A stretch of 64,000 nucleotides of DNA from Candidatus Panguiarchaeum symbiosum. GTDB lineage: Archaea > Asgardarchaeota > Njordarchaeia > Njordarchaeales > Panguiarchaeaceae. A program made the translations under genes and the position numbers. The DNA lies in assembly GCA_024720975.1 (NCBI GenBank), contig JANJXX010000001.1, positions 250,811 through 314,810 of the forward strand, written 5' to 3'. Of this stretch, positions 1 to 64,000 are shown piece after piece (position 1 is the stretch's first letter; the number at the start of each line of letters is the position of its first letter). The notes under the pieces were generated by a model, which was not told where the DNA came from, did no database searches, and saw only the letters and a list, made by a program, of their open reading frames with translations.

Positions 1-1
1 A

Positions 2-133
2 GATTTAATTACTAGAACGCTTAGAAGCGTAGCTAAGAGAGACGTGATAGTAGGTAAATACGCAGATATAGCGTACATCCGCATGATTAATGGAGTAAAA
101 GAATGCAAAATCGAAACCATTGCATTGTTGTAG
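2..133 (+). CDS. C-terminal fragment of an unidentified protein, truncated by the window edge
   Basis: Frame 2 open from window start to TAG at 131-133: DLITRTLRSVAKRDVIVGKYADIAYIRMINGVKECKIETIALL*. Confidence 0.4.
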   Translation, partial: DLITRTLRSVAKRDVIVGKYADIAYIRMINGVKECKIETIALL

Positions 134-147
134 CAGAGAGAGGCTAA

Positions 148-780
148 TTATTCCTCTTCCGGCCTAGCACCAGGTTTTACTGTAACTCCCATTTCCCTTA
201 GGAAAATTATTACATCTTCTCTAGTTAATCTGTGTCTTAATGGAATCTTACTAGTTTTCAGTCTTCGCCTCATAACACGATATCCGTTTCGACAGAATGT
301 AACACAAACATCAAAGCCTATTGTGCCGAGTTCGGGAATATACTTAACTCCAGGTATTTCGATGTGCTCTTTAACACCGAAGGAAAAGTTGCCATATTTG
401 TCTATTTGTTCTTCATAAACTGTGTAATCGATAACTTTCATTAGACGCTTTAGCCATTGATATGCCTCTTCACCACGGAGAGTTAATTTCCAACCATGAG
501 TTTTTCCACGTCTTATGCCCCATGTATGTATTGTTTTTTTAGCCCTCACTAGAGCTAACTTTTTGCCGAAAATTCCTTCTAGTATAGTCTTAGCGCGTTC
601 TAATTTCGATTCATCTGGACCACACGAGTAATTTATTACCACTTTCTCAAGGCGTGGTATTAGGTTGGGATTTGGGTATCTATCCTTATACTTTTTTATA
701 ATAGCTTCGGTTATCTCGCTGAGACTTTTAGCCAACGTCACCTCTTTCTTCTCTTCTACCCTTCTAGCTCTCTTGCTCAT
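148..780 (-). CDS. rpl5: Ribosomal protein uL5
   Basis: NPNLIPRLEKVVINYSCG...GIRRGKTHGWKLTLRG...ITLRR-type uL5 core; internal ATG at 780 (MSKRARRVEE) preferred to the ORF start at 828, which overlaps the eS4 stop. Confidence 0.9.
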   Translation of the reverse strand: MSKRARRVEEKKEVTLAKSLSEITEAIIKKYKDRYPNPNLIPRLEKVVINYSCGPDESKLERAKTILEGIFGKKLALVRAKKTIHTWGIRRGKTHGWKLTLRGEEAYQWLKRLMKVIDYTVYEEQIDKYGNFSFGVKEHIEIPGVKYIPELGTIGFDVCVTFCRNGYRVMRRRLKTSKIPLRHRLTREDVIIFLREMGVTVKPGARPEEE

Positions 781-793
781 CAGAATCACCAAA

Positions 794-1552
794 CTATGGT
801 AAAGATATTTCTGGGCGGTCTCTTCCAACGACTAGGATGTACCTAAGGCTCGTCGAAATTGTTTCTTCAGTTTGTGTTTTAATCATTGCCGTATGATACT
901 TTCTCATAAGTTGCTTAGATATCTTGAGAATTTTGCCATGTTCACCTGCATGAGCTCCGCCTACTATGAGGCCATAGGCGCCTTCTTCTAGTTTGAAGTG
1001 ATCGAGTATCTTTTGTTCAGGCAATGTTATTTTCAATGCATCCCAAGTTTTATATGTATCAAGTACCTTCTTTCTATCGTCTTCTTTACTCACCTTGAAG
1101 AGAATATTGCGACCATCCTCCAGATTTAACTGTATCCACCCATTGTTGACATAGCGCTTCCCAATAATTCTCACGATCTTTATATTTGCTTCTGTGGGGG
1201 CTATCTCGTGAAGAATTATTCTTCGCTTGTGTGGGAACACCCTCCAATATTTCTCAGCACCTTTTATGTACAGGACATCCATTATTCCCACTGGGAATTT
1301 ATAATCAGTAATCACGCGACCATCTACGTAGATAAGTCGCTGAGCTAAGATTTTACGAGCTTCTCGCAATGATTTAGCGTAATTCAAAATGTCCCGTAGA
1401 ATCACTGCTATCGGAATTGAATATTCCATTGGATGCGGTCCGGGACTGGGGCGTATGGTATACTTACCATGTCGACGCTTTCTTGATATCGGAAAGACCG
1501 GAGGGGCGGCCAGCCTTTTGATGTGACGAGTTCCACCTAGTTTCATGCACAA
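794..1552 (-). CDS. rps4e: Ribosomal protein eS4
   Basis: GTRHIKRLAAPPVFPISRKRRHGKYTIRPSPGPHPMEYSIPIAVILRD is a classic eS4 N-terminus. Confidence 0.95.
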   Translation of the reverse strand: MCMKLGGTRHIKRLAAPPVFPISRKRRHGKYTIRPSPGPHPMEYSIPIAVILRDILNYAKSLREARKILAQRLIYVDGRVITDYKFPVGIMDVLYIKGAEKYWRVFPHKRRIILHEIAPTEANIKIVRIIGKRYVNNGWIQLNLEDGRNILFKVSKEDDRKKVLDTYKTWDALKITLPEQKILDHFKLEEGAYGLIVGGAHAGEHGKILKISKQLMRKYHTAMIKTQTEETISTSLRYILVVGRDRPEISLP

Positions 1553-1563
1553 ATCACCTCAGA

Positions 1564-1971
1564 CTACTCTGTTTTCGTAGCTTCTTCACTTTTAGACACT
1601 TTCTTCCTTTCTATCATCTCCTTCCTTCGTGAATCAGAGAGATCAAGCTCAATTATTTTAACATTCCACGGATATATTGGGTAATATCTGGTAGCTCCTC
1701 CAGCACGCTTGATAGTAACCCCTTCAACGTACACTCTAAGCTTCTTTGGAAGGAGTTCCACGACCTTGCCTACTACGCCTTTGAATCTGCCCTTTTGAAT
1801 TATAACCGTATCTCCTTTCCTTATTGGAATCCTTTTTATGCCATACTTTTCCCTGGCCTCCTTGGTTAATGGTGCTACCATCATTTTGAGCCTCATATGA
1901 TGTGGAAGGTTGTATAAATATTTACGCATCTTTCTTGGCTGAGATGAAATTCTGGAATTTAGCTTCATCAA
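1564..1971 (-). CDS. rpl24: Ribosomal protein uL24
   Basis: SSQPRKMRKYLYNLPHHMRLKMMVAPL..IRKGDTVIIQKGRFKGVVGKVVEL KOW motif. Confidence 0.92.
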   Translation of the reverse strand: MMKLNSRISSQPRKMRKYLYNLPHHMRLKMMVAPLTKEAREKYGIKRIPIRKGDTVIIQKGRFKGVVGKVVELLPKKLRVYVEGVTIKRAGGATRYYPIYPWNVKIIELDLSDSRRKEMIERKKVSKSEEATKTE

Positions 1972-2032
1972 TATCCCCAGCGACTATGCGAATTCACATG
2001 ATTAAAATTTTTACTACAATAAAAGTAAAAGG

Positions 2033-2329
2033 TTATTCATCCAAAACCTCAAGCCAAGCCAACGGTATTAGCTGGTACTCACCAGTAGGCAAATAGCGAC
2101 ATATTGTTAGAGGAACTTTCTTCTTACTTATCTCCATTTTTGCGATCTGAATGGGATTCGATGAATCTATCATTTTCAATTCATCTTTCGAGAGGAAAGC
2201 GGGAGCTCCATATGCTATTTGAATGGCCCTAATGGCAACAAGTGTTGCGTATTCATATCTAGTGAGATGGGGTGGTCCAATAACGACGTGATTATCTGAA
2301 ATTCGTTTCTTGAGGGCCATAAAAATCAC
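2033..2329 (-). CDS. rpoK: DNA-directed RNA polymerase subunit K (Rpb6/omega family)
   Basis: GPPHLTRYEYATLVAIRAIQIAYGAPAF...IAKMEI..KKVPLTICRYLPTGEYQLIPLAWL. Confidence 0.88.
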   Translation of the reverse strand: MIFMALKKRISDNHVVIGPPHLTRYEYATLVAIRAIQIAYGAPAFLSKDELKMIDSSNPIQIAKMEISKKKVPLTICRYLPTGEYQLIPLAWLEVLDE

Positions 2330-2333
2330 CTAG

Positions 2334-3080
2334 TTACTTCTTGAATCCTAGCTCATGAAGGTACTGTAAGATTTCATTGAATTTATCAGGAAGCCTTTCC
2401 TTAACGAAATTTAGTATGTCCTCCACTTCGCCACTACTTGCAAATTTACAGTATATTCTTAGTGCTTTTTTAAGTTCCCCAACGGCACGGTTAGTTTCAC
2501 CCATCGTTACATATATTTCCGCAAGAAAGAGCAGTAACTCAGCGTATTGAGGATCATCACTTAAATTTGAATACTTTCCAACTAATTCAGTTAAAACACT
2601 TTCAACGCGTTTTATGTCAGTTTTTGCTATTTCTGGACCCCAGAGAATTAGGATGAATGCGATGTAGTATCTCAAAATGTCAAGTCTATTGTTACTTTCG
2701 AGCAGAAGCCTCTCAAAGTCACTGCGGATTCTTTCGAGCTCATCTAATAAGTCTCGCCCCTGTGCAAGTCCTAACTTTACCTTTTCCGATCTTAAGATCA
2801 ATTTATAGAGCGCATAGTCCGTTGAATTTTTGTCCTTGAGTTCCTCGTAGATTGAATCAAGCAATTCCATCGATTTATTCGAATCCCCAATTAGTGTATA
2901 AGCCCTTGCAAGTTGAATGAAGGCAGCAGATTTCTTTTTTGGATCCTCAATGGAATCCGCCAACTCAAGAGCGGCATCTAATGTGTACTTAGCTTTCAGA
3001 ATTTCGCCTTTCTTTGCCAACTCAATTGCATGACTAACAGCAATGACCAGTAGATTATAATTGGATAATTCGCTGCTCAC
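2334..3080 (-). CDS. TPR-like helical repeat protein
   Basis: Repeated helical pairs, e.g. GEILKAKYTLDAALELADSIEDPKKKSAAFIQLARAYTLIGD. Confidence 0.6.
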   Translation of the reverse strand: MSSELSNYNLLVIAVSHAIELAKKGEILKAKYTLDAALELADSIEDPKKKSAAFIQLARAYTLIGDSNKSMELLDSIYEELKDKNSTDYALYKLILRSEKVKLGLAQGRDLLDELERIRSDFERLLLESNNRLDILRYYIAFILILWGPEIAKTDIKRVESVLTELVGKYSNLSDDPQYAELLLFLAEIYVTMGETNRAVGELKKALRIYCKFASSGEVEDILNFVKERLPDKFNEILQYLHELGFKK

Positions 3081-3621
3081 GCGTTATCACTTGATCCTCA
3101 GTTAATTCATAAATGACTATTTGAAGGCACCTATCCTCAATAGTTATTTTTCCCCACGTAGGAATTTCGTAGCCGCCCGCTCCTCCCCAGACACCACAAA
3201 CCGAGCCTGGATTTAATATAATTGCATCATGGTACGCAAGTATAGCAGGACTATGTGTATGACCAGTGATTATGACCCTGGCGGATCTTTTCCTTGCAAT
3301 GCTTAATAATTGCTCGGGATCACCTCGGGGGTATATGCCGTGACCGTGGAATACACTAAACTTTATATCACCTATGGTGAAATCAGCCACCAATGGCAGT
3401 TTCATAGCGTCGCCCTCATCCATATTACCTCTCACGGCATAAACGTTTTTTGCTAGATGTCTTACAGAATCAAGCACGCTGTATATCACTAGATCGCCCG
3501 TTACGACCATTATATCAGGCCGCTCTTGTATAAGAAATTCGATAAATCTCTTTGGTAGCCTGTTTGATCGATAAGGAATATGAGAATCTCCCCAAAAAAC
3601 TATCTTCGTCAAAATGTCCAC
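3055..3621 (-). CDS. YfcE/MJ0936-type metallophosphoesterase
   Basis: WGDSHIPYR..VTGDLV..VRGNMD..FHGHG..ITGHTHSPA motifs; ORF extends to 3702 but GTG at 3621 is a better start. Confidence 0.8.
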   Translation of the reverse strand: MDILTKIVFWGDSHIPYRSNRLPKRFIEFLIQERPDIMVVTGDLVIYSVLDSVRHLAKNVYAVRGNMDEGDAMKLPLVADFTIGDIKFSVFHGHGIYPRGDPEQLLSIARKRSARVIITGHTHSPAILAYHDAIILNPGSVCGVWGGAGGYEIPTWGKITIEDRCLQIVIYELTEDQVITREQRIIQL

Positions 3622-3659
3622 CGGATGACTAGAAAAGTGAGAGTGATGAGTGAAAAATG

Positions 3660-4124
3660 CTATTGAGATTTGCCTTTGGGTGTCCATCCAAGTAATCTGC
3701 ACAAGGCTTCGAGGTATATAAATTTGTATTTGCCAGATTGCGGATCTATCATAGCATCTCTAATTGTTATTTTCTGAACATTTTTAAATTCATCTGGAAC
3801 GCCAATGTATACTTTAAGACGCCTGAATAATATTCTAGAACGTTTTCGCTTCCAATACGAAGGCAGCATCCCTCTTATTCTTCGCTTAAGAAATAGATCC
3901 GGGCGGACATTGTGGAATGGCCCCCTTCTCGGATTGGTTAGAGTTCTCAGTTCCATCCAGCTTCTCCACTTTTCGATTATTCTCTTTGGTTCACCAACGA
4001 AGACTGCCTTCTCTGCATTCACGATGATGACACTTTTATTTTCTAGGAGCATTTTTGCAACTCTAGTCGCCAATCGTCCAACTTTATGATTTGTCGCATC
4101 TATGAACACTGTATCAATACTCAC
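3660..4124 (-). CDS. rpl13: Ribosomal protein uL13
   Basis: FIDATNHKVGRLATRVAKMLL..VNAEKAV..GPFHNVRPDLFLKRRIRGMLP. Confidence 0.94.
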   Translation of the reverse strand: MSIDTVFIDATNHKVGRLATRVAKMLLENKSVIIVNAEKAVFVGEPKRIIEKWRSWMELRTLTNPRRGPFHNVRPDLFLKRRIRGMLPSYWKRKRSRILFRRLKVYIGVPDEFKNVQKITIRDAMIDPQSGKYKFIYLEALCRLLGWTPKGKSQ

Positions 4125-4134
4125 AGCGGCTCAC

Positions 4135-4512
4135 CTATAGCAGAATTTTTACGTTAGAGCCTTTTGGATTTCTCTCAATGAGTTCTTTGATACTCATTAC
4201 CGTTCCTCCAGCATCAAGTATCTTCTTTTTTGCCGTGTCGCTAAATGCAAATGCTGCAACGTTAACCTTGTGTTTTAATATTCCTGCGCCTAAGACTTTT
4301 CCGGGGACTAATACTGTGTCTCCTTCCTGTGTGTATCTGGATATTTTCGAAATATTGACTTGCGCTCTTAGCCTGCGAGGCTTTCCTAGTAGTTCCGCGG
4401 CGCGTCTCCATATACTAGCTTCATTTTCTCTCGCTTTCTTCTTCAGGAATTTGATTAGTGCAAGTAGTTGAACATTGGTTATCCTTTCATATCTGCGAGT
4501 CACGATCATCAC
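4135..4512 (-). CDS. rpl18e: Ribosomal protein eL18
   Basis: WRRAAELLGKPRRLRAQVNISKISRYT..VLVPGKVLGAGIL..VNVAAFAFS. Confidence 0.93.
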   Translation of the reverse strand: MMIVTRRYERITNVQLLALIKFLKKKARENEASIWRRAAELLGKPRRLRAQVNISKISRYTQEGDTVLVPGKVLGAGILKHKVNVAAFAFSDTAKKKILDAGGTVMSIKELIERNPKGSNVKILL

Positions 4513-4541
4513 CGTGCCTTAGAGGTACTTTTGGATTTTAT

Positions 4542-4916
4542 TCAAGATATAAATAGCTTTATTTGGCTTGTTTCTTGCAATCGAGAAATTACTTTGTCGA
4601 GAAAAGATGCATCCAGGAGTTGAGCATTCCAATAGGAGGCCATTGGCTCAGATTCATCAATAAGGATTCTCAGATCCCAATTGCCAATTTCAAAAACATT
4701 CATTATAGCATATCTCATAGCTGCCGCTATAGGAATTACAAGAGGGCACAACGGTGATGTAGGTATCCACCTTATTTCGATTTTCTTGTGCTCTTCGTCA
4801 ACCGTTACTTCTTTTATCAGTCCCAAATCCACGACATTGATACCTATTTCTGGATCCTTAACTCTTTTCAGGGTCTCCATTATTTTTTGTTTTACTAGCT
4901 CCACCATTATAGTCAC
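4542..4916 (-). CDS. MIP18/DUF59-family Fe-S assembly protein
   Basis: MVELVKQKIMETLKRVKDPEIGINVVDLGLIKEVTVDE..WIPTSPLCPLV. Confidence 0.8.
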   Translation of the reverse strand: MTIMVELVKQKIMETLKRVKDPEIGINVVDLGLIKEVTVDEEHKKIEIRWIPTSPLCPLVIPIAAAMRYAIMNVFEIGNWDLRILIDESEPMASYWNAQLLDASFLDKVISRLQETSQIKLFIS

Positions 4917-4968
4917 GCATAATGAACTAGGATCTTAACCTGTTAAAAAAAGTCTCAATACTAAAAAG

Positions 4969-5886
4969 GTGCTTCAAACAATGAAAATAACTATCAAATC
5001 TGCAATATCGAAAATACTTTACGACAATCGGTTGGATCCCGCAGAATTTCGAGTAATTTTCAAGCATCAGGACGGTGAGTACTGGGACGTCCCTTTCAAT
5101 TACCTAAGATTCCAGGGAGGATTCTTTCAGTACTCTAACCTTGATACACTGTATCCCCTCCATAGAATCGTTGCTATATACTCTCTAGATGGAGGATATC
5201 TTGTAAGGCGCAAGTTTAATCCTGATCTAGTCGTGATTAAGCCACAAACAATAGAAATCACTCCAGGTATTCCCATAGAACAGCAGTACGACTCATTCAC
5301 TGTTGCAAGATTTGGGTGGCTCATTATTAGACATTTAGAGTCTATGCTATCAGACAAAAATGACGAGATTGATAGCATACTCGAGACTTTAGGCGAAATT
5401 GATGAATTGGGTACAGACGATTCTTACCTTGTTAGGAGTGGTTATTTTGCCGGAACAATAATCAGAGATAAAACGATAATACGTGGGGCTTCGCCCCTGA
5501 ATTTTCTTGAGATTAGAGATCACCTATATTTTCAGAGGGTGTATCTATTCGACGCTGATGATTTATTCATCATTCACGAAAAAATTGCATGCAGGACAAC
5601 ACCGACGAGGAGAGTAGAAAAAATGGATTCTATGAGTAGTTTTTCGTTTATTTTGAACATTGCTGAGAAGTACTCGTTACTAGCCGCAAATGGAAAGATA
5701 TTAACACTCGTAGACCAACAATCGAAAATGATCCTACCACCTAAATTAGCCAGCAAAATCGTTGGAACTCTGGGTGGCGATTCACTCCTTGCAGAATTTG
5801 AAGTTAGCCAGAAGCGCTGGATTTATCAGAGGAACAAACTGGCCCTTGTGGCTGACCATGACACTATAGTTTCATACATCGCCTAG
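4969..5886 (+). CDS. Protein with N-terminal DUF504/MJ1316-like domain and unknown C-terminal domain
   Basis: SAISKILYDNRLDPAEFRVIFKHQD..YPLHRIVAIYSLDGGYLVRR resembles the DUF504 ..PYHRI..I..DG pattern. Confidence 0.5.
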   Translation: MLQTMKITIKSAISKILYDNRLDPAEFRVIFKHQDGEYWDVPFNYLRFQGGFFQYSNLDTLYPLHRIVAIYSLDGGYLVRRKFNPDLVVIKPQTIEITPGIPIEQQYDSFTVARFGWLIIRHLESMLSDKNDEIDSILETLGEIDELGTDDSYLVRSGYFAGTIIRDKTIIRGASPLNFLEIRDHLYFQRVYLFDADDLFIIHEKIACRTTPTRRVEKMDSMSSFSFILNIAEKYSLLAANGKILTLVDQQSKMILPPKLASKIVGTLGGDSLLAEFEVSQKRWIYQRNKLALVADHDTIVSYIA

Positions 5887-5911
5887 AAAGCGTCCAAGCA
5901 ATTTACAATCA

Positions 5912-6478
5912 CTACTTGATGAACGTCCGTATGAACTCTATCATTAATTTCACAGCTTTGGCTCTGTGGCTGTGCATATTCTTCTCTGCGGTGCTCATCT
6001 CACCGAAAGTTTTCTGACTACCCTCCGGGATAAATATAGGATCAAACCCAAAGCCGAAATGCCCCCTAACCTCGTTGCTTATTTTACCCTTACATACACC
6101 TCTAAACACTTTGATTATTCCCCTAAAGCACAACGCTATTATGCTTCTGAATTCAGCATTTCTATTTGTTATTCCATTCATTAGCCTTAGTATGCCCTCA
6201 CAACCAATAGTCCTATAGACATAATTCGAATATGGACCTGGAAATCCTCTTAAAGCATCTATAAACAAACCTGCATCCTCTATAAAGAAGTCCACACGAA
6301 TCTCTCTGCTTAAGTTTTCTGCCGCAAAAAGGACTATTTCATCCAATGAATCCCCCTGTATCTCCAACTTCCTTATATTGCCAAGTGGCTCTAGTTGGAT
6401 GCCAGACTCAAGCTCCTTAACTAAAGCTAGCACCTCCTCAAATTTATGCCTATTACTAGTTACAAAGTAAAGCTTCAT
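5912..6478 (-). CDS. XTP/dITP diphosphatase (RdgB/HAM1 family)
   Basis: MKLYFVTSNRHKFEEVLAL..FIEDAGLFIDALRGFPGPYSNYV..FGFDPIFIPEGSQKTFGEM..EKNMHSHRAKA. Confidence 0.93.
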   Translation of the reverse strand: MKLYFVTSNRHKFEEVLALVKELESGIQLEPLGNIRKLEIQGDSLDEIVLFAAENLSREIRVDFFIEDAGLFIDALRGFPGPYSNYVYRTIGCEGILRLMNGITNRNAEFRSIIALCFRGIIKVFRGVCKGKISNEVRGHFGFGFDPIFIPEGSQKTFGEMSTAEKNMHSHRAKAVKLMIEFIRTFIK

Positions 6479-6963
6479 TTAACCACACCAGATCCAAGCT
6501 CCTTTTCTATGTCTAAAATCTCCTCATCATATGGGTTTAATTTTCTTGCTTTCTCTATCTCTTTTCTCGCTAAGTCCAAATTTCCCATTTCCAGCAAGAT
6601 TCTAGCCTTGAGGATCAAAATCTCATAGTCTTCATACTCTTCAAAGACCTGACGCAGTTCGTAAGCTTTATCAAGTGATTCCAAAGCTTCAGCAGGTCTG
6701 CCCATCTTGTGTAGAATCTTAGCTCGCAATACCCAAGCTTCAAAGAGTTTCGCATCGGAGTTTATTGTCTCTTCTATAGCCTCTAGGGCACTCTGCAGCT
6801 CTGACTCTTGAAAACATATCCATGCAAGGAGGAGCGTTGCTTTGGGATCTTTTCCCTTCTCAAGGATTCTTTTGACTATTTGTTTAGCTTCTTTAACTTT
6901 TCCTTGGAAGAATAAGGTGTACGCAAGTTCTACAGTCAACTTAAGGACCTTAAACAACCACAA
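6475..6963 (-). CDS. TPR repeat protein
   Basis: LLAWICFQESELQSALEAIEETINSDAKLFEAWVLRAKILHKMGRPAEALESLDKAYEL. Confidence 0.75.
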   Translation of the reverse strand: MWLFKVLKLTVELAYTLFFQGKVKEAKQIVKRILEKGKDPKATLLLAWICFQESELQSALEAIEETINSDAKLFEAWVLRAKILHKMGRPAEALESLDKAYELRQVFEEYEDYEILILKARILLEMGNLDLARKEIEKARKLNPYDEEILDIEKELGSGVVK

Positions 6964-7021
6964 TAAATCTAATTAAATAGATTACACAAATACTAAAGCA
7001 GCTAGTAGAACGTGAGTCGGA

Positions 7022-7561
7022 ATGACAAAAGAAATCCGCACTATACTTTTAGCACTATTTTTGCTGACAGCACTTGTGTTAACAGAGGTACATTCTCTGG
7101 AAGTTCTTATTGGGCACTCCTCCTTGAAGGATGTATACTATCAGGGGGAGGACTTAATAATCGATGTTTCAGTTTGGAACAATGGGACATCGGCGCTTAG
7201 AATAATTCACTTTAACTTGACAATCTGGAGAGTGGAAAAGCGCTACGATAGGTTGCGCAATGTAGAGCTAGTTTACAACTCAACAATAAAAAAGAACGAG
7301 ACGATATCACCAGGACAAATATACTCACTACGAATTCTTGTAACGGTCACATTTCAACCTGCACAGTATAATTTATCACTAGCGGTGGTAACTAGATTTG
7401 CTTTAGGAGCAGCAGGCGAAAGGGAGGATTATATTATACCCACATATCTGTTCTGGGTTAAGCCAACATTTGAAGTCCCCACGATAGTCTGGGCTATTGT
7501 CGTCGAAGTTGTCCTAATAGGGCTCGCCATTTACATCTATAGACGCCTAAGGGTATCCTAA
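7022..7561 (+). CDS. Secreted, membrane-anchored protein with Ig-like region
   Basis: N-terminal signal peptide (ILLALFLLTALVL), NG[TS]/N-x-S/T-rich beta region, C-terminal TM helix IVWAIVVEVVLIGLAIYIYRRL. Confidence 0.6.
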   Translation: MTKEIRTILLALFLLTALVLTEVHSLEVLIGHSSLKDVYYQGEDLIIDVSVWNNGTSALRIIHFNLTIWRVEKRYDRLRNVELVYNSTIKKNETISPGQIYSLRILVTVTFQPAQYNLSLAVVTRFALGAAGEREDYIIPTYLFWVKPTFEVPTIVWAIVVEVVLIGLAIYIYRRLRVS

Positions 7562-7649
7562 GCCACAACTAGCTCATATTCCTGAAATAATTTCTGCGCC
7601 TCACTGATGAATCCATTGCACTCTCATTGAGTTCCGATTAGGTCTCATT

Positions 7650-8540
7650 ATGTTAGAGTGCGCTATTAGTGCTATTTCTATGCTTAGGCAAAAACATGTT
7701 AAAGCTCTTAAGCTCTTATATCGCCTCCTACGTAGATATGAATATGTTCCTATACATGCCTTGGCCTCGAAATTGGGAATGAAAGCAGATACCACCCGAA
7801 AAATACTCGAATACTTAATGAACATGGAACTTATTGAATCTAGAAAGAGAGACTATGAAGGATATAAGCTTACTTGGTGTGGATTAGATACGCTTGCTCT
7901 TCATAAGCTACGGAACTTAATAGAGTTAAAGGAAATATCACATAGAATCAACGTTGGAAAAGAGGCGGACATCTACGCATGCCGCGGGATTGACGGTCGT
8001 CTCTATATTGTAAAGACTTATAGACTTGGTCGAACGAGTTTTAGCAAGGTTAAGGCTAAAAGACCCATTTATGAGACAACAGCCGGTTGGTTAGTCATGA
8101 GCTCCAAGGCTGCTAAGAGAGAGTTTCAAATATTAACAAAATTGTGGGAAGTTGGCGTCTCCGTTCCCAAGCCTATAGCACATGCATACCATATGATATT
8201 GATGGAATTTGTCCCTGGGCGCGAGTTATATAAGGCACGTCTTAAAAATCCGCTAAGCGTGTTTAGAACAATCATAAATGAAACTCTCAAGGCGTATACG
8301 AAAGCTGAAATCGTTCACGCAGATTTAAGTGAGTATAACGTTATTATTAATGAAGCCACAGAGGACATATGGATCATTGACTGGTCTCAGTGGTTACCAA
8401 GTGATCATTTGGAAGCTGAAAATTATTTTAGAAAAGACATGGAAAATATTGTTAAGTTTTTTCATAAAAAGTATAGAATTGACCTGAATACACTGCGAGG
8501 AATTTTAGAAGATACCATTAGAGCATTTGGTAAAGACTAG
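7650..8540 (+). CDS. Rio2 family serine kinase
   Basis: N-terminal wHTH, ISHRINVGKEADIYACRG..YIVKTYRLGRTSF..ADLSEYNVII..WIIDWSQW. Confidence 0.93.
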   Translation: MLECAISAISMLRQKHVKALKLLYRLLRRYEYVPIHALASKLGMKADTTRKILEYLMNMELIESRKRDYEGYKLTWCGLDTLALHKLRNLIELKEISHRINVGKEADIYACRGIDGRLYIVKTYRLGRTSFSKVKAKRPIYETTAGWLVMSSKAAKREFQILTKLWEVGVSVPKPIAHAYHMILMEFVPGRELYKARLKNPLSVFRTIINETLKAYTKAEIVHADLSEYNVIINEATEDIWIIDWSQWLPSDHLEAENYFRKDMENIVKFFHKKYRIDLNTLRGILEDTIRAFGKD

Positions 8541-10171
8541 GGCAGTATAGCAAGAACGTACTCCTGAATAAAGCGAATAATTATTGGTAGAAGACCTACT
8601 CTTCTTCTTTCAAATTCACGAAGAGAGAACTCTGTATATTCTCTTGCTCTCGCAATATCATGTTTCAATAATGCATCCGCGGCTACACCTAAGTACTCAA
8701 GTATCTGAAGCCTTATTGTCTCGGGAATATTTGCTTCGTAGGCATATTTTAATATGTAGTTGAGAACGAAACTCCCATCGCGCTTTTCTAGTAGATTCAG
8801 GAGAATTTCCTTTGCTGACTCTTCTAGTTGTTTTATGTTTATTGCTCTGAAATCCCTTATGATTTCATTTATAGCTCTATCTAAGCCTATTTCCTTGTAT
8901 ACCTCAGTGAGGTATGCCATGTTGTCCTTGTGAATCTTCACCTCTATTCCTATCATTTCTGTGGGTCGTAGTTCGTTTGCATATTTCTCAGCTAAGGAGG
9001 TAGGAATACTCTCGGGAAATTCATTAATGACAAACAAGAGACTTGAGGCAGAGTCTATTAGAAGCGGTGTTCGTATAATAGGATCAACCTTTGATAATTC
9101 ATCAAGGCAGTAACTTAAAAGTGCGCTCGTATAGTCAAAATCGCCATATTTAGCATAAATCCTTGAAAGTCTGTTGGCAATAAAAACCTCTGATGAAGAA
9201 TCCGTTTTTTGGAGATTAACTTTAATGTCATCGAGAAATGCTTGCACTTCCTTTCTATATCCAAATTTTAGGAGGATGTCTATTAGATCTGGTATTGTGG
9301 ACAGGAACTCCTTCTTGTATAAATTTTGAATTATCGATGATTTTATTTTCTTGCACAACGAGGATACCTCAGGCTGGTCTATTTTAGTCCCTCCAATAAG
9401 GTATATATGCAATGCATTTATCAACGCTCGTAGATGGTCTATTATTGATGTATCGGCCTGAACAAGCTGAAGTATCTGCTCTGCGAGCTCTTTTGTTTGG
9501 CCCTTGGTTTTATTAGCTAGCGCCAGAAACAATTCAGATAATATATATGCTTTCTTTTCCTTGGAGGCAAGAGGTAATAGGACTTTAACATCGATGCTTT
9601 CACCTTTTGCTATGGCCATCTTTACGAGTTTGACTATGGCTTCAACACGCTTGATCTCATAGGTTATTCTCTGAAGAAACTCTAAGGCTTTATTGAATCC
9701 ATAGAGTTCATATATAAAAGGTAATATCCTCGCTAGTGCTATTGAACGATCAGATCTATCTGGAATCTTTAGAGCGTACTCAATACTTTTATCTAAATAC
9801 TTCTTGGCCAGATCTTTATTATTTGCCCTCAGGAAAGCTTGAGACAGAATACCATATGCTAGCGCGGCATCAAAATCCCACTCGAATAACACATTAGCTT
9901 TCGAATCTATTTTGTTAGCAAGCTCAATAGACTTACTAATTTTATTCTGTGATAGGATTCCGGCTAATATTGCCAGTGTCATGCCCGATTCTTCCTTACT
10001 AAGAATGTCTTCACTTATGTGCTCTAACAATATCAATAAACCTGCCCATTTGATGTGCTCAAGTTCATCTGCAAGTTGCATTAAGATGAGTTTTTTCTTT
10101 CCTGCATCTTCTAGCTGATTGTACAATTTAACGAAGGTTGAAAGAATTTCTTCGTAAGCATTTGTTTCCAT
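8537..10171 (-). CDS. Large alpha-helical solenoid protein (TPR/HEAT-like), unknown function
   Basis: Repeated amphipathic helix pairs throughout 544 aa. Confidence 0.55.
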   Translation of the reverse strand: METNAYEEILSTFVKLYNQLEDAGKKKLILMQLADELEHIKWAGLLILLEHISEDILSKEESGMTLAILAGILSQNKISKSIELANKIDSKANVLFEWDFDAALAYGILSQAFLRANNKDLAKKYLDKSIEYALKIPDRSDRSIALARILPFIYELYGFNKALEFLQRITYEIKRVEAIVKLVKMAIAKGESIDVKVLLPLASKEKKAYILSELFLALANKTKGQTKELAEQILQLVQADTSIIDHLRALINALHIYLIGGTKIDQPEVSSLCKKIKSSIIQNLYKKEFLSTIPDLIDILLKFGYRKEVQAFLDDIKVNLQKTDSSSEVFIANRLSRIYAKYGDFDYTSALLSYCLDELSKVDPIIRTPLLIDSASSLLFVINEFPESIPTSLAEKYANELRPTEMIGIEVKIHKDNMAYLTEVYKEIGLDRAINEIIRDFRAINIKQLEESAKEILLNLLEKRDGSFVLNYILKYAYEANIPETIRLQILEYLGVAADALLKHDIARAREYTEFSLREFERRRVGLLPIIIRFIQEYVLAILP

Positions 10172-10182
10172 AGATTGAACAC

Positions 10183-10626
10183 CTATTCAAGGAAAAGGAT
10201 TTTTCTAATTCGGTGCTCCTCTTCACTTGAAATGCCTTCCAAATCGTCATTTTGATAAACAAGCTTGAATTCATAGTTATATATGAACATCGAAATTCCA
10301 TCCGTTAAAACGACGTACCAAGGCCTCAGAATTTGAATATACGGTAATACTAAAAGCTTCTCAAAGCGCCCCCTAACTGTTGGATCTCTAATGTTTACCT
10401 CTGGATCCATAACCTCAACAACAACGACAGGAAAATTATTATGGACCCAAACAAGATCGGGTTGTAGTTCATTATAATTATCCATAACTATTAGATTGCT
10501 GCGCGGAACACCAGATTTTTCAAAGTACATCTGAAAGAGAGCAACAATAAAATCGTGCTTTCTGTTTTCCGTTTTTACAATTCTCGCGATTTTCCTAAGG
10601 GATAAACTTTCTATCATAACAAACAC
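10183..10626 (-). CDS. Small protein resembling HSDR_N / PD-(D/E)xK nuclease-like fold
   Basis: LQPDLVWVHNNFPVVVVEVMDPEV: D-x9-E-x-x motif arrangement (D..VVVVEVMD). Confidence 0.4.
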   Translation of the reverse strand: MFVMIESLSLRKIARIVKTENRKHDFIVALFQMYFEKSGVPRSNLIVMDNYNELQPDLVWVHNNFPVVVVEVMDPEVNIRDPTVRGRFEKLLVLPYIQILRPWYVVLTDGISMFIYNYEFKLVYQNDDLEGISSEEEHRIRKILFLE

Positions 10627-10667
10627 GGGATCTAGTTTGCTTAAGCGATCAGGTCATAGCAGAGTAG

Positions 10668-10776
10668 TGGGCCCGGCGGGATTTGAACCCGCGACACAGG
10701 GCTTAGGAGGCCCTCGCGCTTTCAGATTCAACAAATTTTATCAACATAGTAATTATCCTGGCTGCGCTACGGGCCC
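10668..10776 (-). tRNA. tRNA-Arg(CCU) with ~34-nt intron in the D-loop
   Basis: Acceptor GGGCCCG/CGGGCCC, D-stem GCGC/GCGC, anticodon arm AGGGC-CUCCUAA-GCCCU, T-arm GCGGGUUCAAAUCCCGC; 34 extra nt (attactatgttgataaaatttgttgaatctgaaa) in the D-loop. Confidence 0.85.
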
Positions 10777-10806
10777 TCGCATTTTTTGGGTCATAAAAAT
10801 CCATGG

Positions 10807-10878
10807 TGGAGGGGGCGGGATTCGAACCCGCGGCCTCAGGCTTGCCATGCCTGCGAGATACCTCTACTCCACCCCTCC
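10807..10878 (-). tRNA. tRNA with anticodon GGC (nominally Ala); CCA encoded at 10804-10806
   Basis: GGAGGGG/CCCCUCC acceptor, anticodon arm CAGGC-AUGGCAA-GCCUG, T-arm GCGGGUUCGAAUCCCGC. Confidence 0.75.
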
Positions 10879-11074
10879 TCCTTTTTGTTTTGATCCCAGT
10901 TGAATTAGACTATATCTACTATTTAGTGATTTAAAAATATTTCATGTCACCCACGACTCCTTTTGCAAACAAATTAAAGCCGCTTTTTAATTCTCCATAA
11001 GGACCAGAATTTGTTCAATAACTTTGAGTAAATTCTTTCTAAGATTTTGAGAAGGAGTTAATTAAACCGCTGAG

Positions 11075-11148
11075 TGGGCCCGGGCGGATTCGAACCGCCG
11101 ACCGTCCGGTTATGAGCCGGACGCTCTACCTGGCTGAGCTACGGGCCC
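11075..11148 (-). tRNA. tRNA with CAU anticodon (elongator Met or Ile2)
   Basis: GGGCCCGUAGCUCAGCCAGGUAGAGCGUCCGGCUCAUAACCGGACGGUCGGCGGUUCGAAUCCGCCCGGGCCCA. Confidence 0.93.
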
Positions 11149-11217
11149 TATTTTCAAGCGCTACCAGACATTATCCATAAGAGTAACATAATTCAATACA
11201 CTTTTTTTAAAAATTTG

Positions 11218-13110
11218 CTATATCCTGAGGCTTTTGACAATTTCTATACCTTTTTCATTAGCTTCTGCTATTATCAAGTCGTATGATTGCAGATCAAGAA
11301 CACTGAAGTATCCTATTGTCGGAACTATACCTATGTCTCTTTGCCATGCAGTCAAACCCTCAAAGCTTCCTGCCGTTAATACAACTGTTCCTCGATGCCG
11401 TGCGTGACTTGATATATGTACGTGACCCATCAGTAGAATGTCAGGTTCCTCCTCTATTACCAAATGATCTTCTTGAGTAGGGGCTTGTGGTATCAATCCC
11501 CATTGGGGGCATAAGTGTCTCCACCTCAGTAGTTCCGTCGTTACCTCATGTACATTTTCAAGTTTGACTCCAAATAAGCCCGCTATTCGCTCCAGACCCT
11601 GACCATGGTATAATAATATTTTCACCCCATGTATTTCTACCATCGCGGGATTAGAAAGAATTTGCACTGTTGAGAGGTCATAGAGAGCATCTGCAAATTT
11701 TTCGCTGATTGGGGGCTGTGGAATAAATCTCGTAGAAGCATCATGATTCCCGGGTATTGCTATTACCAGCTTGTCGTCTGGTATTTTACTTAGGTACTCT
11801 GCCAGAATTCTATACTGACTCTTTTGGTCAAATATTGCAAGTTCATCCTTTTGTTGAGGATATATCCCAACACCATCTACAAGATCTCCAACAAGGATTA
11901 TGTATTCGATTTCTCCTGCTATTTCATTTAATTCTGGGCTTTTTGTCTCTCCCCTCAGGAATTCTATGAGCCGCTCAAATCGATCCTTCATAAATTGCTT
12001 ACTGCCTACGTGTAGATCTGCTGCTACTAGTATTTTCGTTGGTTCAGTCGATTTATTGCGGGTCCTCACTCTAGGTAAGTCGGGAAATATTATATTAGAG
12101 GCAATGACAAACCTTTCTGACTTTACTGATTTTATTTCAACTGCGATAACCGTATCTTCTAGTATTCTATCAAATTTTGCTTTAAGATCCGGATCAGCGT
12201 CGAAAGGTACATATATTTTGAACCTAGAGTATGTGTCATCACCGACGATTAACCCTCCTTTACCATTCTTAGCTATTTCCTTTGAGTCTACCATAATCAC
12301 TACATACGTATCCTGATACTCACCCGGCTTCAGGTCTAAACTTTCTATGATGCGTCCGCCTACATTCTTCTCAAGAATTTTTAGAAGTTTCTCATATCGA
12401 CTGAGGAAATATGCTCTGAAAGCTTCTGGGGAGTCACTTAAATTATACCAAGGAACTGTTTTTACAATTCTAACCGATGCTTTAATTTGATCACGTTTCT
12501 TAGAGAATGCTGCTTTATCAGTCCCGACAGTTTCTACTGCTTTTTCTTGAATTGCCTCAATAGACGCAGCCCTAAGTTTTTCAGTCGAATCTTCCTCGCG
12601 AATATGAGCATTGAAAATTTTATTTAAAGGTTCCTCGTAAGATGCCTCCGGTTGACGCTGCTTTGATGCTAATACATTTTCTTTAACCCGCCCGCGAGTT
12701 TCAACGCTGAATTCCAGTACCTGTTGAGGGGTCTGCTCCATTTGATGTAATATTGATTTGCAGCTGGCTTCTGTTTCTCGCCCATGTTTCTTATTTTCCC
12801 TCTTTGTTGCCTTTTCTAATATTTCGCTAATACCAATCATTGGAGATTTGGTTCGCGTCTTGGGTAGAGCTCGAGATTCATACAACACCGATTTTATTGC
12901 ATCTTGAACGTAGCTCTTATCTATGACTGAAATATTATGTCTTTCTACACGATAGGCCAGTTGTTTCATTATTTCTTCAAAAAGACTCTTGGGAAGAATT
13001 TCAAACATCACTGAAAGTATGTTTAAAGCGTCTGGTGTTATGTTTGTCTTTAGTTTTTCAAATACTATTTCTAGTATACTCAGAGCGCACTTTGAAAGCT
13101 TGCTTACCAA
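11218..13110 (-). CDS. polB: DNA polymerase D small subunit (DP1), calcineurin-like exonuclease
   Basis: VAADLHVGSKQF, LVGDLVDGVGIYP, IPGNHDA, LLYHGQGLERI, LMGHVHISSH motifs plus OB-fold region; long variable N-terminus. Confidence 0.92.
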   Translation of the reverse strand: MVSKLSKCALSILEIVFEKLKTNITPDALNILSVMFEILPKSLFEEIMKQLAYRVERHNISVIDKSYVQDAIKSVLYESRALPKTRTKSPMIGISEILEKATKRENKKHGRETEASCKSILHQMEQTPQQVLEFSVETRGRVKENVLASKQRQPEASYEEPLNKIFNAHIREEDSTEKLRAASIEAIQEKAVETVGTDKAAFSKKRDQIKASVRIVKTVPWYNLSDSPEAFRAYFLSRYEKLLKILEKNVGGRIIESLDLKPGEYQDTYVVIMVDSKEIAKNGKGGLIVGDDTYSRFKIYVPFDADPDLKAKFDRILEDTVIAVEIKSVKSERFVIASNIIFPDLPRVRTRNKSTEPTKILVAADLHVGSKQFMKDRFERLIEFLRGETKSPELNEIAGEIEYIILVGDLVDGVGIYPQQKDELAIFDQKSQYRILAEYLSKIPDDKLVIAIPGNHDASTRFIPQPPISEKFADALYDLSTVQILSNPAMVEIHGVKILLYHGQGLERIAGLFGVKLENVHEVTTELLRWRHLCPQWGLIPQAPTQEDHLVIEEEPDILLMGHVHISSHARHRGTVVLTAGSFEGLTAWQRDIGIVPTIGYFSVLDLQSYDLIIAEANEKGIEIVKSLRI

Positions 13111-13265
13111 AATTTTCCCTCGGTCTTATTTCTTTGTCTATTCGTCTTATTAGGAAAATATGCGTCTTAATACAATCCTTCATCTTAGCCCATTTCAACT
13201 CTAAATTGTTATTACCAAACAAGAGGATCCTCATCTGAGATTTTCTGATCGGTTGCGATATAAGA

Positions 13266-13338
13266 AGCCCGGGGCGGGATTTGAACCCGCGACCTCGGGA
13301 TTACAAATCCCGCGCTCTAACCGCTGAGCTACCCGGGC
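13266..13338 (-). tRNA. tRNA-Thr(UGU)
   Basis: GCCCGGGUAGCUCAGCGGUUAGAGCGCGGGAUUUGUAAUCCCGAGGUCGCGGGUUCAAAUCCCGCCCCGGGCU cloverleaf. Confidence 0.95.
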
Positions 13339-13364
13339 AATGGTCTTTCTTAAGAGAATTTTAG

Positions 13365-13454
13365 TGGGCCCGGCCGGACTCGAACCGGCATAAGGTTAAC
13401 CCTGTTGTCCTTCCGGTTATCAGCCGGACGCGCTAGCCACTACGCTACGGGCCC
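13365..13454 (-). tRNA. tRNA-Ile(GAU) with ~17-nt insertion/intron in the variable loop
   Basis: GGGCCCG acceptor, anticodon arm UCCGG-CUGAUAA-CCGGA, then 22 nt (AGGACAACAGGGUUAACCUUAU) before T-arm GCCGGUUCGAGUCCGGC; variable loop normally ~5 nt. Confidence 0.85.
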
Positions 13455-13529
13455 CTACATGTTGATACTCTCCAAAAATAACAGTATACTAGTACTTCAA
13501 TTTTAAAAATGAGGGACGATGCAAGTAAC

Positions 13530-14009
13530 TTAAACTCTCCTACCTCGCCGTCCTCCAGGTCTTCTAATAGAATCATGAGGAATTGGCGTTACGTCATCTA
13601 TGGAAATTATTTGCAGCCCCGCTCTTGCAATTGATTTTATCGCTGCTGCAGCAGATGCTGAATTTATGTTTGGAGAGCGATTACCTCCTCTTCCTCGAAG
13701 TTTTATCATAACTTTTGATATTCCAAGCTCTCTTGCTCTCTGGGCCGCGTGACGTCCGACCATTAGTGCTACCCAAGGTGTCGGCTCATCCCTCGCAGTT
13801 TCTGCGAATAGACCACCAGAGGCACGTGCTATTGATATTGCACCCGTTGCATCTGTTATCGTCAGCAATGTGTTGTTTTTATGGCAGAATAAGTATGCTA
13901 TCCCAATTTTTAGTGGATCCGCTGGGAGAGCTGCTACCTCAGCCTTCGCTTCCGCTTCTTCGGGAGTCTTTTTTACCTCTTCTTCGCTTTCTTCGGCATT
14001 CTCAGACAT
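13530..14009 (-). CDS. rps11: Ribosomal protein uS11 with acidic N-terminal extension
   Basis: KNNTLLTITDATGAISIARASGG..KVMIKLRGRGGNRSPNINSA..DVTPIPHDSIRRPGGRRGRRV. Confidence 0.95.
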   Translation of the reverse strand: MSENAEESEEEVKKTPEEAEAKAEVAALPADPLKIGIAYLFCHKNNTLLTITDATGAISIARASGGLFAETARDEPTPWVALMVGRHAAQRARELGISKVMIKLRGRGGNRSPNINSASAAAAIKSIARAGLQIISIDDVTPIPHDSIRRPGGRRGRRV

Positions 14010-14091
14010 GTAATCCTCACACTAGCAGTAGTTTTGACTTATACAATATTGTATGTTTAGCCGTTATAAATACTAGCCTTTGGAGGATTAG

Positions 14092-14514
14092 CTATCTGTA
14101 GCTTGTTTGGAATCTGGCACGCGCCCCCGGACCGCCAAATTTTTTCATTTCTTTCTGTCTGGTATCCTCAACTAGCAAGTATCTGTCGTACCATCTGAAA
14201 AGTTTTTCTAGACGTGGATCCTGGAAGTATTTAACAACAGCTCTAGCAATAGCACACCTGGCAGCATATAACTGCGAGACTAAACCCCCTCCTCTTACTT
14301 TCACTCTCACATCTATCTGCTGGGCTAATTTTCCTATCAATAGCAAGGGTTCAAGCACTAATAGGCGCAGGTATTTATTTTCTATGAATGTAACTCGCTT
14401 TCCATTAATTCTCACGACTCCCGTTCCGGGTGTTATTATACAGCGGGCTCTTGCTGTTTTTCTTGTAGCACTTGCCAAGATTGCACTAACTGTTGTTGTA
14501 CTCATTGCATCCAC
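14092..14514 (-). CDS. rps9: Ribosomal protein uS9
   Basis: ASATRKTARARCIITPGTGVVRINGK..VRVKGGGLVSQ-type core, C-terminal KKFGGPGARARFQTSYR. Confidence 0.95.
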   Translation of the reverse strand: MDAMSTTTVSAILASATRKTARARCIITPGTGVVRINGKRVTFIENKYLRLLVLEPLLLIGKLAQQIDVRVKVRGGGLVSQLYAARCAIARAVVKYFQDPRLEKLFRWYDRYLLVEDTRQKEMKKFGGPGARARFQTSYR

Positions 14515-14515
14515 C

Positions 14516-15565
14516 TTACCTTCGGCTTAAACGCAATATTCGTGATGGGATACCCATTACTGCTATGTCAATGACTTTTTCTGCCTTATTAAAGACAAAA
14601 TCTACATCGATATCCGCTCTTACTATTAAGACTGCTTCCTCCCAAGTATCGTTATTAGTTAGTAGACAGTTCACTCTGTTCAGGACCTCTCTTTGTTTTT
14701 CTTTTCCAGGAAACAGGAGCGTTAAATTAGAAAGCAGTGCACTTACTGAAACCGATCGCAGGCTTTCAATTGATTGCATGCGTATTTCTCTATATTTTAT
14801 TTTCGTTGTTTTGCATTCGTCTGAAAAACAGAAGACCTCTACCATTTGTTTTCTCCAGCTTTTAGCCACTAGATCAAGAATCTTTTGATAATCAACATTC
14901 AGTAAGTTGACGATTGCTGATTCTAAGATCCGCTCTTTTTGCGGTTCTTGATTAAAGAATTCAAATGCTGATTCACAAATTCCAGCATGGAAGATTTCAC
15001 CAATCCCTGTTACTTTGTTACAGCATAGAGTCGCAAGCCTATTTACAGCCTCTGTGACTGTGTTCATTTCATTCTTGAAAAGTTTAATTGCTGGAACGAA
15101 CTTATTCCGAACGATAAAAGCTGCAATTTCTAGCTCTGGGGATTTTAAATCGACAGCTGGCCGCTTTTGAGTATCCTCTAAAAATCTATCTATGACTCCT
15201 TGACCAACTAATCGCCCAACGACTTTTTTGTCGATATCCGTAGTTTTAGGAACAACAGCGAAGGATTTTTCAAAGCTGAATATATCCGGCCATGGAATGC
15301 TTTTAGACAGTTGGTATAAGTCCTCAATACTTTCGCATTCTTCAACCTTTGGTGCGAAATATAAGTTAATCACTGCTCGAGAGAACAAGGAAAGCAGTGT
15401 CGCATCTTCACTGATATCATCACTTTTAACGAGGAGTAGATTGGGCGTCAAATCGAAAACTTCTCTCTGACCTAATATCCTGCGGATTTCTCTTTCGACG
15501 AGTTTGCTTGTACCTGGAATTATCTCTAGGCACAGAAACATAGAGACATCACAGATTAATCTCAT
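14516..15565 (-). CDS. THUMP-domain protein lacking recognisable methyltransferase motifs
   Basis: FAVVPKTTDIDKKVVGRLVGQGVIDRFLEDTQKRPAVDLKSPELEIAAFIVRNKFVPAI matches the THUMP pattern; no DPxCGSG or NPPY motif downstream. Confidence 0.65.
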   Translation of the reverse strand: MRLICDVSMFLCLEIIPGTSKLVEREIRRILGQREVFDLTPNLLLVKSDDISEDATLLSLFSRAVINLYFAPKVEECESIEDLYQLSKSIPWPDIFSFEKSFAVVPKTTDIDKKVVGRLVGQGVIDRFLEDTQKRPAVDLKSPELEIAAFIVRNKFVPAIKLFKNEMNTVTEAVNRLATLCCNKVTGIGEIFHAGICESAFEFFNQEPQKERILESAIVNLLNVDYQKILDLVAKSWRKQMVEVFCFSDECKTTKIKYREIRMQSIESLRSVSVSALLSNLTLLFPGKEKQREVLNRVNCLLTNNDTWEEAVLIVRADIDVDFVFNKAEKVIDIAVMGIPSRILRLSRR

Positions 15566-15627
15566 GTTAACAAGAAAGAAAAGAATAAGAATTATAGTAA
15601 TTTGGAAAGTAGTCTTGACTTGGTGCT

Positions 15628-16797
15628 ATGATTGATATTTTGGGTGATATTCAAGTGCTAGAAGCATTTGAAGATGCCTTTATAACGTTCACTGACGCCG
15701 GAGAACGCATGCTAAAATATGCTTTAGATCAAGCTGAAATTCTCCTCAAGATTAGAAGCTTGCTATTAGAAGCCCGACAAAATAATAGAAGAGTTCACAC
15801 GGTAGGAATGGGTAGATCTGGACTCTGTGGTAAATTCCTCGCTGAATTACTAAAACTCAGACGTGTAAAATCTTCTGTTATTGGCACCACGTTAGCAAAG
15901 CCGGTCAATAATGGCGATGTTGTTTTTGCAATCTCTGGAAGCGGATGGACTAAGACCACGACCCTCTATACTGAGTTATGCCTAGAGAGAGGAGCTACTG
16001 TTATCGCATTCACTGCAACTAAAGGATCGAAACTGGACAGACTATCTGACTATTCGTTGTACCTGCTTGGAAAACCTCTACCGACGTCTACAGACTACAT
16101 TGCAAGAAAAATCTCTGGAGATTACAGATCACCACTTGCGCCCATGGGATCTATATCCGAGTTTTCCACACTTCTTGTTTCCGCCGGGATAGCTAATATG
16201 ATTGACTCTGAGGAACCTATAGAAGAATTTAAAAGGACATTGACAACGATAATCAATGTAGCAAAAAGCTCGTTAAGCAAACTACTGATTCATAGAGATA
16301 ACCTAAATAGACTAATAGCTTATTACGAAGTTGCTAAGAAAAAAAACCATTCATGCTTCTTTGGCGGTATGGGTCTTTTAAGTTACATCAGTGATATCAT
16401 ATCCATAAGATTCCAACACCTTGGAATAGACGTTAGCGATATCTCGGATTGGATCCTACGAAAGAAAGAAGACGTTCTAACGATTCTTTCTGGATCCGGA
16501 GAAGCATCCATACTTAAAATCTTAGCAGAAGAAGGAAAACGGAGCGGAATGAAAATATTAAGCATCGTTGGAAATGATGAAAGCACTATAGCTAAGTTAT
16601 CTGACGCGTTCTTGTTGTTAGAGGATATCGAGGAGCGCAAGAAATACTTTGAACTTGGACGCGAGGAACTTGGACGTTTCATACCCGCTTTTGAAATTTC
16701 ATGCTTCATACTGTACGAAAGCATTATCGCCGAACTAGCAAATAGATTCGGTATCACAGAAGAAGCTATGAAAGAAATGCACGCAAACATTGAATAG
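15628..16797 (+). CDS. Tandem SIS-domain protein (sugar isomerase-like)
   Basis: VHTVGMGRSGLCGKFLAELL..VVFAISGSGWTKTT..VIAFTA and a second copy CFFGGMGLLSYISDIISIRFQHLG..ILSGSGEA. Confidence 0.8.
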   Translation: MIDILGDIQVLEAFEDAFITFTDAGERMLKYALDQAEILLKIRSLLLEARQNNRRVHTVGMGRSGLCGKFLAELLKLRRVKSSVIGTTLAKPVNNGDVVFAISGSGWTKTTTLYTELCLERGATVIAFTATKGSKLDRLSDYSLYLLGKPLPTSTDYIARKISGDYRSPLAPMGSISEFSTLLVSAGIANMIDSEEPIEEFKRTLTTIINVAKSSLSKLLIHRDNLNRLIAYYEVAKKKNHSCFFGGMGLLSYISDIISIRFQHLGIDVSDISDWILRKKEDVLTILSGSGEASILKILAEEGKRSGMKILSIVGNDESTIAKLSDAFLLLEDIEERKKYFELGREELGRFIPAFEISCFILYESIIAELANRFGITEEAMKEMHANIE

Positions 16798-16839
16798 GTG
16801 AATATGAGGTAATAGAACCATACTTTCTAGGAGAATAAA

Positions 16840-17493
16840 TTATAAGAGGCGATACAATTTTCTTAGTGCGTCGTACGTCGCGTACACAAAGCTAATTGCT
16901 GTTCTAGTCCTACCAAAGCTTTTAGTCCAACAATCTTGCACTCCAGCAAGCTCGAGAACACGCTTCGCGGCTTCTCCAGCAACAAGACCTGTTCCTCTAG
17001 GTGCTGGCAGTAAATGAATCCTTACGCTTCCACACTCACCAACGATTTTAAATGGAACTGAATGTGGCATATTACAGCGACATTCCCAACTACCACAACC
17101 CCTCATTATTGGTATTAGGTTCTTTTTCGCATTAGTTATTGCCTCTTGTATTGAAAAGCGCATTTCTGGGTTTCCGCCTTTTCCAACACCAACTAACCCA
17201 TCTTTATTACCAATAACTGCAACAGTCCTAAAGCTAAATCTTCTTCCGCTGTCGGTCATTCGTGCTGTTACAATAACGTTCAAAATGTAGCCATAAATTT
17301 TATCTCCAACGAACCAATCTACTATTTCAGGCTCTGGTATGCTGCTAGTGTAGTAAAGTAATTCCTGTATAGTCCCAATTTTACCCTCTTTTACAAGCTT
17401 GCCAATTGTTGTTCGCGGCTTCCAAAATTCTTCTAATTCTTCCCGGGGCCTTACTATAGATTCTGGAGGTACTTCCCTAACTTTTATAACCAT
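16840..17493 (-). CDS. rps5: Ribosomal protein uS5
   Basis: WKPRTTIGKLVKEGKI..RTVAVIGNKDGLVGVGKGG..IHLLPAPRGTGLVAGEAAKRVLELAG. Confidence 0.95.
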   Translation of the reverse strand: MVIKVREVPPESIVRPREELEEFWKPRTTIGKLVKEGKIGTIQELLYYTSSIPEPEIVDWFVGDKIYGYILNVIVTARMTDSGRRFSFRTVAVIGNKDGLVGVGKGGNPEMRFSIQEAITNAKKNLIPIMRGCGSWECRCNMPHSVPFKIVGECGSVRIHLLPAPRGTGLVAGEAAKRVLELAGVQDCWTKSFGRTRTAISFVYATYDALRKLYRLL

Positions 17494-17496
17494 CCT

Positions 17497-18126
17497 TCAT
17501 TCACCTACTCTTTTGATCCAGTCGGGTAGGCTGGTATTGTATTCCTTCGCTATTTTACTCAATACTTCAATGAAATTATTAGTTATTTCTTCTGGCCTAA
17601 TACCATTAGCTAGATAAAAACTAAACTGTCTGTCATAACGTTTAGGGTCTTTTTCCTTAAGTCTCCTAGAAAATTCAGCTATATGCTTTCCAACTATACG
17701 CTCAGCTGATGGAAGTATGTCTGGGTCATATGGAATCTGCACTCCAGAGTCTATGAGTCCCTTGAGAGCAGCATAAAGCCTATTACCTCTAGTAGATCTT
17801 TGAGGACCTATATCTAGTATCGCTTCGTTGATATTAGCTTTTCTAGCTTTCAGACCCGCTAAGAATCCTGTTAGATATGCTGCAGGCACATTACCACAGC
17901 TGTATTTCCAACCGTACCTTCTTAATTCAGACGAGTGTGTATAAGATAGAGTTCTATCACCTAGTATCGCTCCCTCAGCGAATTGAACGATGACATTTCT
18001 GAGACTTTTTCTTACTACTGCTCTAATTTTCCTGGAGAGCAACATTTTATATCGGGCGCGATAGTCAGTTTTGCCTTCTCTTCTTCGCCGCCATGGAACT
18101 TTGTACGCTTTTCCGAACTTCTTCAT
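17497..18126 (-). CDS. rpl18: Ribosomal protein uL18
   Basis: VPWRRRREGKTDYRARYKMLLSRK..NVPAAYLTGFLAGLKARK..LDIGPQRSTRGNRLYAALKGLIDSG. Confidence 0.94.
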   Translation of the reverse strand: MKKFGKAYKVPWRRRREGKTDYRARYKMLLSRKIRAVVRKSLRNVIVQFAEGAILGDRTLSYTHSSELRRYGWKYSCGNVPAAYLTGFLAGLKARKANINEAILDIGPQRSTRGNRLYAALKGLIDSGVQIPYDPDILPSAERIVGKHIAEFSRRLKEKDPKRYDRQFSFYLANGIRPEEITNNFIEVLSKIAKEYNTSLPDWIKRVGE

Positions 18127-18647
18127 TTCTCACCACCATACTTTATGAGAATTTCCTCCTTCCAATTTTCTGGTATTGGTTTGGTGTTGAGCTTACGTTC
18201 TAATATGTAGCTAATGACATGACCTTTACTCTTAAATGTTCCAGCTTTCGCAAGTCTGCGAAGATAATTGTATGTTTTTGGAGTTATTATTCCGGCGAGT
18301 TTCAATGCTCTTAGCGTGCGCCTAATTGCTCTTATTTTGGTAACCCAAATGTACGACCCGCCTGCGCGGACATAGTAGGAACCCTTTCTTTTTCCAGGGC
18401 CTCTTCTACGCCCTTTTCTTCGTTTTTCTGCCAACTTGTTGGCTCTAATATGACTAGTTCCTTCAATTGGACGCTTCCAGATTTTTCTCTCTTTTATTAA
18501 CTTTCTTATCTCCTCGCTTGTAACCGCAGAAGAAACAATGTCAGTGGCATCAGGATCTATCCAAACTCTATTAATTCCACATTTTAGAATTCTAGCCGCT
18601 ACTCGTCTTTGTAGGATAAGCTTTCTTGTCATAGAAATCCCCAACAA
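18123..18647 (-). CDS. rpl19e: Ribosomal protein eL19
   Basis: LQRRVAARILKCGINRVWIDPDA..EKRRKGRRRGPGKRKGS. Confidence 0.94.
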   Translation of the reverse strand: MLGISMTRKLILQRRVAARILKCGINRVWIDPDATDIVSSAVTSEEIRKLIKERKIWKRPIEGTSHIRANKLAEKRRKGRRRGPGKRKGSYYVRAGGSYIWVTKIRAIRRTLRALKLAGIITPKTYNYLRRLAKAGTFKSKGHVISYILERKLNTKPIPENWKEEILIKYGGEK

Positions 18648-18670
18648 GCTTTTTATCTATTCCCTTCCAA

Positions 18671-19207
18671 CTAGGAGCCTCCAGATTCACTAGTAGTTTT
18701 TCTCTCGGACTCGGTTTTGGGTCTTTCTTCAGCTTCTATTTCCTCAACAAGTTTTTCGAGTTTTTCTTCTAATGGTTGGGGAGGAGTCTCAAGACGCATC
18801 TCGGGCGGTTTTCTTGGATTAAGAATGTGAATACCAAAATTTTTAGCAAATTGAATGATTTGCAATCGTTTTCTCTGGCCCACACTGGATGCTATTCTCG
18901 CTGCTTCCGTAGCTGGATCTATTATAAATAAGTCCTCCACTCGACGTACTAGAACTTCTCTTCTACCTGATGGGTGAAGGTATCTAACGAGTTTAGGAGC
19001 GCGGTATCCAACTTTCACCTTAGGTGGGTAGCCTTTGTATTGTAGTCTAACTTTATTATCCCGTCCTTTAGGATACCTCCAGGAATCATCCAGTTTCGTC
19101 CAACGCCAAGATAAGTACCGTCGGAATTCTTTGCGATTTCTTTTCCTTACCTTAAGCAATCTACGTATTTCTCGTACTTGAGTTTCGTTCAACTCTTTCA
19201 ATGCCAT
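18671..19207 (-). CDS. rpl32e: Ribosomal protein eL32 with C-terminal acidic tail
   Basis: FRRYLSWRWTKLDDSWRYPKGRDNKVRLQYKGYPPKVKVGYRAP. Confidence 0.92.
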   Translation of the reverse strand: MALKELNETQVREIRRLLKVRKRNRKEFRRYLSWRWTKLDDSWRYPKGRDNKVRLQYKGYPPKVKVGYRAPKLVRYLHPSGRREVLVRRVEDLFIIDPATEAARIASSVGQRKRLQIIQFAKNFGIHILNPRKPPEMRLETPPQPLEEKLEKLVEEIEAEERPKTESERKTTSESGGS

Positions 19208-19301
19208 TAGCTACACCACCAGGATCAAGTAACCTTAGATGAACCTTAGACAATTTATAACGAAACAATAAATTAGGATATTAGATATTTTATCCTTATC
19301 T

Positions 19302-19642
19302 TGGGGGGAGCTTAGGCCTAGCGGGTTTCCATTTCATGGTGGAAAGTCCCCCGCCCCAAATTCAGGCAGGGCGGCGCAAGCCGCGGAGGAGAAATCCTCC
19401 GTAAGGGCAACAGAAACGACACGTCCTCCTGCAGATGCCAATGCGGCAGCGAAGGGCATGGCAACATGCCCGAGTTAACCTGCCGAGAATGCAGGAGGGA
19501 ACGATGAAACGAGGCCCTCCCTGAGGGGCTAAGGAATGAACCGTCGGCTGTGAAGCCTGAGCCGACGCGGACCGCTTAGTCTGATCCCGCTAGGGTATCA
19601 AACCCGAAACAAAAGGGGGCTTATGGGCCTAGGCTCCTCCCA
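19302..19642 (+). ncRNA. rnpB: RNase P RNA (archaeal)
   Basis: Terminal P1 helix GGGGGAGCUUAGGCCU/GGGCCUAGGCUCCUCCC; conserved GGAAAGUCC, GGGCAACAGAAACG, GAUGAAACGAGG and 3' CAAACCCGAAACAAAAGGGGGCUUAUGGGCC. Confidence 0.9.
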
Positions 19643-19655
19643 ACATCTGAGTACT

Positions 19656-19730
19656 GGGCCCGTGGCGTAGTCAGGATATCGCGCGGGCTTTCGGAGCCCG
19701 GGGTCGCGGGTTCAAATCCCGCCGGGCCCA
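19656..19730 (+). tRNA. tRNA-Arg(UCG)
   Basis: GGGCCCGUGGCGUAGUCAGGAUAUCGCGCGGGCUUUCGGAGCCCGGGGUCGCGGGUUCAAAUCCCGCCGGGCCCA. Confidence 0.93.
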
Positions 19731-19801
19731 ATTCGCTCTGTAATTCTAGTAGGGTCCGAGATCTTGGTACTCTGGCTCAGAAATTCTAAGAAACATGCTA
19801 A

Positions 19802-21022
19802 TCAAGGTTGCGCCAACACGCAAGCTAATTCTTGGTATATCTCCGCAAAAAGGGGATCTTTGAGTAGGATATCCTCGATGACTTCCACCGGTATCTCTAA
19901 TTTGATTATTCGCGTACGTCCGTGTCTGCCAAACGAAACTATTGTTGAACTTATTATTCCAAGTGTCTCTAACTCTGCCAGGTAATCGTTAATTCTTCTG
20001 AGAGTTATAGGCTGCCTTCCTATCTGTGAGAGTAGCCAATCATAAGTCTGTTTTATCCTACCTGTTACTATCTTACTACTCGTCTTGGACAGTCCTGCTA
20101 TTCCCAGTAATAAAAGTTGCTGATTTGGCGGAAGAGTTAATATAACCTCCTTTATTATATTTCTCTCTACCTCTTCAGATGCCTGCATTACGTGATCCAC
20201 TGCAACTTTTGAATCACCCTTTCTCTCTGCAATCTCCCCCGCTACTCGAAGCAAATCTATGGCTTTTCTAGCATCACCATCTCTGGCTGCCACTGCTGCA
20301 GCATATCTTATTGCTTCGTCATCTATTACTCCCTCCCAGAAGGCTAACTTTGCTCTCTGCAGTAATATACCATACAGCTGGTCCTGTGTGTATGGTTGAA
20401 AGATTATAGTTTCCTCCGACAAACTTGAGAGAACCCTAGCATCTAGATATTCCCTAAAGCGTACATCATTTGTAATGCCAATTAACGATATTTTCGATTT
20501 TGCAAGTTCGGAGTTCAGTCGCGTGAATTGATAAAGAATATCGTCCCCAGAATATTTAACCAGCCAGTCTACTTCATCAAAAACAACAAGGAAAAACATG
20601 TAATTTTCCTCTAGTCTTTTCATAATCAAAGAAAGAATTACATCTGGAGGAAGCCCCGTTTTAGAAATTTTAAGCTCAAGGTCTGTGGCTATTTTTACGA
20701 GTGCGCGATAATTGGTGCGATAGAACCGGCAATTCACGTACGAATAGCCGAAAGGAACCTTAGCTTCGTCTGTTTTTTCCTTTAGCTTTCTCAGAACTAG
20801 CTGTGTAACTGCTGTTTTACCAGTGCCTACAGGACCATACTCAAAAATGTTACTGGGTCGCGTCCCCTTGAGTATATTTACTAAAATATCGGCAAGTTTT
20901 AATATTTCCTTCTCTCTGTAGGGGAGATCATCTGGAACGTAGTCTACAGATAGGTACCTTTTGTCCTTAAATACGCTTCTTCTACTAAGTGCTTGCTCAA
21001 GAAATTTGTCTAATAGACTCAT
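19802..21022 (-). CDS. cdc6: Orc1/Cdc6-family replication initiator
   Basis: Walker A YGPVGTGKTAVTQ, Walker B FLVVFDEVDWL, C-terminal winged helix. Confidence 0.93.
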   Translation of the reverse strand: MSLLDKFLEQALSRRSVFKDKRYLSVDYVPDDLPYREKEILKLADILVNILKGTRPSNIFEYGPVGTGKTAVTQLVLRKLKEKTDEAKVPFGYSYVNCRFYRTNYRALVKIATDLELKISKTGLPPDVILSLIMKRLEENYMFFLVVFDEVDWLVKYSGDDILYQFTRLNSELAKSKISLIGITNDVRFREYLDARVLSSLSEETIIFQPYTQDQLYGILLQRAKLAFWEGVIDDEAIRYAAAVAARDGDARKAIDLLRVAGEIAERKGDSKVAVDHVMQASEEVERNIIKEVILTLPPNQQLLLLGIAGLSKTSSKIVTGRIKQTYDWLLSQIGRQPITLRRINDYLAELETLGIISSTIVSFGRHGRTRIIKLEIPVEVIEDILLKDPLFAEIYQELACVLAQP

Positions 21023-21269
21023 CTTTACGAGGACCCACTAGACTTGTGCGTATATAGAGCTCCTGAGGAAGCTTAAACAAGAAGGCATTACCTATACAAT
21101 ACATCTGAAATACACGATAATGCATACGCTAGGACAACTGTTCAGACTACTAGAATAATTAGGAAAAGCAAACTTTTGCTTTATCTTCAGGCAGTTGTCA
21201 TTTTTAAATTCATCCAATAAATTTTTTGCAAATTTTGTACCTGTTGGCTGCATTGTAGCGGGCTGGATT

Positions 21270-22880
21270 ATGGAACCTCGCAAAAAATACGTCATTGACA
21301 TAAGTCTTATAACGTCAGGAGGTTTGGAAACGGAAACCACACAGGAGTTGGCGAAGGACAATGCTACCTTTTATGTTCACTCCTTAATAATACGAAAACT
21401 AAAAAATATGGCCGACGAAGGTCTAGACGAGGGTCGCATAGGTATTTCGCTACTCGAAAACTTCGGGAAAAAAGCTCGACTTGAATTTGAATTCTCCGAT
21501 GTTCCCGACAGAGTTTCCATCACTGAAGCAATTTTAGAGCTCGCAATGCGACTATCTGCCACTGTATTAACTAGTGATGAAAACGTCCACAAGTTATGCA
21601 GGGGTTTCAAAATAGACTCTATTCTAATAAAGAAAGATGTTGATATCAATACGTTGAAACTCCTACAATTCTTTGATGATGAAACATTGAGCATTCATTT
21701 AAAAGAGAAATGCAAGCCATTTCGAAAGAAGGGGGTGCCTGGAAATTGGGTGTTTGAAGAAATACGTGACAATCCTATTACGGCGGATGAACTAAGAGAA
21801 TTAATAAGAGAAGTTATAGAGGCTGCAAAAATTCATCCTGGAAGTTTCATCGAGATTGAAAGACCTGGCAGTACAATAATTCAATTGAGGGATCTCAGAA
21901 TAGTGATAACAAGACCTCCGTTCTCCGATGGCCTTGAAATAACCGCTGTTAGGCCTGTGAGAAGACTACATCTAGAGGACTATCATCTTCCGGAAAAACT
22001 GATTCGAAGACTTGAGCTTCGAGCCGAGGGAATTCTGATTTCTGGCAGTCCTGGTGCCGGAAAAACTACTTTTGCGCAGGCTTTAGCAGAGTTTTATCGC
22101 AGAAAGGGTAAAATAATAAAAACTATAGAAGCACCGCGAGACATGCAGCTAAGTGAGGATATAACTCAATACTCAAAAAGCTATGGAACACCAGAGGAAC
22201 TCCATGACATTCTTTTGCTCTCTAGACCTGATTATTGCATATTCGACGAAATACGCAATCCGGAGGATATAGAACTATTCTCTGACCTTAGGCTCGCCGG
22301 TATAGGCATGGTTGGTGTTATTCACTCAACGACGGCTATAGACGCCATACAACGATTTATAGGCAAGGTAGAACTCGGGATGATACCTAGCATTATTGAC
22401 ACAGTAATCCATATGAAGCATGGCCAAATTGAAAGGGTCCTAGCTTTGAGAACAATGGTTAAAATTCCGCACGGGTTAACAAGTGAAGATCTAGCTCGTC
22501 CTGTGGTCGTAGTTTACGACTTCCTCTCAGGTAGACCTCTTTTTGAGATTTATACATTTGGAGAGAGAACGTTCGTGGTACCTATTTCAAGGGAGGCTAG
22601 TAGAGAAATTTATGGTGAATCTATGGAAGGAGCTTTAGAAGCCCCAACCCAGGAGGGGCTGATATTTACATTAAGAGAAACCAAACGCGCATATATATTT
22701 GACTTCGGAAAGAAATACGGATCCAAACACGTGGTTGGTTACGCTGGATCGAAAATCATCGCGAGAGGCGTAACATCAAGAAGTGGCAAGTTAGTAGTTT
22801 CTAAAAGATCTCATTCAGGCAGAGCAATCGAAGAAGCTCTAAGCGCCGGGGAAGAGCTTAAGTTTTATATGGGACAATAG
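21270..22880 (+). CDS. PIN-domain/PilT-like ATPase with C-terminal KH-like region
   Basis: YVIDISLITSGGL PIN N-terminus, ILISGSPGAGKTTFAQALAEFY, SRPDYCIFDEIRNPEDIELFSDLRLAGIGMVGVIHST; start taken at MEPRKKYVID. Confidence 0.88.
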   Translation: MEPRKKYVIDISLITSGGLETETTQELAKDNATFYVHSLIIRKLKNMADEGLDEGRIGISLLENFGKKARLEFEFSDVPDRVSITEAILELAMRLSATVLTSDENVHKLCRGFKIDSILIKKDVDINTLKLLQFFDDETLSIHLKEKCKPFRKKGVPGNWVFEEIRDNPITADELRELIREVIEAAKIHPGSFIEIERPGSTIIQLRDLRIVITRPPFSDGLEITAVRPVRRLHLEDYHLPEKLIRRLELRAEGILISGSPGAGKTTFAQALAEFYRRKGKIIKTIEAPRDMQLSEDITQYSKSYGTPEELHDILLLSRPDYCIFDEIRNPEDIELFSDLRLAGIGMVGVIHSTTAIDAIQRFIGKVELGMIPSIIDTVIHMKHGQIERVLALRTMVKIPHGLTSEDLARPVVVVYDFLSGRPLFEIYTFGERTFVVPISREASREIYGESMEGALEAPTQEGLIFTLRETKRAYIFDFGKKYGSKHVVGYAGSKIIARGVTSRSGKLVVSKRSHSGRAIEEALSAGEELKFYMGQ

Positions 22881-22905
22881 TAGTTGGCTAAGTATTATTT
22901 CATTT

Positions 22906-24366
22906 TTATTCATCAATATAATTCAAAATCTCACGCCTTATTACAAGACTATACATGTCTTGGAGCATTTCCTCCTCCCTAGCGACCTCCAGCATTTTGC
23001 TAGGTGAATCGATTATTTCGAAGGAAGTAAATGATGGTTCAATCTTAATGGTCTTCACGTATTCTTCAAGAAAGTCACTCAGCAAAACTGACTCGTCCAC
23101 TAAAAAAACAATTCTTTGACCCTCAATCCATGGTCCAGCAATGGATCTGCCACGATATTTTCGAATAAATGACAATATGTTTTCAGTGCTAGCGCTTGTT
23201 GGAGGGCCACTAACTATTCTAGGAGTAGGCGTCGCATGAAATCTTGTCTCAATTAGAATTATCATTGAATTCTTCCCTTCGCTTATTCCCAGAAAAATTG
23301 GGGAGAACTCACTGCGTTCTAGTACATTTTTAATCTTATGCATAATTCTAAGCGCCTGTCCCCAGTACACGTCTGGCGGTACGTTACTCCTCCTTAGAAC
23401 TAACATACATAATTTTCTCCTGGAAATCTCGCTTATGATAGACTCATCTTTGGGTAAGTCCGGAGCTTTCGGGAAGAAGAACTTACTACTCGGTTTTGCT
23501 AGGAATAGTTTGGATAACAACTGAAATCGACATATGGTCTCCCTCCTTAGCGCATTCGTTACATTCCTATTCCTATCTACTGGATCTACGAGTATGAATG
23601 AGTGGTTGAATTTCTTAAACGCATCCTCAGGAGACCAGGTGCGCGTTAAATCGATAAGTATTCTTTTCTTTCTTGACAATTCCTTTACAGCCTGTAGGAA
23701 TGAGCCATAATATATTATCAGTAACTCACAGGCGTACCCAGAGAAGCCGCCAACTTTTATCTCTGCGCCGTATACTCCTATTCCTTTTAAAAACCCTTTG
23801 AGCAACCTAACCTCATTTCTTAGATCATCGTTAAGCATTGATCGCACATAACGTGTATGGTAGGGCGTTCTATCAACTGCGGATATTATTTTTTCTGGGT
23901 GGGATTCAAATGCCGGTACGATATCAACCTCATAGCCTTCAATCCATACGTGTAAATATGGATGCTCAGCGTACCTCATTTGGCTACGAAGATCGAGTTC
24001 TCTCATAACCTTCATTACAAGATCTTCAAGCATACCTTTATATTCATATTCACTAGTAGGCGGTGGCGGCAGTAGAATGAATATATCAAAATCCACGGAT
24101 CCAGAGATCCAAGTACCTCTAGCAACAGATCCCTCGATTTCAACTGATGCTTGAATTTCGAGCTTTCTTAATGCTTCCTCAACCTTTAATTTAATTTTCT
24201 CGGCTAGCTCTCTTACTCGCTTATCCTCCTCATCTGATGGTACTATTCTATGAAGAACTTCAAGAAGTGTATTAACGAGGTCTTCTCTACCTTCTTCGCG
24301 TGCTATCCTTATTGATGGAAGCTCTAGGAATCTTTTTTGAGCTCCAGATGGTTCACCATGGAACAT
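22906..24366 (-). CDS. cca: CCA-adding enzyme (archaeal class I tRNA nucleotidyltransferase)
   Basis: EIEGSVARGTWISGSVDFDIFILLPP..HPYLHVWIEGYEVDIVPAF..VRLLKGFLKGIGVYGAEIKVGGFSGYACELLI. Confidence 0.94.
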   Translation of the reverse strand: MFHGEPSGAQKRFLELPSIRIAREEGREDLVNTLLEVLHRIVPSDEEDKRVRELAEKIKLKVEEALRKLEIQASVEIEGSVARGTWISGSVDFDIFILLPPPPTSEYEYKGMLEDLVMKVMRELDLRSQMRYAEHPYLHVWIEGYEVDIVPAFESHPEKIISAVDRTPYHTRYVRSMLNDDLRNEVRLLKGFLKGIGVYGAEIKVGGFSGYACELLIIYYGSFLQAVKELSRKKRILIDLTRTWSPEDAFKKFNHSFILVDPVDRNRNVTNALRRETICRFQLLSKLFLAKPSSKFFFPKAPDLPKDESIISEISRRKLCMLVLRRSNVPPDVYWGQALRIMHKIKNVLERSEFSPIFLGISEGKNSMIILIETRFHATPTPRIVSGPPTSASTENILSFIRKYRGRSIAGPWIEGQRIVFLVDESVLLSDFLEEYVKTIKIEPSFTSFEIIDSPSKMLEVAREEEMLQDMYSLVIRREILNYIDE

Positions 24367-24895
24367 TCTTGAGCCCTGCTAGATATGCGATTGTGTTGGA
24401 TAATGGATGTATGAGTAAAGTAAAGAGCAAACACACCATTAGTTCAAATGAACTTAGAAGCGGGTAAAAAGGATATGAAAACAGTAGTGCAAAAACAGCG
24501 AATCCCAATTGATCCATTAGAGGCAATGTTGATCCAGGCTTCAAATTCAACCGACGTTTAATAAAAGATCCTAAGAGATCCCCCGTGTGCGTTCCTAAAC
24601 TCAGGAGAAATGCTAAAAGTAAAGCATCTGATACTAAAATTTCATCAAGACTAACCAGAGGGAATATTAGGGGCAGAACTAATCCCGTCAAAGTTCCCAG
24701 AGTTAGACCTCCAAAAAAACCACAAATTGTTTTATTATCCCCAAAAATGCGCTTACCATCAACGAATTTTTTGCCAAAGTCTAAAGGAGGACCTCCGCGA
24801 GTTATTACTGGCGTGGCATTCGCGATGTACGCTGGCAGAATATACACTAAAGCCCGAAGGAAGCTTAACAGAAGATCGCTCATTAGTTTTCTCAC
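24353..24895 (-). CDS. carS: CDP-archaeol synthase
   Basis: LPAYIANATPVITRGGPPLDFGKKFVDGKRIFGDNKTICGFFGG. Confidence 0.92.
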   Translation of the reverse strand: MRKLMSDLLLSFLRALVYILPAYIANATPVITRGGPPLDFGKKFVDGKRIFGDNKTICGFFGGLTLGTLTGLVLPLIFPLVSLDEILVSDALLLAFLLSLGTHTGDLLGSFIKRRLNLKPGSTLPLMDQLGFAVFALLFSYPFYPLLSSFELMVCLLFTLLIHPLSNTIAYLAGLKNVPW

Positions 24896-25272
24896 CTTAT
24901 TATCCGCTTGAGCATTTTGTCGGCTTGAGTTTCCTTCTTTACCTCCTTAACAACAACCTTACCCTCACGTATTTGGTTTATTTTATGCGCCAACAATTTA
25001 AGCAACTTATGCTTGCTTACCTTAGCGAGCTTCGGAATTTTTATTCTGCCTTTTCCCTCAATCCAGTTACTAGGATGCGATTTATTCCTTTCGACAATAA
25101 CGGGAATATTTAAAAGCTCACATGCTTTAATTAGCTCATTCAAAGTAGGGTTTTCCACAGCAAGACTAAGCGGAACCTTTCTGCCAAGTTTTCTTGATAA
25201 CCGATAGTCCACATGCTCGGGATAAATAATCCAATACTGATTGCGTTCAGTGATGTATTCACTCAAAGTCAT
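24892..25272 (-). CDS. srp19: Signal recognition particle protein SRP19
   Basis: WIIYPEHVDYRLSRKLGRKVPLSLAVENPTLNELIKACELLNI..WIEGKGRIKIPK. Confidence 0.88.
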   Translation of the reverse strand: MTLSEYITERNQYWIIYPEHVDYRLSRKLGRKVPLSLAVENPTLNELIKACELLNIPVIVERNKSHPSNWIEGKGRIKIPKLAKVSKHKLLKLLAHKINQIREGKVVVKEVKKETQADKMLKRIIR

Positions 25273-27119
25273 CCACCGCTTGGCTCTCTAATGAGCTCTT
25301 CAACAAGCCCCAATATGTAAGCATGAGCAACGATAAACTCATCATCAAATTCCTTAGCAAGTTCTGAGTATACTAAGCGATGAACATTAAGTCTATCTAG
25401 TATTCCGTAATAATCGGATGCTGTCTTGAGCTTTTTGATGAACATCAGAGCCTTTATTAATTTAGCTGCGGATCCAACAAAGTCAGAAGGCAAGTTGCAT
25501 TCTGTTCTCACTTTTTCCCACAGTTCACGCTCTAGCTTAGGAGCACACAAAATAATCAATCTCTTTTTTTCTACTAGAACTCCGAGGAATTCGTGACACT
25601 CAAAACCTAAAGAACGTTTTAGCTTTGTAAGATCAAAAACCTCGAGAAATGCATATGGTTCTTTGTAAATTTTATACCTTAGGTTGCGACCACTCGCCTC
25701 CAGGTTATCAGTTTCAACAACACATAAGTAGTGCGCATATATTTCAGAAAGTAGGAACGGTATACCTTTTTGGAGGCAGTAAAGAAAAACATTGGATGGC
25801 CTTAACGCTGAACCTTCAGTTATCTCTGAACTTATGCCAGATCGTGCAATCATGATCCTTAAGCGCCAGTAAGCCTCTTCAACGCTTTTTCCACTCCTTA
25901 TTATCTTAAGTGCTTGGGCAATCTGGTTTCGCTCCTCCTGACTCAGATCTTTATGCCTAGAAAGGTACAGAAAAATGTTCTCAACGAATTTTATATCTGG
26001 CATAGGTTCACCGTTCTTGTCTTGCCTCATGCAGATGAGAACCCTTCCAATACCAGGCAGGAACGTTTGAGTAAGCACTTGGAGGTAGTTATTTCCCACC
26101 TCAATTAAGCTACCTATTACGCTCTCCGGGAGCATCTTTATTGATGGGCAACGTGTGAAATTTTTAGAAGGTTCTTTTAAGAGGGTTCTTTCCACAAGCA
26201 GTACACCCCTCTGTTCCCTCAAGTTTTCAGCACTGACATAACCCAACGGTTTGTACCTTGGTTGCAGCTTGCTCAGAGTATCAGAAGATAAGTAATTCAA
26301 ATAACCCTCGACACCTAGGAAATGCCTTATTGTCGAAGGCTTTAATTCCTGTTTACCGATTCTAGCCTGCATGCGCCTGACGAACTTAGCGCGGAAGTCT
26401 GATACATCTGTAGCCATGAAATCAAAGCCAAGATCTTTGTACAAAGCATCTAATACTGTACTATCAATCTCCTCCTCTGAAGCTACTTCTAGAAAAACTT
26501 GCCCTTCCGCACTTATGTAGAGATCCGTAACTAGAGCGAGCTCGCCATCAGGTTCTAAACGTACATTTTGACCGATCATTCTCTTGAATCGAAGTACTAT
26601 TGTCGGATCTACTGCCGAGATATTAGAAAGTATGTTTAGAACTTTTAGTAATTTCTCTGCTTTAACCAGTAACTTCTGAAGATGCGATGAACGCTCATCC
26701 TGGTATTTACTTTGGAGATTTTTTATTGTCTCCAGACTCCTCCTAAGATCATCTGAGAGCTTGATAATCGTGTCACGGTTGCTTTTAATGGTATTCCACA
26801 AAACCTTAAGATTAAGCTGACCAGTGGAGATTGCTGAAAGGTAACTCCTAATCCTGGAAACATATTCCTCAACTGCATCGATGCTCTTAATGGCTTCGGG
26901 CTTACTTTCGCTGAGTCTATGCTCTGTTGCAGATTTTTTTGCGTATAATTCCCCCATTTTTTGAAGTAAAATTGCCATGTAATGCCTTAGTTTGCTTAGC
27001 GATTCTGCACTTAATTTCCTCTGAGCTTCTTCTACCAACTTTGTAACGTACTGCAATTCATCATTGATTTCCTGGAGATTTTTAGCAAGTAATAGATACA
27101 AATCAAAGTCTTCACTCAT
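25269..27119 (-). CDS. Uncharacterised large protein with N-terminal coiled coil
   Basis: Long ORF overlapping srp19 start by 4 nt; heptad-rich N-terminus; start at MSEDFDLYLL preferred to the 27191 ORF start; no family recognised. Confidence 0.6.
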   Translation of the reverse strand: MSEDFDLYLLLAKNLQEINDELQYVTKLVEEAQRKLSAESLSKLRHYMAILLQKMGELYAKKSATEHRLSESKPEAIKSIDAVEEYVSRIRSYLSAISTGQLNLKVLWNTIKSNRDTIIKLSDDLRRSLETIKNLQSKYQDERSSHLQKLLVKAEKLLKVLNILSNISAVDPTIVLRFKRMIGQNVRLEPDGELALVTDLYISAEGQVFLEVASEEEIDSTVLDALYKDLGFDFMATDVSDFRAKFVRRMQARIGKQELKPSTIRHFLGVEGYLNYLSSDTLSKLQPRYKPLGYVSAENLREQRGVLLVERTLLKEPSKNFTRCPSIKMLPESVIGSLIEVGNNYLQVLTQTFLPGIGRVLICMRQDKNGEPMPDIKFVENIFLYLSRHKDLSQEERNQIAQALKIIRSGKSVEEAYWRLRIMIARSGISSEITEGSALRPSNVFLYCLQKGIPFLLSEIYAHYLCVVETDNLEASGRNLRYKIYKEPYAFLEVFDLTKLKRSLGFECHEFLGVLVEKKRLIILCAPKLERELWEKVRTECNLPSDFVGSAAKLIKALMFIKKLKTASDYYGILDRLNVHRLVYSELAKEFDDEFIVAHAYILGLVEELIREPSGG

Positions 27120-27308
27120 ACACAACTTCCCTCCAGGATTAAAGTGATGGAAAATGCTATCCCCTTTAGGAAATTTAATACTTAGAGACAAATTGCGTTA
27201 AAATCCATAGAAACATAAGCAATTCAGGCCTATTGAGAGTACTTTTCTAATAAAACTTTAAAAGTAATAGTTTGACACTACTATATTACTTTCTGTGGTG
27301 GTGCCGTT

Positions 27309-27575
27309 TTGCGGATGTGTCCACAGTGTGGAACCCCACTTGAGAGGAGAGAAAGAAAAGGTAATTATGTGTTATTCGTTTGTCCTATTTGTGGCTTTTC
27401 AGAGACAGCTAAAATTAAAAAACCCGTAACTGATGAGAAGCAGGGGATAAGAATCAAGATTGAACAAAAGGGAGAGGGAGTTATTGAAGAGAAAAAGAAA
27501 CGCGTTGAAATAAGCGAGGAAGAAATTGAGAGTGTACTCGAGATTCTAGAAAGTTCAGAGAGTACCGGTGGGTAA
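27309..27575 (+). CDS. Small zinc-ribbon protein resembling TFS N-terminus
   Basis: MCPQCGTPLERRERKGNYVLFVCPICGF..; no second zinc ribbon. Confidence 0.6.
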   Translation: MRMCPQCGTPLERRERKGNYVLFVCPICGFSETAKIKKPVTDEKQGIRIKIEQKGEGVIEEKKKRVEISEEEIESVLEILESSESTGG

Positions 27576-29510
27576 GTGAGATATTCGGGATAGATACTCA
27601 AAGATTCGTTTTTCCTCGTTTTCATTCGCAATTCTAAATCCCCAATATTCTAATTGAACACTTGCTCGTCCATGCGTAGCATTCCTCAAGGCCTCTGCAA
27701 ATCCTAAGGAATCCAGAACTGAGATCCGTCCTGATATCTCACATAAATCGGTGCTAGTTACATTTTCTATCTTTGCATTACGTGATGACAATAAGCTAGT
27801 CACTTGACCTATGAACTCATGATCAGTGATTATGCTAAAAGAATAGTATGGTTGTGCTACATATGTTTGCAAACTAGAGAGGGCTTCATATACTTTTTGA
27901 ATGATTTCGCTCTCCGGAATTTTCTCTTTAATTTTAACCGAAATTCGAGTTGCTACTATTGGCTCTCTTATCCTTGGGCCTGCTCTCAAGCTATTTAATA
28001 TTATCGATTCGAGCGCTGATTTTTTGTCAGGTGGCAAAACGCCAGTGATTTCAACACGATTCTCTAAATTTTTTATTGCGTCAACCGATGTCACATCTTC
28101 AATCGGTTCAATAATGATCTCAAGTGCATCTGTCGAAATCTTAACTTTCTCTTTGGGAATCTCTTTGAATGCTACTATAGGTTCTGTTGTAAATACAGGC
28201 ACAGTCTCATTCAAGTTTTTGATAGCAAGTTCAAGGTGAAGTTCCCCCAAGCCATGCAGGATTATTTGTCCGGTCTCCTCTGATACTCTAAATGATAAGT
28301 TTGGATCTTCAATTACAAGCCTCTCGAGAGCCTCGAGGAGACGCTTTATTTCACCATAATTCTTTGGACTAATTGCCACCACAAGGACTGGATAAGCCGT
28401 ATACATTGGTGCAACAAAATATCCATCAATAGGTTTTTCGGAGTACGTTTCACCAGGAAGTGCATTCATTACACCCCCAAAAATGTTACCTGCAGGAACT
28501 TCAGCGATACTCTCTAACTTGTTTGCGTGAATTAAAAATACTGACTGCAAACGTCTTCTTTCTCCTTTACTAGAGTTTATATACTCACCTGGTTTGACTG
28601 TCCCAGAGAAAACACGAGCTGTGATATAACTCAATCCTCTTTCTATAGAAACCTTACTCACATAGAATATAACCTCGCTATCTGGAGAGCATAATAAAGC
28701 ATTTTCTGGAAGTTCTCCATTCCATAGATACTTAACTCTAATCTTTTGAGCATATACTGGGGGTGGACACTTATCTAAAATCACGTTAATGATTTTTTTG
28801 CCCAGTGGAAATTCGCCTTGGAGCTCCTGGATTTTTCCACTACGGTAATAATTAATTACGTCTTCGAATTTTAGGCCATACCTCCTGAAATCGCTATATA
28901 CTAGTCCCCAACCATGCAAAGCAGATCCGAATATTATTGTGTCATCCTTTGGATTTATTTGCCAAGTACTAGCAAGTTCCGGGAATGCATATCTTTCTAA
29001 TATCGAGTTAAACCTCTTAATTATCGAGGACAGCTTGGAATAGATTTGAGCGGGACTTGCCTTTATCTCATTGATGAGTCTATCTATCTTGTTAATAAAT
29101 AGAATCGGGCGCACCACTTCACGAAGTGCTAGACGGAGGTATGACTCTGTCTGCGCCATAACTCCCTCGACTGCATCTACAACAAATATCGCTGAGTCTG
29201 CTAACCTTAAAGCTCTAGACACCTTTCCAGAGAAGTCTACGTGTCCAGGTGTATCCACCAGATGCACCAAATACTCCGAGGAGTTTCTAGTTATTCTGAG
29301 GCTCATTACTGTAGTCTTCATAGTTATACCGCGTCGCTGCTCTTCAAGCCAATAATCTAGAAATCTCGCCTTGCCTGCTAATGATTTCGCTATCACACCT
29401 ACCTCAGCAAGTATATAGTCAGCCATTGTTGTCTTTCCATGATCAATATGCCCAGCTATGGCAACGTTTCTAACCTGCTCACTTGGCGGAAACTTTTTCA
29501 ATGCATCCAC
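27555..29510 (-). CDS. EF-2-like GTPase paralogue with shortened domain IV
   Basis: VRNVAIAGHIDHGKTTMADYIL, EEQRRGITMKTT, DTPGHVDFSGKVSRALRLADSAIFVVDAVEGVMAQTE, INKID; lacks the HRGPAQ-type diphthamide loop. Confidence 0.85.
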   Translation of the reverse strand: MDALKKFPPSEQVRNVAIAGHIDHGKTTMADYILAEVGVIAKSLAGKARFLDYWLEEQRRGITMKTTVMSLRITRNSSEYLVHLVDTPGHVDFSGKVSRALRLADSAIFVVDAVEGVMAQTESYLRLALREVVRPILFINKIDRLINEIKASPAQIYSKLSSIIKRFNSILERYAFPELASTWQINPKDDTIIFGSALHGWGLVYSDFRRYGLKFEDVINYYRSGKIQELQGEFPLGKKIINVILDKCPPPVYAQKIRVKYLWNGELPENALLCSPDSEVIFYVSKVSIERGLSYITARVFSGTVKPGEYINSSKGERRRLQSVFLIHANKLESIAEVPAGNIFGGVMNALPGETYSEKPIDGYFVAPMYTAYPVLVVAISPKNYGEIKRLLEALERLVIEDPNLSFRVSEETGQIILHGLGELHLELAIKNLNETVPVFTTEPIVAFKEIPKEKVKISTDALEIIIEPIEDVTSVDAIKNLENRVEITGVLPPDKKSALESIILNSLRAGPRIREPIVATRISVKIKEKIPESEIIQKVYEALSSLQTYVAQPYYSFSIITDHEFIGQVTSLLSSRNAKIENVTSTDLCEISGRISVLDSLGFAEALRNATHGRASVQLEYWGFRIANENEEKRIFEYLSRISHLPTGTL

Positions 29511-29576
29511 CTTTGTTTTTCTATTATAAAGCCTTTTCAGTAGTTAAGTATTAACAGTATCTCGAAGGGGGAGCTA

Positions 29577-29894
29577 TTGGCTTCAAAACTACCACCTAAG
29601 AAACCCCTCGACTTCAAACAGCGGCTTGCTCTAGTCACTAAAAAAGTACGCGTTTTCACTGAAACAAGAAAGAAAACACACGTAGTAACGATAATACAAG
29701 GACTTGACAGCAAAAGTACTAATCTCGAGGATATAACAAGCAAACTCAAAAAGCATTGCGCCACAGGAGGCACATATAAAAATGATTCCAGATATGGAGA
29801 GATAATCCTTCTCCAGGGCGACCAGGTAAACAAAGTAAAACAGTTCTTGACAAAGGAACTGGGAATTCCAGAGGAGAACATAGAGACCGTGTGA
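29577..29894 (+). CDS. Translation initiation factor aIF1 (SUI1)
   Basis: THVVTIIQGLDSKSTNLEDITSKLKKHCATGGTYKND..GEIILLQGDQVNKVKQFL. Confidence 0.93.
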   Translation: MASKLPPKKPLDFKQRLALVTKKVRVFTETRKKTHVVTIIQGLDSKSTNLEDITSKLKKHCATGGTYKNDSRYGEIILLQGDQVNKVKQFLTKELGIPEENIETV

Positions 29895-29940
29895 GAAAAC
29901 TAAGTACGAAGGATATCACAAATAAAAATATTCCATTTAT

Positions 29941-30873
29941 TTACAACTTGCGGGTTAGTATTTCTATTTCTTCCTTTTTTACTAAGATTGTTTCTTCAGA
30001 CTGAGCTACCGAACCACTTCTCTCCTTAAGAACGGGGTATTTTATTAAGAGTCCATTTTGATCCAGTATAGAGAGAGCTATTCTTACTGTGGTATTATCA
30101 AAAACCTTATTCAAATGCCTAATACTCACGGGTAATGCCTTTCTGTTTTTAAACAACCAAAAGAAAACTTCGCGAACATCTCGCAAGTGTATGGGTAGTT
30201 TGAGTCTACCAGAGACCTCTGCAAAAACGCTGGGTAATGAATATATTCTAACGTCGTCCGAAGGATAAGCGAATCCTTCACCATTTGTAACAAATACTTC
30301 TATGGCATAGATTTCTCCCTCTTTGAATGTCCCTTCGACGTTAATGCTAGGATCTATTGGTACCTCTTTGTCTGTGTGAAGCTTCCACCTCTCTATTTTG
30401 TGCCCATGCAAATTCGAGATCACTTTGAAACCCCTCGACTTTACGAAGTCATGCACTGCACTTGCAACATTAGCAATGGGTTCATTAGCTTTAATGTTCT
30501 TAAGAGCAACTTCCAGGGCTTCGTTAGCAGTTTCAATAAGGGCTTTTTTATCTGTATCCTCACCTAAGTAAAGCGAGAATGCTTTGTCAAGTATGTATCC
30601 ATCAACACACACTCCAAGATCTATTTTCACAATTTCATCTTCTGGTATTACCGTGTTCTCACCCATTAGCGGCGTGTAGTGCGCAGCGATATTTCCTATA
30701 GCTATATTTACCGGAAAAGCCCACATGCCACCGAGCTCGATTATTTTTTGTTCTATCCCCTCTGCAATGTCGAGTATTTTACTGCCACTGGTGATATTTT
30801 TCGAAATTGAATCAAGCACATCAAAAAGAATTCTTTGAGCTTTTTCCAGACATGATTTTTCATAGTCTTCCAT
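29941..30873 (-). CDS. map: Methionine aminopeptidase type II
   Basis: WAFPVNIAIGNIAAHYTP..VKIDLGVCVDGYILDKA..NLHGHKIERWKLH..YAIEVFVTNGEG. Confidence 0.93.
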   Translation of the reverse strand: MEDYEKSCLEKAQRILFDVLDSISKNITSGSKILDIAEGIEQKIIELGGMWAFPVNIAIGNIAAHYTPLMGENTVIPEDEIVKIDLGVCVDGYILDKAFSLYLGEDTDKKALIETANEALEVALKNIKANEPIANVASAVHDFVKSRGFKVISNLHGHKIERWKLHTDKEVPIDPSINVEGTFKEGEIYAIEVFVTNGEGFAYPSDDVRIYSLPSVFAEVSGRLKLPIHLRDVREVFFWLFKNRKALPVSIRHLNKVFDNTTVRIALSILDQNGLLIKYPVLKERSGSVAQSEETILVKKEEIEILTRKL

Positions 30874-30896
30874 ATTTTAAGTCCCCTTGGAAATGG

Positions 30897-31307
30897 CTAT
30901 TCCGTCCGCCGGGCCCGAGTGATAATAGGCTTGCCACCCATAAACCAGACTTCAACCATTGTTCCCTCTTGAAGCTTCCCAAGGAGCTCGTCATCAGCCA
31001 CTGGTGCTTCGAATTGCTCAAAGGTTTCCAGGTCCATAAGTTCAACATATCTTCCGCGAATACTCAGAACTTGGGCCTCTTTTCTCGCAACTATTGGTAC
31101 TTCAATCTTATCTCCAGTAGACTTAATTATGGTGCGTTTTTGACCAGTAAAGACGCCTACAGCAACAATTCTCGCTTTCGCAGCTCCATGCTTACCCAGC
31201 TTCGATTTTGAGATTTCAACTATTTTGCAGGGCTCACCGTCGATCATAATGTACGTTCCAGTTTTTAGGGCACTAACTGGTTTGTAGGTTATCTCTTCTT
31301 CGGACAT
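30897..31307 (-). CDS. eif5A: Translation initiation factor aIF5A
   Basis: GTYIMIDGEPCKIVEISKSKLGKHGAAKARIVAVGVFTGQKRTI hypusination-loop context. Confidence 0.94.
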   Translation of the reverse strand: MSEEEITYKPVSALKTGTYIMIDGEPCKIVEISKSKLGKHGAAKARIVAVGVFTGQKRTIIKSTGDKIEVPIVARKEAQVLSIRGRYVELMDLETFEQFEAPVADDELLGKLQEGTMVEVWFMGGKPIITRARRTE

Positions 31308-31432
31308 AACTTGTCACCTTCATCCTAACGCAAACTTCAATATTAAAGCTTTGAATAAACCTAATATTAAATGTAGTGTTATTTTAAATCCTACCACATA
31401 GCATTTATTTAAACCATCTATTGGACACTCAT

Positions 31433-31482
31433 ATGATGACACGAACAGACTCTGACTAATGATGATGGAAGAGCCACTCTGA
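31433..31482 (+). ncRNA. C/D box sRNA
   Basis: C ATGATGA 31433-31439; guide 12 nt; D' CTGA 31452-31455; C' ATGATGA 31459-31465; guide 13 nt; D CTGA 31479-31482. Confidence 0.8.
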
Positions 31483-31509
31483 AAAATTCTTTCAACGGGT
31501 GCGGGGATT

Positions 31510-34440
31510 ATGGAAAAGCTCACTTTGGAGTACTTACGCACAATTGAGAGGAAATGGCAACAAATATGGAAGGAGAGAAACATCTATGAGGCTGACGCTG
31601 ATCCTAAAAAACCTAAGTTCTTCCTGACTGTTCCATATCCTTATACATCGGGTCCTTTACATATAGGACACGGTCGTACATATGTTCTAGGCGACATTAT
31701 TGCGCGATTTAAGCGATTGCTTGGCTTCAATGTTCTCTTCCCAATGGCTTTTCACGTTACAGGAATGCCTATACTCTCCATAAGTGACCGAATAAGTCGA
31801 GGGGATAGAAAAACTATAGACCTGTACCGGACTTATGTTCGGCTTTACATTGATAATGAAGAGGAAGTCGAAAGAGTTTTAGAATCCTTCAAGGATCCTA
31901 TTAATGTTGCAACATTCTTTGCCGATAACATTCAGAAGGATTTTGAGTCTATAGGATTAAGCATTGACTGGAGGAGAAAATTTCACACGGCTGAACCAAT
32001 ATATAATAAATTCATTGAGTGGCAGTATTATCGCTTGAAAGACCTGGATCTATTAAAGAAAGGCACACACTACGTACGTTACTGTCTTCTCCATAAACAA
32101 CCAGAAGGCGAGGATGATATAGAAGATGGTGATGTTAATCCAGTTCATATACAGGAATTCGTAGCAATAAAGTTTAAATACGAGGATGGATACATACTAG
32201 CATCGACTCTTCGACCAGAAACCCTTTATGGAGCAACTAACATGTGGGTCAACCCAAATGCGACATACGTCAAAGTGCGCGTTCATAACGGTGAAATCTG
32301 GTACATTTCGAGGGAGAGTCTAATCAAACTGAAACACCAATATCCCTTTGAGTTCGAGGCCATCGAGGACACCATAGGGAGTGCATTCGTTGGTAAATAC
32401 GTAGAGAGCCCATTAGGAGACAAATTAGTCATATTACCAGCATCATTTGTTGATCCTGACAGGGTTACCGGCTTTGTCTACTCAGAACCAGCTGATGCTC
32501 CGTATGATTATGCTGCCCTAATGGATCTTAAGAGAAACCCTGATACCCTGAGAAAGTATGGTGTGGATCCCTCGATTCTGGATAGTATCAAACCTAAGAA
32601 GATTATCGAGGTCAAGGGCATATCTGGACTTCATGCCGAGTATGTAATAAATAAATACAACATTAAGAATCAGTTAGATCCATCACTTCAAGATGCTACT
32701 GAGGAGGTTTATAGGGAGCAGTTCTATAATGGCACTATGAATGAGAATGCAGGCGAGCTGGCTGGCTTACCTGTAATTATTGCACGGGATAGAATAAGAG
32801 AAAAGCTAATCAGAGAAAATAAGGCAATAATCTTCTATGAAACCTCTCGAAAAGCTGTTTGCAGGGGAAAAGGCAAGATCATTATCGCACGAGTAGATAA
32901 TCAATGGTTTTTGGATTACTCCTCTGAGTGGTGGAAAAAGAAAACAAAAGAACATTTTAAGAGAATGTTAATTGTTCCAGAGAAATACCGAAAAGTCTTC
33001 GAGGACGCCATAGATTGGCTTAAATTCAGGCCTTGTGCTAGATTAAGAGGTTTAGGAACACGTTTACCTTTCGATAAGGAGTGGCTAATAGAGTCATTAA
33101 GCGATTCAACGATTTATATGGCTTTTTACACAATAGTCCATATAATAAGAAGCTCCAATATAGACCCAGAACAATTAACTCCAGAAGTCTTTGACTTCAT
33201 CTTTCTGGGACACGGCGATCCGGCGGCGATATCCACTAAAACAGGTATACCCATAGATACCTTAGAGAAGATGCGAAGAAGTTTTGAATACTGGTACCCA
33301 AACGATCTAAGACACACGGCAACACCGCACATATCAAATCACCTAACGTTTTTCATCATGCATCACATAGCATTGTTCCCAGAAAAATACTGGCCTAGAG
33401 GAATTTCACTCAACGAATTAGTTATATGCGAAGGCCAAAAAATGGCGAAATCTCGAGGAAACGTTATACCTCTAGTAGATATAGCTAAGAAGTATAGCGC
33501 AGATTTATTTAGATTATACGTTGCTAGCAGCGCCGATCTCGATGGTGTTGTAGATTGGCGGGAAGTCGAAGTAGCTCGGCTTGAAAGAAGTCTATTATCA
33601 TTCATGAGAATTTGTCTAGATGCGACAAAAATTGAGGAAGCGGATACTAGCGTTATTGAAAAGCCTGCAGTTCGATGGTTCTTATCAGTTTTCTATCGGC
33701 ATCTTGAAAACGCTAAAACTTTGCTCGAAAATTTCAAGATAAGAGACTACATAACCTCAATGTACTATGAGATCATAAACTACATAGACAAGATAAAGAA
33801 GCGTATCGGGGAGCATGATGCGCTGAAAGCCGTTAGATTGATTCTAAAGGATTGGATTATAGCATTAAGCCCGGTTATTCCACATATTGCAGAGGAAATT
33901 TGGTCAAGGATAAACCGCGATCCCCTTAAATGGAGCATTAATTTAGAGCGTTGGCCAGAGACTCGGAAAGAATTCATAAACGAGAGGCTAGAAGCTCTTG
34001 AAGACATCTTAGGGAACCTAATAAGCTTGGGTAGAGAACTTAAGAGACTACTTAAAAGCCCCGTGAGCTCCGCCCTAATAGTTGTTGCTGCCGAATGGAA
34101 ATTTGAAGTACTAGATCTCTTACGTGAAAAATTCCTCAAAGGTGGCACAAGGGATCTAAAGCAAATGCTTGGCCAAGTAAGAGAGAAGGAGAGTTTAAGA
34201 AAGCATATTGAACAAGTCGCGGAGATATTAAAGAAGGTGTTTGAAGGAAAGATAAAGGTACCAGAGGTTGAGTTAACCCAAAGAGATGTTTATGAATACT
34301 TACAACAGAATCGGGAACACATCGCTCGCGAGTTGGATGTAGCCTCAGTTGAGATAATAATCGAAGAAACTGCTACACCTGATATTAGGGATAGAGCACA
34401 AAGATCACTTCCGGACCGACCAATAATAGTTTTTGCATGA
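31510..34440 (+). CDS. leuS: Leucyl-tRNA synthetase
   Basis: VPYPYTSGPLHIGHGRTYVLGDIIARFKR, KMAKSRGNV, archaeal-type editing and C-terminal domains. Confidence 0.95.
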   Translation: MEKLTLEYLRTIERKWQQIWKERNIYEADADPKKPKFFLTVPYPYTSGPLHIGHGRTYVLGDIIARFKRLLGFNVLFPMAFHVTGMPILSISDRISRGDRKTIDLYRTYVRLYIDNEEEVERVLESFKDPINVATFFADNIQKDFESIGLSIDWRRKFHTAEPIYNKFIEWQYYRLKDLDLLKKGTHYVRYCLLHKQPEGEDDIEDGDVNPVHIQEFVAIKFKYEDGYILASTLRPETLYGATNMWVNPNATYVKVRVHNGEIWYISRESLIKLKHQYPFEFEAIEDTIGSAFVGKYVESPLGDKLVILPASFVDPDRVTGFVYSEPADAPYDYAALMDLKRNPDTLRKYGVDPSILDSIKPKKIIEVKGISGLHAEYVINKYNIKNQLDPSLQDATEEVYREQFYNGTMNENAGELAGLPVIIARDRIREKLIRENKAIIFYETSRKAVCRGKGKIIIARVDNQWFLDYSSEWWKKKTKEHFKRMLIVPEKYRKVFEDAIDWLKFRPCARLRGLGTRLPFDKEWLIESLSDSTIYMAFYTIVHIIRSSNIDPEQLTPEVFDFIFLGHGDPAAISTKTGIPIDTLEKMRRSFEYWYPNDLRHTATPHISNHLTFFIMHHIALFPEKYWPRGISLNELVICEGQKMAKSRGNVIPLVDIAKKYSADLFRLYVASSADLDGVVDWREVEVARLERSLLSFMRICLDATKIEEADTSVIEKPAVRWFLSVFYRHLENAKTLLENFKIRDYITSMYYEIINYIDKIKKRIGEHDALKAVRLILKDWIIALSPVIPHIAEEIWSRINRDPLKWSINLERWPETRKEFINERLEALEDILGNLISLGRELKRLLKSPVSSALIVVAAEWKFEVLDLLREKFLKGGTRDLKQMLGQVREKESLRKHIEQVAEILKKVFEGKIKVPEVELTQRDVYEYLQQNREHIARELDVASVEIIIEETATPDIRDRAQRSLPDRPIIVFA

Positions 34441-34549
34441 TTCTAAAGGTATCAATTATTAATTGCTCCGTTATATACACTTTTATACACTGTGGGCTAA
34501 GTCTAAACGTGCATATATTGCCTAATTGCAATAAATCTTAGCTAGCAGG

Positions 34550-36457
34550 ATGGTTCACATGTCCAGTTCGAGTCTTTTAGATGTGCTTAAAATTATTGAA
34601 GACCGTGAGCTCAAAATCCAAGAGCGTCTTGCGGCAATTAACAAAATACCACAATTAGATTCAAATATTTTAATCGCTAACATTAGACGCATACTAGAGA
34701 CATTGACCTATCTAGGAAAGTACGTAGAAATGGGAATTCCATCGGAGCAGGAAACCTATGGAACCCTGCTTTTAATTCTTTCTGAAGTCTTAAAGTTAGC
34801 TCCTAAGTACATTGACGAAACATTTAAATTCCTGAGGAAAATCCATGAAGCGTTCCCGAAGACTCTCTCTGGAAGAGCCTTAACAATGACATTGCATGCA
34901 TTAAAAAATTTTGTGGGCATCAAACACGAAATTATCTTTGACCCTTATGTTAAAGATTTATTTAGAAAAGCTCTAATGAGCAAAGAGCACTATGTGAGAC
35001 TGGAGGGGCTCCGCTCATTAATAGATTCTCTATGGATCGTTCCCTGGGCGACTAGTTACTACATGGATCTGTTAAATCTATTAATTTCAAATGAGCAAGA
35101 TCCTTTACATGCAACCTTATTCGAAGAGTTAGGTAAAATCGCTAAGAAAAGTTACCTCCCAGTCAGACCTATAGTGCAAATGCTTCTCAAAGAGTATACG
35201 ATTCCGACAAATATTCCGAAGCATGTAGTGAGATTTATTGCAAACCTCAATATTCCGATATATAAAAGGGAAGACATAAACTCCGTAGGCAAATTGCTAG
35301 AGGAGATAGCGCTCTTACATAAAGATAGCGAGCTGGGGATAATTAGCATATTTGGCTTAGCCAATATGTATAGAAATCCCGCACTTATTGAAGAAAAACA
35401 ACGACTGATTAAACTGCTGGAGCAACTTTCAACGGAGGCTACTAAATCAGCAAATATAAATCTTGCACTGGCTTGCCTAAAGGCCCTATCTATACCTGCT
35501 TGGGGTGATTTAGAAATTCCCGAGAGTATTATAGAAGGACTGTTGTCTGCATATAGTAAGATACAGGACCCCCACCAATGCCACTTATTCATTGATGCGT
35601 TGTTCAGTGTCTATTCGAATTTACCTAGGCTTTCTAGGTTAATCATAGGATTTCTAGTGAACGAGCTTACTAGAATTACGGATATCGAGCTAATGAGAAA
35701 GTTCACTGACACATTAAGTGCAATCGCGAGTTCCGCTCCTCAGGAAAATATAATTAAAGATATCTTGAAGTTCACTTTAGCGGCTTATAACCGCTCGGAT
35801 GAGGAGTTTAGCGCATTCATGCGTATTTGGGTTGCAGAAAACGTCTTACTACGCATTGCTAGGACTAATCCACGTATAATACTGGATTCTGCTGATGAGC
35901 TTTTGGATGCATATAGAAAAGTACCTAGTGCAACACTCTACGAGATTTTCTGTAGGATTTTCTTCGAAGCCTTAAAGCTACATCCCAACCATGAAAATGC
36001 CGTTAAACTTTTGGACTACATCCTCGATGCACCTAACTATGAAGAAACCTATGATACGATACTCAGAATAATTTCAGAACTGGCACATAAATTTAAAGAA
36101 CACTTGACTGAGAAATTGGATAAGTTTAGTGCCATTCTAGATGTTATACTAAGAAAGCAAAGGGAAATAACGGATGTTCGGGAGAAATACTACCTAATTG
36201 ACAATGCAATGAAGAATTTAGCACGAATATTGAACACTATAAACCCTGCGGTTAAACCTGAGGTTCTACCAGATTACTGCGATATTTTGCTACTGATGTT
36301 AATCAACGCGTCAGAAGATGTACTAAAAGATGTTGAATTCTTGCTCAAGAACTTTATAACGGAATCAAATAAAAGGTCCTTTTTAAGTGAGAAAGCCCGA
36401 GAGAAAGCCATTCCTCCTAGAGGATTGGAGGTACTCAAGAGAATAGGGGTTCTTTAA
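34550..36457 (+). CDS. HEAT/ARM-like helical repeat protein, unknown function
   Basis: 635 aa of repeated amphipathic helices. Confidence 0.55.
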   Translation: MVHMSSSSLLDVLKIIEDRELKIQERLAAINKIPQLDSNILIANIRRILETLTYLGKYVEMGIPSEQETYGTLLLILSEVLKLAPKYIDETFKFLRKIHEAFPKTLSGRALTMTLHALKNFVGIKHEIIFDPYVKDLFRKALMSKEHYVRLEGLRSLIDSLWIVPWATSYYMDLLNLLISNEQDPLHATLFEELGKIAKKSYLPVRPIVQMLLKEYTIPTNIPKHVVRFIANLNIPIYKREDINSVGKLLEEIALLHKDSELGIISIFGLANMYRNPALIEEKQRLIKLLEQLSTEATKSANINLALACLKALSIPAWGDLEIPESIIEGLLSAYSKIQDPHQCHLFIDALFSVYSNLPRLSRLIIGFLVNELTRITDIELMRKFTDTLSAIASSAPQENIIKDILKFTLAAYNRSDEEFSAFMRIWVAENVLLRIARTNPRIILDSADELLDAYRKVPSATLYEIFCRIFFEALKLHPNHENAVKLLDYILDAPNYEETYDTILRIISELAHKFKEHLTEKLDKFSAILDVILRKQREITDVREKYYLIDNAMKNLARILNTINPAVKPEVLPDYCDILLLMLINASEDVLKDVEFLLKNFITESNKRSFLSEKAREKAIPPRGLEVLKRIGVL

Positions 36458-37224
36458 TGATTCACAATAATACCACGCTTTAATCGATCCTGCAATTGAA
36501 TAACTTTACCAAAATTTAATACATGACCTGCGGTGGATACCAAAATAACCTCATAGTCATTTAAGTTGTCCTCAAGTAATGGGGACTTGTACTCATCTGA
36601 GTCCATCATACCGTTAATGATATCAAACCCAGACAACAAGGGCGTCAGTGCCGGAAGTATCAAGGAACGCTCCCCTAGTAGGAAACATTTGAATCTATGA
36701 TGTGATATTCCATCGAAAACTGTCACTACTGGATGCACATGAGCCATCACGAGGAATTTGTCTTCAGTGACGATATCCTCTGGGACCGGTTTATGTCCAT
36801 GTATGAGTACTATATCCTCGAGTATTAGGTAATCGAGTACCTTAACACCAAATCTCTCAAGGAAGCCACTGATATATGTATCATGATTACCTCTGATAAG
36901 TATTAACTCTTTATTCAGGCTCTTCAGAGACGCAAGTAAATCAAGAACCTCTTTGTGCTCTTGAGGAGTCCTCTCCTCGAATTTATGCTTCAGATCGCCT
37001 AGGATTATTATGCGTTCTGGTTTTGCGTGCTCTATAGCTCTAAGTATGTTAAGTTTCATCCTACTGTATTGAACAGGCGGAATAAAAAGACCTTTCTCCG
37101 CAAGCGCAAATTCCAATCCTATGTGGGTATCGGCAAATACCAAGGATTGCAGGTCTTTTATATGCAGCATTCCTTCAGGTAGTAGTTGAAATCGCTCTTT
37201 GACTTTTTTGAATAGCTCTTCCAT
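36454..37224 (-). CDS. Calcineurin-like metallophosphoesterase
   Basis: LVFADTHIGLE..IILGDLKHKF..LIRGNHDTYIS..LIHGHK..MAHVHPVV. Confidence 0.85.
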   Translation of the reverse strand: MEELFKKVKERFQLLPEGMLHIKDLQSLVFADTHIGLEFALAEKGLFIPPVQYSRMKLNILRAIEHAKPERIIILGDLKHKFEERTPQEHKEVLDLLASLKSLNKELILIRGNHDTYISGFLERFGVKVLDYLILEDIVLIHGHKPVPEDIVTEDKFLVMAHVHPVVTVFDGISHHRFKCFLLGERSLILPALTPLLSGFDIINGMMDSDEYKSPLLEDNLNDYEVILVSTAGHVLNFGKVIQLQDRLKRGIIVNH

Positions 37225-37526
37225 GGGTATCTTCCACGTATCAATCCCTTTATCTTAAAGACGTGCCTAAATAATACCAAAATTTTGCCTTGATGTAATC
37301 AATTACCTGCGATTTCCTAGGTTTTCTCCTGTTACTTACTGCTAAAGATCGCAAGTACGTGATTATTTCTACAGAATGGTACTCACAGGGATTACCAAAC
37401 CAACTTGAAGATTAGGCGTTGCACTCCTTCTAATAACCACCAACGGTTAATCCCATAATGCACTATTGACAAGTCGAACAAACTTCTACATTTTTATTTC
37501 TTAAACTTTTAATATAAACCTACAAG

Positions 37527-38009
37527 TTGTTTTGGGGTAGCAGAATGGCTTCTGAGGATACAAAAGCAGCTAGGGCGGAAATAAATGAGATTCTTAAATC
37601 CATTTGCGAGTCTGATGCACACATGATTGGAGTTTTATTAGTCGACTCACAAAGTGATTTAATCACAATGCAATACATTAGGAAGGACCAGGTTAGGGAA
37701 TTAAGTGCAAGAGGGGGCTTTACCGAACTCAAGGGAGGCGTACTAGGTCGATTAATTCCCGCTCTGAAAGACCTATGTCTTGATGGCGGCTTAAATATAG
37801 GCGATCCAAATGTGTCAATAATTCTTGCTAATAATGGAACCGCAATAGTATGCCTTATCACTCCTCGGTGGACAATCATTGCTTTCGGAAAAAGAGAGCT
37901 AAACATAGCACATGTAGCCCGGCAGATTGTAGGGTTGCGTTCGAAATTTCAGACATTGATTGAAAAGGCCAAACTTGAAGGGGAAACTTTTGAAGAATGG
38001 GGTTTCTGA
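37527..38009 (+). CDS. Possible Roadblock/LC7-like small protein
   Basis: MIGVLLVDSQSDLITMQYIRKDQV..SIILANNGTAIVCLITPRWTIIAFGKRELNIAHVARQIVGL: helix-strand pattern compatible with Roadblock/LC7. Confidence 0.4.
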   Translation: MFWGSRMASEDTKAARAEINEILKSICESDAHMIGVLLVDSQSDLITMQYIRKDQVRELSARGGFTELKGGVLGRLIPALKDLCLDGGLNIGDPNVSIILANNGTAIVCLITPRWTIIAFGKRELNIAHVARQIVGLRSKFQTLIEKAKLEGETFEEWGF

Positions 38010-38368
38010 TGCAAGACATTTTAAGAATAATTCGAAGACGATTTCATGGAAGCATTGATCTTCGAATAGGTCACAGAGGAATTCATAGCAAATTAATTGA
38101 AGAAGCTAGAAATCTACTAGAGAAGAGGGGTGGAATCATAAAGCTAAGGATCCTCCGTAATGCGGCGGCAACAAAAGAAGAAGCTCAAGAACTTGCAAAT
38201 TTATTAGCATACGAAATTGGCGCTGATTTTGCGAAAGTCATAGGACGCAGTGCTGTAATTGGAAAGATAAGCCTAATTAAGAAGAGCCTCGATAAAACCA
38301 CTAGAAAAATGCAGACTCAACAGCGGACGCAAACTCGAAGAGTTTATTCCTCTTATCAGAGGCCTTAA
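37997..38368 (+). CDS. YhbY/CRM-domain RNA-binding protein
   Basis: IDLRIGHRGIHSKLIEEARNLLEKRGGIIKLRILRN..GADFAKVIGRSAVIGK (G-x-x-G motif and VIGR/VVYR-like end). Confidence 0.7.
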   Translation: MGFLMQDILRIIRRRFHGSIDLRIGHRGIHSKLIEEARNLLEKRGGIIKLRILRNAAATKEEAQELANLLAYEIGADFAKVIGRSAVIGKISLIKKSLDKTTRKMQTQQRTQTRRVYSSYQRP

Positions 38369-38990
38369 CAAACGCACTAGATATCAGAACACCCATAACT
38401 CCGTAACTAAAAGCTAGTTTCACATCCTCCTCTGTGGAAATTCCCGCACCGCATATCGGTATAGACTTTCCGTCTGATTCCTGCACAATGCTGACTACGC
38501 TTATCTTTAGGTCGTTAGGTTTAGCCTTCGAAACACTAACTCCCGTACCAATAAGCTCAGGTGGCTCAAATGCCACGTAGTCTGGCCTTAATGCTGCTAT
38601 CTTTGAGACTTCTTTCAGATCTCTAGCGCATGCTAGAGTTTCTATGCCTAGACTGCGCGACTTATCAATAATCTGAGAGATTGCCTCTATGCTAATGGGT
38701 CTTTCAGAATGATTTATGATCGTACCATCAGCCCCTAAGATTTTTATTGCTTCCAGAGGTAGATGACCCGTGTACGCTCCTAAGGGAACTGGGTCAACAT
38801 GTTGGGAATATATTTTCACGAGGCGTTTCTTTTTGGAAAATTCAGACAGACAAAACGCATTTGGTGCCAACACAAAGCTTATCTGAGGAAATTCGTGCGC
38901 AACATTTTCGACGACGTTTAGGATTTCTAATCCTTCATCAAACGCTTCTTTATATGCCTTCAAATTTAGGATAATGAGTGGCTTCTTCAT
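38301..38990 (-). CDS. tpiA: Triosephosphate isomerase (archaeal)
   Basis: LIILNLKAYKEAF..IYSQHVDPVPLGAYTGHLPLEAIKILGADGTIINHSERP..VAFEPPELIGTG..ICGAGISTEEDV. Confidence 0.94.
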   Translation of the reverse strand: MKKPLIILNLKAYKEAFDEGLEILNVVENVAHEFPQISFVLAPNAFCLSEFSKKKRLVKIYSQHVDPVPLGAYTGHLPLEAIKILGADGTIINHSERPISIEAISQIIDKSRSLGIETLACARDLKEVSKIAALRPDYVAFEPPELIGTGVSVSKAKPNDLKISVVSIVQESDGKSIPICGAGISTEEDVKLAFSYGVMGVLISSAFVKASDKRNKLFEFASAVESAFF

Positions 38991-39029
38991 AAAATCACCA
39001 TTGTAACTAGAAGCGAAAAGGCGATAATA

Positions 39030-39893
39030 ATGAAGCTGACTATCGGCAGCTACGTAACAATTAGTTACGAGATCAAGTACTTAGAGCATGGGGAGGAGTA
39101 TATACTTGCAACTACACGCCGAAAAATTGTTAGGAATGAAAGCTCCGAGGAAATCGTTGACGAACCAGTAATAGTCAGACTAGGTGATGCTGAACTCCCG
39201 GAATTCTTTGAAAAACTTCTGCAAGAATCCGACATTGATATAGGAAAGGAATATCTAGAAGAAATTCCACCCGAAAAAGCCTATGGTAAGAGAGACACAA
39301 ACAAAATAGAGTCAGTGCCGCTAAAGAAGATCCGAAGATTACTCCAACAAGAGGCTTTAATTACGGATGACAATACTAAAGCACTCAACGTAGGGAAAAT
39401 TTTATACGCAAACTTAGGAGGACTAAGAGTATACTATGGTCGTGTTCTTCACGTCGGTGATAGAGATGTTGTCGTAGATAGGAATCATCCACTCGCAGGA
39501 AAGACTATGAAAACCTGGTTTAAAATCCACGATGCTATTCTACCAACCGCTCCTAAAGAGCAATTGGTTAGAGTAATCCTTAGAAAATTATTTGGCGCAG
39601 TAGAGAGTTTTCTAAAATCACGTTTTTTAAGCGAGAACATCCTAGAAATTGAGTTGTCTAAGGATTATTTTCTAAAATTCTCGGAATTCGATAGACAAAC
39701 TGCAGAAACAATCATACGCGAATTGTACACGCCAAAAGTCATCCTTATGGCAAGAGCAAACTCACTCTTTAAAGATCTAGGCATTACGAGAATTATTTGG
39801 ATTGATGAATACGAAGTTCGAATCGAAACACCAGCTGTGGGACTTGAGAAGAGCACTGAAGGCTCAATCGAAAACGAGACTAAGGAGCAATAA
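39030..39893 (+). CDS. FKBP-type peptidyl-prolyl isomerase (archaeal SlyD-like, long form)
   Basis: MKLTIGSYVTISYEIKYLEHG..EIPPEKAYGKRD..VLHVGDRDVVVDRNHPLAGKTMKTWFKI. Confidence 0.85.
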   Translation: MKLTIGSYVTISYEIKYLEHGEEYILATTRRKIVRNESSEEIVDEPVIVRLGDAELPEFFEKLLQESDIDIGKEYLEEIPPEKAYGKRDTNKIESVPLKKIRRLLQQEALITDDNTKALNVGKILYANLGGLRVYYGRVLHVGDRDVVVDRNHPLAGKTMKTWFKIHDAILPTAPKEQLVRVILRKLFGAVESFLKSRFLSENILEIELSKDYFLKFSEFDRQTAETIIRELYTPKVILMARANSLFKDLGITRIIWIDEYEVRIETPAVGLEKSTEGSIENETKEQ

Positions 39894-39918
39894 ACCTTGG
39901 GATTACAGAGGAGAAGTA

Positions 39919-40380
39919 CTATTCTTTTTCCATTTTGGCCTCTCTAGAAGAATTGCTAGTTGCATCATTATTTACTTCACTTAGCTCAACCTTGGCACCT
40001 CTGCTGTAGAGGAAGGATATCATTTCCCCTCGGGTAAGGGTGATCAAACCGTATCGCCGAGCTTTTTCGATTGCTAAATCCGATATTTTATTTCCTATAA
40101 CTATCCCTGCAGTCAATCCCAGAGATTCGACAACTCTCTTGAACTTTATTATTGTGTCGCTTCCTATTGAGCGTCGCCAGTCTTTAATTATTACCCCCCA
40201 ACGTTCGCCGGTGTCTTCTATGAATATTATAAAACTTATTGCATTCTTTTTTTGCACACTAGGAGGCGGTTCTATTATTTTGAAGTTGCGTTGGTGAGAG
40301 TTTAGGACCTCCTCGAAGTACCTTATCGCAAGATTCTGTAAGGGCATGTTTTTTAAGCTCTCTGACATGCTAAAAACCAT
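39919..40380 (-). CDS. Mrr-like PD-(D/E)xK nuclease-fold protein
   Basis: WGVIIKDWRRSIGSDTIIKFKRVVESLGLTAGIVIGNKISDLAIEKARRYGLITLTRGEM. Confidence 0.5.
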   Translation of the reverse strand: MVFSMSESLKNMPLQNLAIRYFEEVLNSHQRNFKIIEPPPSVQKKNAISFIIFIEDTGERWGVIIKDWRRSIGSDTIIKFKRVVESLGLTAGIVIGNKISDLAIEKARRYGLITLTRGEMISFLYSRGAKVELSEVNNDATSNSSREAKMEKE

Positions 40381-40566
40381 GCTAAGCCGTCTAGTACCTA
40401 CTTATTAGTTAGTTTGCAGTACAATAAAAAGGTTAGCTACTGGCTTAAACACTTCAAACCTTTAATAAGAACCAAATCGGTTTTTTAGACCCCGGGATTT
40501 GCTAAAGGTGAAAATAACAAAAATTTGATGAAGATATTATACCTATAAGGCTCTTCCGAACCTACG

Positions 40567-40615
40567 ATGATGATGTTCGGCCCTCTGAGCCTCTGATGAA
40601 GATCTTGAGTGCTGA
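40567..40615 (+). ncRNA. C/D box sRNA
   Basis: C ATGATGA 40567-40573; guide 11 nt; D' CTGA 40585-40588; C' TGATGA 40594-40599; guide 12 nt; D CTGA 40612-40615. Confidence 0.8.
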
Positions 40616-40641
40616 GTACTCAATTATGACGGCTGATTACG

Positions 40642-41460
40642 ATGCAACTAGCTGACAAACCCATCTTAGATGGTAAATTGTACCACATAGCTATCGCCCC
40701 AAACGAGCTTCCCCGCTACATTCTAGTACCAGGTGATCCACAAAGAACTGAGATCATTGCTAACATGTGGGATGAAAAAGAGGAGTTGGCGTACTATAGG
40801 CAGTACAGAAGCTTTCGGGGAAAGTATAAGAATGCTCCTATAGGAACTGTTTCTACGGGCATTGGGGGGCCAGCAACGGAGATTTGTATCATCGAACTAC
40901 TGTATGCTGGTGCTGATACATTTATTCGGGTTGGCTCTACAGGGGCATTAGTTAAGGATATAGAGCTTGGAGACCTTATTATTAACTATGCAGCTGTGAG
41001 ACTTGATGGAGCCTCCCGTGCATATGCACCTCTGGAGTTTCCAGCGGTTGCTAGTCTTGATGTAACACTCGCTTTAATCAAGGCAGCAGAGGCTCTCGGA
41101 TACAGATACCACGTTGGAATAGCAGCTAGCACTGATTCCTTCTACGCTGGGCAAGAGAGACCTATCAACGGTTGGCTACCCGATAATCAACGTGGCTTAA
41201 TAGAGAGACTAAAACGACTGAGAGTAATCAACTTTGAAATGGAATGCGCTACATTGTTCACAATAGCATCAATTTTTGGAGCCAGAGCTGGTAGCGTGTG
41301 TGCAGTTTATGCGAATAGAGAAACTGGTGATTTCTCAAAGAAGGGAGAAAGCGAAGCATGTAAGGTAGCATGCGAAGCTGTTCGAATACTCTATGAGTGG
41401 GATGAAGAACGCAATCGCCTCAGAAAAGGCACATTTTGGATACCGGAATTATTCAAATGA
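40642..41460 (+). CDS. Uridine/purine nucleoside phosphorylase family
   Basis: YILVPGDPQRTEIIANMWD..YKNAPIGTVSTGIGGPATEICIIELLYAGADTFIRVGSTGAL..NFEMECATLFTIA. Confidence 0.9.
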   Translation: MQLADKPILDGKLYHIAIAPNELPRYILVPGDPQRTEIIANMWDEKEELAYYRQYRSFRGKYKNAPIGTVSTGIGGPATEICIIELLYAGADTFIRVGSTGALVKDIELGDLIINYAAVRLDGASRAYAPLEFPAVASLDVTLALIKAAEALGYRYHVGIAASTDSFYAGQERPINGWLPDNQRGLIERLKRLRVINFEMECATLFTIASIFGARAGSVCAVYANRETGDFSKKGESEACKVACEAVRILYEWDEERNRLRKGTFWIPELFK

Positions 41461-42172
41461 GTATGTCTAGGCCTACTTTAAAGAACCCAATGGTTTCAGG
41501 TAGGTATTTCGAGTAAACAATACGCAACATGAATAGTCCTCTTCTAACTTTTTTGAGAAGTATTAATGTGTCAGTGAATAATTGAAGCACATTCCAGAAT
41601 GCCGGAATTGACCCCTCTTTCTTCCAAAATTCCGGTGCGTTCACTTCCTTTGTTATGGACCGCATTTCATCGACAAGCATTAAGATATAATCTCTCTTAT
41701 CAAGCAAGTTTCGCAATCCGGCTAAAAAACTGTATACTTCTCTTTTAAGTGCTCCCCGCTTGGCATCTGAGAACTTTCTTGATAGAATCGTTCCGATGAA
41801 TATTGAAGGGAGCGGATCTATAGCCAGAAATATACTTCGGTTCTCGTCCGATTCCGCAATAAGTGTCCTTATGTAATTCAATATAAGATCTGAATCAGCT
41901 AGGCTCGATATCCTGATGTTACTAAGAACATGTTCTGAGATCATGTTTTTCTCGCAAATTTGCTGCAGATCAAATTTCCTGGTGATATTTTCGGGATCTA
42001 TAAGAACGACATTGGCATTAAATAAATCCTCCAAAAATCTTAGTGCCAGTAGCAGCATCAGAAGCGTCTTTCCCGCTCCAGGTGGTCCACAAATAGTAAC
42101 AACTTGATTAATAGGTATTCCCCCAAGGCTATCTATGAAGCCAAGTCCAGTCCTGAATTTATTTACTATCAT
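41453..42172 (-). CDS. RecA-fold ATPase (RadB/KaiC-like)
   Basis: TGLGFIDSLGGIPINQVVTICGPPGAGKTLLMLLLA..NVVLIDPEN. Confidence 0.7.
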   Translation of the reverse strand: MIVNKFRTGLGFIDSLGGIPINQVVTICGPPGAGKTLLMLLLALRFLEDLFNANVVLIDPENITRKFDLQQICEKNMISEHVLSNIRISSLADSDLILNYIRTLIAESDENRSIFLAIDPLPSIFIGTILSRKFSDAKRGALKREVYSFLAGLRNLLDKRDYILMLVDEMRSITKEVNAPEFWKKEGSIPAFWNVLQLFTDTLILLKKVRRGLFMLRIVYSKYLPETIGFFKVGLDILI

Positions 42173-42184
42173 TTTGGGGTCCTT

Positions 42185-43783
42185 CTAGCAGATCTTCTTG
42201 ACCATATAAGGACCCTCAAGCTTATAGCCAAAGCGCCTATAGTATTCCCTAACACCAATTCCACTTAATACAGCGACCTTGACAGCGTCGAAGTCTTCCG
42301 CAGCTACAAGCTCTGCTTCTTTAAGCAGAGAAGCCCCTAATCCTCTATGCTGGGCGCTTTCAGGTTTCCTTTCTCCAATTGGTACCAGAGGTCCGTAGAC
42401 ATGTAACTCCCTAACGATGGCTGTATTGTGGTTTATTTCAGGTCTATGAGATAAATCTGATGGAATCCTAAGCCTAAGCATGCCAAATATGACATCACTC
42501 CTCACATCTTCATACGATAGGAAGATCTCAGTACCCATAGATGCCTTGTATTTTCTCTTAACTAACCGGACCTTGCTTATATCAAGTGCGTATCCTTCCT
42601 TTAAAGCTTTGTGACCAACTTCACGACATCTTATACACCTGCAGTGCCAACCTAGCTTTCCCATGTATCTTTTAACAACATCACGAAGGTTTCCGAAGGA
42701 GTATCCTGTTTCAATCAGGTATGTAGGTATATCTCTCTGAACTCTTTGGACTCGTATCCAAGGAGGGAGAAGCTTCTTTATCCTAGCCAATAATTCGATT
42801 AGTTTCTCCTCAGGATACGGTCTATATTCCCCGCGTAACCACATATCGTATAGTTTAGTACCCGCTACAACAACTGTCGGGTATATCTTTATCATGTCAG
42901 GTCTGAAGTCAGGATCCTCAATTAACATCATAAAGTCCTTAAAGTCTCTTTCCGGACTAGGATCAGGCGGAAGATTGGGCATCATATGAGCTACAATCTT
43001 GAAACCAGCATCTTTGGCTATCCGAAACGCTCTTTTAGTACATTCTACGTCATGTCCTCTTTTGACAAATTCTAGGACATCATCGAAGAGACTTTGAACA
43101 CCGATTTCTATCCGCGTCGCACCATAGCGAAGGAATTCATCAACATGATATTCAAGACAATAATCAGGTCTCGTTTCGAACGTCAGTTCTACGAGACGTC
43201 TCGGCGAGGTTTCTAGTGCTTTTTTTAATTCCTCCAGGGAGGAACATAGGCCTCTACGACCTAGGATTCCTTCATAGATTCCCTTCATGAACTCGTCGCG
43301 GTAATCTTTAGGAAGAGCTATAAATGTACCACCCATAACTATAACGCTGATCTTGTCTGGTGGATGGCCTAGACGTTCTATATGTTGCACTCTACGAACT
43401 ATTTGCAGGAATGGGTCATAGTTTAGTTCAGCTGCACGTCTAGCGGCTGGTTCATGACCTGAGTAACTTTTTGGACTTGGGATTGGAGAGAAACCAGGTC
43501 CACCTGGGCAATAGATACAAGAGCCAGGACACCCAGCTGGCTCTGTAAAGACTGAGACTACTATTATTCCCGATATACTTCTTACTGGCTTAGATAATAT
43601 TTTAATCTTCTTTCTTGAGCTAGCATTTAGCCTAGAGAGTATTTCGTGATCTTTGGGAACAAAATTAGCTCGTAGCCTCTTAGCTACATCTACCTTGATG
43701 CGCTGCAGTAAGTTTTTGTCCACGCTTTCATATTTTTGAAGCTCCCTGATGATTTCTGATATCACCAATTCTCTCTGAGCCAT
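42185..43783 (-). CDS. elp3: Elp3-type radical SAM/acetyltransferase tRNA U34 modification enzyme
   Basis: FTEPAGCPGSCIYCPGGPG..GGTFIALPKDYRDEF..GVQSLFDDVLEFVKRGH; C-terminal GNAT QHRGLGASLLKEAE. Confidence 0.95.
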   Translation of the reverse strand: MAQRELVISEIIRELQKYESVDKNLLQRIKVDVAKRLRANFVPKDHEILSRLNASSRKKIKILSKPVRSISGIIVVSVFTEPAGCPGSCIYCPGGPGFSPIPSPKSYSGHEPAARRAAELNYDPFLQIVRRVQHIERLGHPPDKISVIVMGGTFIALPKDYRDEFMKGIYEGILGRRGLCSSLEELKKALETSPRRLVELTFETRPDYCLEYHVDEFLRYGATRIEIGVQSLFDDVLEFVKRGHDVECTKRAFRIAKDAGFKIVAHMMPNLPPDPSPERDFKDFMMLIEDPDFRPDMIKIYPTVVVAGTKLYDMWLRGEYRPYPEEKLIELLARIKKLLPPWIRVQRVQRDIPTYLIETGYSFGNLRDVVKRYMGKLGWHCRCIRCREVGHKALKEGYALDISKVRLVKRKYKASMGTEIFLSYEDVRSDVIFGMLRLRIPSDLSHRPEINHNTAIVRELHVYGPLVPIGERKPESAQHRGLGASLLKEAELVAAEDFDAVKVAVLSGIGVREYYRRFGYKLEGPYMVKKIC

Positions 43784-43987
43784 ATTTGAACACTTTTGGG
43801 CACTTTACTGTAGCAATCAACCGTTGCCTCTAGATAATAGGATATATTTAATAGCTTCTGCACCTATTATATTATTCCTTAAGTCTGTGGGCATAGGGTA
43901 TGAGGATCAGGGCCCTATATGAAATCCAATGATTCAATGGCACCGAGTACCGACCCGCCCAAAACGGAGGCGGTTTGAATCGTAAGT

Positions 43988-44737
43988 TTAATCCTCAATA
44001 AATAAATCAAGCTTCTGCCCTTTCTTTCCTAGAACCCTATCTATAGTTTCTTGTGAAAGAAGCACTTGAAGAAAGGCCCTTGAGTCACGCAGAAGCTCTC
44101 TGAAGTTTTTGGTTCCTATCTGTTTCGCAAGAAAACTCATAGCCCTAAGTACATAATTTACGACACTGATGCAAAGCTCCAGTCCATAATCTGTGAGCTT
44201 AAATGCTTTTCGGACCATATGATGGGTTGGTGGAATAACTAAGATGTTTGATTTTGATGTCATGTACGCGTCAGATATAATTATAACAGGCTTCGTTGCT
44301 GGTAAGTGATATTCAAGATCTAGTACTTTCAATATTTTATGGTTTAAGCATATTATCGCAGTATCGAAGTCCTGCTCGATCATGTCGTATATCTTGTTTT
44401 TCACCTGAAACCTCTCAAACAAAATTTCTAGCTCCGGTACGCTTAAATTATCGAAGCACTCCTTGATGCTTATCACATAGTCTTCCTCACTTATAACTCC
44501 ATATGGTGTCACTAGGTACAATAGAACCTTCTCGCCAGTGCTCTCTAGTCGCATTACCGCTCTTTGCAGCCTAGTGAACACTGAGTTGTACAAGGCACTA
44601 GCTACTGAGGGAATATAGCGACCCTCATCCCTAAGCCTTGCTAGGAAGCTGTATATATCCACTTCATCGATATCCCAGACGCTTATCTTGCCTTTAATTC
44701 CCTCTATACATGGCGATTCAAGGATGACTATATGCAC
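43988..44737 (-). CDS. Unknown protein, third gene of putative E2-like operon
   Basis: 249-aa ORF starting 12 nt after the 44749 gene; LLYLVTPYGVISEED weakly recalls DUF6884/YaaA-type folds. Confidence 0.55.
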   Translation of the reverse strand: MHIVILESPCIEGIKGKISVWDIDEVDIYSFLARLRDEGRYIPSVASALYNSVFTRLQRAVMRLESTGEKVLLYLVTPYGVISEEDYVISIKECFDNLSVPELEILFERFQVKNKIYDMIEQDFDTAIICLNHKILKVLDLEYHLPATKPVIIISDAYMTSKSNILVIPPTHHMVRKAFKLTDYGLELCISVVNYVLRAMSFLAKQIGTKNFRELLRDSRAFLQVLLSQETIDRVLGKKGQKLDLFIED

Positions 44738-44748
44738 CAGAATTCCCT

Positions 44749-45324
44749 CTATAGGTTTATGAAGCTTATGCCCCTTCCAAGCTGTTGAACCACTTTACTT
44801 TTTTTAGTTGATACTATAGAAAACCATATGAGAAAGATACTTAAGTAATGCGCTATGCCTGCATAAGGAGAATTTTTTATCCAAATTTGCCTCAAAATGG
44901 GGGGTATACACATAAATGGCGCCCCACCTGTTTCTCTATCGATGATTCTCCTGAACATGAGGTCTTCCTTAGATGTTGGATCATCCGCAAGTCTAGGTAA
45001 AGCTCGTGGATATGTTCTCGGGCATAAAATTGATATTGTAATCTTTTTAAACTGGTCTGAGTGCTCTTCGCCAAGTAGTTTGGTACAGTCAACATCAACA
45101 AGAAATTTTCCGCCCTTGACATACCTAAGATTTTCAAAAGGTATGTTTTGATTAAACTTTTTCCATGCGGCAAAGGCACTTATCTCTTCTTTAACACGGT
45201 TGGGGTCCTCTGCAGGGTGTTTATCCACATATATCAATGGTATTTCATCTAGAAAATTCCAGTATCCAACTATGTTTATTCTCAATTCTATTCTCAACAC
45301 GTGAGAGTTACTCATGATTCCCAC
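44749..45324 (-). CDS. UBC/E2-fold-like protein
   Basis: KKITISILCPRTYPRALPRLA (UBC hxhxhxxPxxYPxxxPxh hallmark) then PFMCIPPILRQIW..SPYAGIAHYLSIFLIWF, compare E2 G.ICLDIL..W.P..TI..VL. Confidence 0.55.
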   Translation of the reverse strand: MGIMSNSHVLRIELRINIVGYWNFLDEIPLIYVDKHPAEDPNRVKEEISAFAAWKKFNQNIPFENLRYVKGGKFLVDVDCTKLLGEEHSDQFKKITISILCPRTYPRALPRLADDPTSKEDLMFRRIIDRETGGAPFMCIPPILRQIWIKNSPYAGIAHYLSIFLIWFSIVSTKKSKVVQQLGRGISFINL

Positions 45325-45695
45325 TATTTACCTTTTAGTATCGCTTGAGGGGTAATGAGTGTGTACTTCGCTTGCCTGCCACATAGATCGCATTTAGGCA
45401 TCTTCGGTTTTCTTCTTGGCCATAGGAGCCACTTATGTTTCGGCGAGATTGACGTTAAGCTTTCAAGACAAAACTCACATATTGTTATTCCTAACTTAGC
45501 CGGTATCATAATGAAGCTCGCATCATGTAACTTGCACACATCACATTTAGTTATGTCTTTAAATATAGGTCGAGGTACTATAAAAGCTGACGCTGCAAAG
45601 CCGAGTAGCGTTAATAGTTCGATACACTTCTTGCAAACTCTGAGGGGCATATCAAGCTCTTTCCTGTCCTCTACTACTATACTCAAATCGAGCAC
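45324..45695 (-). CDS. Small zinc-binding protein with four CxxC motifs
   Basis: VCKKCIE, KCDVCKL, ICEFCLE, KCDLCGR; last base shared with start of the 44749 gene. Confidence 0.6.
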   Translation of the reverse strand: MLDLSIVVEDRKELDMPLRVCKKCIELLTLLGFAASAFIVPRPIFKDITKCDVCKLHDASFIMIPAKLGITICEFCLESLTSISPKHKWLLWPRRKPKMPKCDLCGRQAKYTLITPQAILKGK

Positions 45696-45894
45696 CAGAT
45701 TTTTCTACTTAACTAAGCTCACTAAGTACCTATTAGATTGAATATTGAGAATAGCTTTACTAATACATAATGCATAAATTCAGAATGATGACACCTTACC
45801 TTATATAAAGGGCTGATTAAATCTTTTAACTCCCTTTAAAAATAGCTTGAGCCCCGAATATCATCAGCTATCTCTTAGTCTGGGTGCTAAGTGA

Positions 45895-47949
45895 ATGCTA
45901 ATAAAGCTCTGGGAGCGAAGATTCGACTCTGAGATCAGGGGTATTCATGTAGCTGATATAAATTCTGATGGACTTGATGAAGTGATCTTAGCCAGCCACG
46001 ATTCTAGGATATATGCAATCTCACATAATAAGGTTTTGTGGTCAACTGAAGAACAAGAGTTTCCCGGTGAGAATGTTACGGTTATTAAAACATCCATGGG
46101 AAAGCCCTACCGCATCGTTGGTTCTTTTCATAAGGAGTTGATATACTTCGATTTAGAGGGAAAAAAACTCCATAAGACATCATTATCCTCCTGGATTGTG
46201 CGTCTGATCAATATCGGTCCTAGTAAGTATGGCATTGATGCACTACTAGCAGTAGACCTCAGGGGAACAATTTATTGCGTTGATCCAGAGGGGAATATTT
46301 CATGGAGACTTGAAAAGGCGTTTCAAGAGAACAGTCTTAACCGTATGCTATATGGAATAGCTGTTGATAATGAGTTACAAAGAATTTTTCTAGCTGATAG
46401 GCATGAAATTAAGGTAATAGACTTCGATGGAACTCTAAGACAAACTAAGAGTATAACCCGCGAGGATATTCATGGAATAGCGATAGTTAATATCGTTCAA
46501 GAGAGCCACCACAAAGTAAAGATGCTCGCTGTTGGAACAAGAGGGGGAGTTATCCTCCTTGATCTTGTCACTCTAAAGGAATTGGCGAGGACTGATCTTG
46601 GTTCTAAAAGAGAAACCCGTGTACTGCTATCATGTGACATCAACAGCGACATGAACGATGAAGTATTCATAGGCTCTTGGTCCGAGGATCAAGTGATTGT
46701 CCTGGAATACAATGAGAAAGAGAAAAAGCTGAAGGAAATAGCAAAATACAACATTGAAGGAAATCCACTCTGCATCCTAGCTGGCGATTTTCGCGGCTGT
46801 TTTCAGAAGGAGATTGTTATCGGAACTGATGGGGATCGCGCCTATGCAGTAATCTGGCCTAAAGACGTTATTGAGCTCGAGGCTAGCGTCTCATTGCACA
46901 GCATTTGTTTTGGAAATACCTTAGGATATGGTCCACAGGACATTTTACTTAGGTCTAACAAGGAAACAATGACTTGCTATTCTTTTGTTCCGCGCGTGTG
47001 GTCAAAACTCAATAACTTTAATACTCTTGAGGGCATGCTGTATGCAATAATACCATCAACTGCAAAGATTAAGACCGATAAAGTTGTTATACTTGATACG
47101 AAAAATCGAAAGGTAGCCAGCGCATCTCTTGATAAGAAAAAGATATCACTTTGTGAGATACCATTTAAGGCAGCGTATAAAGGAGGTATATCCGAACTTA
47201 CTGTTGAAGTTGACAACAAAGCGCTTCTGAGAAGTTTTATTTTAGTCCCAGACACTGGTAAATTGACGGTGCTTACTAGGAGCCTTGCCTTGGCCGAAGA
47301 GGACATTATCACTATAGATGATATAAAAGTCGATAAAAAAGAACTAGAGGTCAAATCCAGAGGACTCGAAATAGTCAAAACCCTTGTCAAGGACAACAAA
47401 CTTAAGCTAGGGGTGGTAAGGAACACTAGTGATATAGCCCGCGTGGAAATTTCAGTGTACTCTTACAACGAGCAAAACAAAGAGAGACAAATGATGCTAA
47501 AATACAATTTCATGGTAGTTCCATTGGAAACATTACGTGCTGAGTTACAAATTGATGAGATGATCACTACCGAAGACGCTATAACTCTCCATTTGCGGAA
47601 TAACTCTGGAAAAGAGATACCATACAATATCATCAGCGATGGTCCCCTCAATATTAAAGCTTCTGGCGAGCTTTTGCCCCATTCAGAGAAACCCGTGAAA
47701 CTTACAATTTCAGTAAAATCTGATGAACTGCAGATTGAAGTAAACCAGGTTCTAGATCTAACGTATGGAGATTACTTAAGGAGGACAATCAAAATCCCGA
47801 TTAGATCTCGCGTACTGAATGTAAGCGCTATCAATGAGCGCGCTAGACGGATATATGCGGCTACCAAAGACCTAAGAGTCGTTTTCGAGACTCTGAGTAA
47901 AGATTTGAATTTGTCCGAAGAAGTTCTTAAGAAGGTCGTAAGATTGTAG
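45895..47949 (+). CDS. Beta-propeller protein with C-terminal Ig/appendage-like region
   Basis: IRGIHVADINSDGLDEVILASHDSRIYAIS; VLLSCDINSDMNDEVFIGSW; repeated FG-GAP/VCBS-like blades; C-terminal beta-rich plus helical segment. Confidence 0.65.
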   Translation: MLIKLWERRFDSEIRGIHVADINSDGLDEVILASHDSRIYAISHNKVLWSTEEQEFPGENVTVIKTSMGKPYRIVGSFHKELIYFDLEGKKLHKTSLSSWIVRLINIGPSKYGIDALLAVDLRGTIYCVDPEGNISWRLEKAFQENSLNRMLYGIAVDNELQRIFLADRHEIKVIDFDGTLRQTKSITREDIHGIAIVNIVQESHHKVKMLAVGTRGGVILLDLVTLKELARTDLGSKRETRVLLSCDINSDMNDEVFIGSWSEDQVIVLEYNEKEKKLKEIAKYNIEGNPLCILAGDFRGCFQKEIVIGTDGDRAYAVIWPKDVIELEASVSLHSICFGNTLGYGPQDILLRSNKETMTCYSFVPRVWSKLNNFNTLEGMLYAIIPSTAKIKTDKVVILDTKNRKVASASLDKKKISLCEIPFKAAYKGGISELTVEVDNKALLRSFILVPDTGKLTVLTRSLALAEEDIITIDDIKVDKKELEVKSRGLEIVKTLVKDNKLKLGVVRNTSDIARVEISVYSYNEQNKERQMMLKYNFMVVPLETLRAELQIDEMITTEDAITLHLRNNSGKEIPYNIISDGPLNIKASGELLPHSEKPVKLTISVKSDELQIEVNQVLDLTYGDYLRRTIKIPIRSRVLNVSAINERARRIYAATKDLRVVFETLSKDLNLSEEVLKKVVRL

Positions 47950-48044
47950 TACCATTAGAATAAACCGACAAACAAATTAGCACTCGAACTAAAACACATA
48001 AGGATTGTATTGTATATGTCGTGTAAAGAGATACATGACTAATT

Positions 48045-48383
48045 CTATGCTGCTATCTTTAAATGAACCCAAACATCGTTGGGTACAGGAAGAGCGGCGA
48101 TTAGTGCCAGATCTCTCGACGAAATCTCGCAAACAATTAGACGCCTATGAATACTCAATGCGAAGTGGTCAAATGTATCTGACCCCTGTCCACAGGGAGT
48201 CCGGCGAGCATGCACCCAAAGTCGCTTTGTTGGCAGTCTAACAAAGCTAACCTTATAGTTCCTAGTTTTAAGTGCTTGAACAATAGCATTTGCAAATTTG
48301 TCTAATGAGTTATAATCGAGTCCTATGAGCTTTATATGGACAGGTTTTGCGTGCTTAGTTCTAGTGGATGGTCTTCGATGCAT
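48045..48383 (-). CDS. rps10: Ribosomal protein uS10
   Basis: KPVHIKLIGLDYNSLDKFANAIV..VRLPTKRLWVHARRTPCGQGSDTFDHFALSIHRRLI..PVPNDVWVHLKI; ATG at 48383 with upstream GGAG. Confidence 0.85.
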   Translation of the reverse strand: MHRRPSTRTKHAKPVHIKLIGLDYNSLDKFANAIVQALKTRNYKVSFVRLPTKRLWVHARRTPCGQGSDTFDHFALSIHRRLIVCEISSRDLALIAALPVPNDVWVHLKIAA

Positions 48384-48504
48384 GGGTCTCCTTTCTCCTC
48401 TTTGTTGTTGTTGGCTTTGCAAACTTAAACACCCCAGTATGATATCACATTGATTGCATTTTAATATTATTAAAAGTCTCCGAGAGATTTTAGGCGATAT
48501 GTAA

Positions 48505-48936
48505 TTGCCTGCAAGAAAGAATGAGATCATTACAGACTTTCATAAACTGTGGGCAAAGATCGTTGAGGAGTTAAAAGAAGAGGAAAGTTGTGTCGTTGTT
48601 GAGGGTATTAAAGATAAGAAAATTCTTCTCATGATCGGTATACCACCCAACAAGATAATTTGCGTCAGTTGCAGCAAGTTAGATCATATTGTCAATAAGA
48701 TCTCTTTGAGATTTAAACGTACCTACTTGTTATTAGACCGCGATGCCAGAGGACGACAGAAGATGCATATTCTTAGACGAATGCTTGAACAAAATCGTAT
48801 CGAAGCTATAGATTTATGGGAGCATATTTTCTATCCCCTCAAAATACGTGGTTTCAAATCGATTAGAAAAGTTGAAGAAATGAAAAAGATTGCACTCATC
48901 ATAAGCGAAAACACACGATACTGCGACACAGACTAG
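48505..48936 (+). CDS. Small TOPRIM-domain protein
   Basis: CVVVEGIKDKKILLMIG..RTYLLLDRDARGRQ: TOPRIM E and DxD motifs; TTG start. Confidence 0.7.
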   Translation: MPARKNEIITDFHKLWAKIVEELKEEESCVVVEGIKDKKILLMIGIPPNKIICVSCSKLDHIVNKISLRFKRTYLLLDRDARGRQKMHILRRMLEQNRIEAIDLWEHIFYPLKIRGFKSIRKVEEMKKIALIISENTRYCDTD

Positions 48937-48944
48937 CCGTAATC

Positions 48945-49595
48945 TTACTGGGGATTCCGCTTTAAGGAGGTAAAACTTCGACCAGCCAGCAGTAAATTAA
49001 TGCACTCCTTATTGGTGTACTTTCCGTCTTCGAATTTTGCCAGACATATTTTCCTGACCCTTGAAATTCTCTCGATTCTAAGGAAGTTGAAACCGAACTT
49101 TAGATAGTATTTGAACCAAAAAGGTCTTCCTTGGTATACATTCTCGATGGTAGTCACTATAAAGACGCAGCCAAGCACTTCCGAAAATATCTTGCCCAGT
49201 AATAGGAATTTAGATATTTTCTTTTCCATTTCCATGCTGCCAGTATGTTTTATAAGCGCATCGCGGGGAACTATATCATCTATCAATATAGCCACATTTG
49301 GCTTTGTAACGCCATTTTTATTAATCTCATCCAGTACCTCAAGTAGCGTTTCTCTAAGTAAGTTAGAATATTCATTAAGGGAAACATCTTCGTAAGCGCA
49401 AATTAATTTGATTCCCTTGGGAACACTGCTGAGTTCTTCCCTTACGATCATAAAAACCCTATAGTTCAAATATTCAACTAAAAATCTAGCAAGTGCAAGA
49501 AGAAGGGCTGATTTACCGACTCCACGCTCACCAAAGATAACCAGAGGGGAGTATTCCAGTACACTCTTTAAGAAGTTTTCGAACTCTAGCTGCAA
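48945..49595 (-). CDS. P-loop ATPase of unknown function
   Basis: VIFGERGVGKSALLLALARF Walker A; NVAILIDDIV Walker B. Confidence 0.65.
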   Translation of the reverse strand: MQLEFENFLKSVLEYSPLVIFGERGVGKSALLLALARFLVEYLNYRVFMIVREELSSVPKGIKLICAYEDVSLNEYSNLLRETLLEVLDEINKNGVTKPNVAILIDDIVPRDALIKHTGSMEMEKKISKFLLLGKIFSEVLGCVFIVTTIENVYQGRPFWFKYYLKFGFNFLRIERISRVRKICLAKFEDGKYTNKECINLLLAGRSFTSLKRNPQ

Positions 49596-49636
49596 GCGAG
49601 TAACCTTGTTGTTTTGGTTGCACTATTTTAGCGAAG

Positions 49637-49710
49637 TGGGGGGTGTGGGATTCGAACCCACGACCACTGGCGCCCAAGGCCAGCATCCTTCCTGGCTAGA
49701 CTAACCCCCC
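49637..49710 (-). tRNA. tRNA-Pro(UGG)
   Basis: GGGGGGUUAGUCUAGCCAGGAAGGAUGCUGGCCUUGGGCGCCAGUGGUCGUGGGUUCGAAUCCCACACCCCCCA. Confidence 0.94.
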
Positions 49711-49880
49711 ATAGCATGCATTGGGCAATTTCAATTCCTTCTAAAACCACCTTCGGTACCATACTATAAATATTGTTGTAACTCTCTTGATAATTTAAAG
49801 TTAAGACTTGATTATAAATGACGGTTGTATAAAACTGCCCAGCCAATCTTCAACATGTCATCAATTATGGTGTTTCTATC

Positions 49881-52004
49881 ATGTTCAGACCCTACAAATC
49901 CCTGATAAGTATCATAAGAGAACTTATCTTAAAGGCTTTGAAGACGCTTAATGTAGATGTCGCTGAGGATGATATTAAAGTTGAGGAGACAAAATCTAGA
50001 ATCCACGGTGATTTCTTTACCACAGTTGCATTTGCGATAGCGAAGAATCTATACAGAGAAAATTTTAAAGCCAACGCCGTGAGGCTAGCTGAGGAATTAG
50101 CGAAAAAAATCAATGAAATCAAACCTGACGTCATCAGTCACGTGAGAGCTGAAAATGGATATATTAATTTCTTCCTCGATCGTGGTGCATTCGCAAAATT
50201 TGTTCTTGAGGGATTAATGAAAGACCGAGAGAAATTCGGTAAATTCACTGAAGAATCTGAAAATATCATTATCGAACACACTTCTGCAAATCCCATTCAT
50301 GCACTGCATATCGGTCATGCTAGGAATGCTTTTATTGGAGATTGCTTAGCGCGGATTTATAAATTCGTCGGAAACAAGGTTTCAAGAAGATTTTACATCA
50401 ATGATTGCGGCAAACAGGTTGCCATGTTAATTCTCGGACTAAAGGCGCTTGGGAAAATACCATCGAATACTAAAGTGGACCATTTCTGCGGAGCTGTGTA
50501 TTCGTGCATAGCCTCGATTGTAGAGTTACATAAAAGTCTTAAGAATGCTATCAAAAACATAGATCAACTGAGGGCTACTTTAAGGAAAATAAATACCAAT
50601 AACCACTTATACGACTCACTCATAAGAAACTTGGTGCGCGATATCGCCCTAGGGCACCATGAGATTGCGAAGAGAGTAAAAGCTATCACTGAAAACTCCA
50701 GCGAGGTTCTTGACAATCTAATCGCACGGTTGGAAGTTTCTACAGCATCCATAAAAAACTCGTTTGAGATTTTGGCCTCGATTGCAGCTAAATGGCCTGC
50801 GATATATTACAATCTAAGTAATGGGCTTAAGGGAAATGTTCCGGCTAGAATTAGTCAGATAATTAGGGATTACGAGAGGCAAAATGAAAATATCACTAAA
50901 TTCGTAAGAGAGACACTTAACAAGGTCCTAGATAGTCTTACGGAAACTCTTGATTTCCTGCGGATATATTTCGACGCCTATGATTGGGAGAGCGATCTTA
51001 TCTGGAGTGGGATCGTTGAAGATATCCTACGAAAGCTAATGGAGAGAGGATATGCTTGCAAGGATGAGAAATCAAACGCAATATTTCTTGATGCACGAAA
51101 AATCCTTAAGGACTTTCCAGAAATGCAAGAATTCTTCCTTGATGGGAGAAAAGATATCAAATTTGAGGAAATTAAAAACCCCGTCCTCGTTCGCAAAGAT
51201 GGATCGACACTATATCTGCTGCGCGACATAGCATATGCTTACTATAAGTTGCTCTTTCTCAAGGCTGATAAAGCAATCAGCGTGATAGGAATTGACCAGA
51301 AGCTTGAACAGAAATATGTTGTATTGGCATTAAGATCATTGGGGATCACTAATGTTCTTCAAAGATATAAACATGTAGCATATGAACTCGTTAGACTCCC
51401 AGGTCGAAGAATGTCATCCCGAAAGGGACAATACATTACGCTTGATGAGATTCTATGGGAGACTATCAAAAGATCTTACGATGAAGTCGAAAAAAGATAC
51501 AAGGAACTTGGGGATATGCCTAAATACGCATTAGCCAAGGAGATAGCCATCGGTGCTATTAAGTATGCACTTCTCAGCCAAATACCAACGAAAGTCATTA
51601 CGTATGACTGGAATCGAGTGTTAGACTTCGAGCAAAATTCAGGACCATTCATTCAATATGCACACGCTAGGGCTGCTTCTATACTCCGAAAAGCTTTTTG
51701 GAAAATTCCAGAAGATTGTAACTTATCTCTACTAAGAGAGCCAGAAGAATTCGAATTAATCTACAAAATATCAAAATTTCCGGAGGTTCTGGACGAAGTC
51801 ATTAGAACTTCTAGGCCGGATATTCTAGCTGAGTATACAAATGAATTGGCAATGTTATTCAACAAATTTTACCAAAAGTGTCCAGTTTTGAGTGCTGAAG
51901 ATGCAGAACTAGGAAAAGCTCGTCTATTGCTTGTAGCAACATTTAGAAGTGTTATAGCAACCGCAATGAAATTGATGGGAATAACTCCTCTTTATCGCAT
52001 GTAG
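49881..52004 (+). CDS. argS: Arginyl-tRNA synthetase
   Basis: EHTSANPIHALHIGHARNAFIGDCLARI, VKDGSTLYLLRDIAYA-like, PGRRMSSRKGQYITLDEIL, DALBR-type C-terminus. Confidence 0.95.
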   Translation: MFRPYKSLISIIRELILKALKTLNVDVAEDDIKVEETKSRIHGDFFTTVAFAIAKNLYRENFKANAVRLAEELAKKINEIKPDVISHVRAENGYINFFLDRGAFAKFVLEGLMKDREKFGKFTEESENIIIEHTSANPIHALHIGHARNAFIGDCLARIYKFVGNKVSRRFYINDCGKQVAMLILGLKALGKIPSNTKVDHFCGAVYSCIASIVELHKSLKNAIKNIDQLRATLRKINTNNHLYDSLIRNLVRDIALGHHEIAKRVKAITENSSEVLDNLIARLEVSTASIKNSFEILASIAAKWPAIYYNLSNGLKGNVPARISQIIRDYERQNENITKFVRETLNKVLDSLTETLDFLRIYFDAYDWESDLIWSGIVEDILRKLMERGYACKDEKSNAIFLDARKILKDFPEMQEFFLDGRKDIKFEEIKNPVLVRKDGSTLYLLRDIAYAYYKLLFLKADKAISVIGIDQKLEQKYVVLALRSLGITNVLQRYKHVAYELVRLPGRRMSSRKGQYITLDEILWETIKRSYDEVEKRYKELGDMPKYALAKEIAIGAIKYALLSQIPTKVITYDWNRVLDFEQNSGPFIQYAHARAASILRKAFWKIPEDCNLSLLREPEEFELIYKISKFPEVLDEVIRTSRPDILAEYTNELAMLFNKFYQKCPVLSAEDAELGKARLLLVATFRSVIATAMKLMGITPLYRM

Positions 52005-52016
52005 ATAAAATTCGCG

Positions 52017-52313
52017 TTAGATAATTCCAAGTGAGCTAGCTATGTCTATAGCAGAGTACTCGGGCTTAAGTTTGACAATAGCCTTCTTCTCACCCTGAGG
52101 CGTTATTGCTGTCCAGACTTTTTCTACTCGAACATCAAAGGCCTCCTCCACTGCGCGTTTAATCATTGACTTATTAGCGCGGCGATCTACAATAAGGGTT
52201 AACTTATTTCCTCTGCGTATGAGATCTATTGCTTTCTCTGAAACAACAGCTCTGATTATTATCTCCGATGACCTCAGAGTTTCAACTTTTTTTCTATAAA
52301 CTGATTCGCTCAA
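52017..52313 (-). CDS. rpl23: Ribosomal protein uL23
   Basis: [45 protein letters not shown]. Confidence 0.93.
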
Positions 52314-53108
52314 CTAGTATCCCCTCATCTTCCCATACCTACTATTGATGATTTCAGGAAGCTTAAGAATTGCTTTTTTCGACCATATACAAAGTCTCGC
52401 TGGCCAGCCCCCTGGTGCCACATTTATAACTGATAGATTATCCACTACCTTAACATCAACTCCTTCAAGATTCCTGGCGGCACGTATTAAAGGCGCATCC
52501 TTAGTTGATACTATTATTAATGGTCCCTTCTTTCTCTTATACTTCCGCCCACGTCTTTTTCCTTTTCCGGCTCTGACTCTGCGGCCAGCTTCAACCCTAT
52601 CGAGCTCATCTTTAAGGCCCAGGTTGACTAGTACTTTGCGCACGTCTCTTGTCTTAGAAATGTTTTCAAATTCATCCACAACAATAATTGGCAATTCACG
52701 AACGAAATCAATTCTGTGTCCTCTAAACTGTACTAAAACGGAGTCTTTAGTTGCAGCAATTGCAGATTTTAAAGCGAGAACTTTCTCTTTCTTATTGATA
52801 AATTTGACCAATCTCTTGTAAGGTTTAGGAGCTCCTATACGATACCCCCCAACAACATTTGCGGCCATAGCTGCACGCCCAAAGCCCTCGATTCGCCTAA
52901 TGCGAGCAATATCAAACCCGGCTCCTACAGACCACGCTACTGCTCTTCTACCGGCCATAGGGGATTTACCATAGGGGGTGAACTTTTTACTATACGCCGC
53001 TATGAAGGCTCTCCGTATTAGATCTGGTCTTATAGGGGTCTCAAATACCTCAGGTAGCTCTATTTCTTCAACTCTATTGCCATTGAAATCGTATATACCA
53101 ACCTTCAT
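52314..53108 (-). CDS. rpl4: Ribosomal protein uL4
   Basis: PIRPDLIRRAFIAAYSKKFTPYGKSPMAGRRAVAWSVGAGFDIARIRR. Confidence 0.95.
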   Translation of the reverse strand: MKVGIYDFNGNRVEEIELPEVFETPIRPDLIRRAFIAAYSKKFTPYGKSPMAGRRAVAWSVGAGFDIARIRRIEGFGRAAMAANVVGGYRIGAPKPYKRLVKFINKKEKVLALKSAIAATKDSVLVQFRGHRIDFVRELPIIVVDEFENISKTRDVRKVLVNLGLKDELDRVEAGRRVRAGKGKRRGRKYKRKKGPLIIVSTKDAPLIRAARNLEGVDVKVVDNLSVINVAPGGWPARLCIWSKKAILKLPEIINSRYGKMRGY

Positions 53109-53117
53109 TTGAATCCC

Positions 53118-54404
53118 CTAGGAAAATTGAATTTGTGGAATAAAGTTAGCTAGTTCAAAGACAGATGCTATATCCTCGCGACTTAACAGTAACTCACGCC
53201 CATAGTAAATTGAGATTATATCAACATCCTTCCTCAAAACCTGGGAACGCACAGCATATCTAAGTACTAATAGCCTCTTTGGCGGGCCCTGGCAGCTACC
53301 TCGTATTATTACAACGTCGTTTTGAATTATTCCATAATGCGGCCACCCACCAGATGGCGTCATCTTCAATGCATAAGACTCTACTTCTGGCTCTACTGCC
53401 TCTTTCCTCTTTGGTTTAAGGCCCAATTTTTCTATAATTGCACTCTTGACCTCGGGTGCAACGTTTGATAAATCTTTTAATCTCAGCGTATCCATTCTTC
53501 CCAATTCGTAGGGCTCCTGACCTTCACTTAGTTCATCTGAAAAGTTGTATCGAATATTATACCAGTGCGGAATCAATGCTACTATTTGCTTGTTGAATTC
53601 TGTTCTACGAAAGAATCCCAGCTGACCTGGTCGGGGGACTGTCCACATTATTCTTGCTGGAGTCCATGGACCTAGCGAACCTACTTTCCTATGCCCTTTT
53701 TTGAATTTCTCTGGAAGTAGTTTAACACCAAATCGCTTAATGACACTGGCGAAACCTTTTCCCTTGGTAACTCCAATAACGTCAACGAATGTACCAGGCT
53801 CGAATACTTCAAATATCCTAACGAACCTACCGAGTTTCTCCATGCCCCACTTAAAAGCTTCCCTATTTTCGCCACCAATTTTTATCTCCAAGACCTCTGG
53901 TTTCTTCTTTCCTAATGTAGTCAGGTTTGGACTCGTGCGAACAATAGCTCTTATCTCATCAACTTTCCCTTCATCGATAGCATCTTCGATAGATCCTATC
54001 TTCTTTTCTGCCTCGTCTCTTAACACAGTAATGGGTTTTTTGGGTATTGGAAACTTTCTCTTTAAATACTTCTTCTCATATGTGCTCCAATATGGTGTCC
54101 AAACTTCGTTAAGCACTTTAAGTCCATACGGATCCGCTGTATAAGCTCTAAGCGCTAAGATTCTTAGGGGTGGTGCTTCAAGGACTGTAGCAGCGACTAC
54201 GCGTTCTATTCCATGCCACATTGCACGTTCACTTACAAGCAGATTTTTCTCTAGTACTGAGACCATACCAACTTTATAGACTGGATAGCCTAAAATGCCA
54301 ACCCTGTCTGTTTTAGGCCAGGATATAATGTTGGGATATATTCTCCGCGCTCTTTTTCTCCTGAAACCAAGTGAGCCATGACGAGGTGCATGATATTTGA
54401 CCAT
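53118..54404 (-). CDS. rpl3: Ribosomal protein uL3 with internal insertion
   Basis: HAPRHGSLGFRRKRARRIYPNIISWP..GKGFASVIKRFGVKLLP..KGHRKVGSLGPWTPARIMWTVPRPGQLGFFRRTEFNKQI. Confidence 0.94.
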   Translation of the reverse strand: MVKYHAPRHGSLGFRRKRARRIYPNIISWPKTDRVGILGYPVYKVGMVSVLEKNLLVSERAMWHGIERVVAATVLEAPPLRILALRAYTADPYGLKVLNEVWTPYWSTYEKKYLKRKFPIPKKPITVLRDEAEKKIGSIEDAIDEGKVDEIRAIVRTSPNLTTLGKKKPEVLEIKIGGENREAFKWGMEKLGRFVRIFEVFEPGTFVDVIGVTKGKGFASVIKRFGVKLLPEKFKKGHRKVGSLGPWTPARIMWTVPRPGQLGFFRRTEFNKQIVALIPHWYNIRYNFSDELSEGQEPYELGRMDTLRLKDLSNVAPEVKSAIIEKLGLKPKRKEAVEPEVESYALKMTPSGGWPHYGIIQNDVVIIRGSCQGPPKRLLVLRYAVRSQVLRKDVDIISIYYGRELLLSREDIASVFELANFIPQIQFS

Positions 54405-54499
54405 GCTTTTGCACCATTGAACGCTCGGAAAAACATAGTCGGAACTTTATTCGTTTATAAATTTACTCCAAAGTATTGTTAATAAGTCTAGGTGTTTAA

Positions 54500-55138
54500 A
54501 TGCTACGCTACGAAGATATAACTGATGAACATGGTAGGTTTCTAGTTAGATTAGCAAGACAGGCTATAGAAACTTACTTGAATGAAGGAAAGCACATCAA
54601 ACCGCCCCCTAATACACCGGAGATCTTAAAGGAGAAAAGCGGAGTATTCGTTACATTAAATAAGCTTATAGCAAGTAAGGGGGAAGAACTAAGAGGTTGT
54701 ATTGGTTATATTCAGCCTGTTTACCCGCTTGTAGAAGCGACAATCGATGCTGCTATAAGCGCTGCAACCAGAGATCCTCGTTTTCCACCATTATCTGCAG
54801 AAGAACTCAGCGAAATTCTGGTGGAGGTCACAATATTAACTCCTCCTGAACTTATTAAGGTAAGTTCACCCACAGATTATCTGAAAGAGATAATAATAGG
54901 TCGCGATGGTCTAATCGTAGAGTATAAAGGATTTGGCGGAACGCTACTACCCCAAGTTCCCGTTGAATACGGCTGGGACGTGAGAACGTTCCTAGAGCAT
55001 CTTTGCTGGAAGGCATTCCTCCCCAAAGACTGCTGGAAGTGGCCTGAAACTAAGATTTATAGATACCAAGGGATAATTTTTAAAGAGGATAAGCCAGGAG
55101 GTAGTGTTCATAGAATTAAATTAACGACTGATTTTTAA
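54500..55138 (+). CDS. AMMECR1 family protein
   Basis: GVFVTLNK..ELRGCIGYIQPVYPLVEATIDAAISAATRDPRFPPL..IGRDGLIVEYKGFGGTLLPQVPVEYGWD. Confidence 0.95.
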   Translation: MLRYEDITDEHGRFLVRLARQAIETYLNEGKHIKPPPNTPEILKEKSGVFVTLNKLIASKGEELRGCIGYIQPVYPLVEATIDAAISAATRDPRFPPLSAEELSEILVEVTILTPPELIKVSSPTDYLKEIIIGRDGLIVEYKGFGGTLLPQVPVEYGWDVRTFLEHLCWKAFLPKDCWKWPETKIYRYQGIIFKEDKPGGSVHRIKLTTDF

Positions 55139-55200
55139 TCTGAGATTTAATTCATTGTCCAGTATTGCTCAAATCTGTGAGCTTGATCTGATGATAGATC

Positions 55201-55626
55201 ATGAGGACCTCGATGAAGCCAAAGAGGGAAAGAGAAACTTTGATAAAGTTAAAAAGAGTGAAAGAAATTTTAGGAGAGAGCACTCTTGAGATAGCAATCA
55301 GTACCGCAGCAATTCTCACCATACTCGCAATCCTCATAGAACTACCAGTAATCCTCTTAACCCACCCTCCAACTAAGTTTTACTATGCTATTCTGTTTAA
55401 CATCGGCCTGTTTGGAGCTCTTTTGCATATACGTGCCCATTTAATAGAAGAATCTGAAGAATACAGAGCCCTTAGGGAAAGTTTGCAAAAATCTCAGAGG
55501 GTGTCACCAGCAGAACTTGATTCTTACCTGAATAATAAGAAAAATTGGGATGCATACATTATGTGGCTAAAGCTTTCGATAGGTTTGGCACTATTGTTTC
55601 TCTTTGTCTATATGCTGCTACCCTAA
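55201..55626 (+). CDS. Membrane protein with ~3 TM helices, unknown
   Basis: Hydrophobic segments TAAILTILAILIELPVIL, FYYAILFNIGLFGALL, LKLSIGLALLFLFVYMLL. Confidence 0.5.
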   Translation: MRTSMKPKRERETLIKLKRVKEILGESTLEIAISTAAILTILAILIELPVILLTHPPTKFYYAILFNIGLFGALLHIRAHLIEESEEYRALRESLQKSQRVSPAELDSYLNNKKNWDAYIMWLKLSIGLALLFLFVYMLLP

Positions 55627-55634
55627 AAAGAATT

Positions 55635-56975
55635 TTAAGTCCTCTTCTTGTCGACTTCCTTTATTATTTCTACTAGGATGTTAAGTGCATAGTCCCAATT
55701 CTCATCGGTTATTGTTAACGGAGGCGCCAACCTTAGAACTGACCTTCCCGCAGGAAGTACAACGAGACCTTTCTTATATGCTAGTTCAGTAATTTTATCT
55801 CTCTCTTCGGTACCATACTCCTTTGTATCTTTGTTTTTAACAAATTCCAGACCTATGAACAGACCCTTGCCCCTAACGTCACCGAGTATCTCGGTTTCGT
55901 CTTTAAGCTCATTAAAGATCTTGAGCGCCTGATCTCCTAGCTTGGCTGCTCTCTCCCAGAGTCTATGTTTTATTATGTAGTCCAAAGTAGCATTAGCAGC
56001 CGCGAGTGAAACTGCATTTCCACCAAATGTACTTGAGTGTGCTCCTTCATAGCCAAAATCTAGATCTGACCTTATTACAGTCGCTCCAAGTGGGAAACCA
56101 TTTGCTATTGACTTAGCTACAGTGATAATGTCTTGTACCGCATTAAAATGCTCAATAGAGAACATTTTGCCAGTTCTTGCAAATCCAGTCTGTACTTCAT
56201 CAACTATGAATAACATATCGTATTTCTTCGCCATCTTTGCTATTTTCTCAATGAATAACGGGTGCGGAACAACGTAGCCTCCCTCACCTTGTATTGGCTC
56301 TGCTATTATTGCTGCTATGTCTTCTGGTGGTGCTACTTTTTCAAAAATCCATTCCTCAATGAAATCAGCACAGTATGCGTTACAATTCGATGGATCTAAT
56401 TTGAATGGACAACGATAACAATATGCATAGGGAGCATGCACGCTTAGGTAGTATGGATAGAAATACCTTCTATGAGCTTTCTTTGAAGCTGTCAGTGTGA
56501 GTGAACCCAGGCTTCTCCCATGAAAAGCTCCGTAAAATGCTAGTATTAATGGGCGCTTCTTGTTCCACCGAGCAATTTTAATGGCTGCTTCGACTGATTC
56601 AGTTCCTGAATTTGCATAGAATACCTTCTTGTCGAATTGTCCAGGAATGTACTTTACTAGTTTCTTTGCGTACTCTAACTGAATTTCATCAAACCAATCA
56701 TGCGGACCCGTGTGAATGTATTTTTCAAGCTGAGCTTTAACAGCAGCAAGAACCTCCGGGTTTCTATGACCTATGTTTGCAACAGCAATTCCTGCTGCTA
56801 AGTCTATGTAAACGTTACCGTCTACGTCAAATATTAAGTCGTTCTCCATTTTAGCTATGACTATATAACTAAAGCGTGTTGTTGTAACTAGATATTTCTT
56901 CGCCTCTTCTATAATACTCGCTGATTTGGGGCCAGGAACGCTCGTTTTAATGGACGGGATCTCTTTCACTTTCAT
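55635..56975 (-). CDS. Class III PLP aminotransferase (acetylornithine/4-aminobutyrate type)
   Basis: DLAAGIAVANIGHRNPEV..FYANSGTESVEAAIKIARWNKKRPLILAFYGAFHGRSLGSLTLT..IIAEPIQGEGG..FIVDEVQTGFARTGKMFS..TVAKSIANGFPLGA. Confidence 0.94.
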   Translation of the reverse strand: MKVKEIPSIKTSVPGPKSASIIEEAKKYLVTTTRFSYIVIAKMENDLIFDVDGNVYIDLAAGIAVANIGHRNPEVLAAVKAQLEKYIHTGPHDWFDEIQLEYAKKLVKYIPGQFDKKVFYANSGTESVEAAIKIARWNKKRPLILAFYGAFHGRSLGSLTLTASKKAHRRYFYPYYLSVHAPYAYCYRCPFKLDPSNCNAYCADFIEEWIFEKVAPPEDIAAIIAEPIQGEGGYVVPHPLFIEKIAKMAKKYDMLFIVDEVQTGFARTGKMFSIEHFNAVQDIITVAKSIANGFPLGATVIRSDLDFGYEGAHSSTFGGNAVSLAAANATLDYIIKHRLWERAAKLGDQALKIFNELKDETEILGDVRGKGLFIGLEFVKNKDTKEYGTEERDKITELAYKKGLVVLPAGRSVLRLAPPLTITDENWDYALNILVEIIKEVDKKRT

Positions 56976-57050
56976 AAAATGTCACCGGTTCTATTTTATT
57001 TCGAAAATGTGCTTTAAGTACTAGGTGTATTTGTCTTATGGTGAAGAAGT

Positions 57051-57260
57051 TTGAGCTACGGGGCCTTTTTACTTGAGTGGGGAAATCTTATTGGAGTGCT
57101 TCTTTTGGCAATATCTACTTTGATATACGCCCATGTATACGCTGTTATCATCAGAGAAATGAAAAGATTAACATTAAGGCACTATTTGATTCTTCTGATG
57201 AACTCCTACGTGTTTTCATTCGGATTGTTGTGCTTGCTTATGGCAAATGGATGGCTATAA
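57051..57260 (+). CDS. Small two-TM membrane protein
   Basis: 69 aa; LIGVLLLAISTLIYAHVYAVII and YLILLMNSYVFSFGLLCLLMA. Confidence 0.4.
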   Translation: MSYGAFLLEWGNLIGVLLLAISTLIYAHVYAVIIREMKRLTLRHYLILLMNSYVFSFGLLCLLMANGWL

Positions 57261-57306
57261 TATTGCCTGATTTATCTTGCCAGAATGATATTAGTAAACG
57301 GTAGCA

Positions 57307-57355
57307 ATGATGAGAGCTTGGCCACTGATCCGATGAGGAAGCTTGAAAGGGCTGA
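57307..57355 (+). ncRNA. C/D box sRNA overlapping the annotated 5' end of rpoL ORF
   Basis: C ATGATGA 57307-57313; guide 11 nt; D' CTGA 57325-57328; C' CGATGA 57331-57336; guide 15 nt; D CTGA 57352-57355. Confidence 0.7.
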
Positions 57356-57774
57356 GGTGCTGCATATTGTCTTATGAAGATTACTATGGTGTTGATGAGC
57401 TTAGTCTTTGGAAGCCCAGAACCAAGAAAATAGAAGTAAAGATTCTCAATTATAGCGATGATCTCCTTGAATTTGAAGTCGATGGCGAAACTCACACATT
57501 ACTTAACCCACTCCGCATGGAATTAATGAACATAGAAGGTGTTGTATTCGCAGCATACAAGATCATCCATCCACTCTTCGATAAAGCAAGGTTTGTTGTG
57601 AGAACTGACAAGACGAAAATAAAGGCTCTAGATGCTCTTAAGTTAGCAAAGGAAAATGTTAAAAGAAAAGTCCTTGAACTCACCGCGAAAATACGAGAAG
57701 CCGTACAATCTGGGGAGCAGATCCCTGATTTCCTCTCGGATGAAGATTACAGAAAATTGAGGTCTAAACTTTAG
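57343..57774 (+). CDS. rpoL: DNA-directed RNA polymerase subunit L (Rpb11 family); true start likely downstream of 57343
   Basis: KIEVKILNYSDDLLEFEVDGETHTLLNPLRMELMNIEGVVFAAYKIIHPLFDKARFVVRTD. Confidence 0.85.
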   Translation: MKGLRCCILSYEDYYGVDELSLWKPRTKKIEVKILNYSDDLLEFEVDGETHTLLNPLRMELMNIEGVVFAAYKIIHPLFDKARFVVRTDKTKIKALDALKLAKENVKRKVLELTAKIREAVQSGEQIPDFLSDEDYRKLRSKL

Positions 57775-58682
57775 CTCAGAGATTTCAACATTCTTACCAA
57801 TTTATGTGCTCTGCAAATGTTATCGGTCGTCGGGTAATTACAAATTTCGCATTTCTTTAGTTCTATGCTTTGTTCAGGAACGGTTCTGAGCAAATCCTGA
57901 TAAAAACGAAGGATATTGTAAAGAGTTCCTGGATGCTTCTCCTCTTGCTGATAAAGAAATAGTCTGATATCCCATCTCATGGATAGTTGTGCGTATGGAC
58001 ATGGTATATCATTGTGATCTAGCTCTAGTAAGTGCGTATATAGAGCTGTCTCTTTTTCGTAGAGCTCAATAAATGGATAAACACGCGGAACGAAACCTTC
58101 AACAACTCTCTCTCTGGTTATAGCCAATCTGAGAAGTCTATCGAGTGAATTTCTAATGACATTCATTAGAACCGTTTGTGCAAAATCATCAAGCGTATGA
58201 GCAGTTGCTAAGACTGTTGCTCCAGAATCTCTAGCTAGTTTATTTAGGGCCCACCTACGCCACTCTCCACAAATGCTACATGGCTCTAGATTCATTTTTC
58301 CCTCAGAATAGTATTTCGCAACATCGTCTATAGTAAAGCCAAATAAATCTTTGAATTTTGCCTGGCAGACTTTGTAACCGAGTATTTTGGCATGCTTGGC
58401 TATAATAGGCTCAGATTTGTCTGAGTAATTCGCTATTCCCTCATCAACATGCACTATCACTATCTCTGTAGGAAATTCTCTCTCAATTTCATCGATTATA
58501 TAGAGCAAAGCAACAGAGTCTTTTCCACCACTGACAGCCACAGCTATTTTATCATCAAACCTGAGCATATTATATTTCTGAATGGTTTTGAGAGTTTTTT
58601 TCTTCACGTACCTTATGAATTCTGCCTTACCAAAGTATCTTCCCGCATCCTTCTTGTAGTAGACATACATAGCAACAGCCAC
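57771..58682 (-). CDS. Ncs6/TtuA-type tRNA thiolation ATP pyrophosphatase
   Basis: IAVAVSGGKDSVALLYIIDEIE..CSICGEWRRWALNKLARDSGATVLATAHTLDDFAQTVLMN; C-terminal CEICNYPTTDNIC. Confidence 0.9.
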   Translation of the reverse strand: MAVAMYVYYKKDAGRYFGKAEFIRYVKKKTLKTIQKYNMLRFDDKIAVAVSGGKDSVALLYIIDEIEREFPTEIVIVHVDEGIANYSDKSEPIIAKHAKILGYKVCQAKFKDLFGFTIDDVAKYYSEGKMNLEPCSICGEWRRWALNKLARDSGATVLATAHTLDDFAQTVLMNVIRNSLDRLLRLAITRERVVEGFVPRVYPFIELYEKETALYTHLLELDHNDIPCPYAQLSMRWDIRLFLYQQEEKHPGTLYNILRFYQDLLRTVPEQSIELKKCEICNYPTTDNICRAHKLVRMLKSLS

Positions 58683-58949
58683 TCAAAACAACTAGGACCA
58701 AATTTTGATTGAGTAGGAAGAAGACATTAAACTTAATCCGAATTTTTACAGACTCCTCTTAGATTCCACAATACGAGGCTTCTTTAAGGTCTATCTGCGT
58801 CTATATATCTGTCTTGGTAGACTTCTCATTAATGACAGCTATACGATCGAAATTTTGTGGATTGAGGAACATTAGTGGTAAGCAGCAGACTTCAGCGTTA
58901 TTCAAATCAACACAAATTACTTTATTCACTCTTGACTTGAAGTGAGATA

Positions 58950-59288
58950 TCAGCTATATTCACGCCAACCGTAGCCACATTTTGGACACTTGTATATTCG
59001 CACTGGAGGTTCATCTGCGGCCCTACTTTGTATGGAGGTATAATACACTGGACTATGTCCACACTTGGGGCAAGAGGTGATTGAACTCAAGGCACCTAGT
59101 TCTTCTCTCTCAATAATAACACCCTCATCAATAGTCTTAACTTTTTTGCTTAATCTTAATCCCTCTATGCTTCTATGTTGAGTAGTCTTATCTTCCACTT
59201 TATAGTTACACACTGGACACGTCCAAATTGTCTTATTTTCACAGTCTTGCCGTTCTAAGGGGGTTCCACAATTAGGACATAACCTCAA
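58950..59288 (-). CDS. tfs: Transcription factor S (TFIIS-like)
   Basis: N-ribbon LCPNCGTPL..CPVCNY; C-ribbon CPKCGHSPVYYTSIQSRAADEPPVRIYKCPKCGYGWREYS. Confidence 0.93.
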   Translation of the reverse strand: MRLCPNCGTPLERQDCENKTIWTCPVCNYKVEDKTTQHRSIEGLRLSKKVKTIDEGVIIEREELGALSSITSCPKCGHSPVYYTSIQSRAADEPPVRIYKCPKCGYGWREYS

Positions 59289-59415
59289 ATCTATGCACCA
59301 GCATTGCAGTAGGACTAAACCTATCTTTTAATACTTTAAAAGCAATAGAAAATGTTTGAGAGCCTCTCTTACATTTCTCATCTGTCTTAAGAGCTACACC
59401 TAAAGGTCTACTGCA

Positions 59416-61182
59416 ATGCCAAAAGATGAAGCTCAATCAATTTCCCCGGCTCAGTTTTTCAGTATGAATAGGGCTATAGCTGGTTTTACGAATCCTGCAA
59501 AATCCTTATATACGACAATAAGAGAACTTATAGAGAATTCTCTTGACGCCTGTGAGGCGATTAACGTCTTCCCAAACATTTGCATAAGGGTTCGAAGACT
59601 TACACCCGAAGAACTGAGAGAGTTAGGCATCATTGACATACTAGCTGCTAAAACTCAAAAAGCAGGAGAGAGAATAAATAATGTTCGTGAGGAGGCTAGT
59701 TCTCAATCAAAAGAGGAGGAAGATGAAGAGGAATCCGCTGTTCCAGAAGTCTTTGAAATTATTGTATCAGACAACGGGAAAGGCATACCTAGCGATAAGA
59801 TACCAATTTTACTTGGAAAAGTGTTGACATCTACAAAATATAAAATCAAGCAACAAAGAGGAAGATTTGGCCTCGGACTGAAAATGGCTATAATTTACAG
59901 CTTGCAGGAACTTAATACCCCCGTAGAGGTATGGTCCGCCACAAGATCTGAAAAATTTCTAAGCTACTACAAGTTGAAGATAGATATTGTTAACAATGAA
60001 CCCATAATCCTGGAGAAAAAAGAGATAAACAAAAGTGAATTTAAAGATCCTTGGAATAGGAAGATGCAACATGGTACTGTAATAAAACTTCTGATAGTCG
60101 GAGATTGGACTCGCGCAAAACCATATGTACTTGAATATTTAAAACAACTCGCTATAATAACTCCATATGCAACATTTTTATTCGAAGGACCAAATGACGA
60201 AAAAATATATTATGAACGTGTTAGCAACAAAATGCCGCCGCCTGCAAAAGAATCCAAGTATCACTTATCCGGCATAGACGCTCAAACTTTAATTCAGTTA
60301 ATGCGCGAACACAAGAGACTTAGTATACTTGAGTTCCTAACAATAACTTTCGAGAGAGTAGGAGAAAAAACCGCCAGGAAGTTCCTGAAAGCTCTCAAAG
60401 TACGTCCTGAAACCCCCGTGAAGAATATACTCAGAAATGACAAATTAATAACTTCATTCGTGCGCTTGGCATCTGTATACAAATTTAAGCGCCCTGATCC
60501 ATCGGCCCTGTCTCCTATAGGTGAGGAGCTACTGAAGCAAGGATTAACTGCAATCCTAAAGCCTGCATTTACCGCTACGTATCAACGAAAACCTATCTCT
60601 CTTCAGGGACATCCATTGATAGTTGAGGCAGCTGTGGCTTACGGTGGCGAGATTCAACCCGGCATAAAACTCCTAAGATTTGCAAACAGAGTTCCATTGC
60701 TCCATAAAACCAAGAGCGATGTTGGATGGAAAGCTTTAGAAGAAATAGATCTATCGCGATACAAAGTCACGGAACAGGATCCTATAGTTCTTGCAGTTAG
60801 TGTTGTCTCTACCAAGATACCTTTCCCAACGACTTCAAAGGACTATATTGATGACGTTGACATTTTACGCCGAGAAATAAAGCTAGCGTTTATGAGAGTC
60901 CTAAGAAAGCTAAGGATATATCTAACACATCTAGAGAGATTGAAACAACTGGAGGAAAAACGCAAAGCTCTAATGAGATACACCAAAAAATTTGCTACCA
61001 GTATATCCAAGATACTGAAAACAGATCCTAAATACAAGGATTGCATAGAAGCGCGAGATGACGCTATTTATGCTTACCTAGTAGATATAATAGATCACAG
61101 AATCTCTACCAAAACAGAAACTTCCAGGAGCGTGCATCAAGCGCCACAAAATCCAGGCGAAACTGAAAGTAAAAATCTTTGA
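59416..61182 (+). CDS. top6B: DNA topoisomerase VI subunit B
   Basis: GHKL: FTNPAKSLYTTIRELIENSLDACEA..EIIVSDNGKGIP..QRGRFGLGLKMAIIYS; transducer-like C-terminus. Confidence 0.94.
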   Translation: MPKDEAQSISPAQFFSMNRAIAGFTNPAKSLYTTIRELIENSLDACEAINVFPNICIRVRRLTPEELRELGIIDILAAKTQKAGERINNVREEASSQSKEEEDEEESAVPEVFEIIVSDNGKGIPSDKIPILLGKVLTSTKYKIKQQRGRFGLGLKMAIIYSLQELNTPVEVWSATRSEKFLSYYKLKIDIVNNEPIILEKKEINKSEFKDPWNRKMQHGTVIKLLIVGDWTRAKPYVLEYLKQLAIITPYATFLFEGPNDEKIYYERVSNKMPPPAKESKYHLSGIDAQTLIQLMREHKRLSILEFLTITFERVGEKTARKFLKALKVRPETPVKNILRNDKLITSFVRLASVYKFKRPDPSALSPIGEELLKQGLTAILKPAFTATYQRKPISLQGHPLIVEAAVAYGGEIQPGIKLLRFANRVPLLHKTKSDVGWKALEEIDLSRYKVTEQDPIVLAVSVVSTKIPFPTTSKDYIDDVDILRREIKLAFMRVLRKLRIYLTHLERLKQLEEKRKALMRYTKKFATSISKILKTDPKYKDCIEARDDAIYAYLVDIIDHRISTKTETSRSVHQAPQNPGETESKNL

Positions 61183-61290
61183 GCAACATAGATTAGACCT
61201 AGCCCTTTAAAAGCAGCCTAACTAATACTCTAAATTTTGTATTTTGGTATTCAGACAGTAGGCGCTGGTCTATACCAGACTGCCAACTGA

Positions 61291-61390
61291 GCGGGGGTTC
61301 CGGAGAGGACAAACGGGCCGGACACGCACGGGCGCCGGACTTAAGATCCGGTGGCGTATGCCTTCGCGGGTTCGAACCCCGCCCCCCGCA
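61291..61390 (+). tRNA. tRNA-Leu(UAA) with ~17-nt intron 5' of/within the anticodon stem; CCA encoded 61391-61393
   Basis: GCGGGGG/CCCCCGC, anticodon arm CCGGA-CUUAAGA-UCCGG, type II variable arm; extra CCGGACACGCACGGGCG. Confidence 0.88.
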
Positions 61391-61403
61391 CCAATTAAAC
61401 TAG

Positions 61404-61500
61404 GCCGGGGTTCACGAGTTGGAACGTGGCCCGGCTTGAGAAATTGATCATGAGACCGGGTGGCGTTTGCGCCTCGCGGGTTCAAGTCCCGCCCCCGGCA
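61404..61500 (+). tRNA. tRNA-Ser(UGA) with 14-nt anticodon-loop intron
   Basis: GCCGGGG/CCCCGGC, CCCGG-[CUUGAGAAAUUGAUCAUGAGA]-CCGGG, type II variable arm UGGCGUUUGCGCCUC; mature loop reads CUUGAGA. Confidence 0.75.
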
Positions 61501-61540
61501 TCAAAATGACAGGCCGAAACCTCGGAACCTTGGTTGAAAT

Positions 61541-61613
61541 GCCCGGGTAGCTCAGTGGCTAGAGCGCGGGATTCGTAATCCCGAGGCCGCGGGTTCAAAT
61601 CCCGCCCCGGGCT
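61541..61613 (+). tRNA. tRNA-Thr(CGU)
   Basis: GCCCGGGUAGCUCAGUGGCUAGAGCGCGGGAUUCGUAAUCCCGAGGCCGCGGGUUCAAAUCCCGCCCCGGGCU. Confidence 0.95.
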
Positions 61614-61752
61614 CTCCTCGATTTATTGATTTTCAATTTTCTTAGCTGAATTGTGTATAATCTGCATATATCGAACTGTATATGTTTTGGGCGAAATTAT
61701 AAGCACAATGCACAGAGGCGCAACTGCTAGTTGCTATATTAAAGAGTTATAG

Positions 61753-62580
61753 TTGAGACAAATGATCCCAAACACAGCATTTCTGAAGTTATCTGGAATC
61801 CAACTACTTGCCGAAATTCCTGCACTGAGTATCAAGCGCACACTAGTAGTTGCTGATCTTCACATAGGATTTGCCGCTAATCTTTTTCGCTACTCTTTGC
61901 GCGCAAGAGAACGCATTTCAAAATACCAAGTTTTATCTATGATCCATGCAATTTCATCGGTTGCTGAGAAGCATTATGATAAGCTTGTGATTGTAGGAGA
62001 TGTCAAAGATAGTATCGGTATGCCAAGAAAGTTCATTCTGAATGCTATTGATAAGTTCTTCTCGAAAGTTGGAGAATTTTTCAAAAGAGTTGTAATAGTC
62101 AGGGGAAATCACGATGGTGCGCTACTAGATTTGATTGATAAACTCAACCTAAACGTTGATCTAACGGATCATCTAATCTTGCACGACCAGAGAGCATACA
62201 TTGTATTAACGCACGGTCACATGAAGTTGCCATATAGTGACTACGCTAAGTCGGACCTGATAATTACAGGACACCTTCACCCCGCCACGCAATTAGATAA
62301 ACCGTTCGTCGTATGCACTTATAAGGTCAAAGAAAGCATCAAAAAAACCCTAATAATAATTCCTGCACTTAATCCAAAGGTCTGGGGTACTGCAGTGAAT
62401 TGTGATGCAATCTATAGTCTATTAAGAACGATAATCCCAAAGGACTTTCAATCAATTACCATAGAGGACGCTAACCTTATAGGCAGAACTACATTGGAAA
62501 AAATGATATGCGAACAAGAGCTAGGATTAACTCATTCACCACTGCTCAATGATAAGAAAGCACGGACTAATTCCCAATAA
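61753..62580 (+). CDS. Calcineurin-like metallophosphoesterase
   Basis: LVVADLHIGFAANL..VIVGDVKDSIG..IVRGNHDGALL..LTHGHMKLP..ITGHLHPATQ. Confidence 0.85.
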   Translation: MRQMIPNTAFLKLSGIQLLAEIPALSIKRTLVVADLHIGFAANLFRYSLRARERISKYQVLSMIHAISSVAEKHYDKLVIVGDVKDSIGMPRKFILNAIDKFFSKVGEFFKRVVIVRGNHDGALLDLIDKLNLNVDLTDHLILHDQRAYIVLTHGHMKLPYSDYAKSDLIITGHLHPATQLDKPFVVCTYKVKESIKKTLIIIPALNPKVWGTAVNCDAIYSLLRTIIPKDFQSITIEDANLIGRTTLEKMICEQELGLTHSPLLNDKKARTNSQ

Positions 62581-63455
62581 AGCTCCATCTGTTGCCGAAG
62601 TTTCTCAGCATGCCATTCTTTCATTGCTCTAAAGCGACCTTGTTTTTCTATAAATCGTTCTAAGGGGACTCTCTTAGAGGGATCTATTAGTGTCGTACTT
62701 GGAGGCGTTAGGCGGAATTTTATCTTACCACCAATTACTTCCGCTTCCCAAAGAGGCCAGAATCCTGTTTCAACGGCGAGCCTTCCTAGTTCAATTGTTA
62801 AGCTTGAGTCAAATCTCCAACCTGGTGGATCTGGAGCTAGAATGTGTATATATCTCAACCCCTCCCCCCTAAATGAGGCCGCCTTCTTTACTTTATTGTA
62901 TATGTCTATTGGATAGCCAACTGAGGTTGTAGCAACGTACCTAACGCCATGATCCAATAATATAAACGGCATAGGTTTCTTTATTTCAGTTTTACCAGCC
63001 CAAGTGGTTGTAGTCCATGCGCCTGGTGGTGTAGCTCCACTCCTCTGTATGCCAGTGTTCATGTACGCTTCGTTGTCGTAACATATCACGATTATGTCCT
63101 CGCCGCGTTCAGCCGCACCTGACACTGTTGCTAATCCTATGTCTACTAATCCTCCATCCCCACCCCAAGCGACAACATTGACGTCTGTGTACCCCTTCTT
63201 CGTGAGAGCTCGCTTGATTCCGGATGCGACAGCTGCAGCACTAGCAAAAGCTACGTTATAAGTAATTACGTTAAATGATACTCCTGGATATACTCCTTGG
63301 TAAACAGAACTGCAACTTGCAGGTATGACTAGAATTGTTTTTTCGCCCAGCGCCTTTAGAGCCATACGGAGTGCTATTGTGGAGGGACAGCCTGGGCACG
63401 CTGAATGTCCGCGTAACAACAAATCTGGTTTAGAGATAATTTCCTTTAGGCTCAT
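62532..63455 (-). CDS. porB: Pyruvate/2-oxoacid:ferredoxin oxidoreductase beta subunit
   Basis: LLRGHSACPGCPSTIALRMALKALGEKTILVIPASCSSVYQGVYPG..WGGDGGLVDIGLATVSGAAERGEDIIVICYDNEAYMNTGIQRSGATPPGAWTTTT. Confidence 0.93.
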   Translation of the reverse strand: MSLKEIISKPDLLLRGHSACPGCPSTIALRMALKALGEKTILVIPASCSSVYQGVYPGVSFNVITYNVAFASAAAVASGIKRALTKKGYTDVNVVAWGGDGGLVDIGLATVSGAAERGEDIIVICYDNEAYMNTGIQRSGATPPGAWTTTTWAGKTEIKKPMPFILLDHGVRYVATTSVGYPIDIYNKVKKAASFRGEGLRYIHILAPDPPGWRFDSSLTIELGRLAVETGFWPLWEAEVIGGKIKFRLTPPSTTLIDPSKRVPLERFIEKQGRFRAMKEWHAEKLRQQMELYWELVRAFLSLSSGE

Positions 63456-64000
63456 CTAGATCACCTTGTTGACGACTTTCTTTATTTGCTCGGGGAGAAT
63501 TTCATCACCACCAAGACCTAAGCTTACAGAGTACACTGGTATTTCGGTATTGTATCTATGCAGGACGCTTCTTAATTCCATCGCAAGAATCCCATCGTGT
63601 CCTATACTTAGATCACGTTCTACAACGATTACCTTGTTTTTGTCCTTGAGGACATCAACAATTTCCTTTGACGGGAAGGGTCTAAAGAACCGAACTTTTA
63701 ATGATCCCACGCGCTTTCCTTCCTTTCTCAGTTCAGCAGCGACGTTCTCAGCAGTTTCGGCAATGCTTGCCATTGAAACTATTACTACTTCAGCCCCATC
63801 AGTTTCGTATTCTTTTATTAAGTCACCGTGGTTTATCCCAAATAACTCCTCGTACTCCTTGACAGTTTTCTTGATTGTATCCTTCGCATTCAGCATTGCT
63901 TTGTGCATGTCCCATCTTAAGTGGACAGTGTCCCACGGCCAAAGTATGTTACCAAAAGCGAAGGGTTTGGACACCTCAGGATTTAGAACATAGTGTGGCG
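63456..64000 (-). CDS. porA: Pyruvate/2-oxoacid:ferredoxin oxidoreductase alpha subunit, truncated by window edge
   Basis: SMASIAETAENVAAELRKEGKRVGSLKVRFFRPFPSKEIVDVLKDKNKVIVVERDLSIG; frame stays open upstream of 63974 to the window end (PHYVLNPEVSKPFAFG). Confidence 0.85.
   Translation of the reverse strand, partial: PHYVLNPEVSKPFAFGNILWPWDTVHLRWDMHKAMLNAKDTIKKTVKEYEELFGINHGDLIKEYETDGAEVVIVSMASIAETAENVAAELRKEGKRVGSLKVRFFRPFPSKEIVDVLKDKNKVIVVERDLSIGHDGILAMELRSVLHRYNTEIPVYSVSLGLGGDEILPEQIKKVVNKVI

Follow-up and report, generated by a model that had tools for sequence, protein, structure and literature searches.

The gene studied here occupies positions 44749-45324 on the minus strand of the window, the whole 64,000-nucleotide stretch of DNA that was analyzed, which comes from a Njordarchaeota (Asgard) MAG (genome G000; 81% complete, contamination 1.9%). 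It starts with GTG and encodes a 191-aa protein that Pfam, family-profile, AlphaFold and Foldseek comparisons assign as a UFC1-like E2 conjugating enzyme; the translation contains ITISILCPRTYPRALPRLA and PFMCIPPILRQIWIKNSPYAGIAHYLSIFLIWF, as quoted in an earlier note on this DNA. Directly upstream on the same strand (45324-45695), a gene for a 123-aa protein with four CxxC pairs, corresponding to two predicted zinc sites, is translationally coupled to the E2 gene: in the sequence TAGTG at 45324, one base is common to the stop codon of the zinc protein gene and the start codon of the E2 gene. The third operon gene (43988-44737, minus strand) begins 11 bases 3' of the E2 gene and encodes a 249-aa protein with no Pfam or NCBIfam match. 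This protein is genus-specific, with an orthologue at 49% identity in G001, a sister genome of the same genus, and was seen only in that genus. The reading frame, the motifs and the coupled operon of a four-CxxC zinc protein and a further protein are as the earlier note described them.

Divergent to the operon, at 45895-47949 on the plus strand of the window, lies the gene for a 684-aa FG-GAP/beta-propeller protein with weak matches to BBS2, BBS7 and ITFG2, whose neighboring position is conserved in G001 (L041:9580-10845).

The E2 gene is a real gene, because orthologues are present as full-length open frames in six further genomes of the same order and because the pair of zinc protein and E2 genes is kept at 7/7 loci, with the zinc gene directly upstream each time.

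The 191-aa protein is a divergent homologue of UFC1

UFC1 is the E2 of UFMylation and hands the ubiquitin-like tag UFM1 to targets; it has a TAK motif in place of HPN. In a single-sequence Pfam search, UFC1 (PF08694) was the sole family listed for the window protein at E <= 10, with an E value of 0.0025 and a score of 17.9 bits that lies below the Pfam cut-off of 25 bits; UQ_con (PF00179) gave no match at E <= 10. A profile of the seven orthologous sequences, which are 32-56% identical to the window E2, matched 26 UFC1 chains in the PDB with E values of 2e-8 to 1.5e-5, the next match standing at 0.47, and ubiquitin E2s were absent from its PDB matches up to E 10. The alignment to UFC1 spans nearly the whole domain. 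The pairwise score against human UFC1 is 10 SD above that of shuffled sequences, with 0/500 shuffles reaching it, and all seven orthologues outscore all 500 shuffles. The similarity is remote, at ∼20% identity over the aligned structure.

The residues expected at an active site are conserved together with this overall similarity. Cys139 (codon at 44908-44910, minus strand), the predicted catalytic Cys, is aligned with UFC1 Cys116 in both the profile-PDB and the pairwise alignments and is invariant in 7/7 orthologues, as are His159 and the residues of the YPxxxP motif of the UBC fold, Y105, P106 and P110 (44995-45012, minus strand). The resemblance to an E2 active-site region that the earlier note saw around the Cys in FMCIPP is supported by this conservation; its comparison of the surrounding stretch with the pattern xxCLxILxxxWxP of ubiquitin E2s is not, as the stretch instead follows the UFC1 pattern (GGKICL...LWARNVPKFGLAHL in UFC1 and GGAPFMCI...IWIKNSPYAGIAHYL in the window protein). 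The two proteins share W...N-x-P...G-(I/L)-A-H, human UFC1 having GLAH where the window E2 has G156-I157-A158-H159 (44848-44859, minus strand; G156, I157 and H159 invariant in 7/7). They differ in that the stretch before the Cys is longer in the window E2 and in that neither TAK nor HPN occurs at the corresponding place in the seven orthologues aligned with human UFC1, HPN not being found anywhere in the E2 protein in the seven-orthologue alignment. Because TAK is missing, we classify the protein as a divergent UFC1 homologue, not as a canonical UFC1.

The predicted structure has the topology of UFC1

An AlphaFold model of the E2 was obtained with a pLDDT of 74.9 and a pTM of 0.74, the core being mostly above 80. 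The first 25 Foldseek matches of the model are all UFC1 (E ∼2e-5, probability 1.00), and other folds appear only from E ∼0.1, with RWD domains from 0.12 and ubiquitin E2s from ∼0.4. The TM-scores to UFC1 (0.47-0.54 by query length) are moderate, which the disordered ends would lead one to expect. Among E2s, UFC1 stands out by a true helix that follows the active-site Cys, by a long alpha-2 that runs without a break and by the lack of alpha-3 and alpha-4 (PMC8481289). The predicted model has this UFC1-specific topology: a helix at 142-154 follows right after the Cys, a long last helix spans 157-171 and no helix lies beyond it. The N-terminal helix alpha-0 of UFC1 is not seen, residues 1-22 being modelled at low confidence and without a helix.

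The UBC fold read from the sequence by the earlier note is supported by this model. A UFC1 fold could also be kept by a non-catalytic adaptor of the UEV/RWD-like kind that binds, for example, the ubiquitin-like protein (Ubl) or the zinc protein, and the absence of TAK and the extra sequence before the Cys relative to human UFC1 are compatible with such a role. An adaptor of this kind would not need the Cys, yet the Cys is invariant across orthologues that have diverged to 32-56% identity, and UFC1 far outranks RWD folds in the Foldseek search; we regard the adaptor explanation as improbable. The protein is a UFC1 homologue and not a generic E2, UEV or RWD module, and of the phrase "divergent E2/UEV or RWD" in the earlier note, the E2 part stands, as a UFC1-type E2, and the UEV/RWD part is dropped.

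All eight Cys of the 123-aa zinc protein are invariant in 7/7 genomes. The protein has no PDB match and no family match, and its predicted model has no fold match; RING, ClpX-type and other zinc families were considered and rejected, all having Pfam E values of 0.02 or worse. Its coupling to the E2 in every genome makes the zinc protein the leading candidate for a target-selecting partner of the E2, and it is a candidate E3.

Candidate partner genes in the same genome

The window holds no E1, Ubl or JAMM gene, as the earlier note stated, but such genes are present on other contigs: a search of the genome found all three, and E1, E2, Ubl and JAMM are spread over three contigs of G000. The membership in a conjugation system that the earlier note suggested gains support from this gene set. 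The E1 is a 255-aa ThiF-family protein on contig C27 (L077:7428-8195). The profile of its group scores 203 bits against UBA5, with the active-site Cys aligned, vs 117 bits for ThiF/MoeB, the next best, and the catalytic Cys, in the motif C-x-x-S-L-P-T, is present in 16/16 group members. The Ubl is a 113-aa protein on contig C19 (L111:7380-7721) that matches the Njordarchaeota Ubl profile at E 7e-28 and ends ...AEMLGITGST, with a proposed cut between AEMLG and ITGST. Next after it on C19 lies a gene whose product has the JAMM motif intact (HSH...S..D). Contigs of one MAG need not stem from a single organism, but in the sister genome G001 these parts again occur together.

The C19 Ubl by itself has no Pfam match. 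The C-terminal Gly is common to 12 Ubls of related clusters, and the first 13 PDB matches of the joint profile of these Ubls are UFM1, with a best E value of 0.003 and an alignment that extends up to the terminal Gly of UFM1 itself; the UFM1 resemblance of the Ubl family of G000 rests on this 12-sequence profile. Profile A3 alone did not match UFM1 in the PDB, and the small Ubl profile A1, which matched designed pentatricopeptide proteins, was discarded as a case of repeat inflation. A search with the Pfam UFM1 model (PF03671) gave sub-threshold matches only and also gave matches in 6/14 control genomes, and for both reasons these matches served as leads. Ubls were accepted on gene neighborhood, conserved Gly and family profile.

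The ThiF/MoeB fold is common to UBA5-like E1s, and separate MoeB-like genes are present in these genomes, so the E1 and Ubl could conceivably transfer sulfur in the manner of Urm1, ThiS or MoaD, with an unrelated role for the E2-like protein. The E1 profile, however, scores 86 bits higher for UBA5 than for ThiF/MoeB, and its Cys motif matches that of UBA5. Sulfur transfer would also leave unexplained the UFC1-like E2 between E1 and Ubl in relatives, as well as the Ubl-E2 fusions described below, and we consider it very improbable.

The E1-E2 matches given by PADLOC are to the ThiF domain only, and nothing pointed to a phage-defence operon. No match to the C78 (UFSP) protease was found in 29 genomes, a result to be read with the equal silence of the controls, which left the search without a positive control. 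For UFL1, G000 gave only a sub-threshold match (E 0.0037); there is no clear match in Njordarchaeota, and there is a clear one in another Asgard family.

Gene neighborhoods in relatives and the pairing of the E2

In the related genomes G002 and G008, a single operon contains JAMM, E1, a second E2, likewise UFC1-like, and a UFM1-like Ubl in which ...RDLLG or KDLLG is followed by a short tail. UFC1 is the first PDB match of this second E2 family (3e-6), independently of the window E2. The Ubl family of G000 occurs in the order Ubl-JAMM-Sec61-beta, as separate neighboring genes, in a sister genus (G005, G006, G007, also G002), and in G008 the Ubl and Sec61-beta form one open frame (L040:1225-1803; ...SADMLGAPPMSEEF...; Sec61-beta E 1.8e-12), analogous to the fusions of ubiquitin with ribosomal proteins. 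Because these genomes are all of one genus, the Sec61-beta linkage counts as one event, not five. The earlier note had left the choice between conjugation and trafficking; conjugation is supported, and this linkage in relatives is the only direct indication of trafficking.

The Ubl-JAMM-Sec61-beta cluster has no E2 gene that we could see. The window-type E2 was detected in seven genomes, each of them also having the E1 of this cluster type, and the two co-occur in 7/8 genomes having either, a count drawn from few, related and incomplete MAGs. In G005 (76% complete), the E1 and Ubl are present and the E2 was not found. The system-1 Ubl was not found in G000 and G001. Given this absence and the co-occurrence of E2 and E1, the window E2 is likely to pair with the UBA5-like E1 and the Sec61-beta-linked Ubl family, a pairing read from gene distribution; no operon joins the E2 to its proposed partners, because the three genes sit on separate contigs.

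Several E1/Ubl systems exist in these genomes, among them one that combines a JAMM protein and a 455-aa HPSV...RNVCLG protein with a long 479-aa E1, and the window E2 might instead serve one of these other Ubl clusters or an ordinary archaeal ubiquitin system of the Caldiarchaeum type rather than a UFM1-type Ubl. This appears unlikely, given that each of the other Ubl clusters seems to encode an E2 of its own and the proposed partner cluster has none, that HPN is absent, and that ubiquitin E2s are missing from the PDB matches of the profile and late among those of the model.

The long-E1 cluster of G000 (contig C11, L078:7484-11514) comprises a 143-aa protein ending GRVG, the 455-aa protein, JAMM and the 479-aa E1, and has likely counterparts in L086 and L089. 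The HPSV...RNVCLG motif of the 455-aa protein is E2-like by eye, and on that ground the cluster was set aside as a partner of the window E2. Other arrangements were also seen. A third kind of Ubl (...VSEDLFG) lies directly upstream of another UBA5-like E1 in G003 (L084:3816-4951), and a helical/winged-helix protein, EAP30-like in L130, is encoded with a further conserved protein downstream of E1-JAMM-Ubl-E2 clusters (L038:10593-12287, L039:10837-12317 and L130:8574-10912).

UFC1-like proteins in other Asgard archaea

A third profile, composed of UFC1-like E2s and one fused Ubl-E2 row, matches 22/226 Asgard genomes from several families, a few of these matches spanning only the Ubl part. For this third E2 family, UFC1 is the only PDB match at E <= 0.01 (best 3.5e-5). 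Genome G026 encodes a 272-aa fusion of a UFM1-like Ubl and a UFC1-like E2 (L130:7584-8402) that scores 27.2 bits for UFC1 vs the cut-off of 25, and such Ubl-E2 fusions sit in clusters with a UBA5-like E1 and JAMM. The same genome encodes a 788-aa protein (L131:5902-8268) that matches UFL1 (5e-13) and DDRGK (3e-9), and also PCI and VPS28 models; it is possibly an ancestral joint UFL1/DDRGK1. In G036 (L032:8816-12126), two different UFC1-like E2s flank a JAMM protein and a UBA5-like E1. A tree of 21 rows places human UBA5 with the E1s of these archaeal families (support 95/91), a grouping that says little on the direction of inheritance because bacterial UBA5-like proteins were left out.

Discussion

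At the level of sequence, the E1, E2 and Ubl are homologous to UBA5, UFC1 and UFM1, their catalytic residues are conserved and all parts occur in one genome. Our main reading, to which we give a probability of roughly 0.8, is that the window protein is the UFC1-like E2 of an archaeal UFM1-type conjugation pathway. In the proposed mechanism, the JAMM protease would trim the precursor of the Ubl back to the C-terminal Gly, in G000 by cutting after AEMLG. The UBA5-like E1 would adenylate this Gly and then bind the Ubl in thioester linkage at the Cys of the C-x-x-S-L-P-T motif, from which transthiolation would pass it to Cys139 of the E2. The E2 would attach the Ubl to a target lysine, possibly at the ribosome-Sec61 translocon and aided by the co-transcribed CxxC zinc protein, and the JAMM enzyme would also take the Ubl off its targets. 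Support for the scheme comes from the catalytic residues and from the set of genes. We infer each reaction step from UFMylation; the pairing of the E2 with E1 and Ubl, the substrate and the role of the zinc protein are likewise proposals. The link to the translocon is suggested by the Sec61-beta operon and fusion in relatives together with the action of eukaryotic UFMylation at SEC61-bound 60S ribosomes (PMC10937380).

The E2 shares with UFC1 the helix after the Cys, the long last helix without alpha-3 or alpha-4, the Cys and the flanking motifs, and differs in the absence of TAK, the unseen alpha-0, the longer stretch before the Cys and the sub-cut-off score of the single sequence. Like UBA5, the E1 has one adenylation domain with the catalytic Cys inside and paired zinc cysteines, but at 255 aa the G000 protein has no room for the C-terminal tail in which the UFM1- and UFC1-binding sequences of UBA5 lie. 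The Ubls resemble UFM1 in being small and of the beta-grasp type, with a single rather than a double Gly, a tail after the Gly in several members and, in one archaeal branch, a C-terminal (R/K)-D-x-x-G (IVPRDLLG vs IIPRDRVG). They are very divergent from it (best profile E 0.003), some end at the Gly and some are fused to Sec61-beta or to an E2. The compact E1/E2/Ubl sets with a JAMM protease as maturase recall the E1-E2-Ub-Rpn11 operons of Caldiarchaeum (PMC6043591), where the modifier is of the ubiquitin type, whereas the types here are those of UBA5, UFC1 and UFM1. Compared with eukaryotic UFMylation, the archaeal system has a JAMM protease and gave no C78 match in the search that lacked a positive control; TAK is absent, UFL1 has no clear match in Njordarchaeota, and the E2 is always encoded beside a CxxC zinc protein.

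A 2023 survey found UFM1, C53, UFC1 and UFSP2 only in eukaryotes and traced UFL1 and DDRGK1 to Asgard archaea, inferring that the pathway is of mosaic origin, with UFL1 and DDRGK1 older than UFM1 (PMC10183829). Within the literature searched, whose scope excluded preprints and most subscription papers, we found no earlier report of an archaeal UFM1 or UFC1; one paper names an "Asgard archaeal UFM1", with no further particulars, as an outgroup. A pathway described in 2023 as partly eukaryote-exclusive thus seems to have an archaeal counterpart. A co-occurring UFM1-type set of E1, E2, Ubl and protease in Asgard archaea would put the inheritance of a working cascade in place of the mosaic origin. 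More tentatively, and at somewhat less than even odds, UFMylation and its Sec61 link may be pre-eukaryotic, an Asgard UBA5-UFC1-UFM1-type cascade at the ribosome-translocon having been inherited by eukaryotes with JAMM later replaced by UFSP. If this is true, the original use would have left its traces in the Ubl-JAMM-Sec61-beta operon and the Ubl-Sec61-beta fusion. The linkage of the Ubl to Sec61-beta is relevant to the question of why ribosomes bound to the translocon are the site of eukaryotic UFM1 action (PMC10937380). The archaeal cascade would also offer a minimal version for studies of mechanism and would make a question about the origin of eukaryotes testable in vitro.
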